A stretch of 64,000 nt of DNA, taken from contig JAKPQE010000165.1 in assembly GCA_029572955.1 (NCBI GenBank), positions 1-64,000 of the forward strand. The letters run 5' to 3'. A model generated the notes under the pieces. That model saw only the letters and a list, made by a program, of their open reading frames with translations. It was not told the DNA's origin and did no database searches. The stretch comes from Pseudomonadota bacterium. Lineage in GTDB: Bacteria; Pseudomonadota; Alphaproteobacteria; Rhizobiales; JAKPQE01. Position numbers and translations under genes: made by a program. Within the stretch, counting starts at the first letter, position 1, and each line of letters begins with the position of its first letter. Shown piece by piece: positions 1 to 64,000 of this stretch.

Positions 1-141
1 GAGATGGTGATGCCGGGCGACAACATCGCCATGACGGTCGAGCTGATCGTGCCGATCGCGATGGAGGAGAAGCTGCGCTTCGCCATCCGTGAAGGCGGCC
101 GCACCGTCGGCGCCGGCGTCGTCGCCTCGATCATCGAGTAA
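1..141 (+). CDS. tuf: Elongation factor Tu, C-terminal fragment
   Basis: Frame 1 is open from the first base and ends at TAA. The 46 residues visible include [12 protein letters not shown] and end in [15 protein letters not shown], the conserved end of EF-Tu domain 3. EF-Tu carries aminoacyl-tRNA to the ribosome as a GTP complex. The gene is cut by the window edge, so its GTPase domain is not seen. It lies 61 bases before rpsJ, the usual str-to-S10 junction in alphaproteobacteria. Confidence 0.97.
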
Positions 142-202
142 GTGCGGACGGGGCGCGTCCGACCCCGGGCGCGCTCCTTCAGTCGCTCAAGGACTTCTAA
201 AT

Positions 203-511
203 ATGAACGGTCAGAACATCCGTATCCGGTTGAAAGCGTTCGATCATCGTGTGCTCGATGCATCGACGATGGAGATCGTATCGACCGCCAAGCGGACGGG
301 CGCGCAGGTGCGCGGTCCCATTCCCCTGCCGACGCGGATCGAGAAGTTTACCGTGAACCGGTCGCCGCACATCGACAAGAAGAGCCGCGAGCAGTTCGAG
401 ATCCGGACCCACAAGCGCTTGCTCGATATCATCGACCCGACCCCGCAGACCGTCGACGCTCTGATGAAGCTCGACCTTGCCGCTGGCGTCGACGTCGAGA
501 TCAAGCTCTGA
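203..511 (+). CDS. rpsJ: 30S ribosomal protein S10
   Basis: S10 (102 aa) is a 30S head protein that also serves as NusE in antitermination. The ORF track begins at 89, inside tuf, but family length and the N-terminus [16 protein letters not shown] place the start at ATG 203. The conserved [18 protein letters not shown] segment is present. It is the first gene of the S10 cluster, 20 bases ahead of rplC. Confidence 0.98.
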
Positions 512-531
512 AGCCGAGAGGCCCGAGAACA

Positions 532-1254
532 ATGCGTTCAGGTGTGATCGCACAGAAGCTGGGTATGACCCGCATTTTCACCGACGAAGGTGAGCACGTG
601 CCCGTCACGGTGCTCAAGGTCGACGGTTGTCAGGTCGTTGCCCATCGCACTGCGGAAAAGAACGGCTATACCGCGCTCCAGCTCGGTATCGGCAAGGCCA
701 AGGTCAAGAACGTGTCGCGCGCCGAGCGTGGCCGGTTCGCCGTGGCCCAGGTCGAGCCCAAGCGCAAGATGGTCGAATTCCGGGTTACCCCGGAGAACAT
801 GATCGATGTGGGCGCCGAGCTCACCGCCGATCATTTCATCGTCGGCCAGTTCGTCGACGTGACCGGCACGACCATCGGCAAGGGCTTCGCCGGCTCCATG
901 AAGCGGCACAATTTCGGCGGTCTGCGCGCCTCGCACGGCGTGTCGATCAGCCACCGCTCGCATGGTTCGACCGGCGGCCGCCAGGATCCGGGCAAGGTCT
1001 TCAAGGGTAAGAAGATGGCCGGCCACATGGGCGACGTTCGCGTCACCACCCAGAACCTGAAGGTCGTCAAGACCGACGCCGACCGCGGTCTGATCATGAT
1101 CGAGGGCGCCGTTCCGGGTTCGAAGGGCGGCTGGATCCTGATCCGCGACGCGGTCAAGAAGGCTCTGCCCGAGGGTGTGCCGACGCCGGGCGCGTTCCGC
1201 CGTGGTGAAGCTGCCGCCGAGGCCGCTACGTCGAACGAAGGTGAAGGTGCGTGA
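532..1254 (+). CDS. rplC: 50S ribosomal protein L3
   Basis: L3 (240 aa) is an early-assembling 50S protein whose loop reaches the peptidyl-transferase centre. The track ORF starts far upstream in another gene; the family start [16 protein letters not shown] gives ATG 532. The loop sequence around [17 protein letters not shown] and the GKKMAGHMG motif are seen. The C-terminus is a low-complexity Ala/Glu tail, as often in alphaproteobacteria. Its stop overlaps the rplD start by one base (TGATG), suggesting translational coupling. Confidence 0.98.
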
Positions 1255-1874
1255 TGGAACTTCAGGTTACCACCCTCGCGGGCGACAGCGCCGGCACGAT
1301 CGCGGTCTCGGACGAGATCTTCGGTCTCGAGCCGCGCGCCGACATCCTGCATCGCATGGTGCGCTACCAGCTGCTGAAGCGGCAGGCCGGCACCCACAAG
1401 TCGAAGGGCCGTGCGGAAATCTGGCGCACCGGCGCCAAGATGTACCGCCAGAAGGGCACCGGCCGTGCGCGTCACGGTTCGGGTCGCGCGCCGCAGTTCC
1501 GCGGCGGCGGCAAGGCCTTCGGCCCGGTCGTGCACAGCCACGCCATCGACCTTCCCAAGAAGGTGCGGGCGCTCGCGCTGAAGCATGCCCTGTCGTCCAA
1601 GGTGAAGTCCGGTGACGTCGTGGTGCTCTCCGAGGCCAAGGCGGCCGAGCCGAAGACCAAGCTGCTCAAGGATGCGTTCGCCAAGATCGGTCTCGCCGAT
1701 GTGCTGATCATCGACGGTGCCGAGCTCGAGACGAACTTCGCGCTCGCGGCCCGCAACATTCCGGGTGTCGACGTGCTGCCGATCCAGGGCATCAACGTCT
1801 ACGACATTCTCCGGCGCGGCAAGCTGGTCTTGACTCGCGCGGCGATCGATGCGCTGGAGGCGCGCTTCAAATGA
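1254..1874 (+). CDS. rplD: 50S ribosomal protein L4
   Basis: L4 (206 aa) lines the peptide exit tunnel. The start is ATG 1254, overlapping the rplC stop by one base; the track's GTG at 1251 adds only one residue. The basic tunnel loop is recognisable ([20 protein letters not shown]). The gene overlaps rplW by four bases. In E. coli L4 represses its own operon, but no counterpart leader is visible here because rpsJ directly follows tuf. Confidence 0.98.
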
Positions 1875-2164
1875 TCAATCCGCGACTCTACGACGTGATC
1901 CGCAGCCCGGTGATCACCGAGAAGGCGACTTATGCCTCGGAAGAGAACAAGGTCGTGTTCAACGTGGCCAAGGACGCCAGCAAGGCCGACGTGAAGGCCG
2001 CCGTCGAGGCGCTCTTCCAGGTCAAGGTGAAGGCGGTCAACACGCTGGTCCGCAAGGGCAAGATGAAGCGCTTCCGCGGCTTCGTCGGCCGGCAGAGCGA
2101 CGTCAAGAAGGCGATCGTGACGCTTGCCGAGGGCCATTCGATCGACGTGACGACGGGCCTTTGA
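1871..2164 (+). CDS. rplW: 50S ribosomal protein L23
   Basis: L23 (97 aa) sits at the tunnel exit and docks trigger factor and SRP. It begins [20 protein letters not shown], with the family SPVITEK motif, and ends with the [15 protein letters not shown] segment. It overlaps the end of rplD by four bases and precedes rplB by 26 bases. Its length is normal for the family. Confidence 0.98.
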
Positions 2165-2190
2165 GGCGCAGGTAATCAGGACGCAGAACA

Positions 2191-3030
2191 ATGGCACTGA
2201 AGACCTTCAAACCGACGACCGCCGGCCAGCGCCAGCTTGTCATCGTCGACCGCAGCGGCCTGTGGAAGGGCGAGCCGGTCAAGACGCTGACCGAGGGCCT
2301 GACCAAGAAGGGCGGCCGCAACAATCACGGCCGGCTGACGGCCCGTCGCCGCGGCGGCGGCCACAAGCGGCTCTACCGCATGGTCGATTTCAAGCGGTCC
2401 AAGTTCGACGTCCCGGCGACGGTCGAGCGGCTCGAATACGACCCGAACCGCACCGCCTTCATCGCGCTTCTCAAGTACGAGGATGGCGAGCAGGCCTACA
2501 TCCTGGCGCCGCAGCGTCTCGCCGTCGGCGATACGGTGGTGGCCGGCAAGCAGGTCGACGTCCGTCCGGGCAATGCGATGCCGCTGGGCAGCGCGCCGGT
2601 CGGCACGATCGTCCACAATGTCGAGCTGAAGCCGGGCAAGGGCGGTCAGATCGCGCGGTCGGCGGGCACCTACGCCCAGATCGTCGGTCGCGACCAGGGC
2701 TACGTGATCCTGCGGCTCAATTCGGGTGAGCAGCGGCTCGTCCACGGCGCCTGCATGGCGACGGTCGGCGCGGTCTCGAACCCGGACCACGGCAACATCA
2801 ACCTTGGCAAGGCCGGTCGTTCGCGCTGGCTCGGTCGCCGTCCGGCGGTCCGCGGCGTCGCGATGAACCCGGTCGACCATCCGCACGGCGGTGGTGAAGG
2901 CCGTACCTCGGGCGGCCGTCATCCGGTGACCCCGTGGGGCAAGCCGACCAAGGGCAAGAGGACGCGGCGCAACAAGGCGACGCAGAAGTACATCCTGCGC
3001 AGCCGTCATCTGCGCAAGAAGGGCAAGTAA
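2191..3030 (+). CDS. rplB: 50S ribosomal protein L2
   Basis: L2 (279 aa) is a core 23S-binding protein needed for subunit joining and peptidyl transfer. The N-terminus [17 protein letters not shown], the central [13 protein letters not shown] and the C-terminal [16 protein letters not shown] with its conserved His are all present. It sits between rplW and rpsS in standard order. Confidence 0.99.
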
Positions 3031-3044
3031 GAGAGGCTGACCCG

Positions 3045-3323
3045 GTGGCACGCTCTGTTTGGAAAGGTCCGTTCGTCGACGGCTATCTGCTGAAGAAGGC
3101 AGAGAAGGTCCGCGACTCCGGCCGCAACGAAGTGATCAAGATGTGGAGCCGCCGCTCCACGATCCTGCCGCAGTTCGTCGGTCTCACGTTCGGCGTCTAC
3201 AACGGCCAGAAGCACGTTCCGGTGCTGGTGTCGGAAGACATGGTCGGTCACAAGTTCGGCGAGTTCGCGCCGAGCCGGACCTACTACGGCCACGCCGCCG
3301 ACAAGAAGGCGAAGAGAAGGTAA
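3045..3323 (+). CDS. rpsS: 30S ribosomal protein S19
   Basis: S19 (92 aa) is in the 30S head next to S13. The start chosen is GTG 3045, giving [20 protein letters not shown], the exact family N-terminus; the track ORF at 2934 runs through the end of rplB. The [13 protein letters not shown] and [13 protein letters not shown] motifs are present. The next gene, rplV, starts six bases after the stop. Confidence 0.98.
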
Positions 3324-3329
3324 GGGTTG

Positions 3330-3710
3330 ATGGGCAAGCCGAAGAAAGAACGCTCGCTCGCTGAGAACGAGGCGCGTGCGGTGAACCGGATGCTCCGGGT
3401 CTCTCCGCAGAAGCTCAACCTGGTGGCGGCTCTGATCCGCGGCAAGAAGGCCTCCAAGGCCCTCGCCGAGCTCGAGTTCAGCCGCAAGCGCATCGCCGGC
3501 GACGTCAGGAAGACGCTGCAGTCGGCGATCGCCAACGCCGAGAACAATCACGACCTCGACGTCGACTCGCTCGTCGTCGCCGAGGCCTATGTCGGCAAGG
3601 CGCTGGTGATGAAGCGGTTTTCGCCGCGTGCCCGGGGTCGGGCGTCGCGCATCGAGAAGCCGTTCTCGCACCTGACGATCGTCGTCCGCGAAGTCGAGGA
3701 GTCCGCCTGA
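3330..3710 (+). CDS. rplV: 50S ribosomal protein L22
   Basis: L22 (126 aa) forms the exit-tunnel constriction with L4. ATG 3330 is preferred over the in-frame TTG 3327 by codon choice and position. [21 protein letters not shown] and the C-terminal hairpin [19 protein letters not shown] match the family. The stop overlaps the rpsC start by one base. Confidence 0.97.
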
Positions 3711-4414
3711 TGGGTCAGAAGGTCAATCCGATCGGGCTGCGGCTCGGCATCAACCGGACCTGGAATTCCCGCTGGTTCGCCAACAAGGGCGACTACGGCA
3801 AGCTCTTGCACGAGGATCTCGCCATCCGCGAGATGCTGATGAAGGAGCTGAAGCAGGCCGCGGTCTCCAAGGTGGTGATCGAGCGCCCGCACAAGAAGTG
3901 CCGGGTCACCGTTCACACCGCCCGTCCGGGCATCGTGATCGGCAAGAAGGGCGCGGACATCGACAAGCTGCGCCGCAAGGTCGCCGCGATGACCGACTCC
4001 GAGGTGCATCTCAACATCGTCGAGGTGCGCAAGCCCGAGATCGACGCGACGCTGGTCGCTGCCTCGATCGCCCAGCAGCTCGAGCGCCGCGTGGCGTTCC
4101 GCCGGGCGATGAAGCGGGCGGTCCAGTCGGCGATGCGCCTCGGCGCCGAAGGCATCCGCATCAACTGCGGCGGTCGTCTCGGCGGCGCGGAAATCGCCCG
4201 CATGGAATGGTATCGCGAGGGCCGGGTGCCGCTGCACACGCTGCGTGCCGACATCGACTACGGCATCTCGACGGCGATGACGGCCTACGGTACCTGCGGC
4301 ATCAAGGTTTGGATCTTCAAGGGCGAGATCCTCGAGCACGATCCGATGGCCTCCGAGAAGCGGACCCTCGAGCCGGAGACCGGTGGCGGTCGCCGTCGCG
4401 ACGCGGCTGCCTGA
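3710..4414 (+). CDS. rpsC: 30S ribosomal protein S3
   Basis: S3 (234 aa) helps form the mRNA entry channel. It starts [18 protein letters not shown], has the KH-domain [15 protein letters not shown], and has the C-terminal [11 protein letters not shown] short Arg-rich tail follows. Its start is coupled to the rplV stop. Confidence 0.99.
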
Positions 4415-4454
4415 ACGGGCCTTCGAGGCGACAGGATAGGGAAGAGTAAGACAA

Positions 4455-4868
4455 ATGCTGCAGCCGAAGCGCACGAAGTTCCGTAAGCAGCACAAGGGTC
4501 GCATCCATGGTGCGGCCAAGGGCGGCACGGAGCTCAATTTTGGGGCTTTTGGGATCAAGGCCCAGGAGCCGGCGCGCATCACCGCGCGCCAGATCGAAGC
4601 GGCCCGCCGGGCCATCACGCGTCATATGAAGCGTGCCGGCCGGGTGTGGATCCGGATCTTCCCGGACGTCCCGGTTTCCAAGAAGCCGACCGAAGTCCGC
4701 ATGGGTAAGGGCAAGGGTTCGCCCGAGTTCTGGGCGGCCAAGGTCAAGCCGGGCCGTATCATGTTCGAGATCGACGGCGTGCCGGACGATGTCGCGCGGG
4801 AGGCGCTGCGGCTCGGTGCCGCCAAGCTGCCGATCCACACGCGGTTCGTCGCCCGGATCGCCGAGTAA
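4455..4868 (+). CDS. rplP: 50S ribosomal protein L16
   Basis: L16 (137 aa) contacts the A-site tRNA. It begins [16 protein letters not shown] and contains [20 protein letters not shown], the conserved loop near the peptidyl-transferase centre. Length matches the family. It lies 40 bases after rpsC. Confidence 0.99.
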
Positions 4869-4895
4869 CGGTTCGGAAATTAGGAGAGAGTGGTC

Positions 4896-5096
4896 ATGAA
4901 AGCGTCTGACGTCAGGGCGATGACCCCCGATCAGCTGACCGACGAGCTCGCCAAGCTGAAGAAGGAGCAGTTCAACCTGCGCTTTCAGAAGGCCTCGGGT
5001 CAGCTCGAGAATACGGCGCGGGTGCGCCAGATCCGTCGCGACATCGCCCGGGTCATGACCATGCTGCGCGCCCCGAGCGCCGGCAATCGGGTTTGA
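4896..5096 (+). CDS. rpmC: 50S ribosomal protein L29
   Basis: L29 (66 aa) is a small helical-hairpin protein near the exit tunnel. The track uses GTG 4890, but a Shine-Dalgarno (AGGAGAG) lies about nine bases before ATG 4896 and too close to 4890, so ATG 4896 ([14 protein letters not shown]) is chosen. The [20 protein letters not shown] core is diagnostic. Confidence 0.96.
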
Positions 5097-5106
5097 GGAG
5101 GCGAGA

Positions 5107-5352
5107 ATGCCCAAGCGCGTCCTGCAAGGCGTCGTCATCAGCGACAAGACGGACAAGACCGTGACCGTCCGCGTCGAGCGTCGCTACACGCATCCGCTTC
5201 TGAAGAAGACGGTGCGCCGGTCGAAGAAGTATCACGCCCACGACGAGGACAATCGCTGCAAGGTCGGCGATCTGGTTTTCATCGAGGAGAGCCGTCCGCT
5301 GTCGAAGACGAAGACCTGGGTCGTCGTCTCCGGTGAAGGGGCGGGAGAGTAA
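5107..5352 (+). CDS. rpsQ: 30S ribosomal protein S17
   Basis: S17 (81 aa) is an OB-fold primary binder of 16S rRNA. It begins [21 protein letters not shown] and contains [13 protein letters not shown] and [11 protein letters not shown], all family motifs. It is the last gene of the S10 part; a 69-base gap with a possible weak hairpin follows before rplN. Confidence 0.98.
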
Positions 5353-5421
5353 GGTTTTTTCGTATCGCGGCGTCGGTTTTGACGGCGACGCGAAATCGAA
5401 GCAGGCAATAGGCGGCCAGTC

Positions 5422-5790
5422 ATGATTCAGATGCAGACGAACCTCGACGTGGCGGACAATTCCGGTGCCCGACGCGTCATGTGCATCAAGGTGCTCGGCG
5501 GCTCCAAGCGGAAGTACGCGTCGGTTGGCGACATCATCGTCGTCAGCATCAAGGAGGCGATCCCGCGTGGACGCGTGAAGAAGGGCGACGTCATGAAGGC
5601 GGTCGTCGTTCGCACCGCCAAGGACATCCGTCGCGCCGACGGTTCCGTGATCCGTTTCGACCGCAATGCGGCCGTACTGATCGACAACAAGAAAGAGCCG
5701 ATCGGCACGCGCATCTTCGGCCCCGTGCCGCGCGAGCTTCGGGCCAAGAACCACATGAAGATCATTTCGCTCGCTCCGGAGGTGCTGTGA
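5422..5790 (+). CDS. rplN: 50S ribosomal protein L14
   Basis: L14 (122 aa) lies at the subunit interface. It starts [20 protein letters not shown], has the [17 protein letters not shown] motif, and ends in [10 protein letters not shown]. It is the first gene of the spc part. The stop overlaps the rplX start by one base. Confidence 0.99.
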
Positions 5791-6107
5791 TGGCGTCGAA
5801 GATCAAGAAGGGCGACCATGTCGTCGTTCTCGCCGGGCGCGACCGCGGCAAGAAGGGCGAGGTCATTCGGGTGATGCCGAAGGAGAACCGCGCGCTGGTG
5901 CGGGGCGTCAACCTGGTGAGCCGTCACCAGAAGCAGACGGCCAACCAGGAAGGCGGCATCATCTCCAAGGAAGCCTCGATCGACCTGTCGAATCTGGCGC
6001 TCGAGGACCCGAAGGACGGTCAGCCGACCCGGGTCGGTTTCAAGGTACTGGACGACGGACGCAAGGTCCGTTTCGCCAAGCGTTCGGGAGATCTGATCGA
6101 TGGCTGA
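5790..6107 (+). CDS. rplX: 50S ribosomal protein L24
   Basis: L24 (105 aa) is a KOW-domain protein that starts 50S assembly. ATG 5790 overlaps the rplN stop; the track ORF beginning at 5481 runs through rplN in another frame. [25 protein letters not shown] is the classic KOW start. It overlaps rplE by eight bases. Confidence 0.98.
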
Positions 6108-6657
6108 GGCGAATTACGAGCCCCGGCTCAAGGCATTCTACGTCGACGTGGTTCGGCCGAAGCTCATCGAGGAGTTCGGCTACAAGAACCCGATGCAGCT
6201 GCCGCGGCTGGACAAGGTCGTTATCAACATGGGCGTCGGCGAGTCGGTCAACGACTCCAAGAAGGCCCAGGTGGCGGCCAACGATCTGGCGCTGATCGCC
6301 GGTCAGAAGCCGGTGGTGACGCGCGCCCGCAAGTCGATCGCGACCTTCAAGCTGCGCGAGGAGATGCCGATCGGCGCCAAGGTGACGCTGCGCAAGGGCC
6401 GCATGTACGAATTCGTCGACCGGCTGGTGAACATCGCCCTGCCGCGCGTTCGCGACTTCCGTGGCCTCAATCCGAAGAGCTTCGACGGCCGTGGCAACTT
6501 CGCCATGGGCATCAAGGAGCACATCATCTTCCCGGAGATCGATTACGACAAGATCGATACCGTCTGGGGCATGGACATCATCGTTTGCACCACGGCGCAG
6601 ACGGACGACGAAGCCCGGGCCCTCTTGAAGGCCTTCAATTTCCCGTTCCGCGCCTGA
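6100..6657 (+). CDS. rplE: 50S ribosomal protein L5
   Basis: L5 (185 aa) binds 5S rRNA in the central protuberance. The motifs [32 protein letters not shown] and [10 protein letters not shown] are seen. The start codon lies inside the end of rplX, an eight-base overlap. Confidence 0.99.
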
Positions 6658-6686
6658 GCGCTGGGGTAGGGTTCGAAGAGGACGAC

Positions 6687-6992
6687 ATGGCGAAAAAGAG
6701 CGCGATCGAGAAGAACAAGCGGCGCGAGAAGCTGGTCAAGAAGTATGCGGCCAAGCGGGCGCAGCTGAAGGCGGCGGCCAAGGACGAGGGCCTCACTCTG
6801 GAAGAACGCTTCCAGATGCGGCTGAAGCTGGCCGAGATGCCGCGCAACGGCGCGTCGGTACGCATCCGCAACCGTTGTGAAGTGACGGGGCGTCCCCGGG
6901 CGTTCTATCGCAAGCTGAAGATGTCTCGTATCGCACTGCGCGAACTCGGCAACCAGGGCCTGGTTCCGGGCATGGTCAAGTCGAGCTGGTAA
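6687..6992 (+). CDS. rpsN: 30S ribosomal protein S14, zinc-free long form
   Basis: S14 (101 aa) belongs to the 30S head. The track ORF begins inside rpl[21 protein letters not shown] gives ATG 6687. The C-terminal [21 protein letters not shown] is intact. Only one cysteine is present, so this is the long form without a zinc ribbon. Confidence 0.98.
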
Positions 6993-7005
6993 GGAGAACG
7001 CTCCG

Positions 7006-7404
7006 ATGGCACTGAGCGATCCGTTGGGCGATATGCTGACCCGTATCCGCAACGCCCAGATGCGGAACAAGTCGATGGTCAAGACGCCGGCCTCCCGCCT
7101 GCGCGGCCGTGTGCTCGACGTTCTGAAGAACGAGGGCTTCATCCGCGGCTACTCCGAAGTGGAGTACGAGAGCGGCAAGGCCGAGTTCGAGATCGAACTG
7201 AAGTATTTCGACGGCGAGCCCGTGATCCGTGAAATCGAGCGTGTCTCGAAGCCGGGTCGTCGGGTCTACGCTTCGGTGAAGAACATCCCGCGGGTCGCCA
7301 ACGGCCTCGGTGTGTCGATCCTGTCGACGCCGAAGGGCGTCATGGCGGATCATGACGCGCGCGAGAACAACGTCGGCGGCGAGGTGCTGTGCCGCGTCTT
7401 CTGA
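7006..7404 (+). CDS. rpsH: 30S ribosomal protein S8
   Basis: S8 (132 aa) binds the 16S central domain and in E. coli is the translational repressor of spc. It starts [19 protein letters not shown] and has [28 protein letters not shown] and the C-terminal GGEVLCRVF. It is 13 bases after rpsN. Confidence 0.99.
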
Positions 7405-7445
7405 TGCGGTTGCAGCAAGGCAAGCGAAACCGGACGGATTAGGTC

Positions 7446-7979
7446 ATGTCTCGGATTGGAAAGAAGCCGGTGCCGGTCCCCAACGGGGTGACGGTCACGA
7501 TTGACGGGCAGTCGATCAAGGTCAAGGGCCCGAAGGGCGAGCTCGCGTTCGACGCGACGGACGACGTCTCGATCGAGATGTCGGACGAGGGCGTCACGGT
7601 CAAGCCGCGCAACGACAGCAAGCAGGCGCGTTCCGCCTGGGGCATGTCGCGCACCATGATCGCGAATCTGATGACCGGTGTCGAAAAGGGCTTCGAGAAG
7701 CGCCTCGAGATCACCGGCGTCGGTTATCGCGCGGCGCTGCAGGGCAATGTCCTTCAGCTGGCGCTCGGCTACAGCCACGACGTCAACTATCCGATCCCGC
7801 AGGGGATCAAGATCGAATGCCCGAAGCCGACCGAAATCACGGTGTCGGGCATCGACAAGCAGCAGGTCGGCCAGGTCGCGGCGGAAATCCGCGAATACCG
7901 TGGTCCCGAGCCGTACAAGGGCAAGGGCATCAGGTATGCCGGCGAGTACATTTTCCGCAAGGCGGGCAAGAAGAAGTAA
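7446..7979 (+). CDS. rplF: 50S ribosomal protein L6
   Basis: L6 (177 aa) lies near the factor-binding stalk. It starts [19 protein letters not shown] and contains the repeated L6 fold with [19 protein letters not shown] and the C-terminal [16 protein letters not shown] motif. Spacing to rplR is 12 bases. Confidence 0.99.
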
Positions 7980-7991
7980 CGAGGCGCTGCG

Positions 7992-8354
7992 ATGGCTACG
8001 AACAAGAACTCGACGGTGCGTCGGCGCGAGCGTGTCCGCCGGTCGCTGCGCAAGGTGGCGAACGGTCGTCCGCGGCTCAGCGTGTTCCGCTCGTCCAAGC
8101 AGATCTATGCTCAGGTCATCGACGACGAGCGCGGCGTCACCGTCGCTGCGGCCTCGACGATGGAAAAGGACCTGCGCGGCACGCTGAAGACCGGCGCCGA
8201 CAAGGCGGCGGCCGAGGCGGTCGGCAAGCTGATCGCCGAGCGGGCGAAGGCAGCGGGCGTCACCAAGGTGGTGTTCGACCGCGGCAGCTATATCTATCAC
8301 GGGCGTGTCAAGTCGCTGGCCGACGCGGCGCGCGAAGGCGGCCTTGAGTTCTAA
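7992..8354 (+). CDS. rplR: 50S ribosomal protein L18
   Basis: L18 (120 aa) binds 5S rRNA with L5. [20 protein letters not shown] and the C-terminal [21 protein letters not shown] are the family signatures. Only three bases separate its stop from the track start of rpsE. Confidence 0.99.
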
Positions 8355-8357
8355 GGC

Positions 8358-8939
8358 ATGGCCGATTCCTCTGGACGAAAGAGCACGGTTGGGACTGCGA
8401 TGAGAGAGCGGGAAGAGCGCGAGAGCGAGTTCGTCGACAAGCTGGTGCACATCAACCGTGTCGCCAAGGTCGTCAAGGGCGGTCGGCGGTTCGGTTTTGC
8501 CGCGCTGGTGGTGGTCGGCGACCAGAAGGGCCGCGTCGGCTTCGGTCACGGCAAGGCGCGTGAAGTGCCGGAAGCCATCCGCAAGGCGACGGACGCTGCC
8601 AAGCGCAACATGATCCGGGTGCCGCTGCGCGAGAGCCGCACGCTGCACCACGACGTGCAGGGCCGTCACGGCGCCGGCCGGGTGGTCGTGCGCGCGGCGC
8701 CTCCGGGCACCGGCATCATCGCCGGCGGTCCGATGCGCGCCGTGTTCGAGACGCTCGGCGTCCAGGACGTGGTCGCCAAGTCGCTCGGCTCGGCCAACCC
8801 CTACAACATGGTGCGTGCCACGTTCGATGCGCTCACCCAGGAGAGCAGCCCGCGTCGCGTCGCGGCCCGCCGTGGCCTGAAGGTCTCGGCGATCCAGGCT
8901 CGCCGTCGCGACATCGTCGACGACGTCTCCGAAGGCTGA
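8358..8939 (+). CDS. rpsE: 30S ribosomal protein S5
   Basis: S5 (193 aa from ATG 8358) shapes mRNA entry and fidelity. [29 protein letters not shown] is the dsRBD-like N domain, split across residues 15-40, followed by the [15 protein letters not shown] domain. An internal ATG at 8400 would give 179 aa; 8358 is kept because rhizobial S5 proteins are about 189 aa and have a similar N-terminal extension. The ribosome-binding site is weak for both. Confidence 0.95.
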
Positions 8940-8977
8940 GAGCGGTCGCGGACCTGCGCAATACGAGGGAGCCAGCG

Positions 8978-9175
8978 ATGGCCAAGGACACCAAGAAGAC
9001 TATCACGGTCGAGCAGATCGGCAGCCCGATCCGCCGTCCTGACGAGCAGCGCCGGACCCTCATCGGGCTCGGCCTCAACAAGATGCATCGCCGGCGGACC
9101 CTCGAGGATACTCCCGCGGTCCGCGGCATGATCGCCAAGGTTGCGCACATGGTGCGCATCGTCGACGAGTCGTAA
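8978..9175 (+). CDS. rpmD: 50S ribosomal protein L30
   Basis: L30 (65 aa) is a small 50S protein, often lost in other lineages. [22 protein letters not shown] and [15 protein letters not shown] identify it. It sits in its normal place between rpsE and rplO. Confidence 0.98.
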
Positions 9176-9195
9176 CCGACAGGGACCTGAAAGCC

Positions 9196-9672
9196 ATGAA
9201 GCTCAACGACATCCGGGACAATTCCGGTTCGACCAAGGTCCGCAAGCGGGTCGGGCGCGGCATCGGCTCCGGCACCGGCAAGACCGCCGGTCGCGGCTAC
9301 AAGGGCCAGAAGTCCCGTTCGGGCGTCGCCATCAAGGGGTTCGAGGGTGGCCAGATGCCGCTGCATCGGCGTCTGCCGAAGCGCGGTTTCAAGAACATCT
9401 TCGCCAAGGACTTCAACGTCATCAATCTCGATGACGTGCAGAAGGCCGTCGATGCCGGCAAGCTGAGCGCCGGCGACGTGGTCACGGTCGCCAAGCTGGT
9501 CGAGACCGGCGTCGTGCGCCGGGCCAAGGACGGCGTGCGGCTGCTGGGCCGTGGCGAGCTGACCACCAAGCTCTCGTTCGAGATCGAGGGCGCCTCCAAG
9601 ACCGCCGTCGAGGCGGTCGAGAAGGCCGGCGGCAGCGTGAAGATCAGCGGCGGCGAGGTCGCCGCGGACTGA
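9196..9672 (+). CDS. rplO: 50S ribosomal protein L15
   Basis: L15 (158 aa) is a late 50S assembly protein. It begins [20 protein letters not shown] with the Gly-rich [24 protein letters not shown] region split over residues 19-43, then [17 protein letters not shown]. It precedes secY by 58 bases. Confidence 0.99.
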
Positions 9673-9730
9673 TAGCCGTCACCGATCTGGCGGAGACGGA
9701 CTGGCGAACGACTGGCGGAGCAAGAAGCCC

Positions 9731-11062
9731 ATGGCATCTGCTGCAGAACAACTCGCAGCCAACCTGAATTTCGCCGCTATCGCGAAAGCCGAAGACCTCA
9801 AGAAGCGCATCTGGTTCACACTGGGTGCGCTGCTGGTCTATCGGCTCGGCACCTACATTCCGATGCCGGGCATCGATCCGGCGGCGCTGGCCAAGGTGTT
9901 TTCCAGCGCCCAGCACGGCATTCTCGGCCTGTTCAACATGTTCGCCGGTGGCGCGGTCGGCCGTATGGCCGTGTTCGCGCTCGGCATCATGCCGTACATC
10001 TCGGCCTCGATCATCATCCAGCTGATGACGACCGTCTCGCCCCATCTGGAGCAGCTCAAGAAGGAAGGCGAGCAGGGCCGCAAGCAGATCAACCAGTACA
10101 CCCGCTACGGCACCGTGCTGCTCGCCGCGCTGCAGGCCTACGGCATTTCCGTCGGCCTCGAAGGGGCAGGGCAGGTGGTCTCCGATCCGGGCTGGTTCTT
10201 CCGCCTCTCGACGGTCATCACGCTGACCGGCGGCACCATGTTCCTGATGTGGCTCGGCGAGCAGATCACCGCGCGCGGCATCGGCAACGGCATCTCGCTG
10301 ATCATCTTCGCGGGCATCGTCGCCAACCTGCCGCAGGCGATCGCCGGTACCCTCGAACTCGGCCGCCAGGGCGCGATCTCGACCACCGTGATCCTGCTCA
10401 TCATCATCGTCGCGGTCGCGGTCATCGCCGCCATCGTCTTCATGGAGCGGGCGCAGCGCCGGCTGCTGATCCAGTATCCGAAGCGACAGGTCGGCAGTCG
10501 CATGTTCCAGGGCGATTCCTCGCATCTGCCGCTGAAGCTCAATACCTCCGGCGTCATCCCGCCGATCTTCGCCTCCTCGCTGCTGCTCCTGCCGACCACG
10601 GTGGCGAGCTTCATCGGCGGCCAGGGGCCCGGCTGGCTGAACACCATCACGGCGGCACTCGGCCACGGCCAGCCGCTCTACATGCTGCTTTATGCCGCGC
10701 TGATCATCTTCTTCGCGTTCTTCTACACCGCGATCGTCTTCAATCCGGTCGACACCGCCGACAACCTCAGGAAGCACGGCGGTTTCATCCCCGGCATCCG
10801 ACCCGGCGAGCGCACCGCGAACTACATCGACTACGTGCTGACACGGATCACCACCGTGGGCGCGCTCTACCTCACTCTCATCTGCCTGTTGCCCGAAGCG
10901 CTGATCTCCTATACTGGCGTGCCGTTCTACTTTGGTGGAACATCGCTCCTCATCGTGGTCTCCGTGACGATGGATACCGTCGCGCAGATCCAGGGGCATC
11001 TGCTCGCCCACCAGTACGAGGGGCTCGTCAAAAAAGCTAAGCTTAGAGGGAAACGCCGATGA
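9731..11062 (+). CDS. secY: Preprotein translocase channel subunit SecY
   Basis: SecY (443 aa) is the ten-helix inner-membrane channel of the Sec translocase. Hydrophobic segments are spread along the whole length. Recognisable parts are [30 protein letters not shown] (plug/TM2 region), [17 protein letters not shown] and the cytoplasmic [23 protein letters not shown]. It shares ATGA with adk, so the two are translationally coupled, as is typical of spc operons. Confidence 0.99.
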
Positions 11063-11631
11063 GAATGATTTTGCTCGGACCTCCGGGCGCCGGCAAGGGG
11101 ACGCAGGCTGTCCGGATCACCGACAAGCTCGGGATTCTTCAGCTGTCCACCGGCGACATGCTGCGCGCCGCCGTTGCGGCCGGAACCGAGATCGGCCTGA
11201 AGGCCAAGGACATCATGGCCCGGGGCGAACTCGTTCCGGACGACGTCGTGGTCGGAATCATTTCCGATCGCATCGAACAGCCGGACTGCGCGCGGGGGTT
11301 CATCCTCGACGGCTTTCCGCGGACCGTGGCCCAGGCCGAGGCGCTCGATCGGGTGCTGAAGGCCAAGGGAATCGGTCTCGACGTCGTGATCGAACTCACC
11401 GTCGACGACGGCATCCTGATCCAGCGCATCGAGACTCGGGCGCGTGAGACCGGGGGCGCCCGCGCCGACGACAACGCCGAGACGCTGAAGAAGCGGCTCG
11501 ACGTCTATCACGCTCAGACCGCGCCGCTCGTCGACTACTACAAGACGACGGGACTGCTGCGGTCGGTCGACGGCATGGCTTCGATCGAAGAGGTCGCTGC
11601 CGCCATCGACGGCGTGCTCGCGGAATTCTGA
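11059..11631 (+). CDS. adk: Adenylate kinase, short form
   Basis: Adk (190 aa) converts ATP plus AMP to two ADP. The P-loop [10 protein letters not shown] is at residues 7-16, followed by STGDMLR and the [12 protein letters not shown]-binding motif. The LID is the short form without the zinc insert, as in alphaproteobacteria. It starts inside the last codons of secY (four-base overlap) and ends the spc group. Confidence 0.98.
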
Positions 11632-11650
11632 TCCGCGGAGCATGAATCTT

Positions 11651-11680
11651 TTCCGCGGCGGTTGACGAGCCGCCGCGGAA
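11651..11680. repeat. 11-bp perfect palindrome between spc and alpha operons
   Basis: The arms TTCCGCGGCGG (11651-11661) and CCGCCGCGGAA (11670-11680) are exact inverted copies with an eight-base loop. The loop holds the promoter -35 hexamer TTGACG. No T-run follows, so it is not a standard intrinsic terminator. It could be an operator, an rho-assisted terminator of spc, or both. Confidence 0.7.
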
Positions 11681-11690
11681 TCCGCTATCT
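11662..11690 (+). promoter_or_regulatory. Sigma-70-type promoter for rpsM-rpsK-rpoA-rplQ
   Basis: TTGACG, a 17-base spacer and CTATCT lie in the 226-base gap between adk and rpsM. Expected transcript start is near 11697, about 160 bases before the rpsM GTG. The -35 box lies in the loop of the 11651-11680 palindrome. Confidence 0.6.
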
Positions 11691-11857
11691 ACCGGCGCTC
11701 AATCGATGTATTTCGAGTGCGGTGCCGGTGGCCTTGGGTAAGGTGGCCGGGCACCGATGTTGTCGTTTGCGGCAGGGCCGCGGGGGACAGGCGGCGCTCG
11801 GTACTGTTTCGAAATATGCGGCCGTCGCGTGACGGGCGGCGAAAAGGAGATACGGGC

Positions 11858-12226
<369 letters not shown>

Positions 12227-12292
12227 TCAGATCGTCAGACATTGTCGCCGGGCGGGCGCGCCGGGCGAGAGACTGAAAGTGAAAGGTCACAC

Positions 12293-12682
12293 ATGGCGAA
12301 GGACACGACGCGCGTTCGCCGCCGCGAGCGGAAGAACATCTCAGCCGGCGTTGCGCACGTGCGCTCCAGCTTCAACAACACCATGATCACCATCACCGAC
12401 GCCCAGGGCAATGCGATTTCCTGGTCCTCGGCCGGTGCCATGGGTTTCAAGGGTTCGCGCAAGTCGACGCCGTATGCGGCGCAGATCGCCGCCGAGGACG
12501 CTGCCAAGAAGGCGGCCGAGCACGGCATGCGCACGATCGAGGTCGAGGTCAGCGGTCCGGGTTCGGGTCGTGAGTCGGCGCTGCGCGCGCTGCAGGCGGC
12601 CGGCTTCACCGTGACGTCGATCCGTGACGTGACGCCGATCCCGCACAATGGCTGCCGGCCGCGCAAGCGTCGCCGGGTCTGA
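12293..12682 (+). CDS. rpsK: 30S ribosomal protein S11
   Basis: S11 (129 aa) lies on the 30S platform. The track start at 12242 adds a non-homologous leader; [19 protein letters not shown] gives ATG 12293, with AAAGG just upstream. [20 protein letters not shown] and the C-terminal [16 protein letters not shown] are the family motifs. Confidence 0.98.
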
Positions 12683-12791
12683 TCCTGCGCGGGGGCAGGA
12701 CAGCCGATAAAGACGTTCTCCGCCGCGCGAGGAAACGCGCGGGGAGGGGCCGCAGCGGGGAGCGGCCGACAACGAACCGAAAGGTGCGGAT

Positions 12792-13811
12792 GTGATTCGA
12801 AAGAATTGGCAGGAGCTGATCAAGCCGAACAAGCTCGAGGTGGCCAGTGGTGTCGACGCGAAGCGGATCGCCACCATCGTCGCCGAGCCGCTCGAGCGCG
12901 GATTCGGTCTTACTCTCGGCAATGCGCTGCGTCGCGTGCTGCTGTCGTCGCTGCAGGGTGCTGCGGTCACGGCGGTGCATATCGACGGCGTGCTGCACGA
13001 GTTCTCCTCGATCGCCGGTGTGCGCGAGGACGTGACCGACATCGTGCTGAACATCAAGGAAATCGCCATCGCGATGTCCGGCGAGGGCCCGAAGCGCATG
13101 GTCGTGCGCAAGCAGGGTCCGGGCGTCGTGACCGCCGGCGACATCCAGACGGTCGGCGACATCCAGGTGCTCAATCCGGACCTCGTGATCTGCACCCTCG
13201 ACGAGGGCGCCGAGATCCGCATGGAGTTCACGGTCAATACCGGCAAGGGCTATGTCCCGGCCGACCGCAACCGTCCGGAAGACGCGCCGATCGGCCTCAT
13301 TCCGGTCGACAGCCTCTATTCGCCGATCCGCAAGGTCTCCTACAAGGTCGAGAACACCCGCGAGGGCCAGGTGCTCGACTATGACAAGCTGACCCTGCAG
13401 ATCGAGACCGACGGCTCGATCACGCCGGAAGACTCGGTGGCCTATGCCGCCCGCATCCTTCAGGACCAGCTCTCGATCTTCGTCAATTTCGAAGAGCCGG
13501 AGAAGGAAGTCGCGGCCGAGCAGGCGCCGGAACTGGCGTTCAACCCGGCGCTCCTGAAGAAGGTCGACGAGCTCGAGCTCAGCGTGCGTTCGGCGAACTG
13601 CCTGAAGAACGACAACATCGTCTACATCGGTGATCTCATCCAGAAGACCGAGGCGGAGATGTTGCGGACGCCGAATTTCGGCCGCAAGTCGCTCAACGAG
13701 ATCAAGGAAGTCCTTGCCGGCATGGGCCTGCATCTCGGCATGGAAGTGCCGAACTGGCCGCCGGAGAACATCGACGACCTGGCCAAGCGTTTCGAAGACC
13801 ATCACTACTGA
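12792..13811 (+). CDS. rpoA: RNA polymerase alpha subunit
   Basis: RpoA (339 aa) dimerises to nucleate RNA polymerase; its C-terminal domain binds UP elements and activators. The GTG start gives [16 protein letters not shown], the usual alphaproteobacterial N-terminus. The NTD contains [23 protein letters not shown] (split over about residues 33-55). The CTD contains [17 protein letters not shown] and the helix-hairpin-helix [13 protein letters not shown]. It sits between rpsK and rplQ. Confidence 0.99.
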
Positions 13812-13888
13812 TCGGGTCTTCGGGTAGTTAGAAGAAAGAGGCGCGCGGCCGAAAGGGGACCGTCCGCCGTGACAGAAGGAGTAGGGCC

Positions 13889-14311
13889 ATGCGCCACGGC
13901 AATCGCGGTCGCAAGCTCAATCGCACCTGGAGCCACCGCAAGGCGATGTTCTCCAACATGGCGGCTGCGCTGATCCGGCACGAGCAGATCGTCACGACGC
14001 TTCCCAAGGCCAAGGATCTCCGGCCGATCGTGGAGAAGCTCGTCACGCTCGCCAAGCGCGGCGACCTGCATGCCCGTCGCACCATTGCGTCGCGTCTCGG
14101 CGACGAGGCGATGGCCAAGAAGCTGGTCGACGTTCTGGCGGCCCGCTATGCCGACCGTCCGGGTGGCTACACCCGCGTGTTGAAGGCCGGCTTCCGCTAT
14201 GGCGACAACGCCCCGCTCGCGGTGATCGAGTTCGTCGATCGCGATCCGGAGGCCAAGGGCGCCGAGGATCGGGCCCGGGCCGAGGCCGAGGGCGAGGCGG
14301 AAGCCGCGTAA
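13889..14311 (+). CDS. rplQ: 50S ribosomal protein L17
   Basis: L17 (140 aa) is near the exit tunnel. [20 protein letters not shown] and [17 protein letters not shown] are diagnostic. The C-terminus is a Glu/Ala-rich tail. It is the last gene of the ribosomal block and is followed by a terminator-like hairpin. Confidence 0.99.
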
Positions 14312-14339
14312 TCCGCGCTTTCGCAAGTATCGAATTGAT

Positions 14340-14378
14340 GGCGGGCGGTGCCGGAGACGGCGCCGCCCGTCGCGTTTT
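14340..14378 (+). terminator. Terminator after rplQ
   Basis: GGGCGGTGCC and GGCGCCGCCC flank a six-base loop (14343-14368), one G-T pair, and the stem can extend by a few weaker pairs. GTCGCGTTTT follows. It is placed about 30 bases after the rplQ stop and would end the alpha operon. Confidence 0.7.
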
Positions 14379-14526
14379 CGGGGGCTTGCGGCGCGGTCCG
14401 GCATTTTCCCGGCCGACGCCCTCGAAATGTCCGGAATCGCTGTAAAGTCGGAGTGGAGCCGGCGGACACGGCGTTTGCCGCGACGACCATCGCGCCGCGC
14501 GGTGCGGCCGGAAGGAGACGGGTTCG

Positions 14527-15933
14527 ATGAGGAAGGTGTTGCAGGTCCTCGCCGCCGGCGTCCTGGTGGCGACTTGTGCCGCGGCGGCGGGCGCCGAGGA
14601 GCGGGTGGTGCCGGAGAGCCGCGCCGAGGTGATGTTCTCCTATGCCCCGGTGGTTGCCGAGGTCGCGCCCGCGGTCGTCAACGTCTATGCCAAGCGCACG
14701 GTGCTGGAGCGGCCGTCCTCGCCGTTCTTCAACGATCCGCTGTTCCGCCAGTTCTTCGGCGGCGGGTTCCTCGACCAGCCGCGCGAGCGCATGCAGAGTT
14801 CGCTCGGCTCCGGCGTGATGGTCGCCGACGGGATCGTCGTCACCAACAACCACGTCATCAAGGATGCCGACGAGATCAAGGTGGCGCTCGCCGACAAGCG
14901 CGAGTTCGAGGCCGAAATCCTGCTGAAGGACGAGCGCACCGACCTGGCCGTGCTGAAGGTGCGCGGCGAGCACAAGGGCCTGCCGGTGATCGAGTTCGGC
15001 AATTCCGATGATCTTCAGGTCGGCGATCTGGTGCTGGCGATCGGCAATCCGTTCGGCGTCGGCCAGACGGTGACGAGCGGCATCGTCTCGGCGCTCGCCC
15101 GCACCCAGGTCGGCATCAGCGACTACCAGTTCTTCATCCAGACGGACGCGGCGATCAATCCGGGCAATTCCGGCGGCGCGCTCGTCGACATGAAGGGGCG
15201 GCTCATCGGCCTCAATACGGCGATCTTCACGCGCGGCGGCGGCTCCAACGGCATCGGCTTCGCGATCCCGGTCAACATGGTGCGGATCGTCGCCGAATCG
15301 GCGATCACCGGCAGGCCGGTGGTCAGGCCCTGGCTCGGCGCGCGGCTGCAGTCGGTGACGGCGGACATCGCCGAGACGCTCGGCCTCGAGCGGCCGACCG
15401 GCGCCCTCGTCGTCAAGGTCGATCCGGCGAGCCCCGGCGCCGAGGCCGGCCTCAAGCCCGGCGATCTCATCGTTTCGATCGACGGCGGCGCGATCGAAGA
15501 CCCGGATTCCTTCGGCTATCGCCTCGCCACCAAGAGCGTCGGCGGCCGGGTGAACCTCGAGGTCATCCGCAATCAGGCCCGCGTCGTGCTCGATCTCGCC
15601 CTGAAGCCGGCGCCGGAGACGGTGCCGCGTGCCGAGGTGACGATCGACAGCCGCTCGCCCTTCGCCGGCATGACGGCGGTCAATCTCTCGCCGGCGGTCG
15701 CCGAGGAGTTCGACATCACCGGCGCCGAGGGCGGCGTCGTCGTCACCGGTGTCGCGCCGCGCTCGCCGGCCCAGCAGATCGGCCTGCAGAAGGGCGACGT
15801 GCTGGTCGAGATCAACGGCACCGAGATTTCCTCGACCGAGGTCCTGCAGAAGGCGGCGGCCGAGCGGGCGCGGATCTGGCGCTTCGCGGTGATGCGCGAC
15901 GGCCGGGTGCTGCGCATGGCGGTCAGCGGATAG
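14527..15933 (+). CDS. Periplasmic Do-type (DegP/DegQ) serine protease
   Basis: A 468-aa trypsin-fold protease with two PDZ domains that degrades or refolds damaged envelope proteins. A Sec signal peptide covers about residues 1-23 (hydrophobic core, cut near AGA-EE). The catalytic triad is visible: His109 (TNNHVI), Asp139 (RTDLAVL) and Ser215 (GNSGGAL). PDZ1 is about residues 260-355 and PDZ2 about 375-465. No DegS-type C-terminal truncation. rarA begins 13 bases later on the same strand. Orthology to DegP versus DegQ cannot be settled from sequence alone. Confidence 0.95.
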   Translation: MRKVLQVLAAGVLVATCAAAAGAEERVVPESRAEVMFSYAPVVAEVAPAVVNVYAKRTVLERPSSPFFNDPLFRQFFGGGFLDQPRERMQSSLGSGVMVADGIVVTNNHVIKDADEIKVALADKREFEAEILLKDERTDLAVLKVRGEHKGLPVIEFGNSDDLQVGDLVLAIGNPFGVGQTVTSGIVSALARTQVGISDYQFFIQTDAAINPGNSGGALVDMKGRLIGLNTAIFTRGGGSNGIGFAIPVNMVRIVAESAITGRPVVRPWLGARLQSVTADIAETLGLERPTGALVVKVDPASPGAEAGLKPGDLIVSIDGGAIEDPDSFGYRLATKSVGGRVNLEVIRNQARVVLDLALKPAPETVPRAEVTIDSRSPFAGMTAVNLSPAVAEEFDITGAEGGVVVTGVAPRSPAQQIGLQKGDVLVEINGTEISSTEVLQKAAAERARIWRFAVMRDGRVLRMAVSG

Positions 15934-15946
15934 GGCGGGGCGGCGC

Positions 15947-17254
15947 TTGAGCGATCTCTTCGGAGCTGCCGGCCTCGAGCGGGACGTGCCGCGGCCTCTG
16001 GCCGACCGGCTGCGGCCGACGGTGCTCGGCGAGGTGGTCGGACAGGACCATCTCGTCGGTCCCGACGGCGCGCTGACGCGAATGCTGGCGACGGGCCGCA
16101 TCGGCTCGCTCGTCTTCTGGGGTCCGCCGGGCACCGGCAAGACGACCGTGGCGCGGCTGCTCGCGGCCGAGACCGACCTGCATTTCGAGCAGATCTCGGC
16201 GATCTTTTCCGGTGTCGCCGACCTCAAGAAGGTGTTCGAGGCGGCACGCGGACGGCGCAAGGTCGGCCAGGGAACGCTGCTCTTCGTCGACGAAATCCAT
16301 CGCTTCAACCGGGCCCAGCAGGATTCCTTCCTGCCGGTCATGGAGGACGGCACCGTCACGCTGGTCGGGGCGACGACCGAGAATCCCTCCTTCGAGCTCA
16401 ACGCGGCGCTCCTGTCGCGGGCCCATGTCCTCGTCTTTCGCGCGCTCGACGAGGCGGCGATCGAAAAGCTCCTCGCCCGTGCCGAGGCCGCCGAGGGCCG
16501 GCCGCTGCCGCTCGACGCCGACGCCCGGGCGCTCATCGCGCGCATGGCCGACGGCGACGGGCGGGCGGCGCTGACGCTTGCCGAGGACGTGTGGCGCGCG
16601 GCGCGCGAGGGCGAGGTCTTCACGGCGGCCGACCTGCCGGCGATCGTGCAGCGGCGCGCGCCGATCTACGACAAGGGCCAGGACGGCCACTACAATCTCA
16701 TCTCGGCCCTGCACAAGTCGGTGCGCGGCTCGGATCCGGACGCGGCGCTCTACTATCTCGCCCGCATGCTCGACGCCGGCGAGGACCCGCTGTTCCTCGG
16801 CCGGCGCCTGGTGCGCATGGCCTCGGAGGATATCGGCCTTGCCGATCCGCAGGCGCTCGTCGTCGCCAATGCGGCCAAGGACGCCTACCACTTCCTCGGC
16901 TCGCCGGAGGGCGAGCTGGCGCTTGCCGAGGCGGTGGTCTATCTCGCCACCGCGCCGAAATCGAATGCCGTCTATACGGCCTACAAGGCAGCGGTGCGGG
17001 CGGCCAAGGAGTCCGGTTCGCTGACACCGCCCAAGACCATCCTCAACGCGCCGACGAAGCTGATGGGCGCGGAAGGCTACGGCGCCGGCTACCGCTACGA
17101 TCACGACGAGCCGGACGCCTTCTCGGGCCAGGACTATTTCCCGGAAAAGCTCGGACGGCAGACCTTCTACGATCCGCCGGAGCGCGGCTTCGAGCGCGAG
17201 ATCAGGAAACGGCTCGAATACTGGGCCCGCCTCCGGCGCGAGCGCGGCGGCTAG
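15947..17254 (+). CDS. rarA: Replication-associated recombination protein RarA (MgsA)
   Basis: RarA (435 aa) is an AAA+ ATPase of the clamp-loader clade that acts at stalled replication forks. Walker A FWGPPGTGKTT is near residue 60 and Walker B LLFVDEIHRFNR near residue 110, with sensor 1 VGATTENPSFELN. The C-terminal KGQDGHYNLISALHKSVRGSD and ASEDIGLADP motifs are specific to the family. The start is TTG 15947 with GGGGCGG upstream; no ATG fits. It probably shares a transcript with the protease before it. Confidence 0.95.
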   Translation: MSDLFGAAGLERDVPRPLADRLRPTVLGEVVGQDHLVGPDGALTRMLATGRIGSLVFWGPPGTGKTTVARLLAAETDLHFEQISAIFSGVADLKKVFEAARGRRKVGQGTLLFVDEIHRFNRAQQDSFLPVMEDGTVTLVGATTENPSFELNAALLSRAHVLVFRALDEAAIEKLLARAEAAEGRPLPLDADARALIARMADGDGRAALTLAEDVWRAAREGEVFTAADLPAIVQRRAPIYDKGQDGHYNLISALHKSVRGSDPDAALYYLARMLDAGEDPLFLGRRLVRMASEDIGLADPQALVVANAAKDAYHFLGSPEGELALAEAVVYLATAPKSNAVYTAYKAAVRAAKESGSLTPPKTILNAPTKLMGAEGYGAGYRYDHDEPDAFSGQDYFPEKLGRQTFYDPPERGFEREIRKRLEYWARLRRERGG

Positions 17255-17466
17255 GCGCCGGCAACGGCCTCGCGGCTCCCGCGTTGCGCCGAACGCGGCC
17301 CGGCCGGTCTCTCTTGGCGTGCGATTGCCGTGCGGGACCCGCCATGTGCCGGCTAAGTGCCGATTAAGCGCTTCGACTTTCAATCGAATTTGTCCACGCC
17401 CGTTGGGAATTTGTTTCCTCTTGTTCTGTATCGTTCGTCCAAGTTTTTTTTTGAAAGGACGACACG

Positions 17467-18960
17467 GTGAGCAGATCCACCGGTTTTGCGTCGCTACTGG
17501 CGACCATTCGACATTTCAGGAAAGCGGAGCGCGGCGGCGTCGCGGTCGTCTTCGCGCTGACACTGATCCCGATCCTCGGCATCGCCGGTGTCGCGATCGA
17601 CTACGGACGGGCCGAGCTGGCGCGCAGCCATCTGCAGGACGCTGCCGACGCGGCCGCGCTCGCCGCCGGTGTCGACCTGGCGAGCGAGAAGCCGGATATC
17701 CAGAAAGCTGCCAAGGACGCCTTCGACGCCGACATCAAGGGACTGAAGGACATCGTGATCTCGAAGTTCAAGGCCAAGGCCCTGAACGACGGGAAGGACG
17801 GCAAGAGCGGCGTCAGGGTCGACGCGACCGGCGAGTTGCGGACGGCGCTGCTGTCGATCATCGGCGTCGATTCGATGAGCGTTTCGGTGTTCTCCGAAAT
17901 CGGGGCCGCCAACAAGGATGTCGAGGTTGCTCTCGTCCTCGACACGACCGGCTCGATGGGCTTCGACGGCAAGCTCGACACGCTGAAGACGGCGGCGACC
18001 AACCTCGTCAACGCGCTGAAGCCGAACCACACGACGGACCACGTCAAATTCGCGCTCGTGCCGTTCTCCCGCTACGTCAATATCGGCATGAGCAACCGCA
18101 ACGAGTCGGGGGTTTTCGTCGATAACGACCATGTCGCGACGCCGGGCTACAACAAATGCGTCGACACCTATCCGAATTCGACGCTGAAGACGGTCTGCAG
18201 CATTCCCGGCACCAGGTCCTGCACCACGGTCAGCGTCGCCAAGACCTGCTACAGCGACGGCGTCGCCTATCCCTGCACGGGGGGCGAGACGACCTGCACG
18301 GGAAGCTCCGCCAGCGGCTGCACGACCACCGGCTCGCGCGGCGATCCGGTGCAGAAATGCACCTGGGTCCCGGACGTCTGGGCGCGCTGGTATGGCTGCG
18401 TCGGCTCGCGCAGCGGCGGGCTGGACGAGGTCGACAGCGACTACGGCACCCGGGTCCCGGGGCTGCTCGCGACCTACAACAATTGCGAGCCGCCGGCGGT
18501 GACGCGGCTGACGAATTCGAAGTCCGACGTGATTTCGGGCATCAAGGCGATGTACGCCAAGGGCGAGACCTATGTGCCGACCGGCCTGATGTGGGGCTGG
18601 CGGGCGCTGTCCGAGGCCGCGCCCTTCGCCGACGGCGCGCCGATTTCACCGGACGTCATCAAGGTCATCGTGCTGATGACCGACGGCATCAACACGGTGT
18701 CGCCGACCTATCCGGCGCACGAGGGCACCGACACGGCGACCGCCAATACCAAGACCGCCAGGATCTGCGAGAACGTCAAGGACGAAGGCATCATGGTGTT
18801 CAGCATTGCCTTCGACGTGACCGACCCGGGCATCAAGTCGGTCCTGAAGGACTGCGTCGGCAATGGCGGCGAATATTTCGACGCGACCGATCACACCAAG
18901 CTGAAGAAGGCGTTCCGTGAAATCGCGCTGACGCTGATGAACCTGCGGCTGACCCGCTGA
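17467..18960 (+). CDS. TadG-like pilus-assembly protein with von Willebrand A domain
   Basis: A 497-aa protein. Residues about 20-48 form one transmembrane segment with the Tad-type RGGVAVVFALTLIPILGIAG motif. The N-terminal half resembles TadE/TadG pseudopilin-like proteins. A vWA domain starts near residue 155 with the metal site DTTGSMG and a second VLMTDGIN. Between them, about residues 230-320, lies a cysteine-rich insert with ten Cys. The GTG start has GAAAGGACG upstream. No other tad genes are nearby, so its partner pilus system is elsewhere or it acts alone. A minor hairpin terminator follows. Confidence 0.85.
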   Translation: MSRSTGFASLLATIRHFRKAERGGVAVVFALTLIPILGIAGVAIDYGRAELARSHLQDAADAAALAAGVDLASEKPDIQKAAKDAFDADIKGLKDIVISKFKAKALNDGKDGKSGVRVDATGELRTALLSIIGVDSMSVSVFSEIGAANKDVEVALVLDTTGSMGFDGKLDTLKTAATNLVNALKPNHTTDHVKFALVPFSRYVNIGMSNRNESGVFVDNDHVATPGYNKCVDTYPNSTLKTVCSIPGTRSCTTVSVAKTCYSDGVAYPCTGGETTCTGSSASGCTTTGSRGDPVQKCTWVPDVWARWYGCVGSRSGGLDEVDSDYGTRVPGLLATYNNCEPPAVTRLTNSKSDVISGIKAMYAKGETYVPTGLMWGWRALSEAAPFADGAPISPDVIKVIVLMTDGINTVSPTYPAHEGTDTATANTKTARICENVKDEGIMVFSIAFDVTDPGIKSVLKDCVGNGGEYFDATDHTKLKKAFREIALTLMNLRLTR

Positions 18961-19012
18961 CCGGCTGACCGGCGGGTCGGTCGGTATTGCCGCCCATGCG
19001 GGTGAAATGACA

Positions 19013-19035
19013 ACGGGCGCCTTTCAGGCGCCCGT
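19013..19035. terminator. Bidirectional terminator between tadG-like and fmdB-like genes
   Basis: ACGGGCGCCT and AGGCGCCCGT form a perfect 10-bp stem with a three-base loop between two convergent genes. T-runs on either side are short, so efficiency is uncertain. Confidence 0.65.
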
Positions 19036-19087
19036 CGCGTTTCGGAACCCGTGCCCGGCCGGACGAGGTGTCCCGGCCGGCAGCGTG

Positions 19088-19321
19088 TCAGGACTGGAAC
19101 GGGCAGGTGCCGGTGGCGCAGCCGCCGCCCGGCATCGAGCAGCTGCCGAAATCGCCGAAATCGCCGGCACCGGAGCTCGCGCCGGCGATCGCCGGGGCGG
19201 TCAGGAACACCTGCTCGAGGGTGCCGCTGCAGGCCGGGCAGGCGGGCTTTTCGGCGGACATCGAATGGGTGGCGCGATGGTGCTCGCCGCAGGCGGTGCA
19301 CCGGTAGTCGTAGGTCGGCAT
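19088..19321 (-). CDS. FmdB-family zinc-ribbon regulatory-like protein
   Basis: A 77-aa protein with two Cys pairs, CTACG and CPAC, spaced like a rubredoxin-type zinc ribbon in the first 40 residues, after the family start MPTYDYRC. The tail is Gly/Ser-rich and ends in a further Cys cluster (SCSMPGGGCATGTCPFQS). ATG 19321 is chosen over the track start because AGGAGGAG sits five to eight bases upstream. The family is widespread; its function is not established beyond links to amidase and methylotrophy gene regulation in a few species. Confidence 0.88.
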   Translation of the reverse strand: MPTYDYRCTACGEHHRATHSMSAEKPACPACSGTLEQVFLTAPAIAGASSGAGDFGDFGSCSMPGGGCATGTCPFQS

Positions 19322-19586
19322 CGGGACTCCTCCTTTGCGCAACGAAGCTCGGTTGTCGCCGAGGCGTTTAGCACGAGCGCCCGGCCTCCCGCAAACCGGC
19401 CGTCACGGGCATCTTGCCGCGCGTTTGCGGCCGTGGGTCATCTGTCACGATTGCTTCGGTACAAAATACACGGAATGGTCGTTGTCGCCATTGCCTGTTA
19501 TGCTTGCCGGCGGGAGATGCCGGTGCGGCGGTCCGATCGCCACTTTTCGGGCCACGTCCGGGGGAGCGTTCGGGAGGGAACTGGCC

Positions 19587-21401
19587 ATGGAAGACGATAA
19601 CAAGGCGGCCGAGGCCGAATCCGGCAACAGATATGTCGGCGTCATCTATTTCCACGGCATGGGCAGCCAGCGGCGCTACGAGGAGGTCAGTCGCCTGATC
19701 GAGTCGGTGGACGGCTACCTCGCGGCAAAGAAGGCCGCCGGGGAGTCGCGCGGCTTCCTCGGGGACATCAAGCCGCGGCTCGAGCCGTCGCGCGTCACCG
19801 CGGGCAAGAATGCCACCTACATCGGCGCCGACTATGTGGATGGGTCCGGCGCCAAGCCGGTGAAGGTGCGGTTCCACGAGGTCTATTGGGCGCCGATCAT
19901 GGCGGGCCAGCGCTCCGCCCTCGGCGTCTTCAAATGGATTCTCAAGCGGGCGGTGCGGCCGTTCGGGACACTGCGGGCGCCGTGGCGGGAGCGTCAGCGC
20001 TTGCGGCGGGCGACGCTTGCCGAGATGTTCGAGAGGGAGGCGCCCGAAGACCCGGTTCGGGTCGAGGACTACGACAAGCTCGCGCGGCTCTACGACAGCT
20101 TCGAGGGACTGCAGGCGATCCGCGACTATCCCGAAGGGCATTTCGACCAGTTCGTCGACTTCGTCGAGAAGAGCCGGGCGAGGGACCCGGAGCGGGCCGG
20201 CCGGATGGTGACCCTCGCCAAGGACTGGTTCAGCCGCTACCGGCAGACCGAGCTGCGCAACGCCTTCGTCGTCGGCACCATGGCGCTCGGCATCGCGGTC
20301 GTTGCGGTCGCCGCCATCTGGGCGGCGACGTTCGTCATCGGGCTCCTCGGGCGTCTGGCGGCAGGAACGTCGCTCGCCGGGTTCCTGCCGGAGAACACCC
20401 TGATGGGCGCGCTTTCGGTCGCCCTTGCCGGCGCCAGCGCGGTCGGACTGAAGAGTTTCCTCACCGACTACATGGGTGACGTCGAGGCCTGGGCGACCTA
20501 CGAGGAAACCGACGAGAAGCACGAACTGCGGGCCAAGGTCATCGCGCGCGGCATCGACACGCTGACCCATGTCCTCACGGATCCGAGCTGCAAGCGGGCC
20601 GTGGTCGTCGCCCACAGTCTCGGCACGACGATCGCCCATGACTGCCTGCTGGTGCTCGCCCGAAACAACCGGGCCAGCCATTCCGACGAGTCGAAAGCCC
20701 CGGCGGTGCCGCTGCTCAAGATCGAGCATTTCGTGACGATGGGCAGTCCGATCGACAAGATCGAGTACTTCTTCGAGAGCTACACCTCGTCGTTCCACCG
20801 CTATCGCCGGGTCGTGGAGAATTTGCGCGGCGATATCGACACCATGCCATTCTGCAAGAACCGCAACCACCCGCACGTTCACTGGATCAATTTCTGGGAC
20901 GACGCCGACATCATCGGCGGGCCGCTCCATTCGCCGGCCGGGCGGCATGGTTTCACGCAGCGCGTCGACAACGTCCATGTGGCGAGCCTCGGTTTCCCCA
21001 ATCCCGGCGCCTCGCACTCGGCCTATTTCTTCGACAATGCCGTCGTCGAGAACCTGTTCGAGGTGATCTGCAAGCGGGCCTACAGCTTCCCGACGCTGCC
21101 GCCCAGGGTGGGCAAGGGGCGCGATTTCGCCAGCCAGTTCGTCGGCCCGGCCATCGACGCACCGGGCAAGCGGCTGATCTGGCAGGGAATGGCGCTCACC
21201 GTTCCCTGGTTCGGGGCGCTCGGCCTCCTCGGCTACTGGATCGCGCCGGCGGCGAGCTACTGGTGGGCGGCACCGGCCGGCGTTCCGCTCGCCGTGCTTT
21301 TCGCCGGGTTCCTCGTCAACAAGCGCCAGCCGCAGCGGCGGCCGATCAGTCCGTCGGTCGGATCCGACGATACCGACGCCAGCGAGATGGCGACGACGTG
21401 A
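19587..21401 (+). CDS. Membrane-anchored alpha/beta-hydrolase (lipase-like), unknown substrate
   Basis: A 604-aa protein starting at ATG 19587 after GGAGGGA; the longer track ORF lacks support. IYFHGMGSQ near residue 20 is an oxyanion-loop-like start. The nucleophile elbow AHSLG places Ser at 344. FVTMGSPIDK follows the next strand, WINFWDDADI may supply the acid, and GASHSAYFFDN near residue 475 looks like the catalytic His loop. Hydrophobic helices lie around residues 223-250 and 272-290, inside the fold, and at about 530-575. The catalytic parts are therefore split by a membrane insert. I do not recognise a named family; function unknown. Confidence 0.75.
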   Translation: MEDDNKAAEAESGNRYVGVIYFHGMGSQRRYEEVSRLIESVDGYLAAKKAAGESRGFLGDIKPRLEPSRVTAGKNATYIGADYVDGSGAKPVKVRFHEVYWAPIMAGQRSALGVFKWILKRAVRPFGTLRAPWRERQRLRRATLAEMFEREAPEDPVRVEDYDKLARLYDSFEGLQAIRDYPEGHFDQFVDFVEKSRARDPERAGRMVTLAKDWFSRYRQTELRNAFVVGTMALGIAVVAVAAIWAATFVIGLLGRLAAGTSLAGFLPENTLMGALSVALAGASAVGLKSFLTDYMGDVEAWATYEETDEKHELRAKVIARGIDTLTHVLTDPSCKRAVVVAHSLGTTIAHDCLLVLARNNRASHSDESKAPAVPLLKIEHFVTMGSPIDKIEYFFESYTSSFHRYRRVVENLRGDIDTMPFCKNRNHPHVHWINFWDDADIIGGPLHSPAGRHGFTQRVDNVHVASLGFPNPGASHSAYFFDNAVVENLFEVICKRAYSFPTLPPRVGKGRDFASQFVGPAIDAPGKRLIWQGMALTVPWFGALGLLGYWIAPAASYWWAAPAGVPLAVLFAGFLVNKRQPQRRPISPSVGSDDTDASEMATT

Positions 21402-21463
21402 GCGGCGGGCCGGCGGGGCCTCGTCCGGCCGCCGGCCCGCGCGGACATTTTGCGCAATGCTGC

Positions 21464-21492
21464 TTGACCGGCGGGTGTCGGGTCTCTAGATA
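21464..21492 (+). promoter_or_regulatory. Sigma-70-type promoter before the small membrane gene
   Basis: TTGACC, 17 bases and TAGATA, in a short AT-rich stretch between the hydrolase and the 74-aa gene. It could serve the small gene and crcB-rluC, which follow within 60 bases of each other. Confidence 0.55.
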
Positions 21493-21536
21493 AGCTTCCT
21501 TATATTCGAAATAATGAAAATGTGGATCACCCGCCG

Positions 21537-21761
21537 ATGCAGTGGCTCGACAACATAACCCTCCAGATGGCGATCATTCTCGCCCTCCTGCTCGGTTTCG
21601 CGCCGTTCTTTCCCGAGCCGCACATCGTCGAGAAGGTGCGCATGCTGTTCCAGGGCTCGCTGCGCCGGCCGATCGATATCTTCGATCTTTTCTGGCACAC
21701 CTGGCCGTTCCTCCTGCTTGCCTTGAAGCTCGTGCGGATGCGCCAGCTCGGCCAGTTCTGA
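21537..21761 (+). CDS. Small conserved membrane protein (often labelled RND transporter)
   Basis: A 74-aa protein with two hydrophobic segments: about residues 8-24 (MAIILALLLGFAPFF) and 50-66 (WHTWPFLLLALKL), joined by a basic loop with RRPIDIFDLFW. Similar short proteins are common in alphaproteobacteria and are often named RND transporter in databases, but they are far too short to be one. ATG 21537 is preferred over the GTG at 21522, which the track uses. Function unknown. Confidence 0.7.
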   Translation: MQWLDNITLQMAIILALLLGFAPFFPEPHIVEKVRMLFQGSLRRPIDIFDLFWHTWPFLLLALKLVRMRQLGQF

Positions 21762-21816
21762 GGCGCCGTCATCGGCGGCTTGCGGCCGGGAGCGTTCCGC
21801 GCTAGCAACCTTTCCC

Positions 21817-22197
21817 ATGTATCATCTGGCTCTCGTAGCGGCGGGTGGCGCGGTCGGCGCCAGCCTGCGCCATCTCGTCAACCTCGCGGCGCTCCGCCTG
21901 TTCGGGCCGGGCTATCCCTGGGGCACGCTCGCGGTCAACGTGGTCGGCTCGCTGGCAATGGGGCTCTTCGTGGCGCTGCTCGCCCTCAAGTTCCAGGGCA
22001 ATGCCAGCCTGCGCCTCCTCGTGGCGACCGGCATCTTCGGCGGCTTCACCACCTTTTCGGCGTTCTCGCTCGACGTTGCGGTGATGGTCGAGCGCGGTGA
22101 TATCGCCGCGGCCGCCCTCTACGTCGCGGCCTCGGTCCTGCTGTCGATCGGGGCGCTGTTCATCGGTCTCTGGGTGGTAAGGGCGGCGCTCGCATGA
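21817..22197 (+). CDS. crcB: Fluoride-specific ion channel CrcB/Fluc
   Basis: A 126-aa four-helix membrane protein that exports fluoride as a dual-topology dimer. GGAVGASLRHLV, the WGTLAVNVVGSLAMG helix with the conserved Asn, and TGIFGGFTTFSAFS (the Phe-lined and Na-binding region) are all present. No fluoride riboswitch is visible upstream. It shares ATGA with rluC. Confidence 0.96.
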   Translation: MYHLALVAAGGAVGASLRHLVNLAALRLFGPGYPWGTLAVNVVGSLAMGLFVALLALKFQGNASLRLLVATGIFGGFTTFSAFSLDVAVMVERGDIAAAALYVAASVLLSIGALFIGLWVVRAALA

Positions 22198-23198
22198 CGC
22201 AGGTCTCGACCGAAACGGTCAAGGACGACGAGGACGGGCTGCGGCTCGACCGCTGGTTCAAGCTGCGCTATCCGGCGCTCGGCTTCGGCCATCTGCAGAA
22301 GATCCTGCGCACCGGGCAGGTGCGGGTCGACGGCAAGCGGGCCAAGGCCAATGCGCGCCTCGAGGCCGGCCAGACCGTGCGCGTGCCGCCGCTCCCCGAG
22401 GTGCCGGAGGGCGACCGGCCGGCGCCGAAGCGCCGCGTCTCGGCCGAGGATGCCGCCTTCGTGCGCTCGCTCGTGCTGCACGAGGACCGCGATCTCTTCG
22501 TTCTCAACAAGCCGTTCGGCCTTGCCGTCCAGGGCGGGTCGAAGACCGTGCGCCATCTCGACGGCATGCTCGATGCGCTGGCCGGGCCCGACGGCGAGCG
22601 GCCGCGCCTCGTTCACCGGCTCGACCGCGACACCTCGGGCGTGCTCGTGCTCGCGAGGACCCGGCAGGCGGCCTCGCAGCTCGGCAAGGTGTTCCGCTCG
22701 CGCTCGGCCCGCAAGATCTACTGGGCGGTGCTGCACGGCGTGCCGAAGCCGGCGCAGGGCAAGATCACCGCGGCGCTCGCCAAGGTCGCGGCCGCCGATG
22801 GCGAGAAGGTCGTCCCGGTCGATCCGAACGACGAAGAGGCGATGCGCGCCGTCACCTATTATTCGGTGATCGAAAAGGCCGGGCAGAAATTCGCCTGGGT
22901 GTCGCTGAAGCCGGTCACCGGACGCACGCACCAGCTGCGCGCCCACACGGCGCTGATCGGCCATCCGATCGTCGGCGACCCGAAATACGGGCTCGAGGAA
23001 ATCGCCAAGGAAGGCCGCGAACTCGGCGGCATCGAGAACAAGCTGCACCTGATGGCGCGCCGGCTGGTCATCCCGCATCCGCGCGGCGGCACGCTCGACA
23101 TCACGGCGCCGCTGCCCGAGCATATGCGCCGCTCGTTCGACAAGCTCGGCTTCGACACCTCGGCCTACGACATGCTCGCCGAGGCCGACGTCGACTAG
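22194..23198 (+). CDS. rluC: 23S rRNA pseudouridine synthase, RluC type
   Basis: A 334-aa enzyme that in E. coli modifies 23S U955, U2504 and U2580. An S4 RNA-binding domain covers about residues 15-65. The catalytic Asp is in HRLDRDTSGVLVLAR near residue 145, followed by GRTHQLRAHTALIGHPIVGD. It starts in the last codons of crcB. Its stop TAG shares the palindrome CTAG with the stop of the convergent radical SAM gene. RluC versus RluD cannot be fully separated, but the S4 layout and context favour RluC. Confidence 0.92.
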   Translation: MTQVSTETVKDDEDGLRLDRWFKLRYPALGFGHLQKILRTGQVRVDGKRAKANARLEAGQTVRVPPLPEVPEGDRPAPKRRVSAEDAAFVRSLVLHEDRDLFVLNKPFGLAVQGGSKTVRHLDGMLDALAGPDGERPRLVHRLDRDTSGVLVLARTRQAASQLGKVFRSRSARKIYWAVLHGVPKPAQGKITAALAKVAAADGEKVVPVDPNDEEAMRAVTYYSVIEKAGQKFAWVSLKPVTGRTHQLRAHTALIGHPIVGDPKYGLEEIAKEGRELGGIENKLHLMARRLVIPHPRGGTLDITAPLPEHMRRSFDKLGFDTSAYDMLAEADVD

Positions 23199-24802
23199 CT
23201 GGCCGCCGCCGGGATCTGCGCGCGCGGATCGCCATGGGCGTCGAGCGACGCGATCTCGCGGTCGAGATGGTCGATGACGTATCTCGAGAACGGCGCGAGG
23301 TGGAAATAGAAGACCATCTGGCTGACGACCTGCTTCACCGCTGCCGGATTGCGCACCAGGCATTCGACGAGCGTGCGCAGGTACGGCCAGCGAGCCTCGG
23401 GATAGCGCGCCACCAGCCACCAGAGCATGCGCAGGACCGTCATGGCATCGCGTCGGAAGGTGCGCGGCTGGAATTTGGTCGGCAGCTTCGGCCGGCGCAA
23501 CCGCAGCATCAGGTTGCGATTGCGGTCGAAGAAGGCTTGGGTGCCGTAGATGCGGGCAAGGACGTTCCGGTAATCGGTGAGGATGTCGCGCCGTGGCCTC
23601 ACGGTCGTGAAATTGAGCCCGGCCGTGCATTGGTCGCCGCCGAGTTCGCCGATCGCACCAAGGTCGATGCCGGGGTCGAGGCGACCTTCGCGGATGAGGC
23701 GGCGGGTCAGCTGCGTCTCGGGCAGGGCGGTCAGCAGCCCGACCATCGCGCAGGGGATGTCGTTTTCCTCGATGCAGTCGACTAGGCCGTCGGCCACCGC
23801 GCCCTTTTCCGTATCGAAGCCGATGATGAAGCCGGCCGCGATCATGATGCCGGCGTCGTAGATTCGCTCGACGCTCTCGGCGAGGGCGCGGCGCACATTC
23901 TGCTTCTTGCTGGTCGACACGAGCGTTTCGGGGTCCGGACTCTCGATGCCGACGAAAACAGTGCCAAAATTGGCCTTGGCGAGGAGCTTCAGCAACTCCT
24001 CGTCGTCGGCGAGGTTGATCGAGGCCTCGGTCGCGAAGTCGATCGGGTAGCCGCGCTCTTCGAGCCAGGAGATCAAATGCGGCAGGAAGGCCTTCACCGC
24101 CTTCTTGTTGCCGATGAGATTGTCATCGACGAAGTAGACCGTGCCACGGAAGCCAGTGGCGATGAGGGCGTCGAGTTCGGCCAGCATCTGCTCGGATGCC
24201 TTGGTGCGCGGCACGCGGCCGTAAAGCTCGATGATGTCGCAGAATTCGCAGGTGAACGGACAGCCGCGCGAAAACTGTACACCGAGCGAAAGATAGGCCT
24301 CGATCTTCAGGAGGTCGAAACGCGGCACCGGGCTCGCGGTGATGTCGGTCTGGTAGCGCGGCGCCTCGAAGGTTCCGGTTCGCTCGCCGCGCTGCCATGC
24401 GGCGACGAGGTCGGCGATTGTCGTCTCGGCCTCGCCGAGAATGCGAAATGCGGCATGGGCGTAGGCATCGGGGCTCGAGGTCACGTCCGGTCCGCCGACC
24501 ACCACCGGCTTGCCGCGCGCCTTGGCGAGCTCGACAATGCGCTTGGTATCCGGCCGCTGCGGGATCATGCCGCCGGTAAAGACGAGGTCGGCCCAGTCGA
24601 GATCCGTATCGGTCAGGGGTTCGATGTTCCGGTCGACGAGGCGGATTTCCCAGTCCGGCGGAAACAGCGCGGCGATGGTGATGAGACCGAGTGGCGGCAG
24701 CGAGGCTTTCGAGCCGGTGACCTCGCATACCTTGCGGAAGTCCCAGAACGAAGGCGCGTCGAAATTGGGGTAGACGAGGAGAATCCGGGTCATGGTGCTC
24801 AT
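23195..24802 (-). CDS. B12-binding-domain radical SAM protein
   Basis: A 535-aa protein. Residues about 5-135 form a Rossmann-like B12-binding-type domain (RILLVYPNFDAPSFW, GKPVVVGGPDVTSSPDAY), but the DxHxxG cobalamin motif is not obvious. The radical SAM cluster motif RGCPFTCEFCDI is near residue 190. A C-terminal helical region of about 150 residues follows (DUF4070-like). The layout resembles the hopanoid methylases HpnP/HpnR and related P-methylase-like enzymes. No hopanoid genes are nearby, so the substrate is unknown. Its stop overlaps that of rluC. Confidence 0.85.
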   Translation of the reverse strand: MSTMTRILLVYPNFDAPSFWDFRKVCEVTGSKASLPPLGLITIAALFPPDWEIRLVDRNIEPLTDTDLDWADLVFTGGMIPQRPDTKRIVELAKARGKPVVVGGPDVTSSPDAYAHAAFRILGEAETTIADLVAAWQRGERTGTFEAPRYQTDITASPVPRFDLLKIEAYLSLGVQFSRGCPFTCEFCDIIELYGRVPRTKASEQMLAELDALIATGFRGTVYFVDDNLIGNKKAVKAFLPHLISWLEERGYPIDFATEASINLADDEELLKLLAKANFGTVFVGIESPDPETLVSTSKKQNVRRALAESVERIYDAGIMIAAGFIIGFDTEKGAVADGLVDCIEENDIPCAMVGLLTALPETQLTRRLIREGRLDPGIDLGAIGELGGDQCTAGLNFTTVRPRRDILTDYRNVLARIYGTQAFFDRNRNLMLRLRRPKLPTKFQPRTFRRDAMTVLRMLWWLVARYPEARWPYLRTLVECLVRNPAAVKQVVSQMVFYFHLAPFSRYVIDHLDREIASLDAHGDPRAQIPAAAS

Positions 24803-25151
24803 GATCGTTCGCTGCCTTGCGGTCTTTCCGGTTCTCTGCCGGAATGATGTCGACCGCCCTTCGAGGGCGCTGCCGGTCGCGTGATATTACACGCGGACCG
24901 GGCGGAACGGCCAAGAAAATCCGCCGGAGAAACCGACGTCCTTCGAGGTCCGTTGGAACGGATGAGGCAGATTGCGCGTCGCGACGGTCGGGCAACAACG
25001 GCGACCGTCGGCGCGGGCGATCAGCGACCCGATCGCGGAGGATGGTCTCGATTGCGAGGGGGCATGTCGACCTGACCGGGCAGGCCGTCGTCACGGGGTT
25101 GCCGATCGGCCGCCCCGGAGCTTCCCCGTTCGCGAGGCCGAGCCCGAAGCC
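24803..25151. other. 349-base gap upstream of the radical SAM gene
   Basis: No gene is supported on either strand; the track ORFs here lack homology and normal start sites. On the minus strand TTGGCC (24909-24914), 17 bases and TGTAAT (24886-24891) is a weak promoter candidate for the radical SAM gene. No riboswitch or clear terminator is seen. Confidence 0.5.
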
Positions 25152-25322
25152 TCAGCGCTCCGAGGAGGTGTCGCCGAAGCCGCGGCGGCCTTCGGTGTCC
25201 TCGACATTGCCGGTCCACAGGACGCGGAGCATGAGGAGGGCGATGGCGATCATGGGCAGGAAGCCGAGCCAGAGGTCCTGCTGCTTCATGAAGTCGATGA
25301 CGACGTTGGTGAGCTCGTTCAT
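25152..25322 (-). CDS. Small single-pass membrane protein, hypothetical
   Basis: A 56-aa protein if started at ATG 25322 (MNELTNVVIDFMKQQ). Residues about 18-36 (LWLGFLPMIAIALLMLRVLW) are one membrane helix; the tail is charged. The track version begins 28 residues earlier in a poor leader. The ribosome-binding site is weak. Regular codon use argues for a real gene, but no homologue is recalled. Confidence 0.45.
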   Translation of the reverse strand: MNELTNVVIDFMKQQDLWLGFLPMIAIALLMLRVLWTGNVEDTEGRRGFGDTSSER

Positions 25323-25542
25323 GTCGATTCCAGTCTTGTTTTTGGCCGATATCAAATCGGCGATCGGGTCCTGCCGCGTCCCTGGCGGCTGCAAGGCTTC
25401 GGGCACCCGACGGTGCGACGATGCCTGACGATGTTCGAGATTGGGGGGCGGTCCTGGCTATCGGGCAAGGCGGAGCCTCGCCGCACCGGACCGGGCGGGT
25501 TGCCGCGGTGAATGATGGCCTTTTGTGGCGATTGTTTGACCG

Positions 25543-26898
25543 CTAGCGCCGGCCGGCCGGCCGATAGCCGCCGCCCGCCGGCTTGTAGCCGATCGAGGCG
25601 GTCAGGTCGTAGTCGTCGGCGCCGGTGATCCGCGCCTTGACGATGTCGCCGACCTCGAGGGCCGTCTCGCCGGGCAGGCGGACGGTGCCGTCGATCTCGG
25701 GCGCGTCCCATCTGGTGCGCCCGGTCGCGCCGGCAGCGTCGACGGCGTCGATGATGACGTCGAGGGTGCGGCCGACCTTGGCCTTCTGCTTTGCCCGGCT
25801 GATTGCCTGCTGGCGGGCCATGAAGCGGTGCCAACGCTCCTTCTTGACCTCGGGCGGCACGGTGGGGCCGAGCGCGTTGGCCGGGGCGCCCTCGACGGCC
25901 TCGTATTCGAAGCAGCCGACGCGGTCGAGGCGGGCCTCGCCGAGCCAGTCGAGGAGGTATTCGAAGTCCTCCTCGGTCTCGCCCGGGAAGCCGACGATGA
26001 AGGTCGAGCGGATCGCAAGGTCGGGAGCGATCTCGCGCCAGGCGCGGATGCGGTCGAGCACCTTTTCGTCGTCGGCCGGGCGGCGCATGGCCTTCAGGAC
26101 GCGCGGGCTGGCATGCTGGAACGGGATGTCGAGATAGGGCAGCACCTTGCCCTCGGCCATCAGCGGCAGGACGGCGTCGACATGGGGGTAGGGGTAGACG
26201 TAGTGCAGCCGCACCCAGGCGCCGAAGGTCGAGAGCTCGCGGGCGAGGTCGAGGAAGCGGGCATTGACCTCGCGGCCGCGGAAGGTCGTCGGCGCATAGC
26301 GGATATCGCGGCCATAGGCGCTGGTATCCTGGCTGATGACGAGGAGTTCCTTGACGCCGGCGCGCACCAGCGCCTCGGCCTCGGCGAGGACCTTGGCCGC
26401 CGGGCGGCTGGCGAGGGGGCCGCGCAGCGCCGGGATGATGCAGAACGAACAGGTGTTGGAGCAGCCCTCGGATATCTTCAGATAGGCGTAGTGGCGCGGC
26501 GTCAGGTGCAGCCCTTCCGGCGGCACGAGGTCGACGAAGGGGTCGTGCGCCGGCGGCACGGCCTCGTGCACGGCGGCGATCACCTCCTCGTACTGGTGCG
26601 GGCCGGTGACGGCGAGGACGTCCGGGTGGGCGGCGTGGATGCGCTCGGCCTCGTGGCCCATGCAGCCGGTGACGACGACGCGGCCGTTTTTCTCGATCGC
26701 CTCGCCGATCGCGGCGAGCGACTCTTCCCTGGCGGAATCGAGGAAGCCGCAGGTGTTGACGATGACGACGTCGGCGCCCTCGTAGCTCTTGGAAATGCGG
26801 TAGCCCTCGGCGCCGAGGCGGGTCAGGATCCGCTCGGAATCGACGAGGGCTTTGGGGCAGCCGAGGCTGACGATGCCGACGGTGGGAGTGTCCTTCAA
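25543..26898 (-). CDS. rimO: Ribosomal protein S12 methylthiotransferase RimO
   Basis: RimO (451 aa) adds a methylthio group to Asp89 of S12 using two Fe-S clusters. The auxiliary-cluster cysteines are in [23 protein letters not shown] and [10 protein letters not shown]; the radical SAM motif is [13 protein letters not shown]; a TRAM domain ends the protein. The track start at 27078 overlaps pccA and adds 60 residues foreign to the family. TTG 26898 ([16 protein letters not shown]) gives the usual length; a GAAGGA is present upstream. Confidence 0.94.
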
Positions 26899-27010
26899 GG
26901 CGTCTCTCGTTCCTTCAGGGCGCGGCCGGGACGCGGGGTGGCCGATCGGTTTCGTGGCGGATCTCGCGCCGACATAGACCAATGAAGCGTCGTTTGGTCC
27001 AACGGCGACG

Positions 27011-27037
27011 TTTACCGCATAGCGAAGGGCGTATAAA
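27011..27037 (+). promoter_or_regulatory. Candidate promoter for pccA
   Basis: TTTACC, a 15-base spacer and TATAAA in the gap between divergent rimO and pccA. The spacer is short for sigma-70. The -10-like box lies 44 bases before the TTG start. Confidence 0.4.
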
Positions 27038-27080
27038 AAGCCAAAGGAAACATCGATACGACTTCCAGGCGGGGGCAAGA

Positions 27081-29096
27081 TTGTTCAAGAAAATTCTCAT
27101 CGCCAATCGCGGCGAGATCGCCTGTCGCGTCATCAAGACCGCGAAGAAGATGGGCATCAAGACGGTCGCCGTCTATTCGGATGCCGACAAGGACGCCGTG
27201 CATGTCGACATGGCTGACGAGGCCGTCCATATCGGCCCGCCGCCGGCGGCGCAGTCCTATCTGATCATCGAGCGCATCATCGACGCCTGCAAGGCGACCG
27301 GCGCCGAGGCGGTCCATCCGGGCTACGGCTTCCTGTCCGAGAACGCCAAGTTCGCGCAGCGCCTCGCCGACGAGAAGATCGCCTTCATCGGTCCGAACAT
27401 CCGCGCCATCGAGGCGATGGGCGACAAGATCGAATCGAAGAAGTTCGCCAACGCCGCCAGGGTCAACACGGTGCCGGGCCATCTCGGCGTCATCGAGACG
27501 CCGGACGAAGCGGTGAAGATCGCCGACGAGATCGGCTATCCGGTGATGATCAAGGCCTCGGCGGGCGGCGGCGGCAAGGGCATGCGCATCGCCTGGAACC
27601 CCGAGGAGACCCGCGACGGTTTCGACCGCGCCCGCTCCGAGGCGCGCTCCTCGTTCGGCGACGACCGCGTGTTCATCGAGAAGTTCATCGTCGAGCCGCG
27701 CCACATCGAGATCCAGGTGCTGGGCGACAAGCACGGCAACGCGATCTGGGTCAACGAGCGCGAATGCTCGATCCAGCGCCGCAACCAGAAGGTCATCGAG
27801 GAGGCGCCGTCGCCGTTCCTCGATCCCGAGACGCGCCGGGCGATGGGCGAGCAGGCGGTGGCGCTGGCCAAGGCCGTCGACTACGAGAGCGCCGGCACGG
27901 TCGAGTTCATCGTCGACAAGGACAAGAACTTCTACTTCCTCGAGATGAACACCCGCCTGCAGGTGGAGCATCCGGTCACCGAGCTGATCACCGGCATCGA
28001 CCTCGTCGAGCAGATGATCCGCGTCGCCGCCGGCGAGAAGCTGGCGATCCATCAGGCGGGGGTCGGCATCGATGGCTGGGCGATCGAGAGCCGCATCTAT
28101 GCCGAGGATCCGTTCCGAAACTTCCTGCCCTCGACCGGCCGCCTCGTGCGCTACCGGCCGCCGCAGGAGGGGCGCCATCACGGCTACACGGTGCGCAACG
28201 ACACCGGCGTGACCGAGGGTTCGGAGATCTCGATCTACTACGACCCGATGATCGCCAAGCTCTGCGTCCACGCGGCGACCCGCGAGGCGGCGATCGACGG
28301 CATGTCGGAAGCGCTCGATGCCTTCTACATCGACGGCATCCAGCACAACATTCCGTTCCTGTCCGACCTGATGCGCCACCCGCGCTGGCGCGAAGGGCGG
28401 CTGTCGACCGGCTTCATCGCCGAGGAGTATCCGGAGGGTTTCCACGGCGGGCATCTCCATGCCGACGCCGAGCGGCTGCTGGCCGCCGTCGCCCTGTCGA
28501 TCGATCTCACCTACCGCTTCCGACTCGACAACAGCGGCGAGCGGCAGTTCGGCGCGCCGCGCGATCCGCGTTCGGAATGGGTGGTGCGCCTCGGCGCGCA
28601 CGAGGTCGTGGTGCGCACGCCGTCCGGCTTCCTGCCGGCGCCGATCGAACTCGACGTCGCCTTCGGCGACGATCCGGAGATCGTCTCGGTCCGGTCCGAC
28701 TGGACGCCCGGCGAGGTCATGTGGTCGGGCTCGGTCGGCGAGGACCGGCTGACGGTGCAGGTGCGTCCGGCGCTCAACGGCTACCGGCTGACCTGGCAGG
28801 GCATCACGGTGACGGCGATCGTGCTGACGCCGCGCCAGGCCGAGCTCGCCCGGCTGATGCCGGAGAAGCTGCCGCCCGATACCTCCAAGATGCTGCTCTG
28901 CCCGATGCCGGGCCTCGTCGTCTCGATCAATGTCGAGGAAGGCCAGGAGGTGAAGGCGGGCGAGGTGCTGGCGATCGTCGAGGCGATGAAGATGGAGAAC
29001 GTGCTCCGGGCCGAGCGCGATCTCGTCGTCTCCGCCATCAAGGCCAAGGCCGGCGACAGCCTCGCCGTCGACGCGGTGATCATGGAATTCGAATGA
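27081..29096 (+). CDS. pccA: Propionyl/acetyl-CoA carboxylase biotin-carrying alpha subunit
   Basis: A 671-aa acyl-CoA carboxylase subunit: biotin carboxylase plus biotin carrier. TTG 27081 follows AGGCGGGGG and gives [20 protein letters not shown], the family start; the track start at 26982 is upstream in another context. The ATP-grasp Gly-rich loop [14 protein letters not shown] is near residue 160; [13 protein letters not shown] is the catalytic region. A middle BT-type domain follows and the biotinyl Lys is K637 in EAMKMENV. PccA-type length and BT domain favour propionyl-CoA over acetyl-CoA. The beta subunit is not in the window. Confidence 0.94.
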
Positions 29097-29178
29097 TCCG
29101 CGCCCGAGGCTTGAGTTATCGCGCCCCGCGTCGCCAGGATGCGGGGCGTTTCGTTTGTGGGGAAGGCTTGGTGGGGCG

Positions 29179-29457
29179 ATGGGCGTCGAGACGGTGCGGG
29201 TCGAGATCGTCGGGCGGGTGCAGGGCGTCGGCTACCGGGCCTGGACGCACCGGACGGCCGCCAGGATGGGCCTTGCCGGCTTCGTGCGCAACCGGCGCGA
29301 CGGCACGGTCGAGGCGGTGTTCCAGGGGCCGGCCGAGACGGTTGCCGCGATGATCGCGGCGTGCCGCTCGGGGCCGGGCCTGTCGCGGGTCGTCGACGTC
29401 CGCGTCGTGCCGCACGAGGGCAGCTATAGCGGCTTCGTCGTCATGGCGACGATGTAG
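29179..29457 (+). CDS. acyP: Acylphosphatase
   Basis: A 92-aa enzyme that hydrolyses acylphosphates. ATG 29179 gives the standard length; the track ORF is eight residues longer. The catalytic Arg is in GRVQGVGYRAW and the Asn in GFVRNRRDGTVEA. GGTGGGG lies upstream. It is convergent with lipB, four bases apart. Confidence 0.93.
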   Translation: MGVETVRVEIVGRVQGVGYRAWTHRTAARMGLAGFVRNRRDGTVEAVFQGPAETVAAMIAACRSGPGLSRVVDVRVVPHEGSYSGFVVMATM

Positions 29458-29461
29458 CCCG

Positions 29462-30166
29462 TCAGTCGCCGAGGGTCGGTCCGAACAGGCGTTCGAATTC
29501 GGCGCGAAGGGCGCCATCCACTTCCGCAGTCGAGACGATGTGGCCGAGGTCCTCGAGGCTCGTCACGCCATGCTCGGAAATTCCGCAGGGCACGATGCCG
29601 GCGAAGTGCGAGAGGTCCGGGTCGACATTCAGCGAGACGCCGTGAAAGGTGACGCCGCCGCGCACGCGGATGCCGAGGGCGGCGATCTTGTCCTCGACGG
29701 TGGCGCCGCGGTCCGGCCGGCGCACCCAGACGCCGACGCGGTCGGAGCGGCGCTCGCCGCGCACATGGAAGCGCCAGAGCGTGCCGATCAGCCATTCCTC
29801 GAGCGTATAGACGAAGCGGCGCACGTCGCCGCCGCGGCGCCTCAGATCGAGCATCACATAGGCGATGCGCTGGCCGGGGCCGTGATAGGTGTAGCGGCCG
29901 CCGCGCCCGGCCTCGAAGACGGGAAAGCGGTCGGCATCGACGAGTTCGGCCGGATCGGCGCTGGTGCCGGCGGTATAGAGCGGCGGGTGTTCGAGGAGCC
30001 AGACGCATTCGGGCGCGGTGCCGGCGCGGACCGCCTCGACGCGGGCCTCCATCGCGCAGAGCGCTTGCCGGTAGCCGACCGGCGCATCGGAGACGCGCCA
30101 TTCGACGGCGGTCCCGGCGAGCGGCGGCAGCGGTTCCAGGGTCTCGGTCCGGCGATCGTTAATCAT
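29462..30166 (-). CDS. lipB: Octanoyl-[ACP]:protein N-octanoyltransferase LipB
   Basis: LipB (234 aa) moves octanoate from ACP to lipoyl domains, the first step of lipoate synthesis. [16 protein letters not shown] with the conserved His, [17 protein letters not shown] and [13 protein letters not shown] with the catalytic Cys are all intact. Start is ATG 30166. It is divergent from the fliN-like gene. Confidence 0.96.
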
Positions 30167-30242
30167 TCGTAAACCGCTCCCGGGCGAGGCTCACGGGTAA
30201 GATTCGGCCGCCGAGAACGGCCCAACCCGGAGCGTCGTGCCC

Positions 30243-30485
30243 ATGAAGACCATCGACAGTATCGGCGTCGACATTTCCGTCGTGCTCGGCACCGCGACCA
30301 TGCCGATCCACCAGCTGTTGCGCATGGGACGCGGCGCGGTCATCGAACTCGAAACACACGAGGACGACGATGTCCAGATCCTTGCCAACAGCGTGCCGGT
30401 GGCGCGCGGGCAGGTGACGGTCCAGGGCGAGAAGATCGGCGTCGAGATCACCGAGGTGCTGATGCGCGACCGCACCAAGCGCTGA
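30243..30485 (+). CDS. Short FliN/SpoA-domain flagellar switch-like protein
   Basis: An 80-aa protein that is essentially one SpoA domain: VDISVVLGTATMPIHQLLRMGRGAVIEL and LANSVPVARGQVTVQGEKIGVEI. FliN forms the rotor C-ring contact for export and switching. The start is ATG 30243 or GTG 30237; GGAG at 30229-30232 fits either. No other flagellar gene is nearby, which is odd for a fliN. It may be a second FliN or a component used outside the flagellum. Confidence 0.85.
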   Translation: MKTIDSIGVDISVVLGTATMPIHQLLRMGRGAVIELETHEDDDVQILANSVPVARGQVTVQGEKIGVEITEVLMRDRTKR

Positions 30486-30541
30486 GGGCGCTGGCCGGCT
30501 CGCCAGGCTGTCTCAAAAACACAAATTCTTTCAACGAATTG

Positions 30542-30616
30542 GCGCTTCGGCGAGTGGCTGCGGGGCAGGGTGCCCGAACGCCGTTTGGCGCGGCGCGAGG
30601 AAAATCGCCGAAGCGC
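30542..30616. repeat. 12-bp perfect inverted repeat with internal hairpins
   Basis: GCGCTTCGGCGA (30542-30553) and TCGCCGAAGCGC (30605-30616) are exact inverted copies around 51 bases. Inside, GGGCA-ggg-TGCCC and CGCC-gttt-GGCG can form two short hairpins, giving a three-way-junction shape. It lies between the fliN-like gene and the tRNA promoter and is explained by neither. Confidence 0.5.
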
Positions 30617-30627
30617 GTTCTCGCCTC

Positions 30628-30656
30628 TTGTCCACCGGACATCGATTTGTTACATG
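30628..30656 (+). promoter_or_regulatory. Promoter for tRNA-Leu
   Basis: TTGTCC, exactly 17 bases and TACATG. Transcription would start near 30663, just before a 7-bp hairpin (GCGGGTG-gct-CACCCGC, 30664-30680) in the pre-tRNA leader. Confidence 0.55.
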
Positions 30657-30690
30657 GTGCCCCGCGGGTGGCTCACCCGCATCCGATTTC

Positions 30691-30777
30691 GCGGTCGTGG
30701 CGGAACTGGTAGACGCGCAGCGTTGAGGTCGCTGTGGGAGAGATCCCGTGGAAGTTCGAGTCTTCTCGACCGCACCA
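30691..30777 (+). tRNA. tRNA-Leu, anticodon GAG
   Basis: Acceptor stem GCGGTCG/CGACCGC closes the molecule, with discriminator A and encoded CCA. The anticodon stem CAGCG/CGCTG holds loop TTGAGGT, anticodon GAG (30725-30727), which reads CUC/CUU leucine codons. A long variable arm (about 15 bases) fits class II Leu tRNA. The T-stem GGAAG/CTTCT with loop TTCGAGT is intact. Confidence 0.96.
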
Positions 30778-30798
30778 TTCCCAGATTGATCTGGGTTG

Positions 30799-30828
30799 AA
30801 ACGGCGACCTTCGGGTCGCCGTTTTCAT
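30799..30828 (+). terminator. Terminator after tRNA-Leu
   Basis: AAACGGCGACC and GGTCGCCGTTT form a perfect 11-bp stem on a UUCG tetraloop, followed by TCATTT. It starts 22 bases after the tRNA. GGTTGAAA and TTTCAACC flank it and could add an outer helix. Confidence 0.88.
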
Positions 30829-31029
30829 TTCAACCGAATTGTGAAAACCTGCCGTCATCTTATTGTGATGAAAGACGGATAGGTTGCAGCGCGGCTTGCC
30901 GACACGGTTCGGCCGATGGGCGCGGCGGGTTGCGGCCCGCGATCGGGCGGGACCTCGCGCCCCATTGCGTTCATTGCGAAAACGGATAGGTTCTGGCTGC
31001 GACTGACGGCGAGCCGAGGGAGCGGGCGG

Positions 31030-32481
31030 ATGGTCGACATCAAGGACAACGACGCTCTCGAGGAGACCCCGGCGGCGGCCGGGGAGACCGTCGCAGAGGT
31101 CGTCGAGGAGACGCTCGCGACCCACGACGAGGAGCACGGCGGGATTTCCGAGGCGTTCCTCGAGGCGGTGCAGGACGCCATCGAGCGGGCCGACAGCGAG
31201 GCGCTGAAGCGGCTCACCGAGGACCTGCACGAAGCCGACCTCGCCGACCTCATCGAGGCCCTGCGCGCGCCGGAGCGAGCCCGCCTCGTCGAACTGCTCG
31301 GCAGCGACTTCGACTTCGTGGCGCTGACCGAGCTCGACGAGACGCTCCGCGTCAAGCTGCTCGAGGCGCTGCCCTCCGAGGTGGTGGCGGCCGGCGTCAG
31401 CGAGCTCGAGTCGGACGACGCCGTCTACATTCTGGAAGACCTCGACGCGCCGGAGCAGGCCGAAATCCTCGCCCAGATGCCGGCGGCCGACCGGATCACC
31501 CTGCAGCGCAGCCTCGACTATCCGGAAGAATCGGCCGGCCGGCGCATGACGTCGGAGTTCATCTCGGTGCCGCCGTTCTGGTCGGTCGGCCAGACCATCG
31601 ACTACATGCGCGAGTCGGAGGACCTGCCGGACGAGTTCTACGAGATCTTCGTCGTCGATCCGGGTTTCCGGCTGCTCGGCACGGTGTCGCTCAACCATCT
31701 CCTGCGCGCCAAGCGGCCGACCCGCGTTTCCGACATCATGGACGAGACGCGGCATGTCGTGCACGCGGCGGAGGACCAGGAAGAGGTCGCCCGGATGTTC
31801 GGCCACTACAACCTCGTCTCGGCCGCGGTCGTCGACGATTCGGACCGGCTCGTCGGCATCATCACCATCGACGACATCGTCGACGTCATCCAGGAAGAGG
31901 CCGAAGAGGACATCCGTGCGCTGTCGGGCGTCGGCGACGAAGAGATCTCCGACACGGTGTTCGAGATTGCCCGCAGCCGCTTCACCTGGCTTCTCGTCAA
32001 TCTCGGCACGGCGATCCTCGCCTCGACGGTGATCGGCCTTTTCGACGGCACCATCGAGCAGATGGTGGCGCTCGCGGTGCTGATGCCGATCGTCGCCTCG
32101 ATGGGCGGCAATGCCGGCACGCAGACGCTGACCGTGGCGGTGCGCGCCCTCGCCACCCGCGACATCGGCTCCTACAACGTGATGCGCGTCGTCATGCGCG
32201 AGACCTTCGTCGGTTTCGTCAACGGCCTGCTGTTCGCCGTGATCATGGGCGTCATCGCCGCGTTCTGGTTCCAGAACAGCCAGCTCGGCGGCGTCATCGC
32301 GACGGCGATGGTGGTCAATCTGGTGATGGCCGGGCTTGCCGGCATCCTCGTGCCGCTGACCCTCGACAAGTTCGGCATCGATCCGGCGATCGCCTCGGCG
32401 GTGTTCGTGACGACGGTGACCGACGTCGTCGGCTTCTGCGCCTTCCTCGGGCTCGCCGCCTGGTGGTTCGGCCTGATGTGA
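31030..32481 (+). CDS. mgtE: Magnesium transporter/channel MgtE
   Basis: A 483-aa Mg2+ channel. The N-terminal Mg-sensing helical domain (about 35-165) and a CBS pair (about 170-285, with FYEIFVVDPGFRLLGTVSLNHLL-type motifs) precede five membrane helices from about residue 315. GGNAGTQTLTVAVRALATRD is the conserved pore region. ATG 31030 (MVDIKDNDALEE) is chosen over the track start, which adds 38 unlikely residues; a purine-rich GGGAGCGGGCGG precedes it. Confidence 0.94.
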   Translation: MVDIKDNDALEETPAAAGETVAEVVEETLATHDEEHGGISEAFLEAVQDAIERADSEALKRLTEDLHEADLADLIEALRAPERARLVELLGSDFDFVALTELDETLRVKLLEALPSEVVAAGVSELESDDAVYILEDLDAPEQAEILAQMPAADRITLQRSLDYPEESAGRRMTSEFISVPPFWSVGQTIDYMRESEDLPDEFYEIFVVDPGFRLLGTVSLNHLLRAKRPTRVSDIMDETRHVVHAAEDQEEVARMFGHYNLVSAAVVDDSDRLVGIITIDDIVDVIQEEAEEDIRALSGVGDEEISDTVFEIARSRFTWLLVNLGTAILASTVIGLFDGTIEQMVALAVLMPIVASMGGNAGTQTLTVAVRALATRDIGSYNVMRVVMRETFVGFVNGLLFAVIMGVIAAFWFQNSQLGGVIATAMVVNLVMAGLAGILVPLTLDKFGIDPAIASAVFVTTVTDVVGFCAFLGLAAWWFGLM

Positions 32482-32539
32482 GCGGTGCGGCCGATCGCGC
32501 TTCGACCCTTTCAATTCGCGGGGGGCACCCCTATATTCG

Positions 32540-32892
32540 GCCTGCCGGCGCAAGCCGGCTATGGCGATAAACGGTCGACGGAATAAGCCTATCGGACCCG
32601 GGGGCGGTACCCGGCGCCTCCACCAGAACCCGTGTCGGGCAAGGGCTGCGACGCGGGCTGTGGCGGGGGCGAAATAGGATCGACGAGGGTGTAAAGGTCG
32701 AACTTTCGCTCGGCATGGTTCCGCCGTTATCGGGCCGAACTTATAGTTGCCAACGACAACTATGCTCCGGTTGCTCAGGCCGCGTAATGCGGTTTGAAAT
32801 GCCGATCCAAAGTCCCGGCGGTTAGCACCGTCTGGCGGGGTTCGGGGGCACCTGGCAACAGAAGCCCCCACTTTCGTTCAGGGGACCGGACT
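32540..32892 (+). ncRNA. ssrA: Circularly permuted two-piece tmRNA
   Basis: tmRNA rescues stalled ribosomes and tags the nascent protein. The acceptor piece comes first and ends in CGCCTCCACCA (32615-32625), with T-stem CCGGG/CCCGG and a GCCGGC-gcaa-GCCGGC hairpin. After a spacer hairpin (about 32629-32660) the coding piece begins at GGGGGCG (32665), which pairs with CGCCTCC of the acceptor to rebuild the tRNA-like end. The tag is ANDNYAPVAQAA followed by TAA (resume codon GCC at 32749, stop ends 32787). Pseudoknot-like helices follow to about 32890. Outer ends are approximate. CTATAT at 32531-32536 is a possible -10 box. Confidence 0.95.
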
Positions 32893-32957
32893 TGAGCGGG
32901 CCGCGACGGCCCCGATAAACTATGACCGGACGACGAGTCGGTCGCGCGAGGCAACCA

Positions 32958-33566
32958 ATGTCGGAAGACCTCATCCGCTACGACGTGCTGGCCCAGGAGG
33001 CCCTGCGCGGCGTCATCCGCAAGGTTCTGACGGAGGTGGCGCGGGCCGGCCTGCCCGGCGAGCACCATTTCTACATCGCCATCGACACGACGGCGCCCGG
33101 CGTCCTGATCTCGCCGCGCATGAAGGCGCAGTATCCGGAAGAGATCACCATCGTTCTCCAGCACCAGTTCTGGGATCTCGAGGTCGAGGAGGAGAAATTC
33201 TCGGTCGGCCTGTCGTTCAGCGGCATTCCCGAGCACCTGACGGTGCCGTTCTCCGCGATCAAGGGCTTCTTCGATCCCTCGGTGCAGTTCGGCCTGCAGT
33301 TCGAGGTCGGCGCCGGAACCGGCGCGGACGACGAGGAGGAGGCGGAGGACGAGGACGTCGCCGAGACGGTCGCCGCCATCGAGGAAGCGATGGAAGCGGT
33401 CTCCGACGAGGGCAAGGAGAAGCCCGCCAAGGCCGATGCGAAGGACAAGGCCAAGGAGAAGACCAAGGGCAAGGCCAAGGCCGGCGACAAGGCCGATGCC
33501 GACGCCGCCTCGGCCGATGCCACCGCCTCGGTCGTCTCGCTCGACGCCTTCCGCAAGAAGAGCTGA
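32958..33566 (+). CDS. sspB: SspB-alpha-type ClpXP adaptor for ssrA-tagged proteins
   Basis: A 202-aa protein. The folded domain is residues about 1-120 ([49 protein letters not shown], and the later [23 protein letters not shown]). The rest is an acidic then Lys/Ala-rich flexible tail ending in [10 protein letters not shown], the ClpX-binding end. In Caulobacter SspB-alpha delivers ssrA-tagged proteins to ClpXP. ATG 32958 follows GAGG at six bases, better than the track start. It begins right after the tmRNA gene whose tag it would bind. Confidence 0.92.
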
Positions 33567-33732
33567 GCGCCGGCGTCTCCGCCCGCATTCCGAGATTTTC
33601 GATCTGATGACGGCCGGAGCGATCCGGCCGTATTCGCGTGCGTTCGCCGATTGGCCGGATTTTGCCGCGGTCCGTGCCGTGCTAAGGGAGCGACAACCGT
33701 TTCAAACCGCGCTTGACGAGGACAAGAAGACG

Positions 33733-35124
33733 ATGACCGCGACCCGCACCGAGACCGACAGCTTCGGCCCGCTCGATGTTCCCGCCGACAAGTACTGGGG
33801 CGCCCAGACCCAGCGCTCGCTCGGCAATTTCAAGATCGGCGGCGAGACCATGCCGAAGCCGCTGGTGCGTGCGCTCGGCATCGTCAAGCGGGCGGCGGCG
33901 CTCGCCAACAAGGAACTCGGCGCGCTCGATCCGGACCTTGCCGACGCCATCGCGGCGGCGGCCTCGGAAGTGATCGACGGCAAGCTCGACGACAATTTCC
34001 CGCTGGTCGTCTGGCAGACCGGCTCGGGCACCCAGTCGAACATGAACGCCAACGAGGTGATCTCGAACCGGGCGATCGAGATGCTCGGCGGCACGATGGG
34101 TTCCAAGAAGCCGATCCATCCGAACGACCACGTCAATTGCGGCCAGTCCTCGAACGACACCTTCCCGACGGCGATGCACATCGCGGCGGCCGAGGAGATC
34201 GCCAAGCGCCTGGTGCCGGCGCTCGACCATCTGTCGGCGGCGCTGCAGGCCAAGTCCGAGGCGTTCAAGGACATCATCAAGATCGGCCGCACGCATACCC
34301 AGGACGCGACGCCGCTGACCCTCGGCCAGGAGTTCTCCGGCTATGTCGCGCAGGTTCGCCTCGGCATCCGGCGGGCGATGGAGGGCCAAGAGCATCTGCT
34401 CTATCTCGCCCAGGGCGGCACGGCCGTCGGCACCGGCATCAACACCAAGATCGGCTTCGACAAGAAGTTCGCCGAGAAGGTCGCCGAGATCACCGGCCTG
34501 TCGTTTCAGACGGCGCCGAACAAGTTCGAGGCGCTCGCCGCGCACGACGCCTATGTCTACGCGCACGGCGCGATGAACACGATCGCCACCTCGCTGTTCA
34601 AGATCGCCAACGACATCCGGCTGCTCGGCTCGGGCCCGCGCTCGGGCCTCGGCGAGCTCAACCTGCCGGAAAACGAGCCGGGTTCCTCGATCATGCCGGG
34701 CAAGGTCAATCCGACCCAGGCGGAGGCGCTCACCATGGTCTGCTGCCAGGTGTTCGGCAACCACACGGCGGTGACGGTGGCCGGCAGCCAGGGCCATTTC
34801 GAGCTCAACGTCTACAAGCCGGTGCTCGCCTACAACATGCTGCAGTCGATCCGGCTCATCGCCGACGCGGCGGTGTCCTTCGCCGACAATTGCGTCGACG
34901 GCATCGAGGCCAACACCCAGCGCATCACCGAGCTGATGGAACGCTCGCTGATGCTGGTGACGGCGCTCGCCCCGAAGATCGGCTACGACAACGCGACGAA
35001 GGTCGCCAAGACGGCGCACAAGAACGGCACGACCCTCAAGGAAGAGGCCGTCAGGATGGGCTTCGTCACGGCCGAGGAATTCGACGCCGTCGTGCGCCCG
35101 GAAAAGATGATCAAGCCGAGCTGA
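33733..35124 (+). CDS. fumC: Class II fumarate hydratase FumC
   Basis: FumC (463 aa) interconverts fumarate and malate in the TCA cycle. The signature [16 protein letters not shown] is near residue 318; [19 protein letters not shown] and [19 protein letters not shown] are active-site regions. ATG 33733 follows a GAGGA; the track ORF starts 99 codons too early, inside sspB. It ends before a strong terminator. Confidence 0.97.
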
Positions 35125-35149
35125 TCGACACGGCATCGATCCGACAAGA

Positions 35150-35183
35150 AAAAGCCCCCGCCGGGAGACCGGCGGGGGTTTTT
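35150..35183. terminator. Bidirectional terminator between fumC and ilvH
   Basis: CCCCCGCCGG-gaga-CCGGCGGGGG is a perfect 10-bp stem followed by five Ts, and preceded by a run of As. It can end the fumC transcript on plus and the ilv transcript on minus. Confidence 0.92.
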
Positions 35184-35219
35184 GCGTTTCCGGGTCGGCG
35201 CCGCGATGGGCGAGGGGGC

Positions 35220-35762
35220 TTACATCCCCTCCGGGCCGCGATTGAGGGCGGCGACGCCGGTGCGGGCGACCTCGACGAGGCCGAGCGGCTGCATCAGCGC
35301 GACGAACTGGTCGATCTTGTCGCCCTTGCCGGTGATCTCGAAGACGAAGCTCTCGGTGGTGGCGTCGATGACGCGGGCGCGGAAGGCGTCGGCGAGGCGC
35401 AGCGCCTCGACGCGCTGGTCGCCCTTGCCGCGCACCTTGACCATGGCGAGCTCGCGCTCGATGGCGGCGCCGGAGGTCGTGAGGTCGACGACCTTGTGCA
35501 CCGGCACGAGGCGGGCGAGCTGGTTCTTGATCTGCTCGATGACCATCGGCGCACCCATGGTCACGATGGTGATCCGCGACAGGTGCGTCTCGTGCTCGGT
35601 CTCGGACACGGTCAGCGACTCGATGTTGTAGCCGCGTCCCGAGAACAGGCCGATGACGCGGGCGAGAACGCCCGGTTCGTTGTCGACCAGCACCGACAGC
35701 GTGTGCGTCTCCGGCTCGTCGGAACGATTGACGAGGAAATAGGCCGAAGCTGGCTGGTTCAT
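35220..35762 (-). CDS. ilvH: Acetolactate synthase small (regulatory) subunit
   Basis: IlvH (180 aa) carries valine feedback inhibition of acetolactate synthase. An ACT domain is at residues about 15-90 (HTLSVLVDNEPGVLARVIGLFSGRGYNIESLTV, here split). The C-terminal half is the IlvH-specific domain. ATG 35762 (MNQPASAYFLVNRSD) replaces the track start. It lies one base after the yqhA-like stop. Confidence 0.95.
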   Translation of the reverse strand: MNQPASAYFLVNRSDEPETHTLSVLVDNEPGVLARVIGLFSGRGYNIESLTVSETEHETHLSRITIVTMGAPMVIEQIKNQLARLVPVHKVVDLTTSGAAIERELAMVKVRGKGDQRVEALRLADAFRARVIDATTESFVFEITGKGDKIDQFVALMQPLGLVEVARTGVAALNRGPEGM

Positions 35763-35763
35763 T

Positions 35764-36300
35764 TCAGTGTTCTCCCGGATGTGCGATGCCCTTGCCGGCA
35801 TCGTCGGATTCCTTGGCGCCATGATCGTCGAGGCCGAGAACGCGGATGGCGACCGCGATCAGCAGGACGGAGGCGGGCAGGATCAGAATGTTCCACTGGA
35901 ATTCGCCCCGCGCCTCGACGACGAGGCGGGCGAACATGACGATGAGGACGACGATGACGACCTCGGAGAGGATCTGCTTCAGCTGGCCGACGCCGCTGAC
36001 CTTCATCCAGTCTGGCAGGACGCGGGCATATTCGGCCGGCAGGCGAACGACGAAGCCGACGGCGATGCCGACGGCGAAGATGACGAGGACGATGCCGAAG
36101 AGGAAGGCGTCGACCGCTTCGAGGACGTAGACGACGACCTGGGTGCTGGCCCCCTCGGCATGGCCGAGAAGCGCGTGGGCGGCCTCCACGAGGTGGAGAC
36201 CGCCGACCCAGAACATCAGAAGAGACCCGAACACCGCACCGACGGAGCCGAGCAGCATCAGGAAGCGCAGGCCGAAGAGAAGTCGCATATAGGACTGCAT
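35764..36300 (-). CDS. YqhA/UPF0114-family membrane protein
   Basis: A 178-aa integral membrane protein with four hydrophobic segments: about residues 6-38, 54-82, 105-125 and 130-155. The layout and motifs resemble UPF0114/YqhA, whose function is unknown. It is sandwiched between ilvB and ilvH: GTG 36321, overlapping the ilvB stop by four bases (GTGA), is an alternative start and would make coupling even tighter. Position suggests co-expression with acetolactate synthase, not a shared function. Confidence 0.8.
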   Translation of the reverse strand: MQSYMRLLFGLRFLMLLGSVGAVFGSLLMFWVGGLHLVEAAHALLGHAEGASTQVVVYVLEAVDAFLFGIVLVIFAVGIAVGFVVRLPAEYARVLPDWMKVSGVGQLKQILSEVVIVVLIVMFARLVVEARGEFQWNILILPASVLLIAVAIRVLGLDDHGAKESDDAGKGIAHPGEH

Positions 36301-36317
36301 GACCGGCACCCGGGGCC

Positions 36318-38084
<1,767 letters not shown>

Positions 38085-38140
38085 CGCCCGTACACCTCAG
38101 ATTTCGACAGCCGGTCGTTCCTATCGCGAACACGGCCATT

Positions 38141-38165
38141 AAAAAAGGGGCCTTTCGGGCCCCTC
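38141..38165 (-). terminator. ilvB leader attenuator terminator
   Basis: On the minus strand GAGGGGCC-CGAAA-GGCCCCT is followed by six Ts, 57 bases before ilvB. It comes after the leader peptide stop, so it fits a ribosome-controlled transcription attenuator. Confidence 0.85.
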
Positions 38166-38194
38166 GGTCTGCGCACCATCCGTTCGCCGCGGCG

Positions 38195-38248
38195 TCAAGC
38201 TGCCGCGTCGATGGTGCGCCCCTCGATTACGAGAACGAATCCGCGCAT
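38195..38248 (-). CDS. ilvB leader peptide (branched-chain attenuator)
   Basis: A 17-residue ORF, MRGFVLVIEGRTIDAAA, with Val-Leu-Val-Ile at codons 5-8. AGAGGA lies about 11 bases before the ATG. The tract GCGCACCATC (38210-38219 region, in the ORF) is exactly complementary to GATGGTGCGC after the stop (38171-38180). It sits between a promoter and a terminator ahead of ilvB, so stalling at Val/Leu/Ile codons would set downstream folding. Too short for the ORF track. Confidence 0.8.
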   Translation of the reverse strand: MRGFVLVIEGRTIDAAA

Positions 38249-38283
38249 GTCCGCGTGGTTCCTCTTGGTTTTCGATGGCCGGG

Positions 38284-38312
38284 AGACTAGGCGCGGCGGG
38301 CGCCCGGGTCAA
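38284..38312 (-). promoter_or_regulatory. Promoter of the ilvB leader
   Basis: On the minus strand TTGACC (38307-38312), 17 bases and TAGTCT (38284-38289). The start of transcription would be near 38277, about 28 bases before the leader ATG. Confidence 0.65.
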
Positions 38313-38639
38313 GCGTCCTCGAGCCGTGACTTTCGGGCGCAGGGCAATGCCGGGCCGATGGTCCGGGCGTTGCGGCAAAAGTGTGGCAAATGGGATACAT
38401 CTGCATGGCGAATTGTCCGGACGCGGAGTGAAAAACGGGGTGTCGCGGTCTCCGGGCGTAGACTTGTTCCAAGAATCCCGCAAAACATTAGCATTCCGTT
38501 CGAAGCGTTCGGATCGAATTCGCAGCCGTCGGGGTGAAGTTTTAGACGGGGCGACTATCGGAAGGACGCGGAACTTCGAAAGTTCGAAACTACGAAAATA
38601 AAAACAGATCGCGAAGTGCGCGTCTTGTGGGGGATTAAA
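38313..38639. other. Gap between ilv promoter and fadL-like gene
   Basis: No gene is supported. It should hold the plus-strand promoter of the fadL-like gene; TTGTTC, 17 bases and ATTAGC near 38464-38492 is one weak candidate. Repeated TTCGAA-like words and the palindrome at 38571-38585 lie near its end. Confidence 0.5.
38571..38585. promoter_or_regulatory. 15-base palindrome upstream of fadL-like gene
   Basis: GAACTT-cga-AAGTTC is a perfect inverted repeat ending 54 bases before the ATG. It may be an operator or a 5'-leader hairpin. No regulator gene is adjacent. Confidence 0.4.
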
Positions 38640-39989
38640 ATGATCTCGAAGAAAGCTCTGGTCCCGGCACTCGCCGGCTCGCTGCTGGCGCTGATGACGG
38701 TGTCGGCCGTGGCCACGGAAGGCTACTTCCAGCATGGCTATGGTGCGCGTCAGAAGGCTCTCGGCGGCGCCGGCGTTGCGGATTCGACCGATGCGACCGC
38801 CCAGGCCCTGAACCCGGCCGGCATCGCCAAGGTCGGCAGCCAGGTCAATGCGGCCTTCTCGCTGTTCTCGCCGAGCCGCAAGTTCACCGGCAGCGCCACG
38901 CCGGGCTTCACCACCACCGGCAAGGTCGACAGCAGCAACGACATCTTCGCCGTTCCGAATTTCGCCATCTCCTACGCCATCGACGAGAGCTCGGCGATCG
39001 GCTTCATGATGATCGGCAACGGTGGCATGAACACCACCTACAAGAACGCCAATGGCGGCCTCGGCACGGCGGCCTGGTGCAACAACGTTCCGGGCCGTGG
39101 CCCGTACTGCATGGGCAAGGCGGGCGTCGATCTCAATCAGATGATCATGGGCATCACCTACGCCCGCGACCTCGGCATGGTGTCGGTCGGCGTCAGCCCG
39201 CTGTTCGCGGCGCAGCGCTTCTCGGCTCGCGGCCTCGGCGCCTTCGCTCCGGCTTCGCTCAACCCGCTGGCGCTGACCTCCGGTGAGAACTCCTACTCCT
39301 ACGGCGTCGGTATCCGCGGCGGCGTGGAGATCGAGGTGACCCCGAAGATGCGCGTCGGCCTTTCGGCGCAGTCGCCGATCTGGATGAGCCCCTTCACCAA
39401 GTACAAGGGCCTCTTCGCCGATGGCGGCGACTTCGACATCCCGGCGAACGTGACCGCGGGCGTTGCCTACGACGTCACCGAGACCGTCACCGTCATGCTC
39501 GACTGGAAGCACATCTTCTATTCGGGCGTCGGTTCGGTCGGCAATTCGTCGCTGAACCTCGTCACCTGCGGCCCGGGCAACATGCAGAACTGCCTCGGCG
39601 GGTCGAATGGCGGCGGCTTCGGCTGGCGCGACGTCGATGCGTTCAAGTTCGGCGTCGAGTGGGATGCGACCGACAAGCTGACGGTGCGCGGCGGCTATGC
39701 CTACAACACGCAGCCGGTCAAGGCGGCCGACGTGATGTTCAACATCCTCGCTCCGGGCGTCATCCAGCACCACATCACCGCCGGTCTGAAGTACGACTTC
39801 AACGAGAAGCACTCGATCGAGCTGGCCGGTGCCTTCATGCCGGTCGCCAAGGTGTCCGGCGGCGAGCTGCCGGGCTTCGGCAATCCGGCCCACGGCATCG
39901 ACCTCGAGATGAGCCAGATCGACGTCACCCTCGGCTACACCTACCACTTCGGTGCCAAGGCCGCGGATCCGATCGTTCGCAAGTACTGA
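38640..39989 (+). CDS. FadL/TodX-family outer-membrane hydrophobic-substrate porin
   Basis: A 449-aa outer-membrane beta-barrel. A signal peptide covers about residues 1-24 (hydrophobic core, cut at AVA-TEG). The family N-terminus GYGARQKALGGAGVADSTDATAQALNPAGIA forms the plug/hatch (here split). Strand-rich repeats continue to a C-terminal aromatic (VRKY), typical of barrels. FadL proteins import long-chain fatty acids or aromatics; the substrate here is unknown. ATG 38640 has GGGG upstream and replaces the track start. Confidence 0.9.
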   Translation: MISKKALVPALAGSLLALMTVSAVATEGYFQHGYGARQKALGGAGVADSTDATAQALNPAGIAKVGSQVNAAFSLFSPSRKFTGSATPGFTTTGKVDSSNDIFAVPNFAISYAIDESSAIGFMMIGNGGMNTTYKNANGGLGTAAWCNNVPGRGPYCMGKAGVDLNQMIMGITYARDLGMVSVGVSPLFAAQRFSARGLGAFAPASLNPLALTSGENSYSYGVGIRGGVEIEVTPKMRVGLSAQSPIWMSPFTKYKGLFADGGDFDIPANVTAGVAYDVTETVTVMLDWKHIFYSGVGSVGNSSLNLVTCGPGNMQNCLGGSNGGGFGWRDVDAFKFGVEWDATDKLTVRGGYAYNTQPVKAADVMFNILAPGVIQHHITAGLKYDFNEKHSIELAGAFMPVAKVSGGELPGFGNPAHGIDLEMSQIDVTLGYTYHFGAKAADPIVRKY

Positions 39990-40015
39990 TCCCTTTCCGG
40001 AGCAATCCGGACATG

Positions 40016-40048
40016 ACGGCCGCGGAGCGATCCGCGGCCGTTTTTTTT
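40016..40048 (+). terminator. Terminator after fadL-like gene
   Basis: ACGGCCGCGGA-gcga-TCCGCGGCCGT is a perfect 11-bp stem followed by seven more Ts. It begins 27 bases after the stop codon. Confidence 0.93.
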
Positions 40049-40646
40049 GCGGAAACGTGGGGCCTGCCGGACGAAAACACCGGGCGAACCCGCGGGTGGC
40101 CGTTGTTCAGACTTTCGTCGAGCCGGAAGGGCGGCAGAGCGCGGAGGCGTCGGCTACGGAATCGCGGCGATCGCTGCGATGCCGTTGCGTCATGCTCGCG
40201 ACGTCGGTCGATGCGCGCCTGAGATGGCGGACCTTTTCCAATTGCTTGTTTTGGTTGTGTTTTCGGATCGGTCGGTCGGCCTGGCGCAGGAGGCTGCCGC
40301 AAGAATTGGCGGCAACAAACGAAAAAAAGCTCGGTTCAGTCCGGCGGGTGGGCGTCTGTCATTCCGACATCTATTTGCAAAAGCGGTTCTGACAGGTGTC
40401 GATTCCGAACAAATTACATTCTCTACCGATCGTTCTTAAAGTTTCGATTCTTTGTAGATGATGGATGGTCTATAACCCTGTCAATTTCTGCAAGGCTATT
40501 GTACAGACTGTTGTATTCCGTAAAACTTTATGGATCTTTTTAACAAGGCAAAAGCAATCCATGGGCCTTTAATTATTGCATTAACTTTTCTTTTATTCTG
40601 CATCCCGTTTGATCGTTCGAAAGCACCGAACCACGGGAAAAGAAGC
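40049..40646. other. 598-base gap with an AT-rich half before the chemoreceptor
   Basis: No gene is supported; ORFs in the track here show no family features. From about 40330 the sequence is clearly AT-richer than the rest of the window, probably promoter and leader DNA of the chemoreceptor. TAAAGTTT at 40437 and CTATAA near 40470 are promoter-like words without convincing partners. Confidence 0.5.
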
Positions 40647-41993
40647 ATGGCCGGAGAAATCGAAACGCGCGTTGCCTTTCTGCAGATCAGCGACGAGGAG
40701 CGCGCGGCGCTTCGCGCACTGAAAGCAGTCCTTGCAGAGGATCTGCCGGGGATCCTCGACAGCTTCTACGCGCATATCTCCAAGTTTCCCGAGGCCAGTC
40801 GCTTCTTCCGGGATGCGGCACAGATGAAGCACGCGGCCGCGAAGCAGCTGCAGCACTGGTCGCTGCTGTTCGAGGGCAAGTTCGATTCGAGCTATGCGGC
40901 CTCGGTGACGCGGATCGGCGAGATCCACGCCAAGCTCGGCCTCGAGCCGCGCTGGTATATCGGCGGCTACAACTACGTCATCGTGCGGGTGCTGGCGCTG
41001 CTCGACGAGAAGTACTCCGGCGGCCTGATGCGCAAGAAGAGCGTCTGCGACCAGCGCAGGGCGATGAGTTCGGCCTTCGTCAAGGCGGCGATGCTCGACA
41101 TGGATATTGCCATCGACGTCTATTTCGAAGCCGGCAAGCGCGACAAGAAGGCGGCGCTCGACCAGGTCGCGGCCGATTTCGATCGCTCGATCGGCGAGGT
41201 GTCGTCGACCATCGGCCGGGCGATCGCCGACATGCGCGACAATGCCAAGCAGATGGAGTCGATGGCCGACAACACGACCCGTCGGGCCGGAAGCGTTTCC
41301 GAATCCTCGGAGAACGCCAGCCACAACGTCTCCAGTGTCGCCTCGGCGACCGAGGAGATGAGCAATTCCATCGCCGAGATCGTCCATCAGATCGCGGTCG
41401 CCAACACCACAGCCGAAAACGCCCGCACCCGGGCGGTCGAGACCAAGACCGTGGTCGGCCAGCTCGTCGAGACGGCGGAGCGGATCGGCGCGATCGTCAA
41501 CCTCATCAAGGCGATCGCCGAGCAGACCAACCTCTTGGCCCTCAACGCCACCATCGAGGCGGCGCGGGCCGGCGAGGCGGGACGCGGCTTTGCCGTCGTC
41601 GCTTCCGAGGTCAAGAACCTCGCCGGGCAGTCGGCCAAGGCGACCGAGGAGATCGAGAACCAGATCGGCGCGATCCAGGACATCACGGCGCGCACGGCGA
41701 CGGCGATCGACGAGATCAACGAATCGAGCAGCCAGGTCAGCGACGTGTTCGCCTCGATCGCCGCGGCGGTCGAGGAGCAGTCGGCCGCGACCAACGAGAT
41801 CGCGCGCAGCTCCGACGTTGCCCGCGAAGGCACCGCTTCGGTGGCGCACGAGATGGGTGACGTTCGCGACGACGCGGTGCGGTCCGGCCAGATGGCGAGC
41901 CACCTCGTCGAGGCGGCCGACGGCCTGTCGCAGAGCGCCGATCACCTCCAGGAAGAGGTGCACAAGTTCCTGAAGCGCATCAAGGCGGCCTGA
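40647..41993 (+). CDS. Globin-coupled (HemAT-like) soluble chemoreceptor
   Basis: A 448-aa cytosolic sensor with no membrane segment. Residues about 1-180 form a globin-coupled-sensor domain; the heme His is probably H94 in [20 protein letters not shown] coiled-coil linker leads to the MCP signalling domain, whose tip is [30 protein letters not shown] (split). The track start at 40530 adds 39 AT-rich codons unlike the rest and no ribosome-binding site, so ATG 40647 is used. Such proteins sense oxygen and drive CheA. No che genes are nearby. Confidence 0.9.
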
Positions 41994-42007
41994 ACCCGCT
42001 TCGACCT

Positions 42008-42718
42008 TCAGCTACAGACGGGGGCGGCGCCATCGGTGTCGCCCTTCGTCGTTTCCGGCCCGGTCGTGCCGGCAAGCTCGCCTGCGGCGACGCGCAGCGT
42101 CTCGGCGATGAAGGCGGGCGCCTCGGCGCCGACGACGGCGTATTTGCCGGCGACGATGAAGGTCGGCACGCTGGTGATGCCGATCTGCCGGGCGCGGGTG
42201 ATGTCGCGCTTGACCGTCTCCCTGTCGGTGTCGCCGGCGAGCAGCATCGCGACGCGGTCGGCGCGCATGCCGAGGCTCGCGGCGGCTTTCGAAAGGGTGC
42301 GGCGGTCGCCGATGTCGGCGCCTTCGGTGAAGTAGAGGGCGAAAAGGCGCTCGGCCATCGCCTCGGCCGCGCCGCTCGCCGACGCCCAGAGGATCAGCCG
42401 GTGCGCGTCGAGGGTATTGGAGGCGCGGGCGATCCTGTCGAAGGCGAAGGGAATGCCTTCCGCCGCGCCGGCCTCGACGAGGGCGTCGTGCATCGCGGCG
42501 ATGCGCTCGGGGTCGCGGAACTTGCGTTCGAGGTACTCGCGCCGTTCGATGCCTTCGGCCGGCAGGGTCGGATCGAGCTGGAACGGGCGCCAGCCGACCT
42601 CGACATCGAACTCGGGCACGAGCTGCAGGGCGCGGGCGAAGCGGCGCTTGCCGACATAGCACCACGGACACATGACGTCGGAGACGATGTCGACGCGGAT
42701 GCGCTGGCGGTCGGTCAT
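42008..42718 (-). CDS. DsbA-family (FrnE-like) oxidoreductase
   Basis: A 236-aa thioredoxin-fold protein with an inserted helical domain. The redox motif CPWCYVGKRRF is at residues about 17-27 and the cis-Pro is in ITSVPTFIVAG. There is no signal peptide, so it acts in the cytoplasm, unlike DsbA itself. FrnE-like proteins take part in oxidative-stress protection or polyketide synthesis. An extra C-terminal Cys (PVCS) is present. 2-hydroxychromene-2-carboxylate isomerase is the nearest alternative but lacks this CxxC. Confidence 0.88.
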   Translation of the reverse strand: MTDRQRIRVDIVSDVMCPWCYVGKRRFARALQLVPEFDVEVGWRPFQLDPTLPAEGIERREYLERKFRDPERIAAMHDALVEAGAAEGIPFAFDRIARASNTLDAHRLILWASASGAAEAMAERLFALYFTEGADIGDRRTLSKAAASLGMRADRVAMLLAGDTDRETVKRDITRARQIGITSVPTFIVAGKYAVVGAEAPAFIAETLRVAAGELAGTTGPETTKGDTDGAAPVCS

Positions 42719-42780
42719 CCCTGCTCACTCCCTGGCGGTCGATCCGCCAAGGTTAGGCCCGTCGGCGCGGCGGGACGAAA

Positions 42781-44094
42781 TCAAGCTTGTGTGAGGGCGC
42801 GGCGCAGCAGCTCGCGGCCGGTCTCGCCGGCGCAAAGGCTCGCGACGCCGGTCTCGACGTCGACGATCACCTGCGCGTCCTCGCCGAAGACCGCCGGGGT
42901 GAGGCGGATCACGGCGGCCATGCGGGAAAGTGCCGTCTCGACCGCTTCCAGCGTCGAGCCGACGAAGGTGACGGCGAAGCGGGCGCGATCGAGCGCGACG
43001 ATCAGGTTCTCGGCGCGCACGAGGCGGTCGAGAATGCGCACGACCTGCTCGCGGGCGGCCGCGACGACGGCCGGTCCGTGGGCGGCTTCGATCGCGGCGA
43101 TGTCGGCGATGGTGATCGTGGCGAGGTGCAGCGACCCGACCGCCGCGGCGGCCTGGCCGGCGGCGATGTCGAGGTAGGCGGCGAGGTAGTCGGCGTCCTC
43201 GAGGCGCGGGGCGGGGTTGTCGCCGGCTGGCGCGCGCAGCGCCCGCACCGCGGCATGGAGGTCGCGATGCGCCTGGACCTCACCGGCATGGACGGCCATG
43301 CGCACGGCGAAGTCGTCGGCGGCAAAGCTCGTCGGCAGGACGTCGGTGACGCCGGCTGCGTAGGCCTCGCGCAGGCCCATCATGAAATGCGGATCGAGCA
43401 GCATCACCACCGGCAGCGTGGCGAGGCGCGGATTGCGGCGCAGCTGGGCGGCGAAGACGAGGGCATGATCGAAGTCGATCGAGGGCTCGATGACGACGGC
43501 GTCGAAGCTGGCGCTCGCCAGGCAGTCCTCGGCCTGATCGAGGGTGAGGGCGCCGAACACCTCGGCAAAGCTCGACAGGCTCGATTCGATCTTGAGGAAG
43601 GTGCGGCCGACGCCGACGACGAGGACGCTCGCCGTGCCGGCGGCACCGGTCGCCGGCGGCGGGGCGATCGGGGTCGCGCCGACGCGCTCGGCGGCGCGGA
43701 CGCGCCGGTCGATCTCCTGCTGCAGGGCGTTCTGGCGCAGCAGCGTGGCGAGGCTGTGGGCGAGGCGGCCGGGCTCGAGCGGCGGATAGAGCACGTGGCC
43801 GAGGCCCTTCGTGCGGGTGGCGGTGTCGTCGCCTTCGTCGGCAAGGAAGAGGATCGCCGGCGGCAGCGCACCGTCACCGCCGGCAAGCCGCGAGGCGATC
43901 ACCTCGTCGGCGGCGGCGCCGTCGCGGGCATCGACGACGATCACGTCGGGGCGCTCGCGACTGCCGATGCGCAGGGCCTCGTCCGGGGCACAGGTCGTCG
44001 CGTGAAAGCCGAAGCGATCGAGATCGTTCCAGAACCGCGACCGCTCGTCGGACACCTTCTCGTCGATCACCAGGACCCGAGCCGACTGAACCAT
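42781..44094 (-). CDS. PleD-like receiver-receiver-GGDEF protein, apparently decayed
   Basis: A 437-aa protein. REC1 (about 5-120) keeps VIDEK and the likely phospho-Asp in VIVVDARDG but lacks the usual Lys (YPPLEP). REC2 (about 155-270) has Glu in place of Asp (VVIEPSIDF). The C-terminal domain (about 290-435) has the GGDEF fold, but the signature is replaced by ALDRARFAVTF, so cyclic-di-GMP synthesis is unlikely. ATG 44094 follows GGGGGTG at seven bases; the track adds 13 residues. Probably a protein-interaction relic of PleD. No sensor kinase is adjacent. Confidence 0.8.
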   Translation of the reverse strand: MVQSARVLVIDEKVSDERSRFWNDLDRFGFHATTCAPDEALRIGSRERPDVIVVDARDGAAADEVIASRLAGGDGALPPAILFLADEGDDTATRTKGLGHVLYPPLEPGRLAHSLATLLRQNALQQEIDRRVRAAERVGATPIAPPPATGAAGTASVLVVGVGRTFLKIESSLSSFAEVFGALTLDQAEDCLASASFDAVVIEPSIDFDHALVFAAQLRRNPRLATLPVVMLLDPHFMMGLREAYAAGVTDVLPTSFAADDFAVRMAVHAGEVQAHRDLHAAVRALRAPAGDNPAPRLEDADYLAAYLDIAAGQAAAAVGSLHLATITIADIAAIEAAHGPAVVAAAREQVVRILDRLVRAENLIVALDRARFAVTFVGSTLEAVETALSRMAAVIRLTPAVFGEDAQVIVDVETGVASLCAGETGRELLRRALTQA

Positions 44095-44198
44095 TGCGAC
44101 ACCCCCGCCGTTTCGCTCGAAAGACGGGCGCATCTTGCTGCGGCGTCGGTAAAGATCCGGTTTGCCGCGGCGGCTTTTTCGGCCTTTTTTACGCGGCG

Positions 44199-45845
44199 TC
44201 AGGCGGCTCGTGCCGGGCGGACCGCGACGGTGCGGGCGATGCGGCCGTTCTCGGTGCGCGGCAGGCGTTCGACGAGGGTCAGGCCGACCGGGATCTTGTG
44301 GGCGGCGACGCCGCGTTCGACGAGCCAGCGCACGAAGTCGGCATGATCGAGGCTGCGGCCGGGCTGCGGCACGATGACGGCGCGCAGGCGCGTGCCGGCG
44401 ACCGGGTCGGGCACCACGACCGCGGCGGCGGCGGCAACGGCCTCGTGCTCGGCGTAGATGCGGTCGAGCTCGGCGGCGCGCACCGGCGTGCCGGCGACGA
44501 GGATGAGGTCGCCGAGCGGGCCGGCCGGCAGGAAGCCGGCGGGCTCGGCCGACACGAGGCGGCCGCCGATACCGCTATGGAGGAAGCCGTCGGCATCGAA
44601 GGCGGGCCCGGCGGCGGCTTCGGCGAGGGGCACGGCGGCGTCGGGAATGGTCGGACCGCGCAGGATGATCTCGCCCTCGGTGAAGGAGCTGTCCGCGGCC
44701 TCGCCGGCCTTGCGCGGCAGGCCGCGCAGGCGCGCCTCGAGGAAGCCGACCGGGCCGGTGCCGACCATCGCGCCGATCTTGCCGAGCGGCAGGCTGCCAT
44801 CGGCCTGCTGATGCTCGCGGCGGCGCGGAATGGCGACGATGTCGCCGATCCGGTCGATGTCGACGATGCCGCCGGCCCATTCGCTCCTCGCGCGGGCGCC
44901 GCCTTCCGGGTGGACGAGGGCAAGGCTCGGCTCGAGCGTGCCGAGGCGGGCGACGAGCGGTGCCTCGAGGCCGGCCGGGACGAGCACGTGGTCCGGCTGC
45001 GTCTCGGCGACGGCGGCGGCGAGGCCGGCGACGTCCTCGAAACGATGCAGCACCAGCGTGCCGCCGGTCAGCAGCCAGGGAACGACCGCGGCGGCGAGGC
45101 CGACGAGGCCGTTCGGCAGATAGGGACTGAAGATGCGGCAGCCCTTGTCGAGGCGGGCGGCGACGAGGTGCATGAGGCCGGCCGAGATCCAGTGATTGTG
45201 GCTGCGGGCGAGCGGCATCGGGCCGTCGCTGCCTTCGCTCCAGGAAACGGTGGCGACGTGATCGGCGGCGTTGCCGTTGCGCAGCAGGGCGGCAGCGGCA
45301 GCCGGATCGGCGAGCTCGCCCGAGCCGATGATGAGGTCGAGCGGCACGACGCCGTCCGGCACCGCCTCGCCGAAGGCGCAGACGAAGCGCACGCTGAAAA
45401 GCTCGGCGGCGAGGTGGCGCATGCGCTCGGCAAGGCCGTGTCCCGAGGTCATCGAGGTGACGAGAGCCTTCGGGCCGAGGCTTTCGGCGATCGCGGCGAG
45501 TTCGGCGGCGGCAAGGAGCGGGGAGACCGGCACGGCGACGAGGCCGGCGCGCAGGGCGCCGAACAGGGCGATCGCGGCATCGATGCCGATCGGCATCTGC
45601 TCCAGCACGTACATGTCCGGCTTGAGGCCGACCGAGGTGAAGAAGGCGGCAAGGCCGGTGACGTTCTCCTCGAGGGCGGCATAGGTGAGGCTGCGGGTGA
45701 CCCGGCCGGCGCCGTCGGTCTCGACGAGGGCGAGCTCGCCGGGCGTTCCTTGCGCGTTGCGGCGAAGGAGCGCGTCGAGCGTGACGCGCCCCCAGACGCC
45801 CTCGGTGACGTATTTGGCGGCCAGCTTCTCGTTGGAAAGGATCAC
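44199..45845 (-). CDS. AMP-dependent acyl-CoA synthetase-like protein, key residues lost
   Basis: A 548-aa ANL-superfamily protein. The overall fold is recognised from SLTYAALEENVTGLAAFF, the LPNGLVGLAAAVVPWLLTGGTLVLHRF segment (split) and the C-terminal PRTENGRIARTV. The P-loop A3, normally TSGTTGxPKG, reads WSEGSDGPMPLARSHN. The A10 catalytic Lys is Arg (NGRI, not GK). Canonical adenylation is therefore doubtful. GTG 45845 follows GAGGGGG by five bases and lies just past the stop of the SBP gene; the track start at 46001 overlaps that gene. Confidence 0.72.
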   Translation of the reverse strand: MILSNEKLAAKYVTEGVWGRVTLDALLRRNAQGTPGELALVETDGAGRVTRSLTYAALEENVTGLAAFFTSVGLKPDMYVLEQMPIGIDAAIALFGALRAGLVAVPVSPLLAAAELAAIAESLGPKALVTSMTSGHGLAERMRHLAAELFSVRFVCAFGEAVPDGVVPLDLIIGSGELADPAAAAALLRNGNAADHVATVSWSEGSDGPMPLARSHNHWISAGLMHLVAARLDKGCRIFSPYLPNGLVGLAAAVVPWLLTGGTLVLHRFEDVAGLAAAVAETQPDHVLVPAGLEAPLVARLGTLEPSLALVHPEGGARARSEWAGGIVDIDRIGDIVAIPRRREHQQADGSLPLGKIGAMVGTGPVGFLEARLRGLPRKAGEAADSSFTEGEIILRGPTIPDAAVPLAEAAAGPAFDADGFLHSGIGGRLVSAEPAGFLPAGPLGDLILVAGTPVRAAELDRIYAEHEAVAAAAAVVVPDPVAGTRLRAVIVPQPGRSLDHADFVRWLVERGVAAHKIPVGLTLVERLPRTENGRIARTVAVRPARAA

Positions 45846-45870
45846 GTTCGCCCCCTCGGCATCGGATGTG

Positions 45871-47706
45871 TCACTTGCCGTCTTCGCCGGCATACCACCA
45901 GGATTGCAGGACATAGCCGTAGAGCGAGGCGCGCTCGGGCCGGGCAATGCGGGCCCAGCGCGCGACACGCTGTTCGGGCAGATGGTAGAGCGGCACCACA
46001 TAGTGCCCCGACATCAGCACGCGATCGAAGGCGCGCACGGCGGCGACGAAATCCTCGCGCGACTTCGCGGCGATCATCGCCTGGATCATGGCGTCGGCGG
46101 CGGGCTCGTGCACGCCGGCAAAATTGAACGAGCCTTCCTGCGCGGCGGCGGCGCTGCTCCAGCGGAAGTTCTGCTCGTTGCCGGGCGACAGCGAGGCCGG
46201 CCAGAAATACTGGATCATGTCGAAGTCGAAGCCCTGCAGCCGGCGCTGGTACTGGGCCGAGTCGACGGTGCGGATCGAGACGTCGATGCCGAGGCGGGCG
46301 AGCGAGCGCTTGAAGGCCAGGGCGAGGCGCTCCTGATCGCGGGTCTTGGTCAGGATCTCGAAGGTGAGGGGCGTGCCGGCGGCGTCGACGAGGCGATCGC
46401 CCTGCATGCGCAGGCCGGCATCGGTCAGAAGCTGCATGGCCTTGCGCAAGGGGCCGCGGTCGCGCCCGGAGCCGTCGGTGGCGACGGGCTGGTAGCTGCC
46501 GTCCATGATCGCGGGGCGGACGACGCCGGGGAAGGGCGCGAGCAGTGCCTTTTCCGCCTCGCTCGCCGGGCGGCCGCGGGCGGAAAGCTCGGAGGCCTCG
46601 AAATAGCTGGCGGTCCGGCGGTAGGCGTCGAAGAAATAGGTGTGATTGACCCATTCGAAATCGAAGAGGGCGGCGAGCGCCTCGCGCACCCGGGCGTCGG
46701 CGAAAATCGGCCGGCGGGTGTTGAAGACGAAGCCGTTCATGCCCTTCGGCGTGCCGTCGGCGAAGGTGTCCTTGACGACGCGGCCGTCGTTCACGGCCGG
46801 GAAGTCGTAGCCGGAAGCCCAGCGGGTCGGATCCTCGTCGAGCATGACGTCGACGAGCCCCTTCTTGAAGGCCTCGAACAGCGAGTTCTCGTCGCGATAA
46901 TACTCGAAGCGGATCTCGTCGAAATTGGTGAGGCCCCTGGCGACGCCGCGATCGGCGGCCCAGTAGTCCGGGTCGCGGGCATAGGTGATGCTGGCGCCGG
47001 GATTGACCTCGACGAGCTTGTAGGGGCCGCTGCCGACCGGCGGCTCGAGCGTCGTCTTCTCGAACTCGTCGGGATCGACGAGGTGGGCCGGCAGCACCGG
47101 CATCAGGCCCATGATCAGCGGCATCTCGCGGTCGCCGTCGGCGTCGAAGACGAAGCGGACCGTGCGCTCGTCGGGCGTCTCGGCGGTCTTGACCTTGGAA
47201 TAGTAGCTGCGGTGGTTCGGCCGGCCATGGTCGCGCAGCAGCTGCCAGGAGAACACGACGTCGTCGGCGGTGATCGGATGGCCGTCGGAGAAGCGGGCGC
47301 GCGGGTCGATGGTGAAGGTGACCGAGGAGCGATCGTCCGGCGTGTCGACGCTGTCGGCGATGAGGCCATAGAGCGTGAAGGGCTCGTCGAGGCCGCGCGC
47401 CATCAGGCTCTCATAGACGTAGCCGCGCAGCGACTGGGCGGCATTGCCCTTGACGATCAACGGGTTGAGGCTGTCGAAGGAGCCGATCGCGGCATAGGTG
47501 ACGCGGCCGCCGGTGCGGGCATCGGGCGAGGCGTAGTCGAAGCGCTCGAAGCCGGAGGCGAGGGCGGGCGTGCCGTGCATGGCGATGCCGGACGCCGGTT
47601 CGGCCCGGGCGCCGGCGAGGGCGAGGCCGATCGCCAGCATGGTCGCGCAGAGACAGGCCGTCCGCCGAAACAGTCCCTGCTTGCGTGGCGTGGCGCGGCC
47701 CGTCAC
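45871..47706 (-). CDS. Oligopeptide/nickel-type ABC substrate-binding protein (YejA-like)
   Basis: A 611-aa periplasmic binding protein of the SBP_bac_5 class. A signal peptide covers about residues 1-36. ERFDYASPDARTGGRVTYAAIGSFDSLNP is the YejA-type N-terminus (split here), followed by FSDGHPITADDVVFSWQLL and GSGPYKLVEVNPG. GTG 47706 has GGGAGG six bases upstream. The ligand is likely a peptide. No permease or ATPase genes follow; instead the decayed ANL gene does. Confidence 0.9.
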   Translation of the reverse strand: MTGRATPRKQGLFRRTACLCATMLAIGLALAGARAEPASGIAMHGTPALASGFERFDYASPDARTGGRVTYAAIGSFDSLNPLIVKGNAAQSLRGYVYESLMARGLDEPFTLYGLIADSVDTPDDRSSVTFTIDPRARFSDGHPITADDVVFSWQLLRDHGRPNHRSYYSKVKTAETPDERTVRFVFDADGDREMPLIMGLMPVLPAHLVDPDEFEKTTLEPPVGSGPYKLVEVNPGASITYARDPDYWAADRGVARGLTNFDEIRFEYYRDENSLFEAFKKGLVDVMLDEDPTRWASGYDFPAVNDGRVVKDTFADGTPKGMNGFVFNTRRPIFADARVREALAALFDFEWVNHTYFFDAYRRTASYFEASELSARGRPASEAEKALLAPFPGVVRPAIMDGSYQPVATDGSGRDRGPLRKAMQLLTDAGLRMQGDRLVDAAGTPLTFEILTKTRDQERLALAFKRSLARLGIDVSIRTVDSAQYQRRLQGFDFDMIQYFWPASLSPGNEQNFRWSSAAAAQEGSFNFAGVHEPAADAMIQAMIAAKSREDFVAAVRAFDRVLMSGHYVVPLYHLPEQRVARWARIARPERASLYGYVLQSWWYAGEDGK

Positions 47707-47979
47707 CCGTTACCTCCCGAAGTCCATTGATTCGTCGCATCAGGATGTTACCACAGCCCGTTCGATCGATTATCCGGGGGGCGCGACGACGGAAGCGGTG
47801 GAATCGGCGCGAAAAGGGCGCTAAGGAACGAGTGTCGGGTGTGATGGGTCACCATCTCGCCGCATTTGATGCGCAACTAGCTCCGCGTATTCGCTAGAAC
47901 CGGCACGGCAGAACCAGAGGGAAGCCCGCCGTCATCCGGAGCCCCGCAGCTACCCGGGCAACAGGCAGAAGGACAGGAC

Positions 47980-48666
47980 ATGTCGAATTTCGAACGGATC
48001 ATTGGTGCCCGCAAGGGCCGGGGGACGATCGCCATGCTCGCCGCCGCGTCGGCGCTGGCTCTTTCGCTCGGCGGTGCGGTTGCTCAGGATGCGGCCGCGC
48101 CGAAGGATGCTCCGGCGGCCGCTGCCGACCAGCCGACCTGGCTGAAGGTGTGCGGCGAGGACCCGAAGGAGAAGAAGGAAGTGTGCGTGGTGGCGCAGGA
48201 GATCCGCGCCGAGACCGGCCAGTTCCTCGCTTCCGTCGCCGTCCGCGAGATCAAGGGCGACAAGCAGAAGGTACTGTCGGTCTTCGTGCCGACGATCATG
48301 CTGCTGCAGCCGGGCCTGCGCGTGCAGATCGACGAGGGCAAGCAGATCCCGGGCAAGTACGCCATCTGCTTCCCGGATCGCTGCTATGCCGAGATTCCGA
48401 TCGGCGACGACTTCATCGATGCGATGAAGAAGGGCACCGACCTCTCGATCACCACGCTGAACCAGCAGGCGCGCGGTGTTTCCTTCAAGCTGACGCTGGC
48501 CGGCTTCACCAAGTCCTACGAGGGTGCTCCGATGGACACCAAGGAGCTCGAGGCGCAGCAGGAAGAGCTGCAGAAGGAACTGCAGAAGCGCGCCGAGGAT
48601 GCACGCAAGCGCCTGCTCGAGCAGCAGGGCGGCGCGCCGGCTCCGGCCGAGCAGCCCAAGCAGTAA
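47980..48666 (+). CDS. Invasion-associated locus B (IalB) family protein
   Basis: A 228-aa exported protein. The signal peptide runs to about residue 35 (AVA-QDA). The IalB domain is about residues 50-185, with TWLKVCGEDPKEKKEVCVVAQEI and the C-terminal AICFPDRCYAEIPI; four conserved Cys could form two disulfides. A Gln/Glu-rich coiled coil (KELEAQQEELQKELQKRAED) and Pro/Ala tail end it. IalB aids erythrocyte entry in Bartonella, but the family is common in free-living Hyphomicrobiales. AAGGACAGG precedes the ATG. Confidence 0.9.
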   Translation: MSNFERIIGARKGRGTIAMLAAASALALSLGGAVAQDAAAPKDAPAAAADQPTWLKVCGEDPKEKKEVCVVAQEIRAETGQFLASVAVREIKGDKQKVLSVFVPTIMLLQPGLRVQIDEGKQIPGKYAICFPDRCYAEIPIGDDFIDAMKKGTDLSITTLNQQARGVSFKLTLAGFTKSYEGAPMDTKELEAQQEELQKELQKRAEDARKRLLEQQGGAPAPAEQPKQ

Positions 48667-48690
48667 GCGCGACGCGACACGCGATATGAA

Positions 48691-48729
48691 GGGCCCCCGG
48701 ATCGGCCGATCCGGGGGCCCTTCTCTTTT
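48691..48729 (+). terminator. Terminator after ialB-like gene
   Basis: GGGCCCCCGGATC-ggcc-GATCCGGGGGCCC is a perfect 13-bp stem followed by TTCTCTTTT. It separates this gene from the convergent flavin reductase. Confidence 0.92.
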
Positions 48730-48738
48730 GGGGGACCG

Positions 48739-49281
48739 TCAGAGCTGGCGGTAGCCGCGGCCGGCATAGCCGAGATTGGGACCGCGGTCGCCGAGGCGGA
48801 TATCGACGACGGTGCCGATCAGGATCGAGTGCGAGCCGACCTCGTGCAGGTCGCTGAGGCGGCAGTCGAAGGCGACGCGGGCCGCGGCGAGGATCGGCGC
48901 GCCGGTCGCCGCCGTCGACCAGCCGGCGGCCTCGAAGCGGTCGGCCCCGGCGCTGCCGCCGCGTCCGGCGAAGGTGTTGGACAGCGCCTCGGCGTTGGCG
49001 GGCAGGACATTGACCGAGAAGACGCCATTGCGCCGGATCGCCCGGTTGGTGGCGCTCGCGCGGTTGACGCAGACGAGGATGGTCGGCGGGCTGTCGCTCA
49101 CCGGCGTCATCGCCGTCACGGTGAGGCCGGCGCGGCCGGCCGGGCCGTCGGTCGCAACAATGTGAACGGTCGCGGCGACGCGGCTCATGCCCTCCCGGAA
49201 GGTGGCGGCATCGGCTTTGCGGCCGCCCGATGCGGACAAGGTGGCTTCTTCCTGCTCGGTCAATTTCTCGGTCCGGGTCAC
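48739..49281 (-). CDS. Flavin reductase-like FMN-binding protein
   Basis: About 180 aa from the GTG chosen at 49281. FREGMSRVAATVHIVATDG starts the FMN-binding split barrel; ILVCVNRASATNRAIRRNGVFSVNVL and FDCRLSDLHEVGSHSILIGTVVDIRL are the family core. Such proteins supply reduced FMN to monooxygenases. The track version (236 aa) adds an N-terminus unlike the family; TTG 49263 and ATG 49188 are other options, none with a good ribosome-binding site. No partner oxygenase is adjacent. Confidence 0.8.
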   Translation of the reverse strand: MTRTEKLTEQEEATLSASGGRKADAATFREGMSRVAATVHIVATDGPAGRAGLTVTAMTPVSDSPPTILVCVNRASATNRAIRRNGVFSVNVLPANAEALSNTFAGRGGSAGADRFEAAGWSTAATGAPILAAARVAFDCRLSDLHEVGSHSILIGTVVDIRLGDRGPNLGYAGRGYRQL

Positions 49282-49436
49282 GCTGTTGCTGCTCGATTTC
49301 GGGCGGCAAACTGCCTGTTCCGGCGCCATCAGGCAACAGGCAAGGCGCGCGGCCCGCGACAGGCCAAAGATGGGGCGCGATCGCGGCACCGACAGGGGCG
49401 GCGCCGATTTCATCGCCAAGTGCCTCAGATATGCGA

Positions 49437-49465
49437 TTGTCACAGACAAATCGCGTTGCTAAGAC
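49437..49465 (+). promoter_or_regulatory. Promoter for the liv operon
   Basis: TTGTCA, 17 bases and TAAGAC, ending 120 bases before livH. It overlaps the upstream end of the divergent flavin-reductase track ORF but not the shorter gene proposed. Confidence 0.55.
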
Positions 49466-49585
49466 TCTCTCCCGGCCCGTACGACCCGGCCGACCCACTC
49501 CCACGGGTCTCCGGGCGTCCAGTCCTGACACGATAACGACAGCCATTCGGAGCCGTCGAAGGAACGAGAGGGGACCCGCCGGCGC

Positions 49586-50509
<924 letters not shown>

Positions 50510-50513
50510 CGCC

Positions 50514-51836
50514 ATGACAGCCAACGTATCCGCTTCCGACCGTTTCGCCGGCTCCGTGAAGGATGCCGCCATCGCCGGCGCCATCGCGCTCGGCCTCTTC
50601 GGCCCGTTCATCGGCCTGAGGACCACCGCCGACATCGGCGGCCTCGGCATCAACACCCGCTGGGGGGCCCTGGCGATCGCCGTCGGCGTCGTCTTCCTCG
50701 GCCGCCTGCTGCTCAACCTCTTCGTCTGGCGCACCGACAATCCGATCACCGGGATGATCGCGCGGGCGATGCCGAAGGCGCCCGCCGGCGGCAAGTTCGG
50801 CAAGGTGTTCGGCCCGCTGATGCTGGCGCTCGCCTTCCTGCTGCCGGCGATCACCGCCTACATGTTCCCGCAGCACAACCGCTACATCCTCGATCTGGCG
50901 ATTCTGGTGCTGACCTACGTGATGCTCGGCTGGGGCCTCTACATCGTCGTCGGTCTCGCCGGCCTGCTCGACCTCGGCTATGTGGCGTTCTACGCGGTCG
51001 GCGCCTATTCCTACGCGCTGCTCGCGCAGTATTTCGGCTGGTCGTTCTGGCTCTGCCTGCCGGTCGCCGGCATTCTCGCGGCGATGTGGGGTGTCACGCT
51101 CGGTTTCCCGGTGCTGCGCCTGAGGGGCGATTACCTCGCGATCGTGACGCTCGCCTTCGGCGAGATCATCCGCGTCGTGCTGCTCAACTGGTACAATTTC
51201 ACCGGCGGCCCGAACGGCATTTCCGGGATCCCGCGGCCGTCCTTCTTCGGCCTCGAGTTCAGCCGCGACGAGAACGGCTTTGCCGCCTTCTTCGGGCTCG
51301 ACTATTCGGCGATCCACAGGATCATCTTCCTCTACTATCTGATCCTGATCCTCGCTCTCATCACCAACCTCGTGACGCTGCGCCTGCGCCGGCTGCCGAT
51401 CGGCCGGGCCTGGGAAGCGCTACGCGAGGACGAGATCGCCTGCCGCTCGCTCGGCATCAACACCCGCAACACCAAGCTGACGGCCTTCGCCATCGGCGCC
51501 ATGTTCGGCGGCTTCGCCGGGTCGTTCTTCGCCACCCGGCAGGGCTTCATCTCGCCGGAATCCTTCGTCTTCATGGAGAGCGCGCTGATCCTCGCGATCG
51601 TCGTGCTCGGCGGCCTCGGCAGCCAGCTCGGCGTCGTCATCGCGGCGGTCGTCATGATCGGCGGCTTCGAATTGTTCCGTGACCTTGCCGAGTACCGCAT
51701 GCTGGTGTTCGGCCTCGCCATGGTGCTCATCATGGTCTGGCGCCCGCGCGGCCTGATCTCGTCGCGTCAGCCTTCGGTCTTCCTGAAGGAGCGAAAAGCG
51801 GTCGGGGCGGAACTCGTCGGGGAGGGCCACGGATGA
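50514..51836 (+). CDS. livM: Branched-chain amino acid ABC transporter permease LivM
   Basis: LivM (440 aa) is the second permease. An N-terminal extension of about 110 residues with two or three helices precedes the family core YVMLGWGLYIVVGLAGLLDLGYVAFYAVGAY. FPVLRLRGDYLAIVTLAFGEIIR and the EAA-type loop GRAWEALREDEIACRSLGIN, the contact to the ATPases, are intact. It overlaps livG by four bases. Confidence 0.96.
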   Translation: MTANVSASDRFAGSVKDAAIAGAIALGLFGPFIGLRTTADIGGLGINTRWGALAIAVGVVFLGRLLLNLFVWRTDNPITGMIARAMPKAPAGGKFGKVFGPLMLALAFLLPAITAYMFPQHNRYILDLAILVLTYVMLGWGLYIVVGLAGLLDLGYVAFYAVGAYSYALLAQYFGWSFWLCLPVAGILAAMWGVTLGFPVLRLRGDYLAIVTLAFGEIIRVVLLNWYNFTGGPNGISGIPRPSFFGLEFSRDENGFAAFFGLDYSAIHRIIFLYYLILILALITNLVTLRLRRLPIGRAWEALREDEIACRSLGINTRNTKLTAFAIGAMFGGFAGSFFATRQGFISPESFVFMESALILAIVVLGGLGSQLGVVIAAVVMIGGFELFRDLAEYRMLVFGLAMVLIMVWRPRGLISSRQPSVFLKERKAVGAELVGEGHG

Positions 51837-52693
51837 GCCACTGGGATGAAAATCCGGTGCTCTCGGTAGAGCACCTGACGATGCGCTTCGGCGGCCTCGT
51901 CGCCATCGACGACCTGTCGTTCTCGGTCGGCCGGGGCGAGATCACCGCGCTGATCGGCCCGAACGGCGCCGGCAAGACGACGGTGTTCAACTGCATCACC
52001 GGCTTCTACAAGCCGACCGAGGGGCGGATCACGCTGCATCCGCACGTCGACGGCGGCGAGACGTTCCTCCTGGAACGCATGGCCGACCACGAGATCGCGC
52101 GCGAGGCCCATGTGGCGCGCACCTTCCAGAACATCCGCCTGTTCGGCGGCATGACCGTTCTGGAAAACCTGATGGTCGCGCAGCACAACGAGCTGATGAA
52201 GGCCTCGGCCTGGACCATCGGCGGCGTCCTCGGCATTTCCGGGTTCCGCAGTGCGGAGCACGAGGCGATGGACCGGGCCAAGTACTGGCTCGACCACATC
52301 GGCCTGCTCGATCGGGCCGACGATCCGGCGGCCGATCTGCCCTATGGCGCGCAGCGGCGCCTCGAGATCGCCCGGGCGATGTGCACCGAGCCGGTGCTGC
52401 TGTGCCTCGACGAGCCGGCGGCCGGCCTCAACCCGCGTGAATCGAACCAGCTCAACGAGCTGTTGCGCTATATCCGCAACGAGCACGGCATCTCGATCCT
52501 GCTCATCGAGCACGACATGTCGGTGGTCATGCAGATCTCCGATCACGTCGTGGTGCTCGATTATGGCTGCAAGATCTCCGACGGCACGGCCGAGGAAGTG
52601 CGCAACGATCCGAGCGTGATCGCGGCCTATCTCGGCGTCGAGGACGACGAGGTCGAGGACGTCGAGGCGGAAGTGGAAGGAGCGGCGAAATGA
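51833..52693 (+). CDS. livG: Branched-chain amino acid ABC transporter ATPase LivG
   Basis: LivG (286 aa) is a cytoplasmic ABC ATPase. Walker A is GPNGAGKTT near residue 42, the Q-loop lies in ARTFQNIRLF, the signature is degenerate (LPYGAQRRLEIARAM, as usual in LivG), Walker B is LLCLDEPAAGLNP and the switch His is in IEHDMSVVM. A short acidic tail ends it. It overlaps livM and livF by four bases each. Confidence 0.96.
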   Translation: MSHWDENPVLSVEHLTMRFGGLVAIDDLSFSVGRGEITALIGPNGAGKTTVFNCITGFYKPTEGRITLHPHVDGGETFLLERMADHEIAREAHVARTFQNIRLFGGMTVLENLMVAQHNELMKASAWTIGGVLGISGFRSAEHEAMDRAKYWLDHIGLLDRADDPAADLPYGAQRRLEIARAMCTEPVLLCLDEPAAGLNPRESNQLNELLRYIRNEHGISILLIEHDMSVVMQISDHVVVLDYGCKISDGTAEEVRNDPSVIAAYLGVEDDEVEDVEAEVEGAAK

Positions 52694-53415
52694 GTGAGCA
52701 ACCGCTTCTGTCCGTTCGCGGTGTCAAGACGTTCTACGGCAAGATCATGGCCCTGCGCGGCGTCGATCTCACCGTCAATCCCGGCGAGATCGTCACGCTG
52801 ATCGGTGCCAACGGTGCCGGCAAGTCGACGCTGATGATGACCATCTGCGGCGACCCGCAGGCGCGCGAGGGCACGATCGAGTTCGACGGCATCGACATCA
52901 CGCGCATGCCGACGCACCAGATCATGCGCATGGCGATTTCGCAGTCGCCGGAGGGCCGTCGCATCTTCCCGCGCATGACGGTGCTGGAAAACCTGCAGAT
53001 GGGCGCGGCCATCACCGACATGAAGCATTTCGACAAGGATCTGAAGCGGGTCTTCGACCTGTTCCCGATCCTGGCCAAGCGGAGCGGCCAGCGCGGCGGC
53101 ACGCTGTCGGGCGGCGAACAGCAGATGCTGGCGATCGCGCGTGCGCTGATGAGCCGGCCGCGGCTGCTGCTGCTCGACGAGCCCTCGCTCGGTCTGGCAC
53201 CGCTGATCGTCAAGCAGATCTTCGACGTGGTCAGCGAGCTGAACCGCGAGGGCATGACGATCTTCCTCGTCGAGCAGAACGCCTATCACGCGCTGAAGCT
53301 CGCCCATCGCGGCTATGTGATGGTCAATGGCGAGATCACCATGTCGGGCACGGGCAAGGAACTGCTCGAGCGCGAGGAAGTGCGCGCGGCCTATCTCGAA
53401 GGCGGCCGGGGCTGA
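52690..53415 (+). CDS. livF: Branched-chain amino acid ABC transporter ATPase LivF
   Basis: LivF (241 aa) is the second ATPase. Walker A GANGAGKST, signature LSGGEQQMLAIARALM, Walker B LLLLDEPSLGLAP and switch FLVEQN are all intact. The small membrane gene follows 11 bases later. Confidence 0.97.
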   Translation: MSEQPLLSVRGVKTFYGKIMALRGVDLTVNPGEIVTLIGANGAGKSTLMMTICGDPQAREGTIEFDGIDITRMPTHQIMRMAISQSPEGRRIFPRMTVLENLQMGAAITDMKHFDKDLKRVFDLFPILAKRSGQRGGTLSGGEQQMLAIARALMSRPRLLLLDEPSLGLAPLIVKQIFDVVSELNREGMTIFLVEQNAYHALKLAHRGYVMVNGEITMSGTGKELLEREEVRAAYLEGGRG

Positions 53416-53426
53416 GGAGACGACGG

Positions 53427-53780
53427 ATGGGCATTCTCTACGAGGAGAGCAGCTTCGGCGTGTTCCTGCTGCTGACCTGCATCATCGGCGGCGGCACGGC
53501 CTTCATGTCGGGCCGCGCGGTGGCGCTGACCTGGAAGCCGATCTGGCAGGTGGCACTCTACATGGTGCCGCTGGCGGCGGCGGTCCGCTTCTTTCATTTC
53601 GCCCTGTTCGAGGGCACACTTTTGACACTTCACTACTATCTGGTCGACTATGGCGTGTTGCTGGCGGCTGCGCTCGTCGGGTTCCGCATGACGCGAACGA
53701 CCCAGATGGTGACGCAGTACCGCTGGCTCTATCGGCGCACCAGCCCGTTCACCTGGGCGGAGCGGGGCGGCGAAGCCTGA
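53427..53780 (+). CDS. Small membrane protein of the liv operon (DUF6867-like)
   Basis: A 117-aa protein with three hydrophobic segments (about residues 10-28, 38-62 and 66-86) and a basic C-terminus (YRWLYRRTSPFTWAERG). It follows livF by 11 bases and precedes livK. Similar proteins sit at this spot in other Hyphomicrobiales and, as I recall, are filed under DUF6867. A role in the transporter is inferred from position only. Confidence 0.75.
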   Translation: MGILYEESSFGVFLLLTCIIGGGTAFMSGRAVALTWKPIWQVALYMVPLAAAVRFFHFALFEGTLLTLHYYLVDYGVLLAAALVGFRMTRTTQMVTQYRWLYRRTSPFTWAERGGEA

Positions 53781-53930
53781 GCACCGGTTGCCGCGAGGCC
53801 GCCGGGATGGTTTTTGGCGGGTTGGGCAGGGGCGTACCAATTCGTCGAAAAAAGATGCAGAATGCGCCCCAACGGGTGACAAAACCCGGAAACTGAACTG
53901 TCGATGAGAATAATTTCAGGGGAGTTGGCA

Positions 53931-55034
<1,104 letters not shown>

Positions 55035-55061
55035 TCGTCGCCGCCACGGCACGGAATACGG

Positions 55062-55088
55062 AAAACCCCGGCCTCGCGCCGGGGTTTT
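55062..55088 (+). terminator. Terminator after livK
   Basis: AAAACCCCGGC-ctcgc-GCCGGGGTTTT is a perfect 11-bp stem ending in TTTT, 27 bases after the livK stop. Confidence 0.92.
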
Positions 55089-55222
55089 CTCGTTTCGCCG
55101 CCCGGCGGCGCCCGTGCGGCACAGACGACGCCGGCAAGCGGTTATTTTTGCTGGCGTTGTCGCATTGCGGTCTTCTAAACTCGCAGGCGAGCGTCAAAGG
55201 TAAAACGGGGGAACGCCAGCCC

Positions 55223-56590
55223 ATGAGTGACAGCATCAAATATCTTCTGTCCGAGGATCGCATTCCGAAGACCTGGTACAACGTCGTCGCCGACCTGCCG
55301 GCGCCGCCGCCGCCCGGACTGCATCCGGGAACGGGTCAGCCGCTCGGTCCGGACGATCTCGCGCCGATCTTCCCGATGGCCCTGATCGGCCAGGAAGTGA
55401 CGACCGACAAGGAAGTCGAGATTCCGGGGCCGGTGCGCGACATCTATCGCCAGTGGCGTCCGTCGCCGCTGTTCCGCGCCCGCCGGCTCGAGCAGGTGCT
55501 CGATACGCCGGCCAAGATCTACTACAAGTACGAAGGCGTCAGCCCGGCCGGCAGCCACAAGCCGAACACCGCCGTGGCGCAGGCCTTCTACAACAAGGAA
55601 GCGGGCATCAAGAAGCTCTCGACCGAGACCGGCGCGGGGCAGTGGGGTTCGTCCCTCGCTTTCGCCGGCGCCCTGTTCGGCATCGAGGTCAAGGTCTACA
55701 TGGTGAAGGTGAGCTTCAACCAGAAGCCCTACCGCCGCGCCCTGATGCAGACCTACGGCGCGACCTGCGTCGCCAGCCCGAGCATGGAGACGGCCTCCGG
55801 CCGCGCGATCCTCGAGCAGGATCCGAACTCGCCGGGCTCGCTCGGCATTGCCATCTCCGAAGCGGTCGAGGTCGCCGCGACCAGCGCGGACACCAACTAT
55901 GCGCTCGGCAGCGTGCTCAACCACGTGCTGCTGCACCAGACGGTGATCGGCCAGGAAGCGCTCGAGCAGCTCGACATGGCCGGCGACTATCCGGACATCG
56001 TCATCGGCTGCGCCGGTGGCGGCTCGAACTTCGCCGGTCTTGCCTTCCCGTTCGTCGGCAAGAAGGTCCGCGAGGGCCTGAAGACCCAGATCATCGCCGT
56101 CGAACCGGCGGCCTGTCCGACGCTGACGCGCGGCGTCTATGCGTATGATTTCGGCGACACGGCGCACCTGACGCCGCTCGTCAAGATGCACACGCTCGGC
56201 GCCTCGTTCATGCCGCCGGGGTTCCATGCGGGTGGCCTGCGCTACCACGGCATGGCGCCGCTGGTCAGCCACCTCAAGGAACTGGGCCTGATCGATGCCC
56301 GTGCGGTGCATCAGACGGCGTGCTTCGAGGCGGGCGTCAAGTTCGCCCGGGCCGAAGGCATCGTGCCGGCGCCGGAATCGACCCATGCCGTGCGCGTGGC
56401 CGTCGACGAGGCGCTGAAGTGCAAGGAAGAGGGCGTGTCGCGCACGATCCTCTTCAACCTGTCGGGCCACGGCCACTTCGATATGGCGGCGTATGACGAC
56501 TACTTCGCCGGCAAACTCGAAGATCGCGACTACGACGAGGCGGCGCTCAAGGCTTCGCTCGCCGAACTGCCGCAGATCGCGGCGGAATAG
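55223..56590 (+). CDS. TrpB2-type tryptophan synthase beta chain-like enzyme
   Basis: A 455-aa PLP enzyme of the TrpB2 clade, which makes tryptophan from indole and serine without needing TrpA. The PLP Lys is K113 in [22 protein letters not shown] and the phosphate loop [11 protein letters not shown] are intact. The long N-terminus (residues 1-80, [14 protein letters not shown]) is typical of TrpB2. ATG 55223 has GGGGGA upstream; the track start lies in the livK terminator. No trpA or trpF is adjacent. Confidence 0.9.
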
Positions 56591-56907
56591 TCGCCGGCCG
56601 ACGGGCCGCTGCGCTTTCTGGGGACCGCCCGGTGGAAACGCCGGGCGGTTCCTGCGTTCCGGACATCCTTAAACTTAGTCGGCATCGTTGAGATGGCGGG
56701 ATGTTCACTATTGTACTTCCGCTTGAACGCCCGTCTGCGAATTATGGTGAAGAAACCGATAAAGACAAAAAAATCCGCGCTGGGAGAACCAGCGCGGGCT
56801 GAAGTATGGCCAGCAATTTCACAAGCGCAGGAGAACGATGCCACGAATCAGGTCTTCGCGTAACCCCCGGAATATTGGGGGTGGGACCAGATGAGTCCGC
56901 TTCCGTC
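56591..56907. other. 317-base gap between trpB2 and the fkbM-like gene
   Basis: It holds a plus-strand hairpin (GGGACCGCCCGG / CCGGGCGGTTCC, 56621-56652, one mismatch, poor T-run) that may end trpB2, a minus-strand terminator (56767-56798), and an 18-codon ORF with a good Shine-Dalgarno (56838-56894). AT content is raised from 56660 to 56780. Confidence 0.6.
56767..56798 (-). terminator. Terminator of the fkbM-like gene
   Basis: On minus, CCGCGCTGG-ttctc-CCAGCGCGG is followed by ATTTTTTT. It lies 110 bases past the fkbM-like stop. Confidence 0.88.
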
Positions 56908-57846
56908 TCAGGATGCGAGTTCGAGCACGACATTCATGCGCGTCGTGGCGATCTGGCGATAGCCCTTGGCGAGGGCGAGGGCGACGCAGTCGGTCTGCCA
57001 GCGGCCGCTGGTCTGTTCCATGACGATCAGCCGGGGCCAGAGTTCGCGCGGCGCATCGCGGAAGAACGGCACGAGGACGAGATCCTCGGCGCCCTCGATG
57101 TCGATCTTCAGGGCATCGACATGCGAGAGATTCTCCTCGCGCACGAGGCCGAGCAGGGTCTTGGCCGGCACGGTCAGGGCCGAGGTGCCGTGATCGTTGG
57201 CCGAGATCGTCTTGATCGAGGCGCCGCCGCGATTGTCGTCGTCGAGGAACAGGGTGAAATCGCCGTCGCGGTCCATGATGGCGCAGGCGATCGCCTTGAC
57301 GGTCCCGGCCGCGTTCGCCGCGATGTTGTAGACGAGGCGATCGAACACCACCGGCTGGGGCTCGATCGCCAGGATCCGTGCCTTGGAGCCGGCGATGCCG
57401 GCGACGAAGAGGGCATAGCCGCCGACATTGGCGCCGATGTCGATGAAGACGAAGTCGTCGCCGGCCCGGCTGGCGATCAGCTCGCGCTCGGCGGCATCGA
57501 AATATTGCGGCGTGAAGAGGATGCGCTTCTCGCAGACATTGTTGAACGGATAGAGCCGCATGTTCTGGCCGAGGGCGGCGACGTCGAGCGGGTGGTCGAG
57601 GCCGGCCAGCACCAGGCGGCGCAGGAAGAAGGCGATGCGCCGGCCGAGCCAGTTGTCGGGCTGGCGGCGGGTGAGGCCGATGATGCGGGCCTGGAAAGGG
57701 GTCGGCGCAAACGTGCCGAAGGGTTGGTCGAGTGCCTTGTCGAGCATGAACTGTCCCGGGAAGCGAATCGAGGGGGCTGTCGCGCAGCCGGCTCGCACCA
57801 TCATATCGGCATCGGCGCGCCGCTTGAAACCGAAATGGCGCGACAT
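56908..57846 (-). CDS. FkbM-family SAM-dependent methyltransferase
   Basis: A 312-aa protein. Residues about 130-270 form the FkbM fold: motif I VFIDIGANVGGYALFVA, acidic ILAIEPQPVVFDRL, and DALKIDIEGAEDLVL, which carries the family DIEG motif. About 125 N-terminal residues of unassigned type precede it. FkbM enzymes O-methylate sugars, polyketides or other small molecules; no biosynthetic cluster is nearby. Start may be ATG 57846 or an inner Met at residues 15, 16 or 34. Confidence 0.85.
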   Translation of the reverse strand: MSRHFGFKRRADADMMVRAGCATAPSIRFPGQFMLDKALDQPFGTFAPTPFQARIIGLTRRQPDNWLGRRIAFFLRRLVLAGLDHPLDVAALGQNMRLYPFNNVCEKRILFTPQYFDAAERELIASRAGDDFVFIDIGANVGGYALFVAGIAGSKARILAIEPQPVVFDRLVYNIAANAAGTVKAIACAIMDRDGDFTLFLDDDNRGGASIKTISANDHGTSALTVPAKTLLGLVREENLSHVDALKIDIEGAEDLVLVPFFRDAPRELWPRLIVMEQTSGRWQTDCVALALAKGYRQIATTRMNVVLELAS

Positions 57847-57914
57847 CCGGGGCAGAAAGCGCCTCCGCGGGCCCTCACGACTTGATTGTCGGCGCGAGAT
57901 TATCGAAAACGACC

Positions 57915-57943
57915 TCTGACTTCCGCGTTTCCTGTTCTAGTTT
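57915..57943 (+). promoter_or_regulatory. Candidate promoter for map
   Basis: TCTGAC, 17 bases and TAGTTT, 27 bases before the map ATG, in the gap between divergent fkbM-like and map. Confidence 0.45.
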
Positions 57944-57970
57944 AGCAGGGATGCTTCTGGAGACTTCTCG

Positions 57971-58798
57971 ATGGTGACCTATGTCGAGGCGGCCACCGCC
58001 CCGCTGAAAAACAACGGCCAGATCAAGCTGCACGATGCGGCGGCGTTCGAGGGCATGCGTCGCGCCGGGCGGATCGCCGCCGAGGCGCTCGATGCCCTCG
58101 TCGACATCGTGCGGCCGGGCGTGACGACCCTCGAAATCGACGACTTCGTGCACCGGTTCGGCCTCGAGCGCGGCGCCCTGCCGGCGACGCTCGGCTATCG
58201 CGGCTACACGCGGTCGAGCTGCACCTCGATCAACCACGTCGTCTGCCACGGCATCCCGAACGAGAAGCCGCTGCGCGAGGGCGACATCGTCAATATCGAC
58301 GTGACCTTCATCCTCGACGGCTGGCACGGCGACTCGAGCCGCATGTATCCGGTCGGCGCCTGCAAGCGGGCGGCGGAACGCCTGGTCGAGGTGACCTACG
58401 AGGCGATGATGCGCGGCATCGCCGAGGTCAAGCCGGGTGCCACGACCGGCGACATCGGCGCGGCGATCCAGGATTTCGTCGAGGCCGAGCGCTGCAGCGT
58501 CGTGCGCGACTTCTGCGGCCACGGCCTCGGCCGTCTCTTCCACGATGCGCCGAACATCCTGCATTACGGCCGCCGCGGCGAGGGCGCCGAGCTGAAGCCG
58601 GGCATGTTCTTCACCATCGAGCCGATGATCAATCTCGGCCGGCCGAACGTGAAGATCCTCGGCGACGGCTGGACGGCGGTGACCCGCGACCGGTCGCTGT
58701 CGGCCCAGTTCGAGCATTCCGTCGGCGTCACCGAGACCGGCTGCGAGATTTTCACCAAGTCGCCCGCCGGCCTCGACTGTCCGCCCTATCGCCGGTGA
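57971..58798 (+). CDS. map: Methionine aminopeptidase, type I
   Basis: MAP (275 aa) removes the start Met from nascent proteins. Metal ligands are visible: two Asp in [20 protein letters not shown], His in [13 protein letters not shown], Glu in FTIEPMIN and Glu in [18 protein letters not shown] lies eight bases before the ATG. radC follows 19 bases after. Confidence 0.97.
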
Positions 58799-58817
58799 TC
58801 CGATTTCGGGAAGTCCG

Positions 58818-59519
58818 ATGAGCGGCTTCGAGGACAATGCCGGCGGCGAGCCACACTATCACGGCCATCGCGAGCGGTTGCGCCAGCGCTTTCGCGAGGC
58901 CGGCGCCGATGCGCTGGCCGACTACGAGCTCCTCGAGCTGGTACTCTTCCGCGTGTTGCCGCGGCGCGACGTTAAGCCGCTCGCCAAGAAGCTGATCGAG
59001 CGCTTCGGCTCGTTCGCCGAGGTGATCACGGCCTCGCCGAACCTGCTCCGGGAGGTGCCGGGGGTCGGCGAGAGCGTCGGTACCGACCTTGCCATCGTGT
59101 TCGCGGCGGCCCAGCGCATCGCGCGCGGCGAGCTGCGCAAGCGGCCGGTGCTGTCGTCGTGGAGCTCGGTCATCGACTATTGCCGCACGACCATGGCCTT
59201 TGCCGAGAAGGAGCAGTTCCGCGTGCTGTTCCTCGACAAGAAGAACACGGTGATCGCCGACGAGGTGCAGCAGTCCGGCACCGTCGACCATACGCCGGTC
59301 TATCCGCGCGAGATCGTCAAGCGGGCGCTCGAACTCTCGGCGACGGCGCTGATCCTCGTCCACAACCATCCGTCCGGCGATCCGACGCCGTCGCGGGCCG
59401 ATATCCAGATGACGCGCTCGATCGTCGAGATCGCCGCGCCGCTCGGCATCACGGTCCACGACCACATCGTCGTCGGCAAGGAAGGGCACGCCAGCTTCCG
59501 CGGGCTGAAGCTGCTCTGA
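58818..59519 (+). CDS. radC: RadC-family JAB-domain DNA repair-like protein
   Basis: A 233-aa protein with an N-terminal UPF0758 helix-hairpin-helix ([17 protein letters not shown]) and a C-terminal JAB metal domain: [14 protein letters not shown] near residue 178. GGGAAG precedes the start. The family was first linked to repair, but that assignment was later withdrawn and the true role is unknown. It may share a transcript with map. Confidence 0.93.
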
Positions 59520-59536
59520 GGCCTTCCGCTTCGTGA

Positions 59537-60658
59537 TCAGAGCCGCTCGAGCGCCTCGAGGCGCGGCGGCTCGCCGCTCCAGACCTTGCCGGTGCGGGCC
59601 GCGGTGCGGCCGGCCTCGAAGACGCGACGCATGGTTTCCGGTTCGAACTCGATGGTGGCGCTGTCGGCGGCGATCGTGTCGGGCATGTAGGCGAGGTGGA
59701 AGCCGGCGCCGCCGTGACGGGTCGTGACGTAGGCCTGGTAGAGCGTCTTGTAGGTCAGGCCGCGCATCAGTTCCTTGATCGACTTGGCCGAGATCTCGAC
59801 GAGGTTCGGCTCGACCGGCTCGCCTTCGCCGTCGAGCAGGACCGGGCCGTTGACGACGACGTAGACGTCTTTCCTGCGGGCCGGCACATCGACCATGAAG
59901 GAGCGCAGGAGGAACGGCGCCTTGACGCCGCCGTCGACATGCATCTGGGTGCCGGTGCTCGAGCCGGCGGCAATGTAGACCGGCGAGAAGGCGCCGGGGA
60001 TCGCCGCCGAGGCGATCAGGATGTCGCGGTAGATCTTCAGCCGGTCGGGGTGCGGGCTGGCGGCGATGGCGCCCATGTCCCAGACGACGAGCCGGCCGGC
60101 ATCGAGATTGGTGGTCGCGACATAGAGGCGCCGGCCCTTTCGGTGCTCGGCGGCGACGGCCGCGAGCATCCGCTCGTCGACGATCTCGTCGACCCGCTTG
60201 CGCAGCGGCGCATTGTCGAGCAGCCCGTCGCCGAAAACGCCTCGCATCCCGCGAAAGACGAAGATGTCGCGCTGCCGGGTGGTGGTATAGACCCTGGTGA
60301 GGATCGGATCGTAGTCGGGGCCGAGGAAGGCGAGGGAGGCCATCAGCGCGCCGGTGGAAACGCCGGTGACGATGTCGAAGTTCGGTCGCGTGCCGGCTTC
60401 GCTCCAGCCGACGAGGACACCCGCGCCATAGGCGCCGTCAGCGCCGCCGCCCGAGAGGGCAAGAACCTGCAGGCCGTCCTTCAGGCTGGCCGAGCCCGCC
60501 ATCTCGGCGAGATCGCCCGCTGCCGGCCGGCCGTTGGCGTCGAACAGCCCGATGCTGCCCCAGGGCTGGGCCGCAGCCGCCGCCATCGGACCGGCATCCG
60601 GACGCGATGCGCAGGCCGCGAGCAGGAGCACGAGAAGGATCGGAAATACGCGTCGCAT
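59537..60658 (-). CDS. Patatin-like phospholipase, lipoprotein
   Basis: A 373-aa lipoprotein: lipobox LLAAC at residues about 11-16. The patatin domain has oxyanion loop LSGGGADGAYGAG near residue 70, nucleophile GVSTGAL near 100 and the catalytic dyad Asp in HVDGGVKAP near 240. It would hydrolyse acyl lipids at the periplasmic face. CTGGAG precedes the ATG. Convergent with radC, 17 bases apart. Confidence 0.93.
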   Translation of the reverse strand: MRRVFPILLVLLLAACASRPDAGPMAAAAAQPWGSIGLFDANGRPAAGDLAEMAGSASLKDGLQVLALSGGGADGAYGAGVLVGWSEAGTRPNFDIVTGVSTGALMASLAFLGPDYDPILTRVYTTTRQRDIFVFRGMRGVFGDGLLDNAPLRKRVDEIVDERMLAAVAAEHRKGRRLYVATTNLDAGRLVVWDMGAIAASPHPDRLKIYRDILIASAAIPGAFSPVYIAAGSSTGTQMHVDGGVKAPFLLRSFMVDVPARRKDVYVVVNGPVLLDGEGEPVEPNLVEISAKSIKELMRGLTYKTLYQAYVTTRHGGAGFHLAYMPDTIAADSATIEFEPETMRRVFEAGRTAARTGKVWSGEPPRLEALERL

Positions 60659-60968
60659 GACACTCCAGACGGCTGGAACCTACCCTTGATATACGAGGCC
60701 GCGGCCGGCGGCAATCGGCGCACCGGGTGCGGCGGGCGCGGCGGCGGCCGGCGGGTTTGCCGGCGGGGACGACTGCGGCAGGGCCGGGAAACGCTCCCTC
60801 GATGGCGCGGATGGCGTGGGCAGCGACTGCCTCTTATTTGGGCTGCCTGCGTTTTTGTCTGGTCGGATGCCGGAAAATCTGTAATGATTTCAGTGTCTAG
60901 CCGATCTGGTACGGGCATTGCTGAACGAAATGGTGTGACGGTACGATGAACGTGCCGGGAGAGCGCTG
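60659..60968. other. 310-base gap between patatin and ATP-grasp genes
   Basis: No gene is supported. The left part should hold the patatin promoter on minus (TATATC near 60689-60694 is a possible -10). The right part leads into the ATP-grasp gene; TTGTCT near 60856 is a weak -35-like word. The ORFs over it are shadows of the flanking genes. Confidence 0.5.
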
Positions 60969-62387
60969 ATGGCCGAGGCATTCGACGAAATGGGATTGGT
61001 GGGGGATACCTGCCGGGAGCCCTATCGGACGCTGAAGGCCTGGCTCGATGCGACGCCCGCCGATCTTTTGCAACACCGCGCGGCGGAAGCCGAGGCGCTG
61101 TTCCGGCGGATCGGCATCACCTTCGCGGTCTATGGTGACGCCCAGGCGCAGGAACGGGTGATCCCGTTCGACATCGTTCCGCGGATCATCGGCGCGGCCG
61201 AATGGAAGCGGCTCGCCGCCGGTCTCGAGCAGCGCGTCCGCGTCATCAACATGTTTCTCAGCGACGTCTACGGGAAGGGCGAGGCGGTCCGCGCCGGCAT
61301 CATTCCCGCCGACATCGTCTACACCAATCCCGCCTACCGGCCGGAAATGGCCGGCTTCAAGGTGCCGCACCAGATCTGGACACCGATTTCCGGCATCGAC
61401 ATCGTGCGGATCGACGAGAACGACTTCTACGTCCTCGAAGACAACGTCCGAACCCCGTCGGGCGTTTCCTACATGGTGGAGAACCGCGAGGTGATGATCC
61501 GGCTGTTTCCGGACCTCATCTCGGAATACCGGGTGGCGCCGGTGGACGGCTATGTCGACGACCTCCTCGACACGCTGGTCTCGATCGCGCCACCCTCCGC
61601 CCCGGGCGAGCCGACGGTGACGGTGCTGACCCCGGGTCCGTTCAACAGCGCCTATTACGAGCACAGCTTCCTTGCCGACAAGCTCGGCGTCGAGCTCGTC
61701 GAGGGGCGCGATCTCTTCGTGCGCGACAACATCGTCTACATGCGCACGACCCAGGGACCGCAGCGCGTCGACGTCATCTACCGGCGCATCGACGACGACT
61801 ACCTCGATCCGCTGGTGTTCCGGCCGGACTCGGCCCTCGGCGTGCCCGGCCTGATGGCGGCCTACCGGGCCGGCAACGTGACGCTCGCCAATGCCGTCGG
61901 CACCGGGATTGCCGACGACAAGGCGGTCTACACCTACATGCCGGACCTCGTGCGCTTCTATCTCGGCGAGGAGACGATCCTGAAGAACGTCGACACCTGG
62001 CGCTGCCGCGAACCGGACGCGCTCGCCTATGTGCTCGAACATCTCGACGAGCTGGTGGTCAAGGAAGTGCGCGGTTCGGGCGGCTACGGCATGCTGGTCG
62101 GACCGCACGCCGACAAGGCGACGATCGCGACGTTTGCGAAAAAGCTCGCGGCGCATCCCGACGATTTCATCGCCCAGCCGACGCTGGCGCTGTCGACCTG
62201 CCCGACCTTCGTCGAGAGCGGCCTTGCGCCGCGCCACGTCGATCTCCGGCCGTTCGTGCTGTCGGGAGCGGACGGCATCCGGGTGACGCCCGGCGGGCTG
62301 ACGCGCGTCGCGCTGAAGGACGGTTCGCTCGTCGTCAACTCCAGTCAGGGTGGCGGCACCAAGGATACCTGGGTCGTGGACAGTTGA
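60969..62387 (+). CDS. Circularly permuted type 2 ATP-grasp protein
   Basis: A 472-aa protein of the DUF404/407 class: a circularly permuted ATP-grasp ligase fold. GITFAVYGDAQAQERVIPFDIVPRII, FYVLEDNVRTPSGVSYM, LVVKEVRGSGGYGMLVG (nucleotide loop near residue 355) and VDLRPFVLSG are the family motifs, the first two split here. GGGAGAG precedes the ATG. It forms a cluster with the alpha-E and transglutaminase-like genes, which genomic studies have linked to peptide synthesis and a proteasome-like protease (Anbu). The ligase substrate is unknown. Confidence 0.93.
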   Translation: MAEAFDEMGLVGDTCREPYRTLKAWLDATPADLLQHRAAEAEALFRRIGITFAVYGDAQAQERVIPFDIVPRIIGAAEWKRLAAGLEQRVRVINMFLSDVYGKGEAVRAGIIPADIVYTNPAYRPEMAGFKVPHQIWTPISGIDIVRIDENDFYVLEDNVRTPSGVSYMVENREVMIRLFPDLISEYRVAPVDGYVDDLLDTLVSIAPPSAPGEPTVTVLTPGPFNSAYYEHSFLADKLGVELVEGRDLFVRDNIVYMRTTQGPQRVDVIYRRIDDDYLDPLVFRPDSALGVPGLMAAYRAGNVTLANAVGTGIADDKAVYTYMPDLVRFYLGEETILKNVDTWRCREPDALAYVLEHLDELVVKEVRGSGGYGMLVGPHADKATIATFAKKLAAHPDDFIAQPTLALSTCPTFVESGLAPRHVDLRPFVLSGADGIRVTPGGLTRVALKDGSLVVNSSQGGGTKDTWVVDS

Positions 62388-62439
62388 TCCCCGGGGCTCG
62401 GCGAGCCCCCTCGGGAACGAGACCGGGAAGGACACAAAA

Positions 62440-63381
62440 ATGCTGAGCCGGACCGCGGACAGCCTGTTCTGGTTCTCCCGCTATATCGAGCGGGCCGAAA
62501 ACACAGCCCGCCTGCTCGAGGCGGCCGGGCGCCTCTCGGCGTTGCCGACCCACTACGCCGGCTCGACCAACGAGTGGGAATCGGCGCTGTCGGCGACCGG
62601 CGCGCTGCACCAGTACTATCTGACGCACGAAGCGGCGACCGCCGACGACGTCGTGTCGTTCCTTGCCTTCGACGAGGGCAACCCGTCGAGCATCAAGAGC
62701 TGCGTGCAGGCGGCGCGGGCCAATGCCCGGGCGGTGCGCACGGCGCTGACGCTGGAGACCTGGGAAGCGATCAACGACACCTGGCTGCAGCTTCGCCGGT
62801 TCGACAACCGGCCGCTGTCGCGGCCGCTGCTCAACGAACTCATCGGCTTCGTCAAGGAGGCCTCGCTGCAGGTCGACGGCTCGGCCTACCGGACCATGCT
62901 GCGGACCGACAACTACTTCTTCATGCGCCTCGGCACCTTCATCGAGCGCGCCGACTCGACGGCGCGCATCCTCGACGTGAAGTATCACGTGCTGCTGCCG
63001 GCCGGCGAACGGATCGGCGGTGGCCTCGACTACATCCAGTGGCGCTCGATTCTCAGGTCTGTCTCGGCGCTGACCAGCTATCACTGGGTCTACCGCGAGA
63101 ACGTCAAGCCGTGGCTCGTCGCCGACCTCCTGATCCTCCGGAAGGAGATGCCGCGCTCGCTCAGCAACTGCGTCGCCAACCTCGTCAGCTTCCTCGACCA
63201 GATCGCCGTCGAATACGGCCAGCAGGGTCCGGCACAGCGCATGGCGCGGCACATCTTCGCGCGGCTCGACAATGCCCGGATCGAGGACGTGTTCCAGTCC
63301 GGACTGCACGAATTCCTGACCGAGTTCATCGCCGACGTGAACGAGCTCGGCATGACTATCTCCAAACAGTATCTGCTCTGA
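62440..63381 (+). CDS. Alpha-E domain protein (DUF403)
   Basis: A 313-aa all-helical protein. MLSRTADSLFWFSRYIERAENTARLLEA is the family start; FIERADSTARILDVKYHVLLP recurs mid-way (split here). ATG 62440 follows GGGAAGG; the track start at 62350 lies inside the ATP-grasp gene. No catalytic residues are known. Its place between the ATP-grasp and transglutaminase-like genes is conserved in many proteobacteria and suggests a scaffold or partner role. Confidence 0.92.
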   Translation: MLSRTADSLFWFSRYIERAENTARLLEAAGRLSALPTHYAGSTNEWESALSATGALHQYYLTHEAATADDVVSFLAFDEGNPSSIKSCVQAARANARAVRTALTLETWEAINDTWLQLRRFDNRPLSRPLLNELIGFVKEASLQVDGSAYRTMLRTDNYFFMRLGTFIERADSTARILDVKYHVLLPAGERIGGGLDYIQWRSILRSVSALTSYHWVYRENVKPWLVADLLILRKEMPRSLSNCVANLVSFLDQIAVEYGQQGPAQRMARHIFARLDNARIEDVFQSGLHEFLTEFIADVNELGMTISKQYLL

Positions 63382-63390
63382 GCGTGCTTC

Positions 63391-64000
63391 ATGCGTCTAT
63401 CGATCCGCCACGAGACGACCTATCGCTACGACACGCCGGCGACCTATGCCATCCAGACGTTGCGGCTGACACCGCGCAGCCACGAAGGCCAGTACGTCGC
63501 GGCCTGGCGCATCGACATCGATCGCGACTGCCGCCTCGACAAGCGCGAGGATGCCTTCGGCAATCTCACCCATACCTTCAGCATCGACGGGGCGATCCGC
63601 GAGCTGTCGATCGTGGCGCTCGGCCAGATCGAGACGCAGGACTGCCACGGCGTCGTGCGCGGCGTCGCGGAGCGTTTCCCGCCGGCGCTGTTCCTGCGCG
63701 AGACCGAACTGACGGCGCATGATCGCGCGATCGCCGATTTCGCCGAGGAGGTGGCCCGGGCGAGCGGTTCGGACACGCTCGCGGCGCTGCATCGGCTGAT
63801 GGCGGGCGTGCACGAGCGCATGCGCTTCGACTGCGACGCGACCGAGACGACGACGACGGCGGCCGAGGCCTTCGCCGCCGGCCATGGCGTCTGCCAGGAT
63901 CTTACCCACGTTTTCATCTCGGCGGCGCGGCGGCTCGGCATCCCGGCGCGCTATGTCGGCGGCTACATGTTCCGCGGCGACGGCGAGAACGAGCAGGAGG
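63391..64000 (+). CDS. Transglutaminase-like cysteine protease, N-terminal part
   Basis: Open to the window edge (203 codons seen), so absent from the ORF track. MRLSIRHETTYRYDTPATYA is the beta-domain start of this family. The catalytic Cys is in GHGVCQDLTHVFISAARRLG near residue 170, followed by ARYVGGYM; the His and Asp lie beyond the edge. It starts nine bases after the alpha-E gene stop. Probably a peptidase or amidase acting with the ATP-grasp protein. Confidence 0.9.
   Translation, partial: MRLSIRHETTYRYDTPATYAIQTLRLTPRSHEGQYVAAWRIDIDRDCRLDKREDAFGNLTHTFSIDGAIRELSIVALGQIETQDCHGVVRGVAERFPPALFLRETELTAHDRAIADFAEEVARASGSDTLAALHRLMAGVHERMRFDCDATETTTTAAEAFAAGHGVCQDLTHVFISAARRLGIPARYVGGYMFRGDGENEQE

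Follow-up and report, generated by a model that had tools for sequence, protein, structure and literature searches.

Leader region of the ilvB gene

The analyzed DNA, herein referred to as the window, is a single stretch of 64,000 nucleotides. Its minus strand carries the ilvB gene, encoding the large subunit of acetolactate synthase, the enzyme that opens the synthesis of valine, leucine, and isoleucine (Table 1). The product of this gene scored 1162 bits against the NCBIfam model NF006581 for the large subunit of acetolactate synthase 3 (cut-off 974 bits) and 793 bits against TIGR00118, and it contains three Pfam domains of TPP-dependent enzymes. ilvB is separated from ilvN by a gene for a UPF0114 (YqhA-like) membrane protein; of the related ilvB loci, only that of Bauldia (L022) likewise includes a UPF0114 relative. 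The window also contains an alphaproteobacterial tmRNA gene.

The region upstream of ilvB contains a promoter-like sequence, a Shine-Dalgarno-like sequence, a short leader ORF, an inverted repeat (P1), a hairpin with the leader stop codon in its loop (P2), and an intrinsic terminator. Codons 5-8 of the ORF, GTT CTC GTA ATC, encode Val-Leu-Val-Ile and are herein referred to as the control codons. P1 forms a 10-bp stem, and its first arm starts 8 nt downstream of the A of ATC, the last control codon. The terminator starts 5 nt after P1 and consists of a hairpin (38165-38145) and six Ts (38146-38141); 56 bases separate the T-run from the start of ilvB (38084), and a consensus scan detected no promoter-like site in this gap. 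When both strands of the 64 kb were scanned for a short ORF with four consecutive Ile/Leu/Val codons and an intrinsic terminator behind it, this was the one place found. The leader promoter matches the consensus at 8 of 12 bases and was not among the calls of a strict consensus scan.

Most of these parts had been named in an earlier note on this DNA. The TTGACC-17-TAGTCT promoter on the minus strand, the 17-codon ORF with Val-Leu-Val-Ile, and the repeated GAGGGGC motif (38224-38218 and 38165-38159, minus strand) are all present, and the pairing proposed between an arm inside the ORF and an arm after it corresponds to P1, which covaries in 83 leaders. The GC-rich hairpin and its six Ts were likewise found, 56 bases before ilvB rather than the 57 given in that note.

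Table 1. Features of the ilvB leader region, neighboring genes, and leaders of efflux genes
Feature	Position	Strand	Basis
Promoter: TTGACC (38312-38307), 17-nt spacer, TAGTCT (38289-38284)	38284..38312	-	sequence
Shine-Dalgarno-like AAGAGGA ahead of leader ORF	38260..38266	-	sequence
Leader ORF MRGFVLVIEGRTIDAAA, 17 codons, ATG to TGA	38195..38248	-	sequence
P1 arm 1 GCGCACCATC, within leader ORF	38210..38219	-	covarying stem
P2 hairpin CGCGGC/GCCGCG, leader stop codon in loop	38188..38207	-	present in 83/83 leaders
P1 arm 2 GATGGTGCGC	38171..38180	-	covarying stem
Intrinsic terminator GAGGGGCC-CGAAA-GGCCCCTT and six Ts	38141..38165	-	terminator scan call
Rfam RF02502 Atu_C8 (Rhizobiales sRNA) match	38131..38252	-	35 bits, E 1.1e-4, full length
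ilvB, acetolactate synthase large subunit	36318..38084	-	NCBIfam NF006581, TIGR00118, Pfam
UPF0114 (YqhA-like) membrane protein gene	35764..36321	-	
tmRNA, alphaproteobacterial	32505..32872	+	314 bits
Efflux-gene leader L190/L157	G186:C67:78402-78521	+	Atu_C8 match
Efflux-gene leader L178/L158	G126:C2:433741-433861	+	Atu_C8 match
Efflux-gene leader L179	G336:C74		Atu_C8 match

Distribution of the leader and its identity with RF02502

The leader was compared with those of 78 related ilvB loci, which remained of the 80 closest found after exclusion of two, one lacking upstream sequence. Conservation among ilvB orthologues had been proposed as a check in the earlier note. A short ORF with a run of branched-chain amino acid (BCAA) codons was found upstream of ilvB in 66 loci (64 by a strict rule plus L051 and L057 by inspection), with a terminator after it in nearly all of them. 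Among the related loci examined, the leader was not found at the ilvB loci of Hyphomicrobium. The family to which the window belongs includes one further genome, which carries the leader MRFGNLVICGRTIGEAG at its ilvB gene, with P1 arm 1 (GCGCACCATC) identical to that of the window and TTGACC-17-TAAATT at the corresponding promoter place. A promoter of the form TTGA-N16/18-xAxxxx was found in 76 of 84 leaders. In the window and in its relatives, the element is located directly upstream of ilvB/ilvI, and the BCAA leader peptide, P1, the stop-codon hairpin, and the terminator follow each other in fixed order.

The same region matches the Rfam family RF02502 (Atu_C8). This match is the single one in the genome, and its score falls under the gathering score of 50 bits. 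In total, RF02502 was detected at E < 0.001 in 99 of the 199 sampled genomes of the order, and only 27 of these exceed 50 bits, which indicates that the gathering threshold was set on Rhizobiaceae. Matches were found in 78 of 81 genomes from the same family as G186, a Rhizobium-like genome, and in none of 14 well-known control genomes. Matches of 118-119 bits directly precede ilvB/ilvI in Agrobacterium rubi and Sinorhizobium saheli; thus, the Rfam-curated sRNA family is the ilv leader. The leaders of this family share with the window the location, the BCAA leader peptide, the P1 stem, and the terminator, whereas by score the window reaches 35 bits against the cut-off of 50. A paper equating Atu_C8 with the ilv leader was not found in a search of papers other than the original Atu_C8 paper, and no priority is claimed.

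The window leader belongs to a kind already in the literature. A leader peptide upstream of alphaproteobacterial ilvB was described previously (Vitreschak et al., 2004, as cited in PMC1273637), and an "ilvIH cis regulatory" element is mentioned for S. meliloti in PMC2573895, which cites the same work. Attenuation of ilvBN is known in Caulobacter crescentus, where the leader has been analyzed by ribosome profiling (PMC4117421). As far as its description goes, this experimentally supported leader (ilvL; Tarleton et al., 1994) resembles that of the window in having Ile/Val codons and a terminator ahead of the same operon.

The start of the leader mRNA appears to differ between the window and other members of the order. 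In 56 leaders (for example, L024 and L063), a distance of 6-11 nt separates the end of the -10 hexamer from the leader ATG, and the mRNA carrying the leader ORF of these relatives is therefore expected to be leaderless. In A. rubi, the first base of the Atu_C8 match is the G of this ATG codon. Leaderless translation is known for trpL of S. meliloti (PMC10117765). In contrast to these 56 relatives, and to the ilv leaders of Rhizobiaceae, which look leaderless, the window has 35 nt between the -10 hexamer and the leader ATG, including the Shine-Dalgarno-like sequence, and this spacing would give its leader transcript a 5' UTR.

Additional copies of the leader were found in several genomes. Two ilvB paralogues are present in each of the genomes G024 and G260, every one with its own leader; the second paralogues, 63-68% identical to the IlvB of the window, have theirs at L155 (G024:C1049:7949-8069) and L174 (G260:C22:285281-285400). 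In the genomes G186, G126, and G336, the leader precedes a gene for an MFS efflux transporter of the Bcr/CflA family, with scores of 83-108 bits, above the gathering score. These leaders are MKIAMVLIVVIERMGGMA (L190/L157), MMIAIDMVVVGRRMGTAA (L178/L158), and MMMENGMIVVGARMGMAE (L179). Such pumps may be controlled by a branched-chain attenuator, or by one re-tuned to translation inhibitors. Weaker look-alikes (L186 in G025, L188 in G112, and L193 in G037), none of which matches RF02502, are located approximately 60-120 nt upstream of related MFS transporter genes. In these look-alikes, which include MSKNKTAVVVRDWRMGR and MMKQAAVVVDEWRMDR, a GCGCATGG-type stem runs straight into the terminator; in L188, the stem and the terminator appear to have bases in common.

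Geometry of P1 and search for an antiterminator

The P1 stem was analyzed in 83 leaders, comprising the window and 82 others. These leaders have 39 distinct pairs of P1 arms with a mean of 8.86 of 9 positions paired, and arms swapped between divergent leaders form 6.91 pairs even with the register chosen freely; as the leaders share descent, these figures do not represent independent trials. The P2 hairpin, searched for in the stop-codon region of each leader, was found in all of them. The leaders also use a scarce Val codon: GTA accounts for 37% of the Val codons in the leaders, 1.9% in the ilvB bodies, and none of the 154 in five genes of the window. According to the kinetic theory of attenuation, sensitivity depends on which of the synonymous regulatory codons are used (PMC1183508).

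The spacing of the elements is nearly constant. Measured from the first base of the final BCAA codon, P1 arm 1 starts 5-8 nt downstream in 81 of the 83 leaders, and, also in 81, the leader stop codon is located 19-26 nt past the start of this arm. In every one of the 83, the terminator follows P1 at a distance of 0-9 nt. The mean pair probability of P1 was 0.96 for a ribosome near the beginning of the BCAA run and dropped to 0.19 once its A site had reached the last codon of the run. At the leader stop codon, the ribosome sits on P1 arm 1, and hence P1 cannot form at this point. In leaders of the trp type, the regulatory codons are located inside region I and the antiterminator is formed by regions II and III (PMC1183508). 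The geometry of the ilv leader is reversed: the control codons are upstream of P1, stalling permits P1, and arrival at the stop codon removes it. In the folding model, P1 behaves like an antiterminator in its timing, but it has no bases in common with the terminator.

For detection of a classical antiterminator, the free energy lost when the terminator 5' arm is barred from pairing was calculated for each ribosome position, on a transcript ending just before the terminator 3' arm. This folding is done without pseudoknots, proteins, or kinetics. The E. coli leaders thrL, leuL, trpL, ilvL, hisL, and ivbL lose 7-15 kcal/mol with the ribosome at the control codons and 0-4 kcal/mol with the ribosome at the stop codon, and a rhizobial trpL loses 7-8 kcal/mol. 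No antiterminator of this strength was found by this calculation in the 83 ilv leaders, for which the median is 2.1 and the maximum 5.9 kcal/mol, none reaching 7; the value for the window is about 3 kcal/mol. With ribosome footprints of 8-16 nt, from 0 to 2 of 65 ilv leaders reached 6 kcal/mol. Partners of the terminator arms were also sought anywhere upstream in 51 leaders by RNAduplex, and the best ones lie at inconsistent positions.

Several other candidates and one other test were considered and rejected. As a test, the equilibrium probability that the terminator is formed, calculated for each ribosome position, is uninformative, since it is near 1 in the E. coli controls as well; for the window, it is 0.97-0.99 at every position. 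The GAGGGGC motif in the leader forms a bare duplex of -14.4 kcal/mol with the terminator 3' arm, but it is not conserved: TGCGGGC is found at this place in the nearest relative and GTGGGACGGC or similar sequences in Rhizobiaceae. Moreover, a ribosome that stalls at the end of the control codons would cover this motif. P1 could be extended into the terminator 5' arm by pairing of GGA/GGG in the leader with TCC/CCC, but this adds only 3-4 pairs and is not universal.

These results bear on two claims of the earlier note. The terminator 3' arm had been assigned two possible partners, one of which is the non-conserved GAGGGGC, and in the equilibrium calculation the terminator of the window stays formed at every ribosome position. 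The attenuator had been called complete, and folding with and without a ribosome block had been suggested as a check; no fold sequestering the terminator 5' arm emerged in the window or its 82 relatives from a calculation that reveals such a fold in every one of the six E. coli leaders and in a rhizobial trpL. The reading of the locus as leader-peptide control of ilvB is strongly supported, without the completeness and the second partner; it is right in kind and incomplete in mechanism.

Proposed mechanism and alternatives

Conservation, covariation, codon choice, and synteny strongly support a leader-peptide element controlling ilvB. By comparison of sequences, the ilvB/ilvI leader of Hyphomicrobiales would most probably (a probability of about 0.88 by our estimate) act by BCAA-responsive attenuation through a translated leader and an intrinsic terminator. 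The Val/Leu/Ile codons would report the supply of branched-chain aminoacyl-tRNAs and thus set the passage of RNA polymerase through the terminator into ilvB. With ample charged tRNA, the ribosome would run to the stop codon and cover P1 arm 1 and P2; P1 would be blocked, and the terminator would halt transcription, leaving a leader RNA of approximately 140 nt, annotated in Agrobacterium as the sRNA Atu_C8. With scarce charged tRNA, the ribosome would halt on the control codons, P1 would form, and RNA polymerase would read through. Since no classical II:III antiterminator was found, we infer that P1, ending 0-9 nt before the terminator, may itself hinder termination, either sterically at the RNA exit channel or via pausing. 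That P1 is the anti-termination element is suggested by geometry alone and is put forward tentatively.

In outline, the ilv leader would work like attenuators of the trp/ilv type. It shares with the six E. coli leaders an ORF with codons for the product and an intrinsic terminator before a biosynthetic gene. It differs from them in the modelled folding, lacking their strong stall-dependent fold on the terminator 5' arm, and in having its control codons ahead of P1 arm 1. As the II:III antiterminator was not found, the leader is not classed here as a classical three-helix attenuator. Nevertheless, a mechanism of the trp type, in which folding misses the II:III pairing (a pseudoknot, or a weak fold fixed kinetically) and P1 serves as the pause hairpin synchronising ribosome and polymerase, is a serious possibility, somewhat short of even odds. 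The leader ORF, the product codons, and the terminator are all of the classical form, the window has its weak alternative fold of about 3 kcal/mol, and P1, from where it lies, could cause a hairpin pause inside the terminator 5' arm. The success of the same calculation on all the E. coli leaders and a rhizobial trpL argues against this mechanism, as do the inconsistent positions of the 5'-arm partners across the ilv leaders and the location of the control codons upstream of P1 arm 1 rather than inside it. A bolder proposal, that the ilvB leaders of Hyphomicrobiales represent a second attenuator design in which P1, set between the control codons and the terminator and close to both, forms only during ribosome stalling and alone defeats the terminator, with no competing antiterminator, and in which the module is re-used before efflux pumps of the Bcr/CflA type, seems more doubtful still.

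We know of no trans function of the ilv leader. It is improbable that the terminator is constitutive and that the resulting RNA of approximately 120-140 nt, or its peptide, acts in trans, with read-through into ilvB being secondary. This explanation would account for the filing of Atu_C8 by Rfam as a small RNA, for the retention of P1 as a structure, and for the failure to find an antiterminator in the ilv leaders. It also has a precedent in the rnTrpL/peTrpL system of Sinorhizobium meliloti (PMC7298713; PMC10117765), which resembles the ilv leader as a biosynthetic attenuator of Rhizobiales with a leaderless sORF, its terminated leader being known as an sRNA; a rhizobial trpL leader differs in having a normal antiterminator by the sequestration test. 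The leader is, however, always found upstream of ilvB, except for the few efflux copies; the bias in control codons and the fixed spacing to P1 point to a sensor of ribosome position, and no promoter-like site was found in the 56-nt gap between the terminator and ilvB in the window. A trans role may exist in addition to cis control. The short ORF, the inverted repeat, and the terminator might also have come together by chance, in favor of which are the weak consensus match of the promoter and an Rfam score of the window under gathering; these points are outweighed by the single occurrence of such a place in 64 kb and by order-wide conservation with compensatory changes, and conservation refutes this explanation, leaving it a negligible chance.

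The leader presents a testable puzzle, a highly conserved leader-peptide attenuator seemingly without the antiterminator that the textbook mechanism requires. What has been curated as an "sRNA" family is, for the order as a whole, the leader of the ilv attenuator, which corrects the annotation in many genomes.
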